Shown: piece by piece, positions 1 to 41,141 of the stretch | How the letters are laid out: every line of letters starts with the position of its first letter | How positions within the stretch are numbered: position 1 is the stretch's first letter | Assembly: GCF_024220515.1 (NCBI RefSeq) | Contig: NZ_JAMXOT010000080.1 | Span: 1-41,141, forward strand | Length of the DNA: 41,141 nt | Direction of reading: 5' to 3' | Source: Oscillatoria sp. HE19RPO | GTDB taxonomy: Bacteria; Cyanobacteriota; Cyanobacteriia; Cyanobacteriales; Laspinemataceae | The notes under the pieces: generated by a model | Databases searched by the model: none | The model's input: only the letters and a program-made list of their open reading frames with translations | Told to the model about the DNA's origin: nothing | Position numbers and translations under genes: made by a program

Positions 1-406
1 TGCAGGGTTAAGAGTTTTGAATGTAAATCTCGCAGTGAGGCATCACTGGAGAGCCAGCTTTCCACTTGCTGACGTTCAGTTTCAGTCACCTCACCATCGA
101 GGTAGGCACTGAGTAACTCAAATCTATCTGCAGGAATAGCGGCAATTGGGCGATCGACAACCAGAGGCGTGACGGCTTCTGGTTGTTCGATTTCGTCAAT
201 CCGACTAAAGACACCCTTGAGCAAAGCATCTACAGGCTGAGTCTGCGGTGGTGCCGGTAGGGAGGTCAATCCCTGATGCAGGGTTAAGAGTCTCGAATGT
301 AAGTCTCGCAGTGAGGCATCCTGTTCGAGCCAGACCTCTACTTGTTGACGTTCGGTGTCAGTGACTTCGCCGTCGAGGTAAGCGCTGAGTAATTCAAATT
401 GATCGG
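1..406 (-). repeat. In-frame tandem duplication, 276-bp period, inside the anti-sigma gene
   Basis: Bases 1 to about 145 align with 277 to about 406 at high identity, starting from the shared TGCAGGGTTAAGAG. The offset is exactly 276 bp (92 codons), so the frame is kept. Many differences are at third codon positions, which suggests the duplication has been maintained as coding sequence. Confidence 0.85.
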
Positions 407-551
407 CGCTGTGAGCATCGATCAAGGCTGAATCTGGGGTCACGGAATTCCATAGTGCCATTGGCTGATTGCGATCGGTTAAATTAAAAGATCGTGAACC
501 CCCTAGGGCTTGTTTTTTGGGAGCGTGATGGGATTCATAGTTAGGATTCAT
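1..551 (-). CDS. Anti-sigma factor for the adjacent ECF sigma factor, 3' part beyond window edge
   Basis: The reading frame is open from an ATG at 551 to the window edge, giving 183 residues without a stop, so the C-terminus is missing. The N-terminus (about 45 residues) is followed by a module beginning DQFELLSAYLDGEVTDTERQ and running to LLTLHQGL. After a linker it is repeated as DRFELLSAYLDGEVTETERQ...LLTL, with a period of 92 codons (276 bp). The 'ELLSAYLDGE' signature is typical of the N-terminal sigma-binding part of cyanobacterial anti-sigma factors of the RseA/zinc-finger type. It lies 166 bp downstream of, and in the same direction as, the ECF sigma gene, the arrangement known for SigG and its anti-sigma (SapG). 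I infer it sequesters that sigma factor. The doubled module is unusual. The visible part has no Cys pair or membrane segment; a membrane anchor may lie beyond the edge. Confidence 0.8.
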   Translation of the reverse strand, partial: MNPNYESHHAPKKQALGGSRSFNLTDRNQPMALWNSVTPDSALIDAHSADQFELLSAYLDGEVTDTERQQVEVWLEQDASLRDLHSRLLTLHQGLTSLPAPPQTQPVDALLKGVFSRIDEIEQPEAVTPLVVDRPIAAIPADRFELLSAYLDGEVTETERQQVESWLSSDASLRDLHSKLLTL

Positions 552-717
552 GTCAACACCACCACCAAATTAAACTGGATAATGCACCCTGAATAATAAT
601 CACAACTGCAAGCTTGTTTACTAATAATCATATCTGAATAGATTGGGCGTCTAACGTTGAGAAATACAACGTTAAGTTACATGAGAAAATTGCGTTTCCA
701 ATACCGCAACCCGACGC

Positions 718-1374
718 CTAACTGTCCAAATAAGTTTGAAGTTGAACTTGCAGACGCTGACGGGCGCGGGCAATTCTCGATTTTACGGTGCCGAGAGAAA
801 CGCCGGTAATTTCAGCAATTTCCTCGTAAGCTAATCCTTCAATTTCGCGCAGGACAATAGTCGTGCGGAATACTTCAGGTAAATCAGCGATCGCGGCGCG
901 TAATTGGTCGTAAAATTCGCGGGTCGTCAAGTCATCTTCCGGACCGGGTTCATCGGCAGCTATTTCCCAATCCATTTGCCCATCCTCTAACATCCGAGGG
1001 GCATCTAAAGACAGGGGGTCGCGCACCCGCTTGCGCTTGCGTAGCTCATCGTAGAACAAATTCGTAGCAATTCGGCTTAACCAACCCCGGAATTTAACCG
1101 GGTCGTTTAACCGTTTGACATTGCGGTAAACCCGAATCCAAACTTCCTGTGCTAAATCTGCCCGGTCTTGCCAATCAGGAGCCAAGTGGTACAAAATTTT
1201 ATCCACATGAGACTGATAACGGCGTAGCAGTTCAGCGAACGCCGACCGGTCAGGGCTGAGGCCCTCCTGACAGCGCAGGACTAAATCGTAATTTGACAGT
1301 TTATCTGGTTGCACTGAGGCTGGAGAATTAGTGGCCTCACCCGTTTGCCAGGATGTAGAAGGAGTGTAACTCAT
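718..1374 (-). CDS. sigG: ECF (group 3) RNA polymerase sigma factor, SigG type
   Basis: A 218-residue ECF sigma factor that would direct RNA polymerase to stress-type promoters. An N-terminal leader of about 25 residues precedes region 2 (about 43-117), which contains DLAQEVWIRVYRNVKRL and FRGWLSRIATNLFYDELRKR. An acidic linker follows (about 118-155), then region 4 (about 158-212) with LPEVFRTTIVLREIEGLAYE and the helix-turn-helix segment GVSLGTVKSRIARARQRL. Length and order fit cyanobacterial SigG, which is linked to cell-envelope and oxidative stress. The next gene downstream encodes a matching anti-sigma factor, so activity is probably held by protein sequestration. RpoE is the general alternative name. 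The class is certain; assignment to SigG is inferred from the linker, the neighbour and the cyanobacterial context. Confidence 0.9.
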   Translation of the reverse strand: MSYTPSTSWQTGEATNSPASVQPDKLSNYDLVLRCQEGLSPDRSAFAELLRRYQSHVDKILYHLAPDWQDRADLAQEVWIRVYRNVKRLNDPVKFRGWLSRIATNLFYDELRKRKRVRDPLSLDAPRMLEDGQMDWEIAADEPGPEDDLTTREFYDQLRAAIADLPEVFRTTIVLREIEGLAYEEIAEITGVSLGTVKSRIARARQRLQVQLQTYLDS

Positions 1375-1929
1375 CTGTTAAAAACGGGTCGGAAACCCCG
1401 TCATTTACGGCGAGAATGTGGAGAGTTTTTTTCCTGGATCAATCATAAATAATCATCCGATGGAACTCTCCGAAACCCTTATGTGTTCTCCTTGCCGACC
1501 GCTACCGTGATGTCCGCCTTTTAGACGAGTCTGGCAATTCAGACTTTGACATCATCCGAATTACGGGGGTATTCATCAACTGTTTACCCGGTAACGGCTT
1601 GATTGGCAGTGTCAGCGTTTAAGTTCCGGATGATTGCCCGAAGCCCCTTCCAGTCGAAAGGGTGCTGATGGGGTTGGAATGATTGCTATAACATTCCAGG
1701 TACTGGAGACGCTTTTATCCTAGCAAAAGTTCCCGTTTCCGGGAGTTGGGTGAGTGGCACTTTTAGTTTTGTCTCTATAGAGTGCAAGACTCTTGAACGG
1801 GTCAATTGTTTCCCCGGGTTCTTAATTTTCAGCGATCGCTCAGAACCGTTTATCCCAGAAAACCCCAGACCACAAGTTTGAACACTCCTATCCCATTTTA
1901 ACAAGTCGAGACAAGTCGAGTTCTGGTTA
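1375..1929. other. Intergenic region upstream of the sigma factor gene
   Basis: About 550 bases hold no convincing gene. An 84-codon minus-strand frame at 1686-1940 lacks protein-like composition and a ribosome-binding site and is rejected. The sigma gene promoter presumably lies here, but no clear -35/-10 pair was recognised. Confidence 0.4.
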
Positions 1930-2103
1930 GGGAACTCCAAAAAATAAAATCTCCAAAACGTTCGTTCGTATGACGGATCAACGGAGTAGCCCCCTCAATG
2001 TAGGGGCGCAATGCTTGCGCCCTCCGGAGGGCCTGCGCATTGCGCCCCTACAGATACCTTCCTTTCAGTTAAACGGTTGGAGGATTTATATTTTGCAATT
2101 CCC
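1930..2103. mobile_element. R3 MITE-like element, copy 1 (174 bp)
   Basis: Imperfect terminal inverted repeats of about 33 bp: the left end begins GGGAACTCCAAAAAATAAAA, and the right end read on the minus strand begins GGGAATTGCAAAATATAAAT. The core is a near-palindrome, GTAGGGGCGCAATGC...GCATTGCGCCCCTAC. The right end touches the moaE stop codon at 2104. TTA flanks both ends and could be a 3-bp target duplication. It is closely similar to 30149-30293. Confidence 0.75.
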
Positions 2104-2598
2104 TTATTCGTCCTGGGCTTCACAAGCGCCAATACTGACCCAAGAACTAGAACCATCAGCCCAATGTTCTTTTTTCCAGATAGGGGCATTGTGCTTGAGG
2201 GTATCGATCGCATACTGACAGGCTTCAAAGGCTTCCCGGCGATGGGGACAACCCACCGCCACTAAAACACTAATTTCGCCAATTTGTAAGCGCCCGGTAC
2301 GATGAAAAATCACCACCCGCTTCACATCGGGCCAACTGGACCGGATTGAGGCAGCAATTTGCTGAAAAACTGCCACCGCCATTGGTGCATAAGCTTGATA
2401 CTCCAGGGCAACCACGGGTTTCCCATCGGTTTGATTGCGAACCATGCCACTCATGACCACCACCGCCCCATTGCCAGGGTCATCAGCTAGGGCATAAACT
2501 TCCTCTAACGATAAGGGGGCGAAAGTCAGAGCAAAGCGATCGCTGTTTGAGGAAGCGATCGCATCCGGAACCGGGGTTGATAAGGTTGGGTTGGTCAT
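2104..2598 (-). CDS. moaE: Molybdopterin synthase catalytic subunit MoaE
   Basis: MoaE is the large subunit of molybdopterin synthase. With MoaD thiocarboxylate it inserts the dithiolene sulfurs into precursor Z (cPMP) in cytosolic molybdenum-cofactor synthesis. The 164-residue protein has the family blocks LSLEEVYALADDPGNGAVVV, GMVRNQTDGKPVVALEYQAY, VVIFHRTGRLQIGEISVLVA and the active-site segment KHNAPIWKKE with its conserved lysines. The N-terminal ~20 residues are variable. The start may be either the first ATG at 2598 or slightly downstream. No other cofactor genes (moaD, moaA) are adjacent. The stop codon abuts the R3 element, so any native terminator may be displaced. Confidence 0.95.
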   Translation of the reverse strand: MTNPTLSTPVPDAIASSNSDRFALTFAPLSLEEVYALADDPGNGAVVVMSGMVRNQTDGKPVVALEYQAYAPMAVAVFQQIAASIRSSWPDVKRVVIFHRTGRLQIGEISVLVAVGCPHRREAFEACQYAIDTLKHNAPIWKKEHWADGSSSWVSIGACEAQDE

Positions 2599-2621
2599 AG
2601 TTGATGCACGTTCTTGGGGTC

Positions 2622-2744
2622 ATACCGAATTCGGTTTTCAAAGGTCTATAAAAACCCACACCCTCAAGGGTGGGGCTATACAGACGAAGCCTGCCTACGC
2701 AGGCTACAAGATTAAAATAGGTCTTTAACAACCGGATTGTGTAT
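2622..2744. mobile_element. R4 MITE-like element, full-length copy (123 bp)
   Basis: Terminal inverted repeats ATACCGAATTCGGTT and AACCGGATTGTGTAT enclose the characteristic core: 'caccctcaagggtgggg', then 'ctatacagacgaagc', then 'ctacgcaggcta'. Related full copies lie at 36245-36368 and 40927-41050, and core-only copies at 4331-4597. It separates pyrB (upstream) from moaE. Confidence 0.7.
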
Positions 2745-2789
2745 CACTTCCCACTCAGTTTAAAATCCCTGAGTGCAAAGACCTCCATT

Positions 2790-3782
2790 CTACTGAACCT
2801 TGCCGCCCCCCATCAGATAGAGCAACGCCATGCGGACCGCCACCCCAGAGGTCACTTGTTGAGAAATTAGGCTAAACTGGGGGTCATCCATCAGGTCGGA
2901 ACTAATTTCTACCCCTCGATTCACGGGACCCGGATGTAATAGTTTCACATTCGGGTTGCAGAGTTTGAGGCGATCGCGGGTAATCCCATAATGCTGATGA
3001 TACTCCCGCAAACTCGGCAAAAGATGCTGGCTCATCCGCTCTTTTTGTAATCGCAGAGTCATCACAAAATCAGCATTTTCCAGGGCTTCTTCTACCGTCC
3101 AATGTAACGACAACTGACCGGCTCTGCCCACCCCCATATCTGCAAACAGTTGAGGCAGGAGGGTCGGAGGTCCCGCCAGATGCAGTTCAGCCCCCGTGGC
3201 TGCCGTCAGACTCCAGATATTCGATCGCGCCACCCGCGAATGGAGAATATCCCCAACGATCGCAATTTTTTTACCCTGCAACAGTTCCAGGCGAGGACGG
3301 TCCCGATCCAGCAGGGAGCAAATGGTAAACAAATCCAGCAATCCTTGGGAGGGATGTTCATGTTGTCCATCTCCAGCATTCAGGACCCCCACCCGGGAAC
3401 CCAGTCGGTCCATTTCCGTGGCGATCGCCTGGGGGACTCCCGCCTCCCGATGGCGAATCACCATCAAATCGGTTCCCATTGCCAAATAAGTTTTAGCCGT
3501 ATCCAAAATCGTCTCCCCTTTCGTCAGGGAAGAGGACCCGGGGGCAAAATTCAAGGTATCTGCGGAGAGTCGTTTGGCTGCCAGTTCAAAACTGCTACGG
3601 GTGCGAGTTGAAGGTTCAAAGAATAAATTAGCCACCACCTGCCCTTGCAGGGTCGGCACTTTTTTCATCCGTCGGGAGAGGACCTCCCCAAAACTCGCGG
3701 CAGTTTGCAGCACCGTATCGTATTCTGAAGAAACAAAATCAGCCAAAGAAATAATGTGGCGGCGAGTCCATGTAGTAGCCAT
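2790..3782 (-). CDS. pyrB: Aspartate carbamoyltransferase, catalytic chain
   Basis: Catalyses carbamoyl phosphate + aspartate to N-carbamoylaspartate, the committed step of pyrimidine synthesis, in the cytosol. The 330-residue protein has the carbamoyl-phosphate loop [13 protein letters not shown] (about 53-65), [18 protein letters not shown], the [18 protein letters not shown] block, [17 protein letters not shown] and the C-terminal [10 protein letters not shown] aspartate-binding region. Length and N-terminus ([16 protein letters not shown]) match cyanobacterial PyrB. The start codon occupies 3780-3782 and shares two bases with the start codon of the divergent lipoprotein gene, so promoter and leader must lie inside the neighbour's coding sequence. 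No strong Shine-Dalgarno sequence is visible. No pyrI-type regulatory chain is adjacent. Confidence 0.97.
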
Positions 3783-4323
3783 GCAAGAAGTTTTTCACTC
3801 GAATTCTATCCTCAAAAAATATATAGCCCAGCCGATCATTGGCATCACTCTTGTGATTTTATTGTCCGTGGCTGGCTGTGGTGCCCCACCCACCACCACG
3901 GACCCAGGGATGCCCTCATCCCCGTCCAATGGGGCGGTTTCTCCGGATACCCAACAACCCCAGTCGGTAGCTACAGCCAACGTAACGATTTACGAAGTTG
4001 ACTCCCAGTGTCAAGAATTGCTGCCGCAAACGGTGTCAGTTCCTGCCGATCGCCCGATTGAGGCGGCAGTGGGTCAAGTCATCCAAAATGCCGGGACAGT
4101 CGATTTTAATATCGTCGGTTATCGGGTGACGGTGGATAACACCACGGGAGTGGCCACGGTGGATCTGCGGGCGGACCCCAATACTCAACGGCAATTTGTC
4201 TCCCTGTCTAGCTGTGAGCGGTTTTCCCTCTTCGGCAGTCTGGAGAGAACCTTAACGGAAAATCCCCAGTGGCAGATTGAGACTGTGGAATTTACTGAGC
4301 GCGGAGTACCTTTGGAGATTTAA
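3781..4323 (+). CDS. GerMN-domain lipoprotein, probable
   Basis: A 180-residue exported protein of unknown exact role. Residues ~15-32 are hydrophobic ([15 protein letters not shown]) and end in a lipobox VAGC, predicting lipid attachment to Cys. A Pro/Ser/Thr-rich spacer follows. The C-terminal domain (about 65-180: ITIYEVD-like start, [45 protein letters not shown]) resembles the GerMN (sporulation/germination) fold common in cyanobacterial lipoproteins. The ATG at 3781 is used because no later in-frame start precedes the signal peptide. An upstream frame exists (ATGs at 3574 and 3763), but those overlap pyrB antisense. The start overlaps the pyrB start codon. Repeats follow downstream. The domain call is by recall, not by search. 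Confidence 0.75.
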
Positions 4324-4330
4324 ACTCAGG

Positions 4331-4384
4331 CCCGCACCCTCAAGGGTGGAGGCTCACAAGACGAAGCGGTGCCTGCGCGGGCTA
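4331..4384 (+). repeat. R4 core repeat, copy a
   Basis: 'cccgcaccctcaagggtgg' followed by 'acgaagcggtgcctgcgcgg' and 'gcta' matches the R4 core, without recognisable R4 terminal repeats. It is followed directly by a fragment of an R3 end. Confidence 0.7.
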
Positions 4385-4385
4385 A

Positions 4386-4414
4386 GGGAACTCCAAAACA
4401 TAAAATATCCAAAA
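4386..4414 (+). repeat. R3 terminal-repeat fragment
   Basis: GGGAACTCCAAAACATAAAA continuing to TATCCAAAAC matches the left end of R3 elements (1930, 30149). It stops where an R4 core begins, so this looks like a solo or truncated end. Confidence 0.6.
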
Positions 4415-4416
4415 CA

Positions 4417-4469
4417 CCCGCACCCTGAAGGGTGGGGCTACACAGACGAAGCGGTGCCTGCGCGGGCTA
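4417..4469 (+). repeat. R4 core repeat, copy b
   Basis: The same core as copy a ('cccgcaccctgaagggtggg' ... 'gcggtgcctgcgcgggcta'). It faces an inverted copy at 4547-4597, so the two can pair as a long hairpin between two convergent genes. Confidence 0.7.
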
Positions 4470-4546
4470 AAAGAGTCTTGTTTAGGTGCTTAACCTTATG
4501 ATGCAATAGCAATTTATTTGTGGGAATACCCTAAACTTTATTCTTC

Positions 4547-4597
4547 AGCCTGCGTAGGCAGGCTTTGTCCGTATAGCCCCACCCTTCAGGGTGCGGG
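4547..4597 (-). repeat. R4 core repeat, copy c (inverted)
   Basis: 'agcctgcgtaggcaggcttt' then 'gtccgtatagccccaccctt' and 'cagggtgcggg' is the reverse complement of the R4 core. It lies just 3' of the MPG glycosylase stop codon on that gene's coding strand. Confidence 0.7.
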
Positions 4598-4622
4598 TTT
4601 TCTGTGTGGCGTCATCAAATCT

Positions 4623-5228
4623 TTACAATTTGGAGACGGAGAGACTGTTTGCCAAGTACCACCGCCAAGGCAAGTCGGTGCCTACGGAAATCCCAATCCG
4701 GGTGGTTTGAACTAAGCTCAGGGTCCCTTGGTCTAACTGCTGCTGAAATTCTGGGGTCCGATGTTCCAAGCACAAAGGACCCCCAGGCTGTAAGGGGCGA
4801 TCGTTCAAACTGCGATCGATTTCCAGGGTCCGACAGAGTTTCCCGGGTCCTGCGGCAATCCTAGATAACTTTTCCTTCTTCTGGAGTCCCTGTGGCATGA
4901 TATCCAGTTGTAAGGCGCGAATCAGGACTGCACTGGGAACCCCTGGGCGATCGCATACAATATTCAGGCAGTGGTACATCCCATAAATCAGATAGACATA
5001 AATCGTTCCCGGGGGTCCAAACATGGCCTGATTACGTGGGGTACGGCTTCGGTAGGCATGACTGGCGGGGTCTCCCGGTTGGTAGGCTTCAGTTTCGGCG
5101 ATCGTCCCCCGAATTTGTGGTCCATCGGGCAGTTGCCGGACTAACGTGCAACCGATTAAAGCCGGTGCGACTTCGGTTGATGGACGGGCCAGCCATTCAG
5201 GTTCTACAATAGTCATGCTTGGTTTCAT
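4623..5228 (-). CDS. DNA-3-methyladenine glycosylase (AAG/MPG family)
   Basis: Base-excision repair enzyme that removes alkylated purines such as 3-methyladenine from DNA. The 201-residue protein has the AAG-type blocks LARPSTEVAPALIGCTLVR, GTIAETEAY (containing the catalytic Glu), DPASHAYRSRTPRNQAMFG, GTIYVYLIYGMYHCLNIVCD, AVLIRALQL and AAGPGKLCRTLEI. It ends with the typical RIGISVGTDLPWRWYL segment. Family length is about 190-210, so it is complete. The start could be the ATG at 5228 or the one at 5216; an AGGA lies just ahead of the first. It stands alone and points towards the lipoprotein gene. Confidence 0.93.
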   Translation of the reverse strand: MKPSMTIVEPEWLARPSTEVAPALIGCTLVRQLPDGPQIRGTIAETEAYQPGDPASHAYRSRTPRNQAMFGPPGTIYVYLIYGMYHCLNIVCDRPGVPSAVLIRALQLDIMPQGLQKKEKLSRIAAGPGKLCRTLEIDRSLNDRPLQPGGPLCLEHRTPEFQQQLDQGTLSLVQTTRIGISVGTDLPWRWYLANSLSVSKL

Positions 5229-5258
5229 TCATCCTGGTTTTGTTGTTTCTGGAAATTT

Positions 5259-5381
5259 ATGGATATTAAAGTAATTCTGCCGATTCTCAGCATTGTTTTT
5301 ATCGTATCTTGCCTGTTTTTTGGCACCAAAAACGGCTTCTACGATTCTGATAACTATCACGGGAACGGATCGGCGCACTAA
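5259..5381 (+). CDS. 40-residue single-span membrane protein
   Basis: A short frame starting at ATG 5259 and ending in TAA at 5379-5381, divergent from the MPG gene. Residues 4-22 (KVILPILSIVFIVSCLFF) form one membrane helix. The hydrophilic tail is GTKNGFYDSDNYHGNGSAH, rich in Gly, Asp and His. A strong intrinsic terminator begins 29 bp after the stop, which supports a real transcript. I do not recognise the family. Size and shape resemble small photosynthetic-complex subunits of cyanobacteria, but no named Psb/Psa/Pet motif was matched. Translation and function are inferred. Confidence 0.6.
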   Translation: MDIKVILPILSIVFIVSCLFFGTKNGFYDSDNYHGNGSAH

Positions 5382-5409
5382 TTAGTCTGAGTCGCTTTGA
5401 TTTGAATTT

Positions 5410-5440
5410 AAAAAAGACACCTGCCGAGGGTGTCTTTTTT
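5410..5440 (+). terminator. Intrinsic terminator after the 40-residue membrane protein
   Basis: The hairpin stem AAAAAAGACACC pairs with GGTGTCTTTTTT across a short loop. The 3' arm ends in a T run, so it can work in either direction. Confidence 0.85.
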
Positions 5441-5526
5441 CCGGCTGAACCACTTGCAAATCACCCCAGGGTGATTTGTTCCCCATCCCCAGTTTGCTCA
5501 AGTTTTGTAAAGTTATCCTGAAATAC

Positions 5527-5561
5527 TTGACACCGATTTGAAAAACTGTAAAAATTAATAC
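5527..5561 (+). promoter_or_regulatory. gifB promoter with overlapping NtcA-type box
   Basis: TTGACA at 5527-5532 is a good -35. TAAAAA at 5549-5554, 16 bp away, is a weak -10. GTA-N8-TAC (5548-5561, extended to TGTA...TACA) matches the NtcA consensus and overlaps the -10. In Synechocystis the gif genes are repressed by NtcA through promoter-overlapping sites, so repression is the natural reading. The match is seen in the sequence; binding is inferred. Confidence 0.6.
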
Positions 5562-5573
5562 AGAATTTATTGA

Positions 5574-5661
5574 TACGTTCATCTCTACCGGCTTTGCGAA
5601 CTACCTGATTGTTAGGTCCCCGGCAGGGACGGAAGTAGGGAGTTGTCCCGAAGGAACGCGG
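5574..5661 (+). ncRNA. Glutamine riboswitch (glnA RNA motif)
   Basis: Conserved glnA-motif blocks appear in order: CGTTCATCTCT at 5576-5586; hairpin GTCCC-cggca-GGGAC ending at 5630 and running into GACGGAAGTAGGG; then CCGAAGGAACGCG ending at 5660. CGTTC (5576-5580) pairs with GAACG (5654-5658) to close P1. The motif is known to bind L-glutamine and, in Synechocystis, to raise gifB expression when glutamine is plentiful. Here it ends 42 bp before a gifB-like start codon. A Rfam/Infernal search would confirm it. Confidence 0.88.
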
Positions 5662-5702
5662 CTTACTCAATCACGAAGCTGTTTTAGGAGTAGAAGACGC
5701 GC

Positions 5703-6164
5703 ATGAAACTTACCTATCGTGGGATTAGCTATGAATCCAACCCCGTTCCCACCCCCAACAAGACCCCTCTGGAACTAACAGGTCAATATCGGGGCGTACA
5801 CTGGCGCTTAAGCAATGCCCTCACGTATCCGATGGAAGAACCACCTGCTGAACTGATGTATCGCGGTGCCACCTATTCTACAGGTACTGCCCAGGTGGTT
5901 GTCAAAGAAAGCTATGAAACTCCCGCCTGCATTCCCACCTCCCCTGTGGATCAATTATGGGTCGCGAATTTAGAAGAAAAAGCTCGGGCTTTGGCCCTTT
6001 CCAATGGCCGTTCAATTAAGAAACGGCAACAGGCTATGCTCGGTCGAGTGGCGGCTGAAGTGGGTCTATCTAGCGATATTTCCAACTACTGGAATCGCAT
6101 TCAAGGCAAAGTTCATCCGAGTTTTCGAGCTTCCTATTCCCGCAGTTCGGTTTCCTTAAGTTAA
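5703..6164 (+). CDS. gifB: Glutamine synthetase inactivating factor, IF17-like, with N-terminal DUF4278
   Basis: A small protein expected to bind and inhibit glutamine synthetase when nitrogen is plentiful. Residues 1-60 are DUF4278-like (MKLTYRGISYESN; LTGQYRGVHWRL; ELMYRGATY appears twice-like). Residues ~98-153 resemble the IF7/IF17 inhibitory region: SIKKRQQAMLGRVAAEVGL, YWNRIQGKVHPSFRASYSRS, ending SVSLS, with many basic residues. The length of 153 is near that of Synechocystis IF17 (149). AGGAG at 5686-5690 precedes the ATG by 12 bp. The upstream glutamine riboswitch and NtcA-type box support the assignment independently. A terminator follows at 6315. No glutamine synthetase gene is in the window. 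Confidence 0.85.
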   Translation: MKLTYRGISYESNPVPTPNKTPLELTGQYRGVHWRLSNALTYPMEEPPAELMYRGATYSTGTAQVVVKESYETPACIPTSPVDQLWVANLEEKARALALSNGRSIKKRQQAMLGRVAAEVGLSSDISNYWNRIQGKVHPSFRASYSRSSVSLS

Positions 6165-6189
6165 TCAAAGATTCCTGAACTAAATTCAC

Positions 6190-6287
6190 AGGAATTACCC
6201 ATATTTTGATAATCCACCCCAAATGTAGAGGCGATTCGCGAATCGCCTCTACATTTGGGTTTTTATTTTCAAGATGGGGTAAGTCCT
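6190..6287. mobile_element. R1 MITE-like element, copy 1 (98 bp)
   Basis: Diverged terminal repeats AGGAATTACCCA and TGGGGTAAGTCCT enclose the perfect palindrome ATGTAGAGGCG...CGCCTCTACAT with centre ATTCGCGAAT. Its length equals copies 14266-14363 and 35001-35098. Confidence 0.75.
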
Positions 6288-6314
6288 GATTCAACAAGTT
6301 TTAACGGTTTTAGC

Positions 6315-6336
6315 CACCCCAAAAGGGGTGTTTTTT
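6315..6336 (+). terminator. Intrinsic terminator for gifB
   Basis: CACCCC-AAAA-GGGGTG followed by six T's. It is 150 bp after the gifB stop, with an R1 element in between. Confidence 0.85.
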
Positions 6337-6361
6337 GCGCCATCCAGTTCAAGATAAAATC

Positions 6362-7702
6362 TCAAGAGAAAGAGGGTAAAAAGCTGACAATCCCCGGAAA
6401 TACAATCAACAAAATCAAGACAAACACTTGAATCAAAATAAAGGGGATAACCCCGCGATAAATATCCCCCGTTGTGACTTCCGGTGGAGCAATCCCGCGC
6501 AGATAAAACAAGGCAAATCCAAAGGGGGGAGTTAGAAAAGAAGTTTGGAGGTTTGCGCCTAAAATGACCCCAAACCAGACTAAATCTAAACCTAACGTTT
6601 GGGCGACGGGGACAAACAGGGGAATCACGATAAAGGCAATTTCAAAGAAATCGATAAAGAATCCCAGGATGAAAACCGTCAGCATACAAACCAGCAAAAA
6701 CCCAGTGGTTTCTCCTGGCAGGTTGGTGAGTAAATCAAACATGAAACTATCCCCATGTAAACCTCGGAAAATTAGGCTAAATGCGGTTGATCCCACCAGG
6801 ATAAACATCACCATTGTGGTGGTCCGGAGGGTGATATCACAGACCCTTTGCAGGGCTGTCCAATTGAGTTGACGGTTCGCCCCGGCTAGGGCGAGGGCAC
6901 CCAATGCACCGACGGCCCCGGCTTCGGTGGGGGTGGCAATTCCAAAGAAGATGCTACCGAGAACGAGTAAAATTAACAGAGTCGGCGGAATCATGACGGT
7001 GACGACCCGAATCAATAATTTTGTCCCGGTCATGGTGCGAACTTCTGCGGGCAAGGCGGGGGCTAAATCAGGGCGCAAAAAGGCAATAATGACAACGTGC
7101 AAAGCAAAGGCTCCGGCCATCATTAATCCGGGGATTAATGACCCGATAAATAAATCCCCAACGGAAATCCCTAGCTGATCTCCAAGCACTACTAATACAA
7201 CGGAAGGGGGGATAATTTGTCCGAGAGTTCCCGAGGCGGCGATGACTCCGGTTGCCAGTTGTTTGTTATAGCCATATCGCAACATAATCGGTAGAGAAAT
7301 TAATCCCATCGCCACGACTGTTGCAGCGACAACGCCGGTGGTGGCGGCTAATAAGGCCCCGACTAAGACGACAGCTAGGGCTAATCCCCCGCGCAAACGC
7401 CCGAACAGAATCCCCATTGTTTCTAAGAGGTTTTCGGCAATGCCGGATTTTTCCAGCATCGCTCCCATAAAAATAAAGTAGGGAATGGCGAGGAGGGTAT
7501 AGTTTTCCATGATGCCAAAGATTCGCAAGGGCATCGCATTTAGGAGGACTGGATCAAAAGCACCCAAAGCCATCCCGAGTAGACCAAATAGGATGGCGAC
7601 GCCACCGAGAGAAAAGGCGACGGGATAGCCAAAGGATAAGAGGAATAAGGCCCCGGCAAACATGGCAGGGCCTAGCCATTGATAGTCATAGCTCAGATTC
7701 AT
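6362..7702 (-). CDS. TRAP transporter large permease subunit (DctM family)
   Basis: Twelve-span-type membrane permease of a tripartite ATP-independent periplasmic transporter, importing organic acids with sodium. The 446-residue protein has repeated hydrophobic segments and the family blocks AIPYFIFMGAMLEKSGIAENLLE, LVGALLAATTGVVAATVVAMG, GTLGQIIPPSVVLVVLGDQLG and FGIATPTEAGAVGALGALALA. The ATG at 7702 (MNLSYDYQWLG) is preferred to an upstream frame start at 7744, which would add a hydrophilic leader; it gives a 17-bp overlap with dctQ, typical of translational coupling. The substrate is unknown: cyanobacterial relatives move glutamate (GtrB) or 2-oxoacids. No DctP binding protein is in the window. 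Confidence 0.93.
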   Translation of the reverse strand: MNLSYDYQWLGPAMFAGALFLLSFGYPVAFSLGGVAILFGLLGMALGAFDPVLLNAMPLRIFGIMENYTLLAIPYFIFMGAMLEKSGIAENLLETMGILFGRLRGGLALAVVLVGALLAATTGVVAATVVAMGLISLPIMLRYGYNKQLATGVIAASGTLGQIIPPSVVLVVLGDQLGISVGDLFIGSLIPGLMMAGAFALHVVIIAFLRPDLAPALPAEVRTMTGTKLLIRVVTVMIPPTLLILLVLGSIFFGIATPTEAGAVGALGALALAGANRQLNWTALQRVCDITLRTTTMVMFILVGSTAFSLIFRGLHGDSFMFDLLTNLPGETTGFLLVCMLTVFILGFFIDFFEIAFIVIPLFVPVAQTLGLDLVWFGVILGANLQTSFLTPPFGFALFYLRGIAPPEVTTGDIYRGVIPFILIQVFVLILLIVFPGIVSFLPSFS

Positions 7703-8240
7703 GATGTTCCTGATGGGGGGGTAGCCAGCCTTGGAAAATCGCAAACTTTTTAATGGCTTCGGAAATTCCTTGGAGAATGAGCAGGAAGAAGCTGATTAGA
7801 ATAACAGCTTTAATGGGGTAGCGGGGTAATCCACCGGGGTCTGGGGAAATTTCGCCGATCGCCCAAGAGGCGGCGATGGTATTCCAAGAGAAAAATATCA
7901 CCAAAATCGAAAAGGGGATCAGGAATAACAGGGTGCCGATTAAGTCTAATAAGGCTTTCCGCTTGGGTGACCAACTGCTATAAAAAACATCAACCCGAAC
8001 GTGCTCGTCATGTTTGAGTGCATAAGCTGCACCTAAGAGGAAAATCAGGTCGAAAATGTACCATTGGGTCTCGATTAGGGCATTGGAGGTCAAATTTTGA
8101 CCCACTGCACGTCCGAGATAGCGACCGATGACGTTCCAGACGCCAACGAGGACCATCAGGAGGACGAGCCCACTCATGAACCGTCCGATATATTCATTCA
8201 GGCGATCGATCAGGGTGGAGAGGCGTAATAGTTTATCCAA
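7686..8240 (-). CDS. TRAP transporter small permease subunit (DctQ family)
   Basis: Four-span membrane subunit that pairs with the large permease in the inner membrane. The 184-residue protein has spans near 22-45, 58-78, 98-122 and 145-165. It carries the family motif region WNVIGRYLGRAVGQN, TQWYIFDLIFLLGAAYALKHDEHVRVDVFY with its hallmark HVRVDV, and PDPGGLPRYPIKAVI. It is upstream of, and overlaps, the large-subunit gene, so the two are cotranscribed. The binding protein that gives substrate specificity is absent here and may be encoded elsewhere or just be orphaned. It belongs to the mannitol/chloroaromatic-like branch by overall look. Confidence 0.9.
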   Translation of the reverse strand: MDKLLRLSTLIDRLNEYIGRFMSGLVLLMVLVGVWNVIGRYLGRAVGQNLTSNALIETQWYIFDLIFLLGAAYALKHDEHVRVDVFYSSWSPKRKALLDLIGTLLFLIPFSILVIFFSWNTIAASWAIGEISPDPGGLPRYPIKAVILISFFLLILQGISEAIKKFAIFQGWLPPHQEHHESEL

Positions 8241-8308
8241 GGTTGGATCTTGTCGAATGAACGAATGAACTGGAGATGATTTTATGCTGAATGGGGGATA
8301 AAATTATA

Positions 8309-8342
8309 CCCGCGATCGCACCAGAAGGGCGATCGCGGGTAT
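8309..8342. other. Long inverted repeat built of two HIP1-containing arms
   Basis: TACCCGCGATCGC and GCGATCGCGGGTA are perfect 13-bp arms around a 9-base loop, 70 bp upstream of dctQ. No T run follows on either strand, so a simple intrinsic terminator is unlikely. It could be a transcript-leader hairpin or a protein-binding site. Confidence 0.5.
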
Positions 8343-8566
8343 TCTGTAGCACTCTGGCCGGTTGCAGTTGACATGAACCCCAGAAGTCTGTTCAATCAAC
8401 TAAAGTCAGCTATTCTAACGGATCGCTATCTCGGAAGAAGGCTAGGGCGACTGCAGGGTAAACCGCAAGAATAAGGGTCCTCCCCTCTGGACATCCCCGA
8501 TCCGATGAGGGAGAGCTTCGGTCATCCTGCGACCTAAAATAGGGTAAAGGTGGGTGGGATTTCTAG
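8343..8566. other. GC-balanced intergenic stretch with possible RNA structure
   Basis: No frame looks coding. The plus strand reads 'agggcgactgcagggtaaac', 'cctcccctctggacatcccc' and 'gatgagggagagcttcgg', and several self-complementary pieces are visible. This is reminiscent of a structured RNA, but I recognise no family (not tmRNA, RNase P RNA, SRP RNA or a known riboswitch). Confidence 0.25.
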
Positions 8567-8800
8567 CTACCCTAGACTATCCCAGGCTTGAGAGACTAAT
8601 TCACTCAGCCACCGTCGCTGATGTAAGTCAAGTAGGGAGTCGTCGGCTAGAACCTCTGCCGTCACTTCCTCCAAGGACTTCCCCTGTGCTCGTGCGATTT
8701 TTATCACCCCCGCGATCGCTGATGCCACTAATTCTTCATCAATGGGCTGTTGCCGCAGCGCAACCAGTTCTTGTGGACTCGTGGGAATGGGATAATTCAT
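8567..8800 (-). CDS. Conserved small cyanobacterial protein, function unknown
   Basis: Reads MNYPIPTSPQELVALRQQ then PIDEELVASAIAGVIKIARA, QGKSLEEVTAEVLADDSLLD, and LHQRRWLSELVSQAWDSLG; 77 residues from ATG 8800. Composition is soluble and helical, with no signal or membrane segment. An upstream ATG at 8833 adds MIDTQEICGLT, less protein-like. The pattern is like small conserved proteins in other cyanobacterial genomes, but no function is known to me. It is divergent from the lycopene cyclase gene, with about 150 bp between starts. Confidence 0.7.
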   Translation of the reverse strand: MNYPIPTSPQELVALRQQPIDEELVASAIAGVIKIARAQGKSLEEVTAEVLADDSLLDLHQRRWLSELVSQAWDSLG

Positions 8801-8952
8801 GGTTAATCCGCAGATCTCCTGGGTATCAATCAATAGGATGAGTTTCTTAACTTTTTTTAAGGAATTTTAATTCTGTAACCGGAATCTTAGCGCACTTTTC
8901 CCCCTTGTCAACCCTATTTTTAGCCGATTTATCGGAGTAAATATCGCTGATC

Positions 8953-11040
8953 ATGAAAGAAATCCTCTATTTAGAAGTTCCCACACCGGATATCGCAGCC
9001 GTTCAAACTTGGTTGCACCAGGACTTCACTCCGGACTCCGGAAAAAAACTCCTGACCCGTGATGGCATAAGACTCGAATTTTGTCAAGAACCTAACTCAT
9101 TCGCCACCGAACCTGGAGAGACGCCGGAACTGTCGATCTTTACCTGGACGGTTCAAAGAACCGCCTACCTGAAAGTTTTTCGATGGTCTCAACGACCCAT
9201 TTCCAGGGAAAAACAAATCATAGCCGGATTGACTAGCCAGATCAGAGATCGGTTTCCCTGCCACTATCCCAAACCCCCGGAAATCAACTTATCTGAGCAA
9301 ACTATCTTTGAAGCGTTAGCTAAAGATTACCCTCTCACGGTTAAATACTTTCAAAAAATTCCCAACGGAGAATACGATCTCAATCGGGTTTATTGGTGGG
9401 AACAACGGTGGCGCGAAGGTGTTCGCAATCCCCAACAACCCAAACAGGTGGTGTTTCAAAAACCGCAAAGTGACTCTTTTACACCTCCCCCCTACGATTT
9501 AATTTATATTGGCGGGGCCTTGGGGGTGATTCATGCCGCAGTCATGGCGCGACTGGGGTATCGGGTTCTGTTGTTGGAACGCTTACCGTTTGGTCGGATG
9601 AACCGGGAATGGAACATTTCCCGGGGGGAATTTCAAAATTTGATTGACTTGGGTTTATTTACCCCGGCAGAATTTGAAAGTGTGATTGCCTGTGAATATA
9701 AAGATGGGTTTCATAAATTCTTTGATGCCAACAATCCCCCCCAATGTAAAGCGGCCATTCTGCATACCCCGACGGTTTTGAATATTGCGATCGATGCGGA
9801 AAAACTGCTGAAACTGTGTGGCACCAAACTCCGAGAAGCGGGGGGAGAAATTTGGGATGAAACGGAATTTCTCACCGTTGAGATTGAACCCCAGCAAGCA
9901 GTGGTCAAGGCAAAACATCTACCCACTGGCGAGGAACGAGTCGCTGGGGGTCGTCTGTTGGTGGATGCAATGGGAACGGCTTCCCCGATCGCCTGGCAAC
10001 TCAATGGCAGTCGCACCTTTGATAGTGTCTGTCCCACGGTGGGGGCGGTGATTGCTGATGGGTTTGAACCCGGGGTCTGGGATTCCCAATATGGAGATGT
10101 TCTTAACAGTCATGGGGACATTTCTCGGGGACGACAACTGATTTGGGAGTTATTCCCGGCGGCGGGTTCGGAACTCACCTTTTATTTGTTCCACTACCAT
10201 CAGGTTCACCCCGATAACCCGGGTTCGTTACTAGAGATGTATGAGGACTTTTTTACCATTCTGCCGGAGTATCGACGGTGCGATCTCGATCGCCTAGAGT
10301 GGAAAAAAGCTACTTTTGGCTATATTCCGGGCTATTTTAGTGTGGCGAGTCACGATCGCCGGGTGGCAGTCGATCGATTGATGGCGATCGGGGATGCCGC
10401 CTCTTTACAATCTCCCCTAGTCTTCACCGGATTTGGTTCCCTGGTCCGCAATATGGCCCGGTTAACCACTCTGCTGGATACGGCCCTCAAACATGATTTA
10501 TTGCAGTCGCGCCACTTAAACCAAATTCGCGCCTTTCAAAGCAATGTTGCCGTAACTTGGCTGTTTTCTAAAGGCATGATGGTGCCAACGGGTCGGTTCT
10601 TACCCCCCGAACGGATTAACTCCATGTTGAATACATTTTTTGGGGTATTAGCTAGTGAACCAGGATCCGTGGCGGATACGTTTATTAAAGACCGCGTAGA
10701 CTGGCTAACGTTTCATCGATTAGCCCTGAAAGCCGCTTGGCAAAACCCATCCCTGTTGTTATGGATTTGGGAACTAGCGGGACCGAAAGATTTGCTGCGC
10801 TGGGTGGGCAGTTATCTGTACTTTACTCTGATTTCTTTTTTGGGTTGGGTGTTGGGTTGGTTGCCTGGGTTTGCCCGCACTATTCAACCGGGATTGGAAC
10901 CCCGATTTCCAGGGTTATGGCTGTGGTTACTGGCTAAAAGTTATGCCCTAACCGATGGACTGGGACGGCCCCAGGGTGAGTTAAAACGCTGGAATCTGGG
11001 CAAAAAAAATCAAACTGTAGAAGAAGGGGTGAGTGGGTGA
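8953..11040 (+). CDS. cruA: Lycopene cyclase, CruA type (FAD-dependent)
   Basis: Predicted to cyclise lycopene ends in carotenoid synthesis, at the membrane. The 695-residue protein has an N-terminal cyanobacterial domain (1-170), then a dinucleotide-binding segment DLIYIGGALGVIHAAVMARL and LLLERLPFGRMNREWNISR (about 180-220), the strongest CruA/CruP signature. Later blocks are LHTPTVLNIAIDAEKLLKLC, GRLLVDAMGTASPIAWQL and, in the second FAD-binding part, VDRLMAIGDAASLQSPLVFTGFGSLVRN. A hydrophobic segment lies near 620-645 (YLYFTLISFLGWVLGWLPG). Length fits CruA; CruP, its usually shorter paralog, is the main alternative. The gene converges on the coiled-coil gene, and the terminator region between them holds an R2 element. 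Confidence 0.82.
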   Translation: MKEILYLEVPTPDIAAVQTWLHQDFTPDSGKKLLTRDGIRLEFCQEPNSFATEPGETPELSIFTWTVQRTAYLKVFRWSQRPISREKQIIAGLTSQIRDRFPCHYPKPPEINLSEQTIFEALAKDYPLTVKYFQKIPNGEYDLNRVYWWEQRWREGVRNPQQPKQVVFQKPQSDSFTPPPYDLIYIGGALGVIHAAVMARLGYRVLLLERLPFGRMNREWNISRGEFQNLIDLGLFTPAEFESVIACEYKDGFHKFFDANNPPQCKAAILHTPTVLNIAIDAEKLLKLCGTKLREAGGEIWDETEFLTVEIEPQQAVVKAKHLPTGEERVAGGRLLVDAMGTASPIAWQLNGSRTFDSVCPTVGAVIADGFEPGVWDSQYGDVLNSHGDISRGRQLIWELFPAAGSELTFYLFHYHQVHPDNPGSLLEMYEDFFTILPEYRRCDLDRLEWKKATFGYIPGYFSVASHDRRVAVDRLMAIGDAASLQSPLVFTGFGSLVRNMARLTTLLDTALKHDLLQSRHLNQIRAFQSNVAVTWLFSKGMMVPTGRFLPPERINSMLNTFFGVLASEPGSVADTFIKDRVDWLTFHRLALKAAWQNPSLLLWIWELAGPKDLLRWVGSYLYFTLISFLGWVLGWLPGFARTIQPGLEPRFPGLWLWLLAKSYALTDGLGRPQGELKRWNLGKKNQTVEEGVSG

Positions 11041-11043
11041 AGG

Positions 11044-11267
11044 TTGACGGGGGTTTGAACCCTAGCCCTGTCAAGGTGTATTTGTAGGGGCTTCGAGGCT
11101 TGCGCCCACCTAGGGGCGATTCGCGAATCGCCCCTAGGTTCCATCACTCTTTTTCGTCATTCAATTGATTACCAATTGAGGGCCTGCACATTGCGCCCCT
11201 AGAAAATCACAATTTTTCGTCATTAAATTTACTACATTGACAGGGCTAGGGTTCTAACCCCCGTCAA
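11044..11267. terminator. Terminator-like hairpin arms split by an R2 element
   Basis: TTGACGGGGGTT (11044-11055) pairs with AACCCCCGTCAA (11256-11267), followed by TCGGGTTATTTTTT. Together the arms look like a former shared terminator of convergent genes. The R2 element occupies the space between the arms. Confidence 0.6.
11063..11248. mobile_element. R2 MITE-like element, copy 1 (186 bp, composite)
   Basis: Ends are TAGCCCTGTCAAGGTG and (minus strand) TAGCCCTGTCAATGTA. Twelve-base flanks GGGTTTGAACCC and GGGTTCTAACCC could be a target duplication with two mismatches. The interior holds a perfect 30-bp palindrome (11109-11138) with centre ATTCGCGAAT, the core type of R1, plus an R3-like piece (TTGCGCCCCTA). 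Confidence 0.7.
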
Positions 11268-11272
11268 TCGGG

Positions 11273-12871
11273 TTATTTTTTATTGGAAAAACTGGGTAAT
11301 TCTACTGCTGAGAAGGAGTTGCGTTTTTTCTGGGCCGATCGCACGGGATAAACAACAGGTGCAGGCCAACTGGATTCGCTTGAGCCTCCGGTGGTGTTAG
11401 ACCCTGAATTGGCCTGTTCCTGCCCCGTTTGAGGGGATTCCCCAGGCAATTGGACTGGCGTTGGAGTCTGGCTTTGGGATTGTTCCGAGAAGGCTTTGGC
11501 TTGTAACAACAGTTGGACCTCGCTGTTGCCGGTGAGGAGGGGTTCGGGTTGGACAGGGGCGGGGGGTTGAGAACCTTTGCTACTGGAGTCGGTAGCCCGA
11601 TCGCCTATTCTGTCAGTTAAGGGAGAAACCACGGGGACTGAGGGGAGATGCAGGGATAAGGCAGGAGTCGCGGGGGCCAAAATTACCGGGCGATCGCGTT
11701 TGGGTTCTAAATGGGGCTTCTCAATCAATGAGTCTAAATCCTCCCAGACGGGTTGCTCATTTTCTGAGTGTTTGGATGGGGTTTTGTTCTGAGCAGAAGG
11801 TTGCTCAGGGAGGGGTTCCTGGGTTGGAATGTGGGAGGGTAAGGGTTGCAAATGCTCTGCCTTGGCGGACAAAGGCAGGCGAATTTTTGATAAGTCTGGG
11901 GCGGATTTGACTTCGGGGACGGGTTGCTGCCTAGGTTCCACTGAATCGGAATCCGCAATGGACCAAGGTTTGATGGGGTCCGCTTTTGGGAAGAGGGTGG
12001 TGTTGGGGGGATTGGGGTTGGCGATCGCTTCTTTTGCCCCAGTTTCGACCACATCTGTGGGTTCTTCTAGGGTGGACTGCCGCAGGGAGGCGATCGCACT
12101 GGCTTTTTCTAACGGGGTCTCAATACATTTTTCCAGGGCCGCTTTAAATTGCAAGGTGTGGCGTTGCTGGCGATGCAGGCGAGCTCGCAGGTCCTGACAG
12201 GTGGTTTGGGTTTGAACTAAAATCTGGGACTGTTCGTGATACCGTTGCTGGGTCAGGGCGCATTCCCGTTCCAGTTTCGCTCTAATTTCTTGGCTGGTTT
12301 GCAGTTGAGTCCCTAGGGCGGCGATTTGTTGTTGCTGCTGTTGGATTTGTTTGGTTGCCGATTGGATATGTTCCGACAACTGCTCGATTTGTCCGGTGAT
12401 ACTTTTGAGTTCTAGGGTACGTCGGTCTAAGAGTTTTTGGCGATCTAAGGCTTGCGATCGCTGTTGTTGTAAGGATTGTCTACATTCATGTAGCAGGGTT
12501 TCGAGTTGTTCGACTCTGCCATCGAGTTCCAAGTTTTCCTGTTGCAGTTGTTCGACAAGGACCGCTTCGGGTGACGCTGCACAGGAGAGAGAGGGGGTAT
12601 TGATGCGGGCGATCGCCTCCCCGATGGATTCTGTATTTCTCAGGACCTCGGCGCTGGGTGCTTCTTCTTCACTGTTTACCAATAAGGCATCAATACTGAT
12701 GGCATTGGGAAATTCTACGGTTTCCCAGTCTTCTTCTGGACCTAAATCCGTGGGGGAGATCTCCGGGTTGACGATGGGACTGCCCGGTTGAGACGCCGGT
12801 TCTATCTGGTTCAATTCCTGGGGTGCGATCGGTTCTGGGTTATTGTTGGTGGGATTTTCAGCGTCACTCAT
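11273..12871 (-). CDS. Coiled-coil, proline/glutamine-rich protein of unknown function
   Basis: A 532-residue soluble protein. Residues 1-100 are acidic and disordered (Pro/Glu/Asn). Residues ~105-250 form a long coiled coil rich in Gln and Leu (QQENLELDGRVEQLETLL, QIQQQQQQIAALGTQLQ, ERECALTQQRYHEQSQ). Residues 270-500 are low-complexity Pro/Ser/Gln. The C-terminal stretch YPVRSAQKKRNSFSAVELPSF is basic and looks conserved, ending in SNKK. There is no signal peptide or membrane span. I do not recognise the family. The architecture suggests a scaffold or cytoskeletal adaptor, but this is only a guess. It converges with cruA and is divergent from the metallophosphoesterase gene. Confidence 0.75.
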   Translation of the reverse strand: MSDAENPTNNNPEPIAPQELNQIEPASQPGSPIVNPEISPTDLGPEEDWETVEFPNAISIDALLVNSEEEAPSAEVLRNTESIGEAIARINTPSLSCAASPEAVLVEQLQQENLELDGRVEQLETLLHECRQSLQQQRSQALDRQKLLDRRTLELKSITGQIEQLSEHIQSATKQIQQQQQQIAALGTQLQTSQEIRAKLERECALTQQRYHEQSQILVQTQTTCQDLRARLHRQQRHTLQFKAALEKCIETPLEKASAIASLRQSTLEEPTDVVETGAKEAIANPNPPNTTLFPKADPIKPWSIADSDSVEPRQQPVPEVKSAPDLSKIRLPLSAKAEHLQPLPSHIPTQEPLPEQPSAQNKTPSKHSENEQPVWEDLDSLIEKPHLEPKRDRPVILAPATPALSLHLPSVPVVSPLTDRIGDRATDSSSKGSQPPAPVQPEPLLTGNSEVQLLLQAKAFSEQSQSQTPTPVQLPGESPQTGQEQANSGSNTTGGSSESSWPAPVVYPVRSAQKKRNSFSAVELPSFSNKK

Positions 12872-13083
12872 TGCTTTCCTTGGTAAACTAAATACAGTTT
12901 AAACTCCAGTTGAGTTCCTCTTGGAGGCTATCAAACCCAGAAGAAAACACCGGAATTGGGCCATGCACTCCGAATTTTAATGGTCCTGAGAAACCTGAAG
13001 TAGAGGTCAATCCCTTGTGAAATTGATAGCCATTTTTTGATTCCCTCTGTTTTTTCAACTCTGCGTTTTTTATTTTATAACTT

Positions 13084-14250
13084 ATGACTGGGAAAATTTT
13101 GGCAAAGAAAACAGTCCGAGATTTTAAATTTGCCGCGATCAGCGATCCGCACGTTGCTGTCCCGGAAACGATTTTAGATCACCCCAGCCGGTTTCATTTG
13201 GTTGAAGTGAGTATCCCGGCTTTAGAAGCTGCCCTGGCCCATTTAGCTCAACTGGATCTGGATTTTTTACTCCTCCCTGGGGATTTAACTCAGCATGGAG
13301 AACCGGCCAATCATGAATGGTTAGCAGACTGCTTGACAAAATTGCCATTTCCTGCTTATGTCATTCCGGGAAATCATGATGTGCCCGTGGCGATCGCAGA
13401 TAAAAAGTCGATTGGTCTGGCTGATTTTCCCTATTATTATCGTCAATTTGGTTATCAGAATCCCGAGCAACTTTACTACAGCCATGAGGTCTTACCTGGA
13501 GTCCGGCTAATTGGTCTTAATTCTAACCAATTTGATGAAAATGGCAAGCAACTCGGGCGGCTGGATTTACAGCAATTGCAATGGTTGCAAGGGGTATTGG
13601 ATCGGGTCACTCCAGAGGAACAGGTGATGGTGATGATTCACCATAATGTTTTAGAACATTTACCGGGACAATCCCAACACGCGATGGGACAGCGGTATAT
13701 GTTAGACAATGCACCGACTCTGGTGGAAATGCTCCAGGAGGCAGGGGTACAGCTGGTGTTAACGGGACATTTGCACGTCCAGGATGTCGCCTCGGATCAT
13801 GGCATCTATGATATCACGACTGGTTCTTTAGTCAGTCATCCTCATCCCTACCGGGTGTTTCACTATCGCACGGATAAAGAAGGTCAGCATTGTTTAGATA
13901 TTTGCACCCATCGGATTGAGTCGGTCCCGGGATGGCCAAAATTGTTGGAACTGTCGCGAGAATGGATGGGCGATCGCTCTCATCCGTTTATGATGCAGTT
14001 ACTCATGGGTTCCCCGCTGAATTTACCCAAGTCTCAAGCGTCCATTCTTGCCCCAACTTTACGTTATTTTTGGGCGGATATTGCTTGTGGAGATGGCAGT
14101 TTTGATTTTCCCGAGTTTCCACCCCAGGTCCGCCGCTATTTTCAACGCTTTAGTGCCGGGGGGAATTTGCAAAATGGCGATCGGGCGGATTCACAACAAC
14201 CTGTGGCAATGGACAACCACGGGACCTTGGTCTTGTCTAAATCAGCATGA
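13084..14250 (+). CDS. Calcineurin-like metallophosphoesterase
   Basis: A 388-residue soluble phosphoesterase. The five metal-binding motifs are all present: DPHV (about 19-22, normally D-x-H), PGDLTQHGEP (about 65), PGNHDVP (about 96), MIHHNV (about 184) and TGHLHVQD (about 227). Order and spacing fit the class III cAMP phosphodiesterase (CpdA)/Icc type, but phosphodiester, nucleotide or lipid substrates are equally possible. A C-terminal extension (about 290-388) has no recognised domain. The ATG at 13084 follows an AT-rich leader without a clear ribosome-binding site. It is a single gene, divergent from the coiled-coil gene. An R1 element follows the stop. Confidence 0.88.
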   Translation: MTGKILAKKTVRDFKFAAISDPHVAVPETILDHPSRFHLVEVSIPALEAALAHLAQLDLDFLLLPGDLTQHGEPANHEWLADCLTKLPFPAYVIPGNHDVPVAIADKKSIGLADFPYYYRQFGYQNPEQLYYSHEVLPGVRLIGLNSNQFDENGKQLGRLDLQQLQWLQGVLDRVTPEEQVMVMIHHNVLEHLPGQSQHAMGQRYMLDNAPTLVEMLQEAGVQLVLTGHLHVQDVASDHGIYDITTGSLVSHPHPYRVFHYRTDKEGQHCLDICTHRIESVPGWPKLLELSREWMGDRSHPFMMQLLMGSPLNLPKSQASILAPTLRYFWADIACGDGSFDFPEFPPQVRRYFQRFSAGGNLQNGDRADSQQPVAMDNHGTLVLSKSA

Positions 14251-14265
14251 GTGGGAATATTCAAC

Positions 14266-14363
14266 ATGAGTTACGCCTTTTTAAAGAAAAAACCCTAAAT
14301 GTAGAGGCGATTCGCGAATCGCCTCTACATTTAGGGTTTAAGGTTATGGATTGCGTAAGTCCT
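14266..14363. mobile_element. R1 MITE-like element, copy 2 (98 bp)
   Basis: The imperfect left repeat ATGAGTTACGCC (9 of 12 match to AGGACTTACGCA) and right TTGCGTAAGTCCT enclose the same palindromic core (ATGTAGAGGCG...CGCCTCTACAT). It starts 15 bp after the phosphoesterase stop. Confidence 0.75.
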
Positions 14364-14422
14364 GGGCGGATTAGTTAACCTTAGAATCCTGTGTTTCTGG
14401 TACAGAAACCGGGGTTCTTGTC

Positions 14423-16117
14423 CTAGCGAGCAATGGCCATGGAATCTCGCATCTGAGACAGCATGGGGGTGACTGCTTCGAGTAAGCTGGTCATGCCTTC
14501 GACTTCGTTGATCATATTGGCGATCGCCATTGCCTCGGATTCAGACGCATTATCCGAGAGATTAGCCAACTGTTCCAGCAACAGGGGTAGGGACTGACGC
14601 AGACTTGCCACTGAAGTCATGGATGGATTTAATCCCGTGGCATTTAGTCCACCACCAACGGGGAGTAAAGTTTGGAAGGTAGAGGATAATTTGTTCAAAT
14701 CGGTTTCCACCGCTGCGACAGTGCTTAAGAATTGCTGACGTTTGCTAGAATCGGTGATTCCTTGAGCAATGCGATCGGCATTTTCGCGCAAGACTTCCGA
14801 TGTAGCAGCCGGGACGATTTCCCTCTGGGCACCATCGCTGAGAATATTAAAGGTGAAAGGTTGCGGCCCGACGGGATTTTCCTCATAGAACGCTACCGCT
14901 TCGGGATCGAGAATCGCAGCCATTGTAAAATCAGCGGTTTCGGTATCAAACCCAACTTTCAAAGGGAAGGCGATGGGGTTTTCTGGATCGACTAAGGGCG
15001 TTAGACCCGTGATGGTAAACTCTTTGACCCCACCGCCAGGAAACTGGGTAAAATCTACCGAGTCACCAGGACCAAATTCACCCAATTCTTGACCATTGAC
15101 GGAGACGGTAAACGGATTGGGGAAACCTGTGGGGAAGTCTTGAATCTCGGTAAACAGAGAATCCGAGGTCATGGTGTAGCGGAATCCTTCGGCAACCGGA
15201 GGGTCAAACCAGGCCCCTGTGACCACGCCCACGAAGCTAAAGGCTCCATTGGCCATGCCACCCGGTAACACGGGGTTATTTTCAGAGGAACCCGGAGAAA
15301 TCCCAGCAAGGCTAATAAACACGCGCTGATTGCCAATTCGGACGAGCATTCCCCCCCAGCTACCCCAGGACCAACTTGATAAAAGGCGCATGGGAGCAAG
15401 TTCGCCTAAGTTCCCTAATGCCACTAGAGTTCCGAAAGCATTGCCGCGTCCATTGTTACCGGGAGGAACCAGCATGACAAACCGTTGCGGTCCGAGGGGG
15501 AGTTCCAAAATTTGAATCGCGGGGGGTGGGGGTTCCACAGATACGGGGACCGGGTTTTCTGTGGGAGTATTTCCGGTGGAATCCGATTGATTTGTGGAAA
15601 CGGGAGCAGATTGTTGGGGTTCTGGCGCTTGGGCTGTGGGCAGTGGGGGTTCAGGGGTGGGTTCAGGAACCGTAGTTTCCAGAACCGGTGCCGGTTCCGG
15701 GGTCGGAACCTGTTCGATGGTGGGAGGTGGTGTGGGGGTTGGGGTTTGGGTTGGTGTTGGGGTTGTGGTTGTGGTGCTTTCCCCGGAAGGGGTTGGGGTG
15801 GGAAATGCAGAAAGGTTGCTCAAACTGCCGTCGATTAAAATTCGGGTAATCGAGATGGTAATTTCTCGAATAATCGTACCCCCGCCGCCAATGACTCCCC
15901 CGGTACTATCGGATTGGTTGGTAATAATGGTGGTGGTGACTTTGATATTGGAGTTGCTATTGATTATGGTGCCGGAATTTGAACCCGCGCCGGTACTATC
16001 CGATTGATTCGTTTCTGCTTGGACTGGAATCGGGGCAATCAGAGTGGCCGCTAGGGAAAACCCGAGAGGCAGACTGAGACACAGACCAGTTTTGAGTAAG
16101 AAATAGAGAATTTTCAC
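14423..16117 (-). CDS. Exported Pro/Thr-rich surface protein with TNQSDSTG repeats
   Basis: The start is the GTG at 16117: AGGAGG (minus strand, 16129-16124) sits 6 bases ahead of it, whereas a GTG at 16123 would abut that Shine-Dalgarno. The 564-residue product has a signal peptide (about 1-34, cleavage near PVQA|E). The octapeptide TNQSDSTG then occurs three times (near 36, 66 and 175). A Thr/Pro/Glu-rich linker (about 105-200) precedes a globular domain (205-420, Gly/Phe/Val rich, beginning LELPLGPQRFVMLVPPG) and a helical C-terminus (about 440-564). I do not recognise the family; a FecR-like or adhesin role is not supported. The gene is 21 bp downstream of a beta-barrel protein gene and probably cotranscribed. 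Confidence 0.75.
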   Translation of the reverse strand: MKILYFLLKTGLCLSLPLGFSLAATLIAPIPVQAETNQSDSTGAGSNSGTIINSNSNIKVTTTIITNQSDSTGGVIGGGGTIIREITISITRILIDGSLSNLSAFPTPTPSGESTTTTTPTPTQTPTPTPPPTIEQVPTPEPAPVLETTVPEPTPEPPLPTAQAPEPQQSAPVSTNQSDSTGNTPTENPVPVSVEPPPPAIQILELPLGPQRFVMLVPPGNNGRGNAFGTLVALGNLGELAPMRLLSSWSWGSWGGMLVRIGNQRVFISLAGISPGSSENNPVLPGGMANGAFSFVGVVTGAWFDPPVAEGFRYTMTSDSLFTEIQDFPTGFPNPFTVSVNGQELGEFGPGDSVDFTQFPGGGVKEFTITGLTPLVDPENPIAFPLKVGFDTETADFTMAAILDPEAVAFYEENPVGPQPFTFNILSDGAQREIVPAATSEVLRENADRIAQGITDSSKRQQFLSTVAAVETDLNKLSSTFQTLLPVGGGLNATGLNPSMTSVASLRQSLPLLLEQLANLSDNASESEAMAIANMINEVEGMTSLLEAVTPMLSQMRDSMAIAR

Positions 16118-16138
16118 GTTCACCCTCCTGAATTTGGG

Positions 16139-17131
16139 TTAAAAAAAGGACATTCCGTAGCCAACTCCGACTGAAAAGCGAGTGCCATCACCAGCGGTTC
16201 CAGTGATGTCGCTTAGGGTTGGGGTAATGACTATGGGTAAGTTGCGAAAGGGCAAGACTGATGCTCCAATGTTTAAGTCTTGGCCCGTCCATTCGGTAAA
16301 AACGCTGACCGGGGGGATGACTTGCACGGCAACGCTACCAAATACGCCGATGCTCCCTTCGTCTTCTTGCACTTGGTCTTCGGTGCGAAAGCGTCCGTTT
16401 CCGACTCCGGCAGAGACGGACAGTCGGCTAAAGGGGTCTTGGCTATTTTCGGTGAGGCGAAATCGCTTGCTGACGACTCCGTAAAGGCTGGTATCGGCAT
16501 CGGAAAAGCCCCAGATTAAGGCGTTTTCGAGTCCAACTGCTACGGCGAGGTCACCGGGAAGGGCGCGGTGTACTTTGAAGTTAAAGGAACCGCGATCGCC
16601 ATAGTCTGAGAGGTCTAAGGCGCTGACCCCCACATCGAAGCCGACGACGGTTTGGGGATTTCCAAAACTGACGACGAGACCTGCGGTGCCATCGGCTTTG
16701 TCGGTGTAACGGGTTCGTTCTTGATAACTTAAGCCGACTCCCACACTGCCAAAGCGTCCCCCATAAGCGGTGGGGGTATTAGAACTGGTTCCCGGTGCTC
16801 CGAGATAGATTTGTTGCAGTGGCACTTCTTGCAGGGTTTGTAGGCGCTGCTGAAGTTGCTGAGTTTTTGCTCTGACGTTTTGCCCGGTGGGATTATCAGA
16901 GGTTTGGGACCTCATTTCCGGACTGGTCCGGGAGAGGTCGGTATGATTGGGAGCAAGGGGGAAACCCAGGGTGGGAGTGGTCAGGCGATCGAGTAAGCAG
17001 GCTTGACAGTCCTGGGTGGGAGCGTCAAGGTTTAAGGGGCTTAGGGTTTGCGCGATCGCGCTGGTACTCCACCCGAGAGGTCCTAATAATGCGATCGCGA
17101 GCATCGCAGGTTGGACAGGCCAAATCTTCAT
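16139..17131 (-). CDS. Probable outer-membrane or periplasmic beta-barrel protein
   Basis: A 330-residue exported protein with signal peptide MKIWPVQPAMLAIALLGPLG through SAIAQ (cleavage near AIA-Q). Residues 30-120 are hydrophilic with a CQAC pair and a Gln-rich coiled stretch (QQLQQRLQTLQ). Residues ~125-330 show alternating beta strands (RFGSVGVGLSYQERTRY, GLVVSFGNPQTVVGFDVGVS, FSVGVGYGMSFF) and end in Phe, as outer-membrane barrels do. It is the first gene of a two-gene unit with the TNQSDSTG protein, so the pair may form a surface assembly. The function is unknown. AraC- or porin-type (SLH/OprB) domains are not present. Confidence 0.75.
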   Translation of the reverse strand: MKIWPVQPAMLAIALLGPLGWSTSAIAQTLSPLNLDAPTQDCQACLLDRLTTPTLGFPLAPNHTDLSRTSPEMRSQTSDNPTGQNVRAKTQQLQQRLQTLQEVPLQQIYLGAPGTSSNTPTAYGGRFGSVGVGLSYQERTRYTDKADGTAGLVVSFGNPQTVVGFDVGVSALDLSDYGDRGSFNFKVHRALPGDLAVAVGLENALIWGFSDADTSLYGVVSKRFRLTENSQDPFSRLSVSAGVGNGRFRTEDQVQEDEGSIGVFGSVAVQVIPPVSVFTEWTGQDLNIGASVLPFRNLPIVITPTLSDITGTAGDGTRFSVGVGYGMSFF

Positions 17132-17746
17132 AAAATTTTCGATGAGGAAACTTGCTCATTTGTTTCCCATTGGATTGTCTTGAACTTAGTCTCAACCGCC
17201 CAGATTTGGATGAAAAAGGGAGGGTTGGCAGACAAATCCACAGCATGGGATGGATGGGAAAGAAAAGCCAGACATCCAATAAATGGATGCAAATCCTAGA
17301 GTTTTTTTATTTTTTAAAATTTAAACTCCCGGATCAATGCGGGTTGCCTAGACGAAGGTAAAATTAGCAGAATTTTTATCTGCTAATCGCTAACATAGCA
17401 CAAAACAAATCAACTAAATGTTCGGTTTGAACATGAAATTTTTTGTTAATTTTTGTCTCCTAAAATCTCCGTGAATTTAGGGAATTTTACTGTTTTTATC
17501 CCGGTGATAGGGGATTTAAAAAGTAAAAACTCCCCCAGAAATCGGGGCCAAACCGTTTCCAGCTCTTAATTTTCTAAATTGACTTTAGAAAAGAGGTGAA
17601 AGACTTTCACCAATTGGCAGCGGTTCCCTCCGTTGAAGGAAGGTAATTACGGTCAGCCCAACTCAGCATTCAAGAAATCGATAACTGCGATGGCGTTTCC
17701 CCTAAGGGGTGAGCGAACACTCAGTTAATCGACGGATGGATAGCTT
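17132..17746. other. Intergenic region upstream of the surface operon
   Basis: No gene seen in about 615 bp. It contains an inverted repeat at 17418-17434 (listed separately), a hairpin GGTGAAAG-a-CTTTCACC at about 17596-17612 and CCCC-cagaaat-CGGGG near 17533. The surface-operon promoter must lie here. Confidence 0.4.
17418..17434. promoter_or_regulatory. Candidate operator, perfect inverted repeat
   Basis: ATGTTC-GGTTT-GAACAT lies 290 bp upstream of the surface-operon start in AT-rich DNA. A two-fold symmetric 6-bp half-site is typical of dimeric repressors, but it does not match the LexA, Fur or NtcA consensus known to me. Confidence 0.3.
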
Positions 17747-18967
17747 TTAGAGAGGGTGACATATTCCAAATACGGACGTATATCCATGAAGGAAGGTTCC
17801 ACCCCCCACTGGGCCAATTTCACCGTTGCAAAAAAAGCCACTCACGGGGATGTTCCCGACATATTGCCTAAATAGACGAGAGTCAAAATCAGGCTGACCA
17901 TAAAGCTGCTCACCGCGCCCGAGGCAGGCAAACATTAATGCTCCCACGGAAGAACTGGAACCCGAAAAACTGCTCTGATACCGTTGCAGGAGCATTTCTA
18001 GGTCTTCGGCAGAGGTTTGGGCATCTCGGAGATGGAACTGGATGCGTTGGCCGGGACGGAGGCGATCGCCCACGGCAATGGCTCCTTCTCTGGGGTCCAC
18101 TCCCAAGACATTGCGGATTAAAAAGTCCCCCTGTTCCAATTCATCTTTAAATTCATTCCGGGCAATGCCAATAAACAAGGAATGCTGGGCCAACTGCCGG
18201 TCTGATTCGTTGAGGTGTTCAATCACGGTTTTGAGGGCTTCTAAGGGTCTTTGAGAGACCCCTGAACCACAAGGACCGGCATCGAGGGCTAGGAGAATAT
18301 TGCGCTCACACTCTTTGACGGTAAAGGGATGGCCAATCGGCTTACAACCCTGAGCGACAATGGTTTCTAGGACAATATTGCCACTCAAAGCCACGCCCAC
18401 GGCCCCTTCTCGATAGAGGCGATCGCCGCTAAATAATGCCATCGTGTTTCCCATTGCTCCCCCACTGGCTAATCCCCCGACTTTAGCCGACCCAGGGTAA
18501 GCAAAATCTAACCCCTGCAATAAGTCATTAATTTTTGACGTAAATGGATCAGCCAGAATGACAAAGTGGGGGTGACTACTTGCGGGGACCCCAATGGCCT
18601 CTACCCAGGCATCGGGAGGACTATCTAAATCCGGTAGTTCTTCCCCATCCAAATGAAAGGCTTCTACCTGGACTCCAGGCAAACAGGCTAAGGTTAGACT
18701 CAAGGCGGGCTGTTCTTCCAGTTCTCGGGCGGCCTGTTGTCCATCCATCCCAATAATCCCGCTACCGGAACAGCCAATGAGAACGGGAACCCCTAACTGC
18801 TCTTGCAGTAAGGGCATCAGCCGCGAATATTCGCTGGCAAAAGCTGAGGAAATAAATACAAAGCCCAGATCCGCTGGGGCTGATAATAGCTGCTGCGATC
18901 GCTCGACGACCTCGAATACCGCCCCTTCCAATGAAGGACGGGTTGACAATGCATTTGCCCACTTCAT
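17747..18967 (-). CDS. FIST-domain signal-transduction protein
   Basis: A 406-residue soluble sensor. The N-terminal FIST domain (about 25-200) has LGFVFISSAFASEYSRLMPL, VPVLIGCSGSGIIG and SSHPHFVILADPFTSKINDLLQG. FIST_C (about 215-380) has HPFTVKECERNILLALDAGP, SLFIGIARNEFKDELEQGDF, GALMFACLGRGEQLYG and PVSGFFCNGEIGPVGGGTFLHGYTSVF. FIST domains are proposed to bind small ligands such as amino acids and are often found with kinases or diguanylate cyclases; no such partner is fused or adjacent. The ATG at 18967 (MKWANALSTRPSLEGA) is preferred; an upstream GTG at 18988 adds seven residues. It is divergent from CP12. Confidence 0.88.
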   Translation of the reverse strand: MKWANALSTRPSLEGAVFEVVERSQQLLSAPADLGFVFISSAFASEYSRLMPLLQEQLGVPVLIGCSGSGIIGMDGQQAARELEEQPALSLTLACLPGVQVEAFHLDGEELPDLDSPPDAWVEAIGVPASSHPHFVILADPFTSKINDLLQGLDFAYPGSAKVGGLASGGAMGNTMALFSGDRLYREGAVGVALSGNIVLETIVAQGCKPIGHPFTVKECERNILLALDAGPCGSGVSQRPLEALKTVIEHLNESDRQLAQHSLFIGIARNEFKDELEQGDFLIRNVLGVDPREGAIAVGDRLRPGQRIQFHLRDAQTSAEDLEMLLQRYQSSFSGSSSSVGALMFACLGRGEQLYGQPDFDSRLFRQYVGNIPVSGFFCNGEIGPVGGGTFLHGYTSVFGICHPL

Positions 18968-19432
18968 CTCGTCTGCCACGGGTTCCACCTTTTTGAGAGA
19001 GTCCTAAAATTTTGAGTGTTAAAGATATTTATTTTTTAGCGGATTTTTGGGGGCCAACTGCCCTAAAGCGTCTCCATGAACCAACTGACCTGTGGCGATC
19101 GCCCCCTCCAAGCCTAGATCTGCAAGGCTATCGAGGCTTGTGTTAAAATAATTTAACATTTCTAGGGAATAAGACAGTAGAGTATCTACTGAGGGGGGAA
19201 TGGGTCAAACCGCAGAATCTTAAAAAATAACAACGGATACAATGCCACAGCCCTGGTTTCCTGTATCTCTGGTAAAAGAAATTAGCGTTCTGTCCAAACC
19301 AGGCCCCTTCTAAGGTCTTCGGTTGGTTCCCAGCCCTCTACCAGACCCACCCAAAGAAGTTAGCGCTAAGATTGAGCGGAAACCTTTTCCATAGTTTCCA
19401 TAGTGCCAAAGTTGTTGAGAAAACAAAAAGCT
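18968..19432. other. Divergent promoter region, FIST gene and CP12
   Basis: About 460 bp without a gene. The CP12 leader could be long. GTAGAGTATCTAC near 19168 is GTA-N7-TAC, one base short of the NtcA spacing, so no NtcA site is called. Confidence 0.35.
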
Positions 19433-19654
19433 ATGAGCAATATCCAAGAACAAATCGAACAAGAGCTTGCAAATGCCCGCGCTGTCTGCGATACCAGCGG
19501 AGCCAACTCCCAAGAGTGTGCAGCAGCCTGGGATGCGGCTGAAGAAGTGCAAGCCGAAGCAGCCCACAAGCGGCAACAAAAGCCCAAAAGCTCTTTAGAG
19601 AAATATTGTGATGACAACCCGGATGCGGCTGAATGCCGGATCTATGACGAATAA
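19433..19654 (+). CDS. cp12: Calvin-cycle regulator CP12
   Basis: A 73-residue redox-controlled linker that assembles glyceraldehyde-3-phosphate dehydrogenase and phosphoribulokinase into an inactive complex in darkness. Both Cys pairs are present: N-terminal CDTSGANSQEC, and C-terminal CDDNPDAAEC followed by the hallmark RIYDE end that inserts into GAPDH. The central AWDAAEEVQAEAAH element is a slight variant of the usual AWDxVEELQAEAxH core. The ATG at 19433 gives the standard N-terminus; an in-frame ATG at 19403 adds MPKLLRKQKA, unlike known CP12. It is a free-standing gene with its own terminator. Confidence 0.96.
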   Translation: MSNIQEQIEQELANARAVCDTSGANSQECAAAWDAAEEVQAEAAHKRQQKPKSSLEKYCDDNPDAAECRIYDE

Positions 19655-19721
19655 ATTAGAGTTTGCAAGGGAATAACTCTGGATAAAGGGCTTTAACCTC
19701 GATTGCAATTTCTTTTTTTTG

Positions 19722-19756
19722 GCAACTGGAACTCTCTAGTTAGAGGGTCCAGTTGC
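19722..19756 (+). terminator. Terminator-like hairpin after CP12
   Basis: GCAACTGG pairs with CCAGTTGC. Inside it CTCT pairs with AGAG around tagtt. The 3' side is followed by TTCTGCTTGTT, only moderately T-rich. Confidence 0.55.
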
Positions 19757-19848
19757 TTCTGCTTGTTGGTGTTCAAAATAGCCGATCGCCCGGGGTCGTC
19801 TATTGACCAACGGTACAATGCTAACGTTCGATGGTCATGAAATCCACA

Positions 19849-20448
19849 ATGGAGCAACCTTGGTTTCAACCGCTAGTCTGGATGGATTACCGACTAGCTG
19901 TCTTATTTGCAGTAATCCTGCCGCTGATTCTCCTGATCTGGTCTTTGACTCAGAATGCCGATTCCATTCAGCGGTTAATGATAATTTATTGGCGGGTTTC
20001 GAGCTTACTTGCCATTACGGTCTATCTGATGATTGGGGCGGTGCCTCTGAGCTTTATTTCGGCGTTCGCAGCTCGCTTTTTAATTCCGCTTTCTCTGTGG
20101 TTTTGGGTCGATCTCAATGAAGATTTGGACGATCGCCCTCAGTCTCCGTTAAAGCTGGTCTTTACCTCCTGGCGTTGGGCGATTTCCATTTATATGGCAG
20201 TGGGAACTTTAATTCAAATCCCCTTTTTAGGTTGTGCGTTCTCTAATCAATCGGCACTCCTAAATAACGCTTCCTGCCGAGTTTGGCTAGATCCCCCCTG
20301 GGGTTTTAAAGAAATTTTGCATCCCAATGGCGACCCCGGTTTATTAGGATTTTGGGGACTGGTGGGTTTAGTCCTTTATGTGGTTTGTTTTGCTTACTTT
20401 GTTCTGATTCGTCTGGGTAAGCAAGGGCGATCGGCAACGGGTCAATAA
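19849..20448 (+). CDS. DUF3177 family membrane protein
   Basis: A 199-residue integral membrane protein of unknown function found in cyanobacteria. It starts MEQPWFQPLVWMDYRLAVLF, a family-like N-terminus. Four to five hydrophobic segments follow: 17-36, 48-70, 74-92, 112-130 and 170-192. Between spans 4 and 5 is a soluble segment with two Cys (CAFSNQSALLNNASCRVWL) and LDPPWGFKEILHPNGDPGLLG. In-frame ATGs at 19831 and 19837 are also possible. It stands between CP12 and a small conserved gene, in the same direction. The assignment is by recall of the family pattern, not search. Confidence 0.75.
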   Translation: MEQPWFQPLVWMDYRLAVLFAVILPLILLIWSLTQNADSIQRLMIIYWRVSSLLAITVYLMIGAVPLSFISAFAARFLIPLSLWFWVDLNEDLDDRPQSPLKLVFTSWRWAISIYMAVGTLIQIPFLGCAFSNQSALLNNASCRVWLDPPWGFKEILHPNGDPGLLGFWGLVGLVLYVVCFAYFVLIRLGKQGRSATGQ

Positions 20449-20564
20449 TGCTGTTTTGGCTGGTTTGGACCGGGTTGTAGAGCAAGGGGCGATTTCCCCC
20501 CTTGCGATCGCCCCAGATGATTCTGAAATCCCCGCTCATTTTAAACTCGACTGAAACTTGAACG

Positions 20565-20870
20565 ATGGCAATCACTCTCTCTGCGGGTCAACGTCTCGAA
20601 AAATATACTCAAAAACGTCCCCAGGAAGTCTTGATCGTGACGGCAGAAATTGATCAAGAACAGGATGAAATTACAATTTTCAAGGGATTTTCCAGTTCTT
20701 TAACCCGTCCCACGGCTTTCGATCCCGATGTGCCCATCTTACCGGACTCGGGTAAAATTATTAAAATCGATCGCATTAAAAGTCCCTTAAATCCAGAAAA
20801 CCCCGACTATATTGAACAAGGACTGACTTGGGAGACGATTCAGCCTTTACTCGACAGTGTGGGAGTCTAA
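20565..20870 (+). CDS. Conserved small protein of cyanobacteria, function unknown
   Basis: A 101-residue soluble protein: MAITLSAGQRLEKYTQKRPQ then EVLIVTAEIDQEQDEITIFK, GFSSSLTRPTAFDPDVPILP and a C-terminal helix LTWETIQPLLDSVGV. Beta-strand-like N-terminal half; no signal, span or catalytic motif. It resembles a small domain also seen in plant chloroplast proteins (possibly DUF7734), but I am not certain. It converges with the atpB-atpC operon; a hairpin at 20901-20944 lies between. Confidence 0.65.
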   Translation: MAITLSAGQRLEKYTQKRPQEVLIVTAEIDQEQDEITIFKGFSSSLTRPTAFDPDVPILPDSGKIIKIDRIKSPLNPENPDYIEQGLTWETIQPLLDSVGV

Positions 20871-20900
20871 TTTAGGGTATAAAATTTACAGGATAAAAAA

Positions 20901-20944
20901 GGTGAAGGGTGAAGCAGCCAGTCATGACTGTTGCCGCCTTCACC
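20901..20944 (-). terminator. Intrinsic terminator of atpB-atpC
   Basis: GGTGAAGG and CCTTCACC are the outer arms. Read on the minus strand the second arm is followed by TTTTTT, 40 bp after the atpC stop. The inner palindrome CAGTCATGACTG may help the stem. Confidence 0.7.
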
Positions 20945-20983
20945 CCAATCGATTTTGATTGAATCAGTTAAACCGTTAATCAG

Positions 20984-21391
20984 TTAACCCATGCCGCCTG
21001 CGGCTTGGACCCGAGCTCTAGCTCGTTTGAGGGCTTGTTTGGCCTGAATTTGCTCTTGACGGGTACCCGTGGTCGAGCTATTCAGACGGGTTTCTGCTTC
21101 TGAATAAGCTTTTTTAGCTTCTTCTAGGTTAATTTTGTCGCCCTGTTCAGCACCGTTAACCAGGATGGTGACTTCGTTTTGCTCCACTTCAGCAAAACCC
21201 CCCATCAGGGCGATCGCCACCCAATCTTTATCGGCACGAACCCGCATTACACCCACATCGAGGGCAGTTAGCAAAGGAGCGTGTTCGCTGAGAATACCCA
21301 GTTGTCCTGTGGTACTTGGCAGAATCACTTCCTCAGCCTGAGAATCCCAGACCGTTTTATCTGGGGAAATCACGCGAACCGTTAATGTCAT
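20984..21391 (-). CDS. atpC: ATP synthase F1 epsilon subunit
   Basis: The rotor subunit that regulates ATP hydrolysis in the thylakoid F1Fo ATP synthase. The 135-residue protein opens [20 protein letters not shown], and contains [28 protein letters not shown] (N-terminal beta sandwich) and a C-terminal helical pair with [13 protein letters not shown] and [15 protein letters not shown]. The ATG at 21391 matches family N-termini; an upstream ATG at 21412 adds MTIENWN, not usual. It lies 104 bp downstream of atpB and is cotranscribed, the usual cyanobacterial atpBE cluster separate from the main atp operon. Confidence 0.97.
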
Positions 21392-21495
21392 ATTCCAGTT
21401 TTCAATTGTCAAGAGTTACTCGCGAATTCACCCGAGCTAATGGTTAATAGCGTCTAATTGTTATTAACCACTAGCAAGAGCGCGCGTTTAAGCAA

Positions 21496-22998
<1,503 letters not shown>

Positions 22999-23080
22999 TT
23001 AGCGTTATTTTTGCCATCCTCAAGGGTATCACTAATTGGGATCGCCTGACACTTCTATTTTTGGTGATAGTTTTGGTGAA

Positions 23081-23278
23081 TTGAAGTCACTTTTTTTAGT
23101 CCGGCTAAGAACCAAGGGGCGGGACATATTTCTGAGCGTTGCCTAGAAGTATTGCAAATTATTAATTAGAAATATAGGAAGACAATAGATAGGTTGAATA
23201 GAGGAAAGGTTCGGTTAGATCTTGAGCCTCTGGGTATTACCCGGGGTCATGATAGTTTTAGCGAAAAAGTGACTTCAA
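23081..23278. mobile_element. R5 inverted-terminal-repeat element (198 bp), single copy
   Basis: Perfect 15-bp ends TTGAAGTCACTTTTT (23081-23095) and its complement (23264-23278) lie 168 bp apart in the gap between atpB and the PEP-CTERM gene. No frame inside codes for a protein. No flanking duplication is obvious. A MITE-like element is inferred from the structure alone. Confidence 0.5.
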
Positions 23279-23421
23279 GAGTGACCCAATGCCCAGGAGT
23301 GCGATCGCCCTGAAGTGAAACCCGAAGAAGAATCGCCCCTGAATAGTTATTGCACCCTGAGAGTCAGAGCAATCGGTGGTGGATTCAGCCGTTAACCATC
23401 AAGTCAGCTTTATAGAGTATT

Positions 23422-24312
23422 TTAGTCCTGGGAACGGGAGGAGGATTTGCGGCCCTTGCGGAGGATGAGACCCCCCATAACCAAGGAGGCGATCGCTAAA
23501 CCCGGTTCTGGAACTTTCTCCGAGTCTGGGGGTAGGGCCGTTCCCAACGACCGACCTTTCAAGAAAACAGCGGAATCCAGTTGGCCATCTCCAACATCTT
23601 TGATATTAATCGTGAGAGTATTTCTGGCATTTTGCAGCAGTAGTCCCTCAAAGGTCAGGGTTTGGGTAAAGCCATCCAGTTTAGTTAAGGTGTCAGATCC
23701 AGCCGGATTGTTGATATAGTCCGGGTGAAAAGGCCCTTCCGGCTTAGGCACTAGATTGTTAATCGTGACCTTTTTACCATCACTCAGCTTGGCAAGATTG
23801 GTTCCGTTGAGCAACAACTCAAAGGAATCATTGAATCCACTCCCTCCATATTCTACAAATTCCTCAGAACCAAACACATATTGGAAGAATAACTTACTAG
23901 CGGTCTGGTCCGCATCAAAGCTGATCTTTAGAGAAACCAAGTCAGGGGTGTCTTTATGGAAAAAATATGTACTCAGGTCACCGAGCAACTCAGTATTCGA
24001 AGTATTCGAAGTGATCAATTCGCGATCTACAGTATTTAGACCTGGTATTTCGCTGACTTGACCCGTACTGAGGACGATGCCTGAACCTAAGCCAAAGGGG
24101 TCATTTTCAAATAAACCCATTGCTTTTGACTCGCCCTCGATCATCATTGAGAAATTACTCAATCCATAGGTTTGACCAAGCAGTGCATCCAGCAAAGTTT
24201 GGGTATTGTTAGTCGAGGTAATCGTAAAGGCTTTAGCCGAGGGGCTAAAGAAAGTTATAGCAGCGGCTGATGTCAGTGCTGCTGCAATTGTAAAGTTTCT
24301 GTAAAGATTCAT
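23422..24312 (-). CDS. PEP-CTERM protein with choice-of-anchor L-type domain
   Basis: A 296-residue exported surface protein. The signal peptide (about 1-28) ends SPSAKA|F. The body (about 30-260) matches the choice-of-anchor L pattern: TLLDALLGQTYGLSNFSMMI, GLFENDPFGLGSGIVLSTGQVSEI, LKISFDADQTASKLFFQYVFGSEEF and ILVSAVFLKGRSL-like LDSAVFLKGRSL. The C-terminus has the PEP-CTERM sorting tail: VPEPG, a short hydrophobic helix (LAIASLVMGGLIL) and basic RKGRK. It would be cut and re-anchored by exosortase, not encoded here. It stands alone. Confidence 0.88.
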   Translation of the reverse strand: MNLYRNFTIAAALTSAAAITFFSPSAKAFTITSTNNTQTLLDALLGQTYGLSNFSMMIEGESKAMGLFENDPFGLGSGIVLSTGQVSEIPGLNTVDRELITSNTSNTELLGDLSTYFFHKDTPDLVSLKISFDADQTASKLFFQYVFGSEEFVEYGGSGFNDSFELLLNGTNLAKLSDGKKVTINNLVPKPEGPFHPDYINNPAGSDTLTKLDGFTQTLTFEGLLLQNARNTLTINIKDVGDGQLDSAVFLKGRSLGTALPPDSEKVPEPGLAIASLVMGGLILRKGRKSSSRSQD

Positions 24313-25614
24313 GATCGGATTGGAAGAATATATGATTCAAGTTTGGGTTAACTTTACTTTACCTCAAACTCACTAGATCTACTGAAAATTTAAGAATCCA
24401 AAAAGGTTAGCCGACTTGACCGAGGTATCATCAGGGCTGATGTCAGGGTCAACAGATTCTACGCCTCCAGTTTTAGGGATATGGCCAGTGGGAAAAGGGG
24501 TTAACCTGTGGGATTTTCGTCAGGGATACTCGACGGATCGAGAGCGAAATGCAACACCATAGGGGAGTTAATCGCGATCCCTAGCACTGCCGCGATAGTG
24601 GGAAGAAATGGGTTTTTCGATGTACTGATGAGAAGATGAGGAGCGATCCAGTTGGGGTTGATGCCAATTGGACCCGCAGAGTTTGATGTTGGGTTCATCT
24701 ACCCCAAAACCCATCAGGAGCCAGGTAGACAGTAAAAGTGGAAGCATTAGATAGTATGTGTGGCAACTCACAGAAACCTGGGATACCTGTTGACACACCC
24801 TTAATGGATTGAGATTGAGAATTAAAGGTTGGGTGAATTGTTTCCCACCTTAGATCCTAACTCAAACTATCTCCAATTGAGGGATTTCAGTTCAAATCCT
24901 GGATTGAGAAGGCTCTGAGGGAGTTTCCTTTTAAGGAAAAGAAACTATCGGCTTCAAAAAATTTACTTTTCTTCATATTTCCGTAAAAATCCGGAGTTGC
25001 CTGCGCTCGTTTTTTTGTCTTAACTTTACAGAAAAAATATAAGAGCAACATGAAAACTTTACAAGGGGTTAGGATTGGGCCTCTGTGATTTGCCTGGGCT
25101 GTAGTTTAATGTCCCCTTATCTCCATCAAACGGGTGATTTCAAGTCTTCACGAAATTTTGTAAAAATCCGGGTAATACGAGAAATAAAAAGGGTAGGGTT
25201 TCGGGATTTTGTTGAGAACTGTCTCGGGATTAAATAGGCTCACCTCAAAGGGAAAAAGGGGTGGCTATCTAAACAATTCCCACCTCTGCTGTGGCAATCT
25301 TGTCAAGCATTTTGTCCGTTAGATTTTGGATGAGACTCTCAATTCCTTAGAAATATTCTGAAGAAATTGGGTTGTTAACCGCGACCGATCGCCCTTTTAG
25401 TCTGGAGGTACAGTAGGGGTTAGAAACGGGGTTGTTCACATCATCTCTGGGGTGACACCACCCAATCTGGGCCAAAAACCCGGTTTCTTGTTCCTTTTGG
25501 CTCAGATGAGATAAAAGATAGAGAATAATCAATCATGCCGATCGAGAGAGGAGATTCGCGAATCCCCCCTACATTTAGGGTTAGTTTTCAAAATATGCGT
25601 AAGTTCTATCTAGA
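24313..25614. other. 1.3-kb stretch without a convincing gene
   Basis: Short frames (65 codons at 24501-24698 and 76 codons at 24568-24798, both minus) overlap in different frames. One has a hydrophobic leader (LMLPLLLSTWLLMGFG), the other LPTIAAVLGIAINSPMVLHF, possibly a decayed small protein. The rest is AT-rich, with a 'cccggtttctt' motif and a partial R1 element at the right end. No RNA family recognised. Confidence 0.4.
25551..25607. repeat. R1 element, partial copy
   Basis: GAGATTCGCGAATCCCCCCT, then ACATTTAGGGTT and TTTTCAAAATATGCGTAAGTTCT matches the right half of R1; the left half cannot be recognised. Confidence 0.65.
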
Positions 25615-25696
25615 CTAAAAAAAGCGGGCCTCAATCAAGAAGCCAACTGGGAGGGGGATGCGATCGCCCATCTGAAGCAACCGGGAGAAGTTGGGA

Positions 25697-26137
25697 TTAG
25701 GATGGGGGAGATTCGGGGGATGGGGGGGATAGGGGGGATAGGGGAGATTCGGAAGATAGGGGAGATTCGGAAGATAGGGGAGATTCGGGAGATTCGGAAG
25801 ATTCGGAAGATGGGGGGGATGGGGGGGATGAGGGAGAGGCGGAAGATGGGGTAAATGAGGGTGAAGGGTTTTCCTCTTTGACTCTGCGGATGGGGAGATT
25901 AGCAATTAAGGCTGTGGCACGCTGGTTGTTTTCCAGGGAAATATCCAACCCTTCCAGGTCGAGTTCGACGTAGCGAGAGACCACCTGAAGTATTTCCTTT
26001 CGCATCGCCTCGACGGTATCCGGGTCGAGGTCAGCGCGATCGTGAGCCAGCACCAGTTTTAGACGACGCTTGACCTCCTCGCGACTATTGTCATCGCCAG
26101 TTCGAGGGAAAAGTCTTTCGATAAGTTCGCTAATCAT
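25697..26137 (-). CDS. minE: Cell-division topological specificity factor MinE with Ser/Pro tail
   Basis: Drives pole-to-pole oscillation of MinCD by stimulating MinD ATPase at the membrane. The core (about 1-88) is typical: [16 protein letters not shown] membrane-binding start, [18 protein letters not shown] anti-MinCD helix, then [20 protein letters not shown] and [20 protein letters not shown] topological domain. Residues 89-146 are an unusual low-complexity tail, repeating SESPLS units encoded by an 18-bp tandem repeat. Typical MinE proteins end near residue 90-100. Last gene of minC-minD-minE, 33 bp after minD. Confidence 0.93.
25700..25850 (-). repeat. Purine-strand-biased microsatellite within minE
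   Basis: The 18-bp unit GGGGAGATTCGGAAGATA (plus strand) repeats exactly at 25741-25758 and 25759-25776, with 5- to 9-bp variants on either side (GGGGGGATA, GATTCGGAA). The plus strand is almost all purine apart from TTC, so non-B structure is possible. Unit-number changes of 18 bp keep the minE frame, other changes do not. Confidence 0.8.
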
Positions 26138-26170
26138 GGTGCTAGGGGTGTGGTAGAGCCTTACATTATC

Positions 26171-26968
26171 TTACCCGAAAATCCGTTTCCGCAGACGACT
26201 AAAAAAGTTGTCCTGAGGAACGCGCATATCCAGAAACTCAACCTTTTCACCTTCTAAACGGCGAGCAATGTTGTCGAAGGCAACTCCTGCCACGGAGGGT
26301 TGATCGGCTAATACTAAAGGTTCGCCGCGATTGGTAGACACAATGACTCGTTCATCGTCGGGAATCACCCCGAGGAGGTTAACGGCGAGAATTTCCTGAA
26401 CGTCCTCGACGGACATCATATCATTGGCTTCGACCATTGCGGGTTTGATGCGGTTGACAATCAGATTAATTTTCCTGACCCCATTGGCTTCGAGCAAGCC
26501 TACAACCCGGTCAGCATCTCGAACAGCGGCGATTTCGGGGGTGGTGACGATGATGGCTTCGGTGGCGGCGGCGATCGCATTTTGAAAGCCCATCTCAATC
26601 CCAGCGGGAGAGTCGATCACAATGTAGTCATACTTCCCGACTAATTGGCCGACAATTTGCTTCATCTGATCCGAGGTCACCACATCTTTCATGCGGTTTT
26701 GGGCTGCTGGTAACAAGGATAGGTTGGGCTGCCGCTTATCTTTGACTAATGCCTGCTCTAAGCGACATTGACCGGCGAGTACCTCGACGGCAGTGTAGAC
26801 GATCCGGTTTTCCAATCCCAGAAGCAAGTCTAAATTTCGCAGGCCGAAATCGGCATCCACAACAGCAACGTTGCGGCCCCGTTTTGCTAGAGCCATACCT
26901 AGATTGGCTGTGGTGGTGGTTTTGCCCACTCCCCCTTTACCCGATGTGACGACTATAATGCGACTCAT
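26171..26968 (-). CDS. minD: Septum site-determining ATPase MinD
   Basis: Membrane-associated ParA-type ATPase that recruits MinC and blocks division away from mid-cell. The 265-residue protein has the deviant Walker A SGKGGVGKTTTTANLG at the N-terminus, switch motifs VVDADFGLRNLDLLLGLE and YIVIDSPAGIE, and the C-terminal amphipathic membrane-targeting helix NFFSRLRKRIFG. Complete length. It lies 174 bp downstream of minC and 33 bp upstream of minE, all minus strand. Confidence 0.98.
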   Translation of the reverse strand: MSRIIVVTSGKGGVGKTTTTANLGMALAKRGRNVAVVDADFGLRNLDLLLGLENRIVYTAVEVLAGQCRLEQALVKDKRQPNLSLLPAAQNRMKDVVTSDQMKQIVGQLVGKYDYIVIDSPAGIEMGFQNAIAAATEAIIVTTPEIAAVRDADRVVGLLEANGVRKINLIVNRIKPAMVEANDMMSVEDVQEILAVNLLGVIPDDERVIVSTNRGEPLVLADQPSVAGVAFDNIARRLEGEKVEFLDMRVPQDNFFSRLRKRIFG

Positions 26969-27142
26969 GTAATGAAGACGACTCTACAACTAACTGCTAG
27001 TGGATCGGTTGGTGTGTCTGACTCTCCCGGATCTTAAAGAAGAGAGGCAAAGCGACGGACCTTTTGGAAGGCTGTCACGATCGAACGAGCCGATTTAATT
27101 TAGCACGATCGCGGAACCCTTGGTTGAGTGGAATGCGATCGC

Positions 27143-28090
27143 TTAAGATTTTAATTCCAACTGAGCTTTAGAAAAATCAGCAGCTTTGGCAATTCGGATC
27201 CCTTCGGGAGAAACGTAGGCGACTTCTGGATAAAAGTCAGGGAGGGGTTCCGGTGCGCGCGCTACCCAGTCGGCAATCCGAATTTGGGTGGGTTCCATTT
27301 GGAGTGCCATGACGATGCATTGCTCGTTGCCATTGGCACCGGCTTGAGCAAGTCCGCGCAACCGTCCCCAAACTAGAATATCGCCATCGGCAATGATAGA
27401 TCCGCCTGGGTTGACATCGCCGACGAGGATGACGTTACCCGGATGACGGATTTCGACGCCCGATCGCAAGGTGGTTTCCAGATACAGGGGGTCGGCGAGG
27501 GCTTTTCCCGTGGCGACGGGGTTGGGATTAAAAGGAGTAACCGTGGTGCGTTGTTCGACGGAATATCCGGCGGTGACGGCGGCAACGGCGGTTTGACGAC
27601 GAGAGGTTTCGATGCGTTCTAGTTTGAGTTTGGATGCGGCGAGGGCTTCAGCGATCGCCTGGAGTTGTCTGCCATCTAATAAGCGGTCCTGAGCGATTAA
27701 CTGCACGGAGGTGTCTGCTTGCCAAAAGCGATCGCCTGCATTCAGGCGATGTCGAATCTGTTGTAAAATTTCGGTCCAAGTCACCTGGGTTGTGGTATTG
27801 GCATCGTTACTGCTACTTTCGTTGGGCAATAGGAGTAAGAGGGTGCCGTCCTCTTGGGTTTTAAACCGAACTTGTGCATTAGGGGCGATCGCCTTGATCT
27901 CGGAAATCGCTTCGGGTTCGGTTTCCTTCGGTTCTCCCGGTTCGGAAACAGTGGACTCGGCTGGTTTATCTTGGGACTCTGCCGGTTCAGACAGGATGGA
28001 CTTGTCCGAGTTGGTGGAAAGAAGATCCCCCGGTTCGGAAACGGTTGATTCGGTTGATTCGATAGGAGAGAGTGACGTATCAGAACTCAT
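27143..28090 (-). CDS. minC: Septum site-determining protein MinC
   Basis: FtsZ-polymerisation inhibitor activated by MinD. The C-terminal beta-helix domain (about 195-300) has LRSGVEIRHPGNVILVGDVN, PGGSIIADGDILVWGRLRGL and ANGNEQCIVMALQMEPTQIR, and is the diagnostic part. The N-terminal FtsZ-binding domain (about 65-175) is divergent, as in cyanobacteria. Residues 1-62 are a disordered acidic leader with the heptapeptide STVSEPG twice. ATG at 28090. First gene of the min operon; 137 bp downstream of the glycosyltransferase. Confidence 0.95.
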   Translation of the reverse strand: MSSDTSLSPIESTESTVSEPGDLLSTNSDKSILSEPAESQDKPAESTVSEPGEPKETEPEAISEIKAIAPNAQVRFKTQEDGTLLLLLPNESSSNDANTTTQVTWTEILQQIRHRLNAGDRFWQADTSVQLIAQDRLLDGRQLQAIAEALAASKLKLERIETSRRQTAVAAVTAGYSVEQRTTVTPFNPNPVATGKALADPLYLETTLRSGVEIRHPGNVILVGDVNPGGSIIADGDILVWGRLRGLAQAGANGNEQCIVMALQMEPTQIRIADWVARAPEPLPDFYPEVAYVSPEGIRIAKAADFSKAQLELKS

Positions 28091-28227
28091 GCCAAATATT
28101 GCCTATTGCCATCCCGTTGATGGGATTGTACTTTCGATCCGCATGGATTTTAACATATTTGACGGGACTTGAGCGCTTTGGGATTGTTGGGGTGGCTTTA
28201 ACTGGGGGCGATCGCCACGAATTGGGG

Positions 28228-30042
28228 TCACCCGGAGGAATGGGTCCTGTGGCAGTCGCTGCGGTTGCGGTTCTCAATCATTCCTGAATAGTGCATGAGA
28301 TTGACCAAGGAATCGAGATTGACCAGAATATCTTCATAGAGGGGATGATTGTAATACCGTCTCGGGATTGATGTGGGAGTTTTATACTCGTCTAAACTTT
28401 CTCCGATTAAATAAGCATAGTCTAAGCCGATAATATTGCTAACGACCCAGTAGTTTACTGACACCATATCTCGGGCGAAAATTTCTATCAGTTGAGTTCC
28501 GGGATTACAAAAGACTGTATTGGTTAATCCAGCCCCATGAGGAGCGATAATGGCTTTGGCATTGGCAAATAAGGCGACTTGTTCGAGAAAGGAGAGAGAT
28601 TCTAGGACAATGGGAACGAAACCGTAGGGGGATAACCGGGCGATGGTTTCATCTTCATTGAGGATGCGGCGATAACTGGCATGGCGACGACTGATATAGA
28701 TGCGATCGGGGGTCTGTAGTCCCTGGGTTGCTGCTTTGTGTAGAAAGGATTCTCGCATAAACTGACAAGTCCAGGGAGACATTAATCCCACGTCTCCCGG
28801 TAAGGAGGGAACGACTAAGTTGGGGGTTTTGATATGGGGGAATTGAGAATTCTCGATAATTTTGTGATTCGGTATTCCCAGCAGATTTAAGGTTTCTCGC
28901 TGAAAGTGTAAATGACGACTATTAACCACGAAAAAATCAATGGTTTCTAATTTAATTCCTGCCAGCTCTAATAACTTTATCCTGGGCAATAAATCCGCCA
29001 TCCAATGATAGTAAGTATTGCCTCCTCTCACGGATAAAAAGGCGGTCGTTCCTTCTAGGGGAGTGGGTGGGGGTAATTTTTCGGAAATAGCCAGGGTTGA
29101 GGCGCTGCCTTGACAAAGTTGGTCGATGAAGCGACCCTCTGAGTTAATCACTGCGGTGGAGTAGGAATCCCCCCAAGCGCGTCCGGAAGGAATCCAGGTG
29201 ACAAATGTTTCGGGATTCTGATAGATTTCCCACCTAAAATAGGAATGAAGGCTGTTATTATATGTTTTGGGGGGCCAGAGTTTGACTGGACTTTTGAGAT
29301 TAATTTCTATATATTGACCATTTCGGTACGTGGTAAATTTAGAGGAGATAGCAGTATCAGAAACCGAGGGGATAAACTCTGTCAGGAGCGAGTGAGTGAT
29401 GAGATGAATCGCACAGGCTAAACCCTCTCCTATACGATTTTTGCGAATTAATGCTTGTCCTAAATTCAGATAAGCCGATTCAAAATCGGGCTGAATCATT
29501 AAGGTTTCAAGATAGGCAACAATCGCCTCATCCAGCCGTTCTTGTTCTAGGAAGACATTGCCTAAGTTAAAATAGGCAGATGGTAAGTTTGGGTCCAAGG
29601 CTAGGGCTTGTTGATATAAGGCTAGGGCTTTGCTTGGTTCCCCTTTTTTTCGCCACATCACTCCCAAGTTTAAGTAAGATTTGGTATGATTGTTGTCAAT
29701 TTGCAAGGCTTTATTATAGCATAAAATTGCCTCTTCTACCTGGTTATTTTCAGAAAATTCACTGCCTAAATTTAATAAAAAATCCGCACCGATTAAATCC
29801 GGTTGGAGTTCTAGGGCTTTCAGGTAGCATCGCAGAGAGGGGGACAGATTACCTTGCGATCGCCAAATTTCTCCTAACCCTTGATAGCTGAGGGCAAAAT
29901 CCGGCTGGAGTTTGATGATTTCCTGAAAAAGTAACCTTGCCTGGTGGGAATTTCCTTCCTGGAGATGCCTCTGAGCTTGTTGATATAGAAATGCCGTTTG
30001 TTGTCCGGATTCAGTCATAGAAATTGCTTGAATTTGATTCAT
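28228..30042 (-). CDS. TPR-repeat protein with GT61-type glycosyltransferase domain
   Basis: A 604-residue protein. Residues ~14-215 hold about six tetratricopeptide repeats (for example SPSLRCYLKALELQPDL; LNLGVMWRKKGEPSKALALY; YFNLGNVFLEQERLDEAIVA). Residues ~300-580 match the DUF563/GT61 fold: TAFLSVRGGNTYYHWMADLLPRI, RIYISRRHASYRRILNE and AIIAPHGAGLTNTVFCNPGTQLIEIF. GT61 enzymes transfer sugars such as xylose or hexose in glycan building; the acceptor here is unknown. No other glycan-pathway genes are adjacent, so its target cannot be inferred. The TPR fusion suggests docking to a protein partner. Confidence 0.9.
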   Translation of the reverse strand: MNQIQAISMTESGQQTAFLYQQAQRHLQEGNSHQARLLFQEIIKLQPDFALSYQGLGEIWRSQGNLSPSLRCYLKALELQPDLIGADFLLNLGSEFSENNQVEEAILCYNKALQIDNNHTKSYLNLGVMWRKKGEPSKALALYQQALALDPNLPSAYFNLGNVFLEQERLDEAIVAYLETLMIQPDFESAYLNLGQALIRKNRIGEGLACAIHLITHSLLTEFIPSVSDTAISSKFTTYRNGQYIEINLKSPVKLWPPKTYNNSLHSYFRWEIYQNPETFVTWIPSGRAWGDSYSTAVINSEGRFIDQLCQGSASTLAISEKLPPPTPLEGTTAFLSVRGGNTYYHWMADLLPRIKLLELAGIKLETIDFFVVNSRHLHFQRETLNLLGIPNHKIIENSQFPHIKTPNLVVPSLPGDVGLMSPWTCQFMRESFLHKAATQGLQTPDRIYISRRHASYRRILNEDETIARLSPYGFVPIVLESLSFLEQVALFANAKAIIAPHGAGLTNTVFCNPGTQLIEIFARDMVSVNYWVVSNIIGLDYAYLIGESLDEYKTPTSIPRRYYNHPLYEDILVNLDSLVNLMHYSGMIENRNRSDCHRTHSSG

Positions 30043-30148
30043 AGGGATGAAAAAGTAGCAAATGCCAAAAATTCATAGTAGTAACCGCCGGAAATTTGAC
30101 TTCCCGGCAGTCATAAATCTGGGAATTCTACTCGTAATTTTCTGTTAA

Positions 30149-30293
30149 GGGAACTCCAAAAAATAAAATCTCCAAAACGTTCGTAGTGACGGATCAACGG
30201 AGTAGCCCCGTCAATGTAGGGGCGCAAGCATTGCGCCCCTACAGATACCTTCCTTTCAGTTGAATGGTTGGATGATTTATATTTTGCAATCCG
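30149..30293. mobile_element. R3 MITE-like element, copy 2 (145 bp)
   Basis: Left end GGGAACTCCAAAAAATAAAA. Right end, on the minus strand, CGGATTGCAAAATATAAATC. The shorter core palindrome is GTAGGGGCGCAAGC-ATTGCGCCCCTAC. The right end abuts the TAG stop of the DUF1537 gene, as copy 1 abuts the moaE stop. TAA follows the right end and precedes the left, possibly a 3-bp target duplication. Confidence 0.75.
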
Positions 30294-31640
30294 CTAAGAA
30301 GCATGAGTAAGTCGCTGGTAAACCGTCACTAATCCATCAGCATCGCCCACATTACCGGGAAATAAAACCACGGGTAAATTGGGAAATAAAGGATGATTTT
30401 CCGGAGTTTGAACCATCGAACATCCGGCAATAATTTGACCGAGGAGACGGGCGCTGGTTAAGGCTAATCCGGTACTTAAAACATCATTGGAGGTGATGCC
30501 TCCCTTGCTAATTAAAAATCCGATATCTTTAGGCAAACCGCGCACGACATCCATTAATAAGGTGGAAACGGCGACGCCAAATTCTAAGCGGGTTTGGACA
30601 TTGGGAAAGACGAGTTCTTGGCGACTGGTATAAACTACGGGAGTGTTTCCCGCCTGGTGCGCTTTCTGGACTTGTTCCAGAATGGTTTGTAATAATTGTT
30701 CCCGTTGGGTGGGGGATTCTTCGAGTAAATGAGAGACGTCAATTTCAATGCCGGTGACGGAGGTTTCTAGGAGTAACCTTTCTAATTGTTGGGTGGTTTT
30801 TTTGACGTGAGAACCGACAATAATGGCCCCGGGTTTGGCTTGGCGCACAAATTGACCCATGTCGGTGGCGGGAACGGGTTGGGGTCCGAGATTGGCGAGG
30901 GAGGTCAGAAGACTGGCTGCACTGCGAAAGAGGAAGCGTTTCCCTTGACTGGCAGCAGCGATCGCCTCCGTAGCAAAAGAGTCCAAATCCCCTTGATTTT
31001 CTGCATCCACGGCACAACATCGGTTACCGGATAACTGCATTAACCGTTCTTGAAGGGAAGGATTTGTGCCGGTTTCAGAGGAACGCAAATCCGAGATTAA
31101 AAAGCAGTCAACTTCGGTGGCCCGAATGCGTCCCTTGGTTTTTTCGGCCACATAATCGGGAAGATAACTATATTGATATCCAAACACTGAATCTTTAGCA
31201 AATTCGGTTTCGTGAACCGGAGTTTCTACCCCATCAATGATCAGGTAATGGGTACTATTTTTGGTGATGCGTCCCCCTTCAAAGAAGGCGGGGACGAGGA
31301 AATGTGCATCGAAGGGACCGAGTTCTTCGGCGATCGCATCGGTTTCGATGGGATAATGTCCCCGGAGGGTGGAGTCGGAACGGCTGACAACCAGGAAGTC
31401 GGAGATATTTTCTGCTGCGAGTGCTTGTTTGAGGTTCTGGCAGACAAGGCGCGTGGTGGCATCAGCTTGATCCGGGGTCAGCGATCGCGTATTCGTGAGA
31501 ACGAAGAAGATGGGGACTTCCTCGCGCAACCCCAGGCGCAAGGTTTCTACATCCCACTGAGTCAGCAAGAGGCAACTGTGGACGGTTTGGGAACCTGTGG
31601 GATCGTCATCGAGAACGATAATTTTCGGTTGAGTGTTCAT
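30294..31640 (-). CDS. DUF1537 family four-carbon acid sugar kinase
   Basis: Kinase of the DUF1537/OtnK family that phosphorylates four-carbon sugar acids such as tetronates. Taking the ATG at 31640 (MNTQPKIIVLDDDPTGSQTV) gives 448 residues, about the usual length. The nucleotide-binding start LDDDPTGSQTVHSCLLLTQW, VVSRSDSTLRGHYPIETDAI, PGAIIVGSHVKKTTQQLE and the C-terminal FLISKGGITSNDVLSTGLAL block are present. An alternative start at 31667 adds MATIASKIT and has a weak GATGAG ahead; 31769 is unlikely. Cyanobacterial physiological substrate unknown. Its 3' end is occupied by R3. Confidence 0.88.
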   Translation of the reverse strand: MNTQPKIIVLDDDPTGSQTVHSCLLLTQWDVETLRLGLREEVPIFFVLTNTRSLTPDQADATTRLVCQNLKQALAAENISDFLVVSRSDSTLRGHYPIETDAIAEELGPFDAHFLVPAFFEGGRITKNSTHYLIIDGVETPVHETEFAKDSVFGYQYSYLPDYVAEKTKGRIRATEVDCFLISDLRSSETGTNPSLQERLMQLSGNRCCAVDAENQGDLDSFATEAIAAASQGKRFLFRSAASLLTSLANLGPQPVPATDMGQFVRQAKPGAIIVGSHVKKTTQQLERLLLETSVTGIEIDVSHLLEESPTQREQLLQTILEQVQKAHQAGNTPVVYTSRQELVFPNVQTRLEFGVAVSTLLMDVVRGLPKDIGFLISKGGITSNDVLSTGLALTSARLLGQIIAGCSMVQTPENHPLFPNLPVVLFPGNVGDADGLVTVYQRLTHAS

Positions 31641-31823
31641 GGTTATTTTTGACGCGATTGTTGCCATTTTCTCATCTTCGGGGAACAGGCGATCGCAATT
31701 CAACCCAGATTGGATGCAATTCCTGGAGAAAGCTGGCGACACCCTCGAACCCAATTGCTGTAAAAACAACCCAACCCGGAGAGTTTGAGAGCGCGAGTTT
31801 CTTGCGTGGTATTTAAAAACCTG

Positions 31824-32543
31824 TTAATAATGATGCCGTCTATCTTGGAGTTTTCTAAGTTCTCCTTGAGTATTTAAAGCAATCTGCAAGGCTTCATTCA
31901 GCAATCGTCCCCGTTCGCTGGCTTTGTCGCTCACTTGCAAGGCTTCGATCGCATTTAGATTATTGGCAAATAATTCAGGATTGCGTTCGATAAAGTTGCG
32001 GTTTTCTCTTAAAATGCGTTCGGTTCTTAAGGCGCGGATTAAATCCTGGCGGGTGAGTTTTAAGGCATCAATGATGTCATCGCGGTTGCTCAGTCGGACT
32101 CCGGGATTTCCCACATCTTCCAGGGAGTCATTGAGGTCGATCGCCTTAATTAAATCATTATAATTTTCGACATCATCGAGAAGTCCCAGAAGGGAATCCC
32201 CTTTCCGAGTATTATTTTTCAGCCACATAAACCGGGTGGCGATCGCTACGATGCAGGTGGTACTCGCTAGGGTTCCCAAAACAATCCAAGATGGCGCATT
32301 ATTAAACGCTAAATCCAGGGGAACTCCTCTAATTTCCCAGGCAATCCAATCTCCCAAGGCTAAGAGGGCGATAAATAAAATAATGGTTAAACAACTAATG
32401 AGTAACGTCTCTTTATATAAAAAATTTGACCTTCTGTTAGGATTTTCCATCGTCGAAGGTCGAATTAACTCGTCTACGGACACCCCGCTGAGGCGTCTGA
32501 GTTCTCCTTTGCTAATTTCTAAGCCTTGTAAATCTCGTCGCAC
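31824..32543 (-). CDS. Two-span membrane protein, tandem paralog A, function unknown
   Basis: Begins with GTG at 32543, supported by AGGAG 9 bp upstream and an in-frame stop just before. Residues 1-24 (RRDLQGLEISKGELRRLSGV) are a soluble motif shared with the neighbour; two membrane spans lie near 45-68 and 83-106. The C-terminal soluble domain (about 115-239) carries DVENYNDLIKAIDLNDSLED, SNRDDIIDALKLTRQDLIRA, LRTERILRENRNFIERNPEL and FANNLNAIEALQVSDKASER. That domain is strongly similar to paralog B (32677-33426). No known domain recognised. It and B form a tandem pair, both minus strand. Confidence 0.75.
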   Translation of the reverse strand: MRRDLQGLEISKGELRRLSGVSVDELIRPSTMENPNRRSNFLYKETLLISCLTIILFIALLALGDWIAWEIRGVPLDLAFNNAPSWIVLGTLASTTCIVAIATRFMWLKNNTRKGDSLLGLLDDVENYNDLIKAIDLNDSLEDVGNPGVRLSNRDDIIDALKLTRQDLIRALRTERILRENRNFIERNPELFANNLNAIEALQVSDKASERGRLLNEALQIALNTQGELRKLQDRRHHY

Positions 32544-32676
32544 GGTGTGATGCTCCTATCGATAAAATTGCTACTTGATCATTCCAGTCAGGGGGATTAG
32601 CTCAGAGTATCCTTGCACTGTTCGCTATCTTAACAAACTCAGGGATGGGCTTTCTGTGCCGGATCTGATGATGGTT

Positions 32677-33426
32677 TTAGGTCGAGTCGGGACTGTGAGG
32701 AGAAGGGGATGGGGGTCTAGGGGACAATTTGCCAATTTCCTCATGGGCACTGAGGGCAATTTGCAAGGCTTCATTGAGCAGGCGTCCATGTTCGCTGGCT
32801 TTGTCGGTGACTTGTAAGGCAGCTAAAGCGGTCAAGTTGTTGGCAAAGATTTCGGGATTTCGGGCGATGAAACTTTTATGTTTGCGGAGAATTCGTTCAG
32901 TTCTTAAGGCGCGAATTAAATCTTCTTTGGTTAATTGAAGGGCTTGAATCACTTGTTCGCGATCGCGTAAATGAACGTCGGGATTTCCCACTTCTTCGAG
33001 GCGATCGTTGATATCAATGACGCGGATGATATCATTAAATCGCTCTACTTCATGCAACAATCCGGGCAGAGATTGGCCGACGTGCTTTTTCACCCAGAAA
33101 AACTGGACCAGTTTTGTGAGAAATAATCCCCCAATCAGTTGGGTGTTCAGGAATAACCCATGGAAGGGAAAGGTGAGATTTAAAAGGGCGATCGCCACGG
33201 GATAGGTTAAGCCGACTGCAAAGGCGACTAGAAACAGTAAATAGCGAATTAAACCCGGTGAATCGGGTCCGGGATCTAAACTGAGGAGGGTCGGGATAGA
33301 AAAGTGGTTAACCGCTTCAATATCCAAACCACTCAATCGTTTGAGTTCAGTTTTGGGGATGGGTAACTCTTTGAGGTCCGGTCGCACAGCGTGAATCTCC
33401 CTATCTTGTGGATAGTCCAGGAGCAT
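32677..33426 (-). CDS. Two-span membrane protein, tandem paralog B, function unknown
   Basis: A 249-residue paralog of the gene 133 bp downstream. N-terminal RPDLKELPIPKTELKRLSGL matches paralog A's soluble motif. Spans lie near 60-84 and 92-112. The C-terminal domain has FNDIIRVIDINDRLEEVGNP, QVIQALQLTKEDLIRALRTE, RILRKHKSFIARNPEIFANN and DKASEHGRLLNEALQIALSA. The ATG at 33426 has GGAG 5 bp upstream. The end is a short Pro/Ser tail. Between the two copies the soluble domain is better conserved than the spans, suggesting that is the working part. Function unknown. It is divergent from exbB-exbD. Confidence 0.75.
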   Translation of the reverse strand: MLLDYPQDREIHAVRPDLKELPIPKTELKRLSGLDIEAVNHFSIPTLLSLDPGPDSPGLIRYLLFLVAFAVGLTYPVAIALLNLTFPFHGLFLNTQLIGGLFLTKLVQFFWVKKHVGQSLPGLLHEVERFNDIIRVIDINDRLEEVGNPDVHLRDREQVIQALQLTKEDLIRALRTERILRKHKSFIARNPEIFANNLTALAALQVTDKASEHGRLLNEALQIALSAHEEIGKLSPRPPSPSPHSPDST

Positions 33427-33533
33427 GGATACTCCATGAGGCGATCGCCTGTTTTATTCTGGCACAGACCGAGGGGTTTGAGCAGAGTTCCGGGGAAGCA
33501 CCTCTGAGGGTGACTATCAATAACTGGTATTTA

Positions 33534-33713
33534 TTAGCAATAATTTTTAAAGAGGAGAAACAGACGGGGAGAATCTGCCAGTCCCTTGAAACTCCCGTCC
33601 CTGACTTGATATGAACCCTCGTCGGTTTCTTTTACCTCAATTTTACAAACCCTCTTGACAAACTCTCTAAATTTGATATAGGCTTTTTGAGAATCTTTAT
33701 CAAATAACAGCAT
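33534..33713 (-). CDS. Possible 59-residue protein, doubtful
   Basis: Begins ATG 33713 as MLLFDKDSQKAYIKFREFVK and continues RVCKIEVKETDEGSYQVRDG to SFKGLADSPRLFLLFKNYC. Composition is charged and protein-like, with no membrane span. It lies in the gap upstream of exbB on the opposite strand. No clear ribosome-binding site and no family known to me; part of a longer frame that reads antisense into exbB. Real coding use is uncertain. Confidence 0.3.
   Translation of the reverse strand: MLLFDKDSQKAYIKFREFVKRVCKIEVKETDEGSYQVRDGSFKGLADSPRLFLLFKNYC
33655..33682 (+). promoter_or_regulatory. Candidate promoter of exbB-exbD
   Basis: TTGACA (33655-33660) and TATAGG (33677-33682) are 16 bp apart, about 80 bp ahead of the exbB start. 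The -35 is exact, the -10 moderate. Confidence 0.4.
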
Positions 33714-33760
33714 CAGGACCCGCCAGGGTTTCTGTTGTGGGTTCGAGGAACGTAAACGAC

Positions 33761-34411
33761 ATGGGTAATTTAATGGCTGCGGGCGGGATAGTCTCGGTAC
33801 CGCTCCTGATTGCTTCAATTCTGGCATTAGCGCTGATTGCAGAGCGTCTATTCTTCTGGTTTCGGGTGAATCGCCGCCAGGGGAGAATGATCCGAGAAGT
33901 CTTGCAACTCTACCGCCAAGACCCCGATCTGGCGATGAAAAAGCTGCAACTGAATGCAGATTTACCAGTCGCCCGAATTTTTTTAGAGGCACTGGAGTTA
34001 GATGACCCCAATCCGGAAGAGTTTCGACTGGCCCTAGAAAGTGCGGCTCAGGCGGAATTTCCTCTGCTCAAGCGCTTCAATATGGTGTTTGAAACGATTA
34101 TTAATGTCGCCCCGTTATTGGGGTTATTAGGAACGATTTTAGGCTTGATGCAATCCTTTGGCTCCCTGAGACTCGGAGACGTGGGAGGTAGCGATACCAC
34201 CGGGGTAACCGGGGGGATTAGCGAGGCCCTCGTTTCGACAGTGATGGGATTAGTGGTGGCAATTTTTACCCTGCTGTTTGCCAATACGTTTCGCAGTTTT
34301 TATGTGCGACAGATTGCGTTAATTCAAGAAGTTGGGGGTCAGCTTGAGTTACTCTATCGTCATCGTTATGAAAGAGAACGAGGAGAACAAAAGTATGCGT
34401 CTACCCGATGA
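33761..34411 (+). CDS. exbB: MotA/TolQ/ExbB proton channel family protein
   Basis: Inner-membrane proton-channel subunit that, with ExbD, powers TonB- or Tol-type energy transfer. The 216-residue protein starts MGNLMAAGGIVSVPLLIASI, with three spans near 8-28, 115-140 and 160-182. The conserved loop NVAPLLGLLGTILGLMQSFG and GGISEALVSTVMGLVVAIFT carry the ExbB motif. GAGG 12 bp upstream supports ATG 33761; an upstream GTG at 33737 is less likely. It overlaps exbD by 17 bp. TolQ is the alternative name. TonB and the receptor are not in the window. Confidence 0.9.
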   Translation: MGNLMAAGGIVSVPLLIASILALALIAERLFFWFRVNRRQGRMIREVLQLYRQDPDLAMKKLQLNADLPVARIFLEALELDDPNPEEFRLALESAAQAEFPLLKRFNMVFETIINVAPLLGLLGTILGLMQSFGSLRLGDVGGSDTTGVTGGISEALVSTVMGLVVAIFTLLFANTFRSFYVRQIALIQEVGGQLELLYRHRYERERGEQKYASTR

Positions 34412-34799
34412 ACCGGAAGCTCAAGCTCAGATTAATATTGTCCCGATGATTGACGTCATTTTTAGTATTTTGGCGTTTTTTATCATTTCTTCGATGTTTT
34501 TATCGAAATCCGAAGGATTGCCGGTGAATTTGCCCCAGGCATCTACGGCGGCGGTGCAAACGGAGACGGTGAAATTGACGATTTCTATTGATGCTGAGGG
34601 AGTGTTGATGCTGGATGAACAGGCAGTTGCCTTGGAGGATTTAGAGCAAGCGGTGCGCGATCGCATGAAGGCTGAACCTGTTTCGGTGGTGGTGTTAAAA
34701 GCGGATAAAACCGTGGAACATGGACAGGTGGTGGCAGTCATGGATCGGGTGCGTCGCATTGAAGGGGCAAAATTGGCGATCGCTGCTGAAAAGCCCTAA
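34395..34799 (+). CDS. exbD: ExbD/TolR family protein
   Basis: Partner of ExbB in the proton-driven energiser complex. The 134-residue protein has an N-terminal cytoplasmic stretch, one span near 20-40 (NIVPMIDVIFSILAFFIISS) with the critical Asp in the helix (MIDV), and a periplasmic domain (LTISIDAEGVLMLDEQAVAL; VVVLKADKTVEHGQVVAVMD). The ATG at 34395 is chosen for the AGGAG about 10 bp upstream; an earlier in-frame ATG at 34368 is possible. It overlaps the end of exbB, indicating translational coupling. A hairpin at 34819-34875 follows. Confidence 0.93.
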   Translation: MRLPDEPEAQAQINIVPMIDVIFSILAFFIISSMFLSKSEGLPVNLPQASTAAVQTETVKLTISIDAEGVLMLDEQAVALEDLEQAVRDRMKAEPVSVVVLKADKTVEHGQVVAVMDRVRRIEGAKLAIAAEKP

Positions 34800-34818
34800 T
34801 TCAACGTGCTTTTTTCGG

Positions 34819-34875
34819 GGCTGATTTCTGATTTTTAACGACAGGGTACAGTGGGGTTATCCCTAGAAATCAGCC
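34819..34875. other. Hairpin downstream of exbD
   Basis: GGCTGATTTCT (34819-34829) and AGAAATCAGCC (34865-34875) are perfect 11-bp arms around a 35-base loop. No T run follows; it may be mRNA 3'-end protection. Confidence 0.4.
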
Positions 34876-35000
34876 GCGACTATTTCTTAAACTTATTTTA
34901 TTGACTATAATTTACAATTATTCGGGGATAACTTAAAAGGGAAGAAGGGTGATGTCGCGAGTCTAAATTATGACGCCAATAGAATTGACATCAGTGGGAC

Positions 35001-35098
35001 AGGACTTACGCAATCGTTAACATTAAACCCTAAATGTAGAGGCGATTCGCGAATCGCCTCTACATTTAGGGGCAATTTTCAAAATCTGCGTAAGTCCT
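35001..35098. mobile_element. R1 MITE-like element, best copy (98 bp)
   Basis: Perfect 12-bp terminal repeats AGGACTTACGCA and TGCGTAAGTCCT. The 32-bp palindrome ATGTAGAGGCG-ATTCGCGAAT-CGCCTCTACAT sits centrally. AC flanks both ends, a possible 2-bp duplication. Confidence 0.85.
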
Positions 35099-35140
35099 AC
35101 GGGAGCATCTTGCGCCGGACTACAGATCCGGCCCACAGGA

Positions 35141-35174
35141 AACCCTGAGGCACTTGAGCAAGTGCCTCAGGGTT
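35141..35174. terminator. Bidirectional intrinsic terminator
   Basis: AACCCTGAGGCACTTG pairs perfectly with CAAGTGCCTCAGGGTT; AA and TT follow at either end. It lies between the convergent exbD and RRM genes. Confidence 0.8.
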
Positions 35175-35224
35175 TTCAGATAGAATTCAAAGGGTTGAAT
35201 TACTGTGTGATGCGATCGCCGGTA

Positions 35225-35539
35225 TTAGTAACGGTTAGAGGAAAAGTTACTGTTGCGACGACCACCGCCGCCACCGCCACCGAAGGAACTCCGGTTTTCC
35301 CGGGGTTTGGCTTTGTTGACCTTCATATCGCGACCCATCCATTCTGCACCATCGAGTGCTTCAATTGCCGCAGTTTCTTCAGTCTCACTCTTCATTTCCA
35401 CAAAGGCAAAGCCGCGAGGACGGCCTGTTTCGCGGTCTGTCGGAAGATGAACTCGCTGGACCGAACCATATTCAGCAAAAACAGCACTTAAATCTTCTTG
35501 GGTTACTTCGTAAGAAAGGTTGCCTACATAAATAGACAT
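35225..35539 (-). CDS. RNA-binding protein, RRM type (Rbp family)
   Basis: A 104-residue glycine-tailed RNA-binding protein, often cold-induced in cyanobacteria. RNP2 IYVGNL is at residues 3-8 and RNP1 RGFAFVEM at about 42-49. The RRM ends near VNKAKP, and a tail of Gly-rich GGGGGGGRR then follows. Length matches cyanobacterial RbpA/RbpB-type proteins with a glycine-rich tail. The gene has a long upstream region (35540-36116) that could carry a cold-responsive leader. Possible targets include mRNAs sent to the thylakoid, known for some Rbps; not shown here. Confidence 0.95.
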   Translation of the reverse strand: MSIYVGNLSYEVTQEDLSAVFAEYGSVQRVHLPTDRETGRPRGFAFVEMKSETEETAAIEALDGAEWMGRDMKVNKAKPRENRSSFGGGGGGGRRNSNFSSNRY

Positions 35540-36075
35540 GGGATGTCTCCAAAATTCACGAGTTGTAGAGTTTGAGATTTCGGAGAGAAGCTGCCAATAC
35601 GAAAAGGGAAATACCTACTCAATACCAGAAACAAACGCTACTACCGAATTCACTCTCGACAGACATATTAGCACGCTTTGGTCAAAATGGGAACCCCTAC
35701 AACGGCTTTTTACAAAAATTAACATTTCCCAGGAAGAGGTGAATGGCAATCAGGGGAGTTTTGGACTGGAATCCTTAGCAAGAAAGAGTTTCAGCTCAAT
35801 CAATTGTCGGTTTATCCTCAACTTTAAGACCAGAGTGCATTCTAACAAAACAGTGTTCTTCACTGTTAGCCTAGGCTTGATTCAAAAGTTGTAACTGAGG
35901 ATACAAAATGCCTTGGAGGTAATTCTAGGGGAGGCGATCGCCCCGGGTTCAAAGGCGTCACCTCTTCCCCAGAGGCAGATCTCAAAGGGTAGCTTGTGAG
36001 ACCCGTGAAACAGGACGATTCTATTTTAGAGCAGAACCCTTTTCATCCCCAGGAAATTCCCCTGTAGAAAAAAAT
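35540..36075. other. Upstream region of the RRM gene, no gene seen
   Basis: About 530 bp. A 118-codon plus-strand frame (35538-35894) has no family likeness and overlaps the RRM leader, so it is not called. Cyanobacterial rbp genes often have long leaders; no defined cold box was recognised. Confidence 0.35.
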
Positions 36076-36099
36076 AGAGACGCAATCAATCGCGTCTCT
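36076..36099 (-). terminator. Intrinsic terminator of the 31-residue protein gene
   Basis: AGAGACGC and GCGTCTCT are arms of a hairpin. On the minus strand the stem is followed by ATTTTTTTCT. It lies 17 bp after the stop of that gene. Confidence 0.8.
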
Positions 36100-36116
36100 A
36101 GGGCATTTACCGGACC

Positions 36117-36212
36117 TCAACCCCCAGCCGCAAAAGCGACCATCACCAAAGCAGAAAGCGCTAAACCGGGGGAAAGTAACAGCACAAGCATTAATAAATC
36201 ATGAACAGTCAT
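36117..36212 (-). CDS. 31-residue single-span membrane protein
   Basis: Starts ATG 36212 with AGGAG at good spacing (CAGGAGAAATCTG ahead) and ends TGA at 36119-36117. It reads MTVHDLLMLVLLLSPGLALS then ALVMVAFAAGG. Almost all of it is one membrane helix. An intrinsic terminator follows at once, so this is a complete small unit. I could not match it to named small subunits of PSI, PSII, cytochrome b6f or NDH-1 (PsbX, PsbY, PsaI, PsaJ, PetM, PetN), so I leave it unnamed. Confidence 0.65.
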   Translation of the reverse strand: MTVHDLLMLVLLLSPGLALSALVMVAFAAGG

Positions 36213-36244
36213 CAGATTTCTCCTGGAATTTGATAGGGACCGTT

Positions 36245-36368
36245 AATCCTAAATCCAGTTCTCAAAGACCTACTTTCCTGATTTAGCGCGCGCAGGCGGG
36301 CTTTGTCCGTATAGCCCCACCCTTGAGGGTGCGGGTTTTTGCAGACCTCCGAGTCCCGGATTTGGTAT
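36245..36368. mobile_element. R4 MITE-like element, copy in inverted orientation (about 124 bp)
   Basis: The left end 'atcctaaatccagttctcaa' and right end GGATTTGGTAT enclose the inverted core 'gtccgtatagccccaccctt' 'gagggtgcggg'. It lies upstream of the 31-residue protein gene. Confidence 0.65.
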
Positions 36369-36532
36369 AAGCGGCAGTTTTCGCTGATCTTAGCACGGGT
36401 TGCCTCGATGCACCGAACCCTTTGTCCGAGGCAACCCCCGGGGATTGCCCCTCCAAACTTCTCCCGCTGAATTTTGTGCGGCAGTGGTTTTACTGTAACA
36501 TTTTGTCAAATTGAGAGAAAAAACAGCGAACC

Positions 36533-36997
36533 ATGAACCTCGAACTCTTGTTTAATGCCGGTAACCTCTTTGTCTTGCCCTTCTGGTTATTAATGATTGT
36601 CTTACCCAATTGGAAAGTCAGCCGCAAAGTGATGGAATCCTATCTGCCCTTTGTCCCCCTCGCCCTCTTGTATATTTATCTATTTTTCGGACAAGTGGAT
36701 GCAGAAACCGCCCAAGCCATGTCTAATCCCACTCTGGCGGATATTGCCCGGTTTTTTGGCAATGAAGGGGCCGCAGCTACGGGCTGGACTCATTATTTAG
36801 TCATGGACTTGTTTGTAGGTCGTTGGATCTATTGGCAAGGACAGCAAACCGGGGTTTGGACGGCGCACTCCCTGCTGTTATGCTTGTTTGCAGGTCCGAT
36901 GGGATTGTTATCTCATCTGGTTACTGCCGGGGTCACAGAAAAGTTTTTCCCCAAATCCTCGGACTCTGTAACGACTCCCGTTTCTGCGGAAGGATGA
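36533..36997 (+). CDS. ABA4-like (DUF4281) membrane protein
   Basis: A 154-residue integral membrane protein. Four spans: MNLELLFNAGNLFVLPFWLLMIVLP-type segment at about 3-25 (shown as two pieces NAGNLFVLPFWLL and MIVLP), 38-52, 88-98 and 112-135. Conserved family-like residues are NWKVSRKVMES, the Asp-Gly-rich loop GNEGAAATGWTHYLVMDLF and VGRWIYWQGQQ. The plant relative ABA4 is needed for neoxanthin formation, so a carotenoid-linked role is plausible but unproven in cyanobacteria. ATG at 36533, short leader. Single gene. Confidence 0.85.
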   Translation: MNLELLFNAGNLFVLPFWLLMIVLPNWKVSRKVMESYLPFVPLALLYIYLFFGQVDAETAQAMSNPTLADIARFFGNEGAAATGWTHYLVMDLFVGRWIYWQGQQTGVWTAHSLLLCLFAGPMGLLSHLVTAGVTEKFFPKSSDSVTTPVSAEG

Positions 36998-37080
36998 AGC
37001 GAGGGGACAAGTCCCGAATACTTTTCTCACATTTATTCAGGAAATAGATGATTAAATCTAGGACCAACGAAAATAGGGAC

Positions 37081-37315
37081 AGGATTTACCCAGAGGTTGA
37101 AAACTAGCCCTGTCAAGGTGCATTGATTTGTCGGAGTAAATGCTTGCGCCCTCCGGAGGGCGCAAGCATTTACTCCGACAAGAAACAATGATTTTTCGTC
37201 ATTAAATTTACCACCTTGACAGGGCTAGATGTTGAAAAACCCCCTTAAAATGTAGAGGCGATTCGCGAATCGCCTCTACATTTTAGGAATTAACTTTAAA
37301 AATTGCGTAAGTTCT
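37081..37315. mobile_element. R1 element interrupted by R2
   Basis: AGGATTTACCCA at 37081 matches the R1 left end and TTGCGTAAGTTCT ends at 37315. R2 (37105-37227) lies inside, flanked by GAGGTTGAAAAC (37093-37104) and GATGTTGAAAAAC (37228-37240). Removing R2 and one flank copy leaves 99 bp, close to the standard 98. Confidence 0.8.
37105..37227. mobile_element. R2 MITE-like element, copy 2 (123 bp), nested
   Basis: Exact ends TAGCCCTGTCAAGGTG and CACCTTGACAGGGCTA. The middle is a perfect 54-bp palindrome, 37128-37181 (arm begins TTGTCGGAGTAAATGCTTGC). It is followed by a 'gatttttcgtcattaaattt' spacer also present in the other R2 copies. Confidence 0.85.
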
Positions 37316-37430
37316 GTAGGGGGAGATAACCCGATCTTTGGGGGCAGGATATTAAGACTGCCTCTAAGACATCGTTGTTTCTATTTCAGTCTTGAAATCA
37401 AAATCATTTAACCAAAATAAACGCAAGAAC

Positions 37431-39452
37431 ATGATGCTCAAAAGTGAATTGGGTCGAGAACTGTGTGGCGAGTTAGCAACGGCTGAATCTCGCGAATGGC
37501 TGGTTACCAATGGGACAGGCAGCTATGCATCGGGTACGGTTGCCGGACTGCTAACACGCCGCTATCACGGATTACTGATGGCGGCACTTCATCCGCCTTT
37601 GGGTCATACCCTGCTGTTTTCTAAACTGGATGAAGTGGCGAGTTATGGGAGTGAAGATTATCCTTTATTTACGAATCGATGGGCGGATGGGACGGTAGAA
37701 CCGCGAGGATATCAGGTTATAGAACGGTTTCATTTAGAGGGTTCTATTCCGGTGTGGAGTTATGGGTTTGGGGATGCGTTGTTAGAAAAGCGGATTTGGA
37801 TGCAGCAGGGGGAAAATACTACTTATATTTCTTATACCCTACGCCGGTCCAGTTTGCCGATTACTTTGACGATGAAAGGGTTTGCGACTTATCGCGATCG
37901 CCATCATACCACCCAAGAAAATAGCTGGTTGATGCAGGTGGAGTCGGTGAAGTCGGGTCTGTGTATTACGGCCTTTCCCGGGGCGGTTCCCTTCTATTTG
38001 TATGCCGTTGGAGGCGCAGTCAGTCCAGCGCATCAGTGGCATTATGGGTTTGATTTGGCGGTGGAAAAGAGTCGCGGAGGGGACTGCCTGGAAGATTTAC
38101 TGCAAGTGGCAACCATTCAAGGTGAGTTACAACCGGGACAATCTTTGGCGATCGCCGTGAGTACGGATTGCAATGCCCGTTTAGGAGTAGAAAGCGCCTT
38201 ACAGTCTCGCAGGGAGTTGGATCAACAGTTAATCAAACGCGCCCTCAAAGGGAAAGGACTCAAAGGCAAAAAAGGAAAAGTGTATCAGTTGTCCCGAAAA
38301 TCCCCGGAGTGGGTGCGTGAGCTTGTGTTGGCTGCCGATCGCTTTATTGTCGATCGCCCTTACCCAGACAATCCCGATGGCAAAACCATTATTGCCGGAT
38401 ATCCTTGGTTTGGGGATTGGGGACGGGACATGGCGATCGCCTTGCCCGGTTTAACCCTTTGTACCGGGCGTCCAGAGATTGGCAAATTGATTCTGCAAAC
38501 CTTTGCCCAGTATGTGGATCAGGGAATGTTGCCCAATCGGTTTCCCGATCATGGAGAAACCCCGGATTACAATACCGTGGATGCGACTCTGTGGTATTTT
38601 CAAGCCATCCGGGCCTACTATCATGCTACAAAAGATAAAAAGCTGCTGAAAGAATTATGGCCGGTATTGAAAGAGATTATCCACTGGCATCAACAAGGCA
38701 CAAGATATCAGATTCAGATGGATCCGGCAGATGGATTGCTCTATGCCGGGGAAGCAGGAGTGCAACTGACTTGGATGGATGCGAAAGTGGGCGAGTGGGT
38801 GGTGACTCCGCGTCAGGGTAAGGCCGTAGAGGTGAATGCGTTGTGGTATAATGCATTGCGGACAATGGCGGAGTTTGCCCGGAAGTTAGGAAAGCCCGAG
38901 GGAGACTATCGGAAGTTAGGCGATCGCGCCCTAGCGGGATTCGATCGCTTCTGGGATGAAGGGTTGGGATATTGTTACGATGTGATTGATACAGCCAATG
39001 GCAATGATGCATCCTTGCGCCCGAATCAGATTTTTGCGGTATCTTTACCCGATAGTCCGTTACCGGGGAACCGTCAAAGAGCGGTGGTTGAGGCTTGTGG
39101 GCGATCGCTGCTCACGTCTTACGGATTACGGAGTCTGGCAGCGACGGACTCCAATTATATCGGACATTACGGGGGAACCCTCCTGGAAAGGGATGGCGCT
39201 TACCATCAAGGAACTGTCTGGGGATGGCTAATTGGACCTTATATTTCAGCCTATCTGCGTGTCACAAAGGACCCGAAAACTGCGGCTACATTTCTTACTC
39301 CCCTTGCCAATCATTTGTTAGAAGCTTGTATCGGTAATCTCAGTGAGATTTTTGACGGAGATGCGCCGATGACCCCGAATGGGGCTTTCGCTCAAGCGTG
39401 GACGGTGGCAGAAGTGCTGCGGGTTGTGGCTGAATTAAAGATAGAAGAGTAA
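37431..39452 (+). CDS. Amylo-alpha-1,6-glucosidase, glycogen debranching type
   Basis: Cleaves alpha-1,6 branches in glycogen or malto-oligosaccharides, in the cytosol. The 673-residue protein has an N-terminal GDE_N domain (about 1-270, with WLVTNGTGSYASGTVAGLLTRRYHGLLMAA) and C-terminal GH-type (alpha/alpha)6 GDE_C domain (about 320-673) with AGYPWFGDWGRDMAIALPGL, NTVDATLWYFQAIRAYYHAT, QLTWMDAKVGEW, GKAVEVNALWYNALRTMAEF and GTVWGWLIGPYISAYL. The catalytic acidic residues in the GDWGRD and TWMDA blocks are present. ATG at 37431 or 37434; a TTG at 37392 would add a basic leader. Free-standing gene. Confidence 0.93.
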   Translation: MMLKSELGRELCGELATAESREWLVTNGTGSYASGTVAGLLTRRYHGLLMAALHPPLGHTLLFSKLDEVASYGSEDYPLFTNRWADGTVEPRGYQVIERFHLEGSIPVWSYGFGDALLEKRIWMQQGENTTYISYTLRRSSLPITLTMKGFATYRDRHHTTQENSWLMQVESVKSGLCITAFPGAVPFYLYAVGGAVSPAHQWHYGFDLAVEKSRGGDCLEDLLQVATIQGELQPGQSLAIAVSTDCNARLGVESALQSRRELDQQLIKRALKGKGLKGKKGKVYQLSRKSPEWVRELVLAADRFIVDRPYPDNPDGKTIIAGYPWFGDWGRDMAIALPGLTLCTGRPEIGKLILQTFAQYVDQGMLPNRFPDHGETPDYNTVDATLWYFQAIRAYYHATKDKKLLKELWPVLKEIIHWHQQGTRYQIQMDPADGLLYAGEAGVQLTWMDAKVGEWVVTPRQGKAVEVNALWYNALRTMAEFARKLGKPEGDYRKLGDRALAGFDRFWDEGLGYCYDVIDTANGNDASLRPNQIFAVSLPDSPLPGNRQRAVVEACGRSLLTSYGLRSLAATDSNYIGHYGGTLLERDGAYHQGTVWGWLIGPYISAYLRVTKDPKTAATFLTPLANHLLEACIGNLSEIFDGDAPMTPNGAFAQAWTVAEVLRVVAELKIEE

Positions 39453-39483
39453 GCTAGGGGGCGATCGCCATCTCGGTCAACTC

Positions 39484-39633
39484 TGACCCGGTGAAGGGTA
39501 GCCCTGTCAAGGTGTATTTGTCGGAGTAAATGCTTGCGCCCTCCGGAGGGCGCAAGCATTTACTCCGACATGACATAACGATTTTTTGTCATTAAATTTA
39601 TCACCAATTCAGGGCTACCTCTTCACCGGGTCA
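39484..39633. terminator. Terminator-like hairpin arms split by an R2 element
   Basis: TGACCCGGTGAAG (39484-39496) and CTTCACCGGGTCA (39621-39633) are perfect 13-bp arms. They are followed by GAATTTATATTTT. The R2 element sits between them, 47 bp after the debranching-enzyme stop. Confidence 0.65.
39499..39617. mobile_element. R2 MITE-like element, copy 3 (119 bp)
   Basis: Left end TAGCCCTGTCAAGGTG; right end (minus strand) TAGCCCTGAATTGGTG, diverged after eight bases. Perfect 52-bp palindrome at 39519-39570. Flanks are inverted, not direct repeats, so no target duplication is visible here. Confidence 0.8.
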
Positions 39634-39808
39634 GAATTTATATTTTGTTAAACCCTGAACCCCCTTGAAATGAGGAGATTTCCTGAGATTTCTGTGCCGT
39701 TCAAGCCTGTTCCTGATTTCAAATATCAGCCGAAAGTAGGCCCACGAAAAAGGCGATCGCGTTTATGATATGGAAAAGTTTGCCAATTTTGCCAAAAGGG
39801 TTAGCATC

Positions 39809-40741
39809 ATGTCAGTTCAAAAAATAGCCGTTGCCGTCATTCATGGCATGGGTTCGGGAGATCTGGATGTGGATGAAGGGAGGTTAGAACAACCAAAATA
39901 TTTTAGCAGATTATCCCGTAAAATCATTGAAAGATTTGCCCAGGAGTTGAAAATTTCCCCAGAAGAAGCGGAATCCCGATTAGTGTTTGAATATATTTAT
40001 TGGGCACCGTTGCTGCAACCGGAACAACGGGAGTTATGGGACAAAGTGCAGGGAGAGAATTTGCGGTTTGAATGGTTGCGGTTTTTTTTCATCAATGTTA
40101 TAGGAGATACGATCGCCTATCAAGTCACCTCGGAACGCGATCGCCGTCTGTATGATCGGATTCACGGCAGGGTTGCGGACAGTTTGCGAACTTTAGCGGA
40201 AAAAGCGGGTCCCACCGCCCCCCTCTGCACCGTTGCTCATAGTTTGGGGTCGGTGATTGCCAGCAATTACTTTTACGATCTTCAGGAATTTCGGCGGACC
40301 CAGGGGAGTAGAGTGCTGATGCCTGAATCCGTGAGGAATCAGATGGAAAATACCCCGTTAGAACGGGGGGAAACCTTGAGTTTATTTTATAGTCTCGGAA
40401 GTCCGATCGCCCTGTGGAGTTTGCATCAAAAGTTTGACCGTCCCATCCAGGTTCCAGCGAAGCAGTTATCGACTTATCATCCGGATTTAGTCGGTGAATG
40501 GGTTAATTTTTATGACCCCAATGATATTATTTCCTATCCGCTCAAACCCCTGAGTCCTGAATATGAACAGGTGGTGACGGCAGATTGGCCGGTGAATGTG
40601 GGGAATGTATTAACCAGTTGGAATCCGCTGTCTCATGTCGGCTATTGGAGCAATGACTTTATTACAGGTGCGATCGCTGAAGCGTTAGCGAGTACCTGGA
40701 AAGTTGTGAATCCGGACTACTTCCCGGCGATCGCGCAGTAG
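39809..40741 (+). CDS. Alpha/beta hydrolase family protein
   Basis: A 310-residue soluble hydrolase. The N-terminal oxyanion-hole motif IAVAVIHGMGSGDLD comes first. The nucleophile elbow is AHSLGSVIASNYFYD (about 147-161; Ser in S-L-G). A likely acid sits in NFYDPNDIISYPL and His in PLSHVGYWSNDF near the C-terminus. AGGG 8 bp upstream supports the ATG at 39809; an ATG at 39770 gives 13 extra residues without a better signal. The central insert (about 30-100) is hydrophilic with a Trp-rich stretch. Substrate unknown; lipase or esterase would fit. Confidence 0.8.
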   Translation: MSVQKIAVAVIHGMGSGDLDVDEGRLEQPKYFSRLSRKIIERFAQELKISPEEAESRLVFEYIYWAPLLQPEQRELWDKVQGENLRFEWLRFFFINVIGDTIAYQVTSERDRRLYDRIHGRVADSLRTLAEKAGPTAPLCTVAHSLGSVIASNYFYDLQEFRRTQGSRVLMPESVRNQMENTPLERGETLSLFYSLGSPIALWSLHQKFDRPIQVPAKQLSTYHPDLVGEWVNFYDPNDIISYPLKPLSPEYEQVVTADWPVNVGNVLTSWNPLSHVGYWSNDFITGAIAEALASTWKVVNPDYFPAIAQ

Positions 40742-40867
40742 TCTGAAACTGGCTATCTCGGCCCGTCTAAATCATTCTGAACCTAAAATTCAGGAGTGGG
40801 TGCATCTTGCTCCCTTCTACGATTATATCATGTTTGCTCGATCGCTCAGAGTGACCTAACCCCCCAA

Positions 40868-40892
40868 CCCCCTTCCCTGAGAGGGAAGGGGG
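40868..40892. other. G/C-rich hairpin
   Basis: CCCCCTTCCCT-gag-AGGGAAGGGGG is a perfect 11-bp stem. It is common in cyanobacterial intergenic DNA as a dispersed element. Confidence 0.5.
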
Positions 40893-40926
40893 AGAAGAGG
40901 GAGAGGGAGAAATGGTTTTTTAGGTT

Positions 40927-41050
40927 ATACGGAATCCGGTTGTCAAAGGTCTGTAAAAACCCGCACCCGTCAACGGTGGGGCTATACGGACGAAGCGGTG
41001 CCTGCGCGGGCTAAAAGGGAAAACCGACTTTTACCAACCGGATTTGGTAT
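40927..41050. mobile_element. R4 MITE-like element, copy (124 bp)
   Basis: Ends ATACGGAATCCGGTTG and CAACCGGATTTGGTAT surround the R4 core ('cccgcacccgtcaacggtgg', 'gacgaagcggtgcctgcgcg'). The hydrolase gene lies 185 bp upstream. Confidence 0.75.
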
Positions 41051-41078
41051 TACTCCACAACTCCCTATAAGGCGATCG

Positions 41079-41141
41079 CAAAATATAAATCCTCCAAACG
41101 TTCAAAGGTATGTGTAGGGGCGCAATGCTTGCGCCCAAAAG
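41079..41141. mobile_element. R3 MITE-like element, truncated by window edge
   Basis: GCAAAATATAAATCCTCCAA then GGTATGTGTAGGGGCGCAAT is the reverse-orientation start of R3 (compare 2103 and 30293, minus strand). The rest lies outside the window. Confidence 0.65.

Follow-up and report, generated by a model that had tools for sequence, protein, structure and literature searches.

A gene-less R2 element nested in an older R1 element of an Oscillatoria genome, and its probable mobilisation by an IS4-like transposase

The split R1 and its neighbours

The stretch of DNA analysed here (the window, 41,141 bp from Oscillatoria sp. HE19RPO) makes up the entire contig C30 of a draft genome (7.67 Mb, 511 contigs) that we call the own genome (G000). 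Two short repeats, R1 and R2, recur within it, and at one locus an R2 lies inside an R1. The features are as follows.

6189–6288, plus strand: intact R1, 100 bp, from repeat comparison
11063–11248, minus strand: third R2, 186 bp, flanked by GGGTTTGAACCC and GGGTTCTAACCC; its empty site is seen in G001 and G007
14265–14364, plus strand: intact R1, 100 bp, from repeat comparison
35000–35099, plus strand: intact R1, 100 bp, from repeat comparison
37074–37079, no strand: left copy, TAGGGA, of the imperfect repeat flanking the split R1; 5/6 against 37317–37322
37080–37104, plus strand: left part of the split R1, opening with the terminal repeat CAGGATTTACCCA; aligned to the three intact R1
37093–37104, no strand: GAGGTTGAAAAC, the target duplication left of R2; aligns to the R1 columns that the right copy also covers
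37105–37227, minus strand: R2, a MITE of 123 bp with an inner palindrome and perfect 16-bp terminal inverted repeats, TAGCCCTGTCAAGGTG
within 37105–37227, minus strand: intron site GTAAATTTAATGACGAA/AAATCATTG, empty here and occupied in related genomes
37228–37240, no strand: GATGTTGAAAAAC, the target duplication right of R2; aligns where the left copy does in R1
37228–37316, plus strand: right part of the split R1, with the palindrome AAATGTAGAGGCGATTCGCGAATCGCCTCTACATTT and the terminal repeat TGCGTAAGTTCTG; aligned to intact R1
37317–37322, no strand: right copy, TAGGGG, of the imperfect repeat flanking the split R1; 5/6 against the left copy
39499–39617, minus strand: second R2, with one degenerate end and flanks that are inverted, not direct; in the midst of a palindrome

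Alignment of the split R1 with the intact copies (R1a, R1b and R1c) placed both flanks of R2 on identical R1 columns, within the left arm of R1, and thus one of the two flanks is a target duplication. An earlier note on this DNA had described R2 as splitting R1 between GAGGTTGAAAAC and GATGTTGAAAAAC, and its coordinates for R2 are exact. Its description of R1 was right in location and in the presence of three intact copies, and needed adjustment in size: the split element, placed by the note at 37081–37315, extends slightly wider (CAGGATTTACCCA from 37080, TGCGTAAGTTCTG up to 37316), and each intact copy measures 100 bp between terminal repeats, not 98 bp. The split R1 is 237 bp; excision of R2 and one flank restores a near-R1 length, as the note had stated, although we measured 102 bp (12 bases removed) or 101 bp (13 bases removed) in place of its estimate of about 99 bp. 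The two flanks agree at 10/12 positions ungapped, or at 12/13 with one gap placed by eye, so either R2 did not insert recently or its flank copies have since mutated. Since the usual duplication in this family is 12 bp, the 12–13 bp reported earlier as a mark of R2 movement, which the flanks fit, is best read as 12 bp with later mutation. The claimed relative age also follows, because R1 is the one that is split: R1 came first and R2 second. The nested insertion is confirmed.

The R2 copies at 11063 and 39499 each lie centrally in a palindrome resembling a terminator hairpin (putative). R1 itself has 13-bp inverted ends. When its flanks were compared at 5 bp, three of five copies in G015 were perfect and two matched at 2/5 (one of these at 7/7 when 7 bp were compared), and five distinct copies from G000 and G004 gave two at 4/5 and three at 1–3/5. 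No pair of R1-type ends 0.7–3 kb apart was found around 72 DDE_Tnp_1 and IS1634-model loci. Exact copies of the R1-type end AGGACTTACGCA number 860 in G010, 536 in G015 and 83 in the own genome, and one 1,796-bp stretch of G015 (L165, contig C30, approximately 5936–7731) contains an apparent gene between two R1-type ends and is a candidate R1 parent. A purine-rich repeat with a period of 9 bases occupies positions 25683–25874 of the window.

The R2 family and its insertion sites

R2 combines the features by which a MITE is recognised: a length of 123 bp, no transposase gene, terminal inverted repeats, a duplication, and a full-length relative with the same ends. The same element is recorded in Phormidium pseudopriestleyi FRX01, Oscillatoria MAG S11.Bin022 and Laspinema palackyanum D2a. 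The pattern TAGCCCTGTCAAGG has 148 matches in the own genome with at most one mismatch, compared to one for the pattern read backwards; G004 holds 152 exact 16-bp R2 ends, and G005 holds 71 R2-type ends. Among the matches listed, we drew 56 R2-type end pairs from places fetched in the own genome and G004. Five of them hold introns, one is the full-length element, and two (L137 and L156) are copies of a single insertion; the set excludes the window copy at 39499, with its degenerate second end, and also L017 and L027, where ends are doubled or do not match. The intron-free pairs examined span 95–383 bp. L137 in G004 and L156 in the own genome (C332) occupy an identical insertion site; one of the two elements measures 189 bp and its counterpart 100 bp.

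The earlier note had predicted direct flanks of 12–13 bp for R2 copies in general, and this was borne out: the best duplication length was 12 bp in 44 of the 56 pairs (three of them weak, 6–8/12), 11 bp in nine, and 13, 10 and 9 bp in one each. Comparing flanks at 11–13 bp, we found an identity of 83% or more in 48 pairs, of 90% or more in 40, and complete identity in 23; among 2,000 mispaired flanks serving as a control, the corresponding shares were 2%, 0.45% and 0.1%. Flanks therefore vary between R2 copies yet match each other within one copy, and a family generally devoid of direct flanks is not what we found. Pairs lacking a convincing duplication were L134 (3/12, none), L146 (6/12), and L077 and L151 (8/12 each). 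The TA found at both ends suggested that R2 might be of Tc1/IS630 type and duplicate TA; this was rejected, since the T and A belong to the inverted ends and the repeats outside them are 11–12 bp.

Target choice was profiled by script: out of 55 distinct insertions, we used the 40 whose two flanks agree at 10/12 positions or better, each with both of its copies. The first target base is G (equally, with strands pooled, the last is C) in 79%, and the middle consists of T followed by A; 5.3 of the 12 positions are self-complementary, compared to 2.8 in shuffles (maximum 3.9 in 500). R2 prefers symmetrical targets, with a first G, a last C and a T-rich then A-rich middle, as in intergenic terminator-like palindromes.

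Related genomes, where the earlier note had proposed to look for an uninterrupted R1 at the same locus, did not provide one: the R1 without R2 was not found in any of seven same-genus genomes (G001–G007), and five of them (G002, G003, G004, G006 and G007) lack both elements there. At the position corresponding to 37074–37079, the R1-free sister genomes read TTGGGG, TTGGGC or similar, and GGGGAG in G004. G001 carries, a few bases off, an R1-type element that lacks R2 and whose left end has a different palindrome; it is probably a separate insertion. G005 has the left part of R1, the same 12-base flank and approximately the first 53 bases of R2 before its contig ends, and 34/34 bases preceding R2 are identical to the window; among the matches listed for G005, no junction of the R1 right half with the downstream gene was present. 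The pre-insertion site at the nested locus, an R1 without R2, is one that we infer, and most simply R1, and later R2, inserted in this genus ahead of the split between the own genome and G005. Within this same R2 insertion, one inner palindrome arm differs between the window and G005 (L042), GTCGGAGTAAATGC versus GTAGGGGCGCAATGC; the two arms in the window match mutually, as if co-changed, and the other arm in G005 lies past the contig end.

An empty site with a single restored flank, which the earlier note had also named as informative, was observed directly for another R2, that at 11063–11248. In both G001 and G007 the 12 bases that stand twice in the window stand once (TTGACGGGGGTTTGAACCCCCGTCAA in G001), and the two query halves share a 12-base overlap. 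This clean empty site is present in two of the seven sister genomes; G005 and G006 carry other insertions with the same start point, beginning with TAGCCCTGTCAACGG and TAGCCCTATCAAGG and having TAGCCC-type ends; G002, G003 and G004 show differences of other kinds. At the 39499–39617 site, the palindrome is uninterrupted in G006.

A candidate parent and competing explanations

An autonomous relative with R2 ends, for which the earlier note had suggested a search, is present in the same genome. This full-length element, on contig C508, is 1,959 bp long, carries at both ends TAGCCCTGTCAAGGTG, the exact 16 bp of R2, encloses a single 468-codon open frame, and is bordered by a perfect 12/12 duplication, GTTTTATCGCCC. 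Among 18 DDE_Tnp_1 loci of the own genome, it is the only one closely bounded by R2-type ends on both sides, and no such end pair was seen at the 30 loci fetched from 61 DDE_Tnp_1 matches listed in six relatives. The C508 transposase scores 40.3 bits against DDE_Tnp_1 and 95.8 bits against the NCBIfam IS4 model NF033592, below its cut-off of 115. Its residues D133, D203 and E310, picked by eye on the basis of local motifs, leave spacers of 69 and 106 and thus fall within the pattern D(60-110)D(100-150)E, and the 12-bp duplication corresponds to about one helix turn, as expected of IS4. The signature Y(2)R(3)E(6)K is incomplete: YRNRRTIENLFQVVT keeps Y, R and E, and has T in place of K, and we therefore term the element IS4-like and do not file it as an IS4 member.

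Matches to the C508 transposase were found in one of eight genomes within the genus (the own genome only) and in five genomes of other genera, among 39 searched in all. The homologue in G010 is 52% identical over residues 1–404; its element has the ends CAGCCCTTTCAACGTG and a duplication matching at 12/12. At a distance of 136 bases lies a 179-bp element that shares these ends and is likewise bordered by a 12/12 duplication. The relative in G037 has clear ends, CAGCCCTTTCAAGGTG, and no duplication was seen around it; only one such end was seen in G030. G004 and G005 have no transposase match despite their 152 and 71 R2-type ends, so the transposase was lost there, or another enzyme acts. Two other candidates for R2 parents, R2-bounded elements of 2.7 kb and 5.2 kb in G004, were rejected, as their contents are group II introns. 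C508 is the likely source of R2.

The mechanism that we propose builds on direct observations, namely the common ends, the duplications, the full-length element and the empty site of a sister R2 copy. R2 would be a gene-less MITE with IS4-like insertion-sequence ends; the transposase from the full-length C508 copy elsewhere in the genome would bind the shared 16-bp ends, excise R2, and join it to a target via staggered cuts approximately 12 bp apart, and the staggered joining would leave a 12-bp, at times 11-bp, duplication. By this route, one R2 would have jumped into the left arm of the older R1 in this window. The role of the C508 transposase as mover of the window R2 and the cut-and-paste chemistry are presumed from established knowledge of DDE elements. 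Collectively, we hold it very probable that R2 is a MITE mobilised in trans by a C508-type IS4-like transposase and inserted into an older R1.

Matching flanks could in principle belong to a longer R2 with direct sub-terminal repeats and no target duplication, and the flanks of many copies are indeed rich in GGG-TT-AA-CCC, which may resemble common element sequence. We give this explanation almost no credence: the flanks are copy-specific, mispaired flanks match in just 2%, the flanks of the window R2 align to R1 copies that have no R2, and the empty sites of G001 and G007 retain a single 12-bp copy for the R2 at 11063–11248. It also appears very improbable that the nested structure reflects recombination of dispersed repeats or an assembly join, with R2 never having moved as a unit. 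Although the draft is in 511 contigs, several of which, among the matches listed, end at most 140 bases from an R2-type end, the left junction with its 34 identical bases before R2 is shared by G005, the flanks of the nested R2 fit a duplication, and the two sequences neighbouring the nested pair adjoin in G001, G002, G003, G004, G006 and G007.

Mobilisation of R2 by a transposase other than that of C508 would account for G004 and G005, where many R2 ends occur and no match to the C508 transposase was found, and the own genome offers 18 DDE_Tnp_1 matches to choose from. Nevertheless, we consider it unlikely, given that C508 alone among those 18 loci has close matches to R2 ends on both sides, that the 30 loci fetched from relatives out of 61 listed yielded no such pair, and that C508 and R2 agree in both end sequence and duplication length.

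Group II introns at R2-type sites and known systems

Five long R2-bounded elements of G004 contain an RT-like open frame of 585–599 codons (named by eye) together with Rfam group II intron matches. The 5′ part of the intron matched 15 times in G004, 11 in G005, four in the own genome, and twice each in G001 and G010; the remaining 14 of the 19 genomes gave no match. All 15 G004 copies (L076–L080 and L210–L218) lie at one position in R2-type sequence, preceded by TGACGAA in 14 and by TGACCCC in one (L077, a 69%-identical type), and followed by AAAT in all. Eleven of them are single introns with R2 ends on both sides, and in ten of these the duplication matches at 11 or more positions (L077, 8/12); L080 (C1:4051546–4056780) consists of two same-direction introns in one R2 with a perfect 12-bp duplication outside, and L213 and L216 each miss one recognisable R2 end. 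The site is kept, with at most three mismatches, in 39 of 45 intron-free R2 copies. Six copies in G005 (L180, L183, L185, L187, L189 and L195) occupy R2-type sites, and four related introns lie elsewhere; no intron at an R2 site was seen in the own genome, whose short contigs could hide one.

A hairpin loop of the intron, which by its position we take to be EBS1, reads TTCGTC in five copies, complementary at 6/6 bases to GACGAA, and TTCGTA in nine, at 5/6. The guide-loop match of L076 is 6/6. In L219, a relative inserted at an unrelated site, this loop is GTATGT and matches the exon ACATAC at 6/6. For the L077 exon, GACCCC, the first 520 intron bases offer no partner of 6 or 5 bases, and the introns of four further relatives, L220, L221, L172 and L177, have no 6-base match to their exons (L221 has four bases, in the same loop). 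The inner sequences vary among intron-bearing R2 copies, which points to repeated homing more than to the copying of a single composite. The arrangement in the sister genome G004 suggests, from sequence, that the R2-type MITE, by spreading, provides a group II intron with homing sites. We lean towards two-tier parasitism, with some reserve, in which an IS4-like transposase spreads the gene-less R2, and each R2 bearing the motif serves as a homing site for an intron with a putative guide loop (TTCGTC or TTCGTA) tuned to GACGAA within R2. If this is true, the intron stays in non-essential intergenic DNA and gains sites with each MITE transposition.

The nested pair represents a clean, relatively datable transposition, and a single genus displays much of the chain: a likely parent, the MITE, duplications, an empty site and palindromic targets. 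The introns at R2-type sites raise the testable question of whether group II introns spread by becoming specialised on MITEs, which offer no gene to harm and continually generate sites. MITE-in-MITE nesting and MITE insertion driven by an IS4-like transposase are ordinary biology; an intron specialised on the R2 MITE is the less ordinary part, for specialists to follow. Nezha elements are reportedly short, with no gene, inverted ends and many copies, and R2 is likened to them by description, its own likely parent being IS4-like. Nezha is referenced as a MITE of cyanobacteria in the excerpted text of PMC10969869.

Compared to the IS4 family as outlined in the excerpted sections of PMC2266710, C508 shares the single-ORF DDE transposase, the arrangement D-69-D-106-E, Y(2)R(3)E and a duplication of about one helix turn, and differs in the replacement of K by T and in an NCBIfam score below the cut-off. 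The same sections give target duplications of 10–13 bp for the IS4 subgroup and 8–10 bp for IS4Sa. The IS4Sa end pattern CA------T fits the ends of C508 relatives, whereas in this genus the first base is T, not C, and the 12-bp duplication exceeds 8–10 bp (PMC2266710, same sections).

Among the open-licence papers listed, we recognised none on the R2 MITE or on introns that home into R2. The Thiomargarita 'MITEtron' likewise associates an intron with a MITE, but in the reverse order, a MITE within a group I intron according to the excerpt of PMC4853749, as opposed to group II introns within MITEs here. In Thermosynechococcus (T. elongatus), three group II introns reside at a conserved site in ISEL1, an IS200-family element, as described in the excerpt of PMC2882425. 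Both cases involve group II introns of one family at a conserved position within a transposable element; ISEL1, of the IS200 family, has three copies, and the R2-type MITEs here have 15, with a putative guide-loop match. The ISEL1 introns (PMC2882425) are the nearest precedent that we found for a MITE-homing intron.
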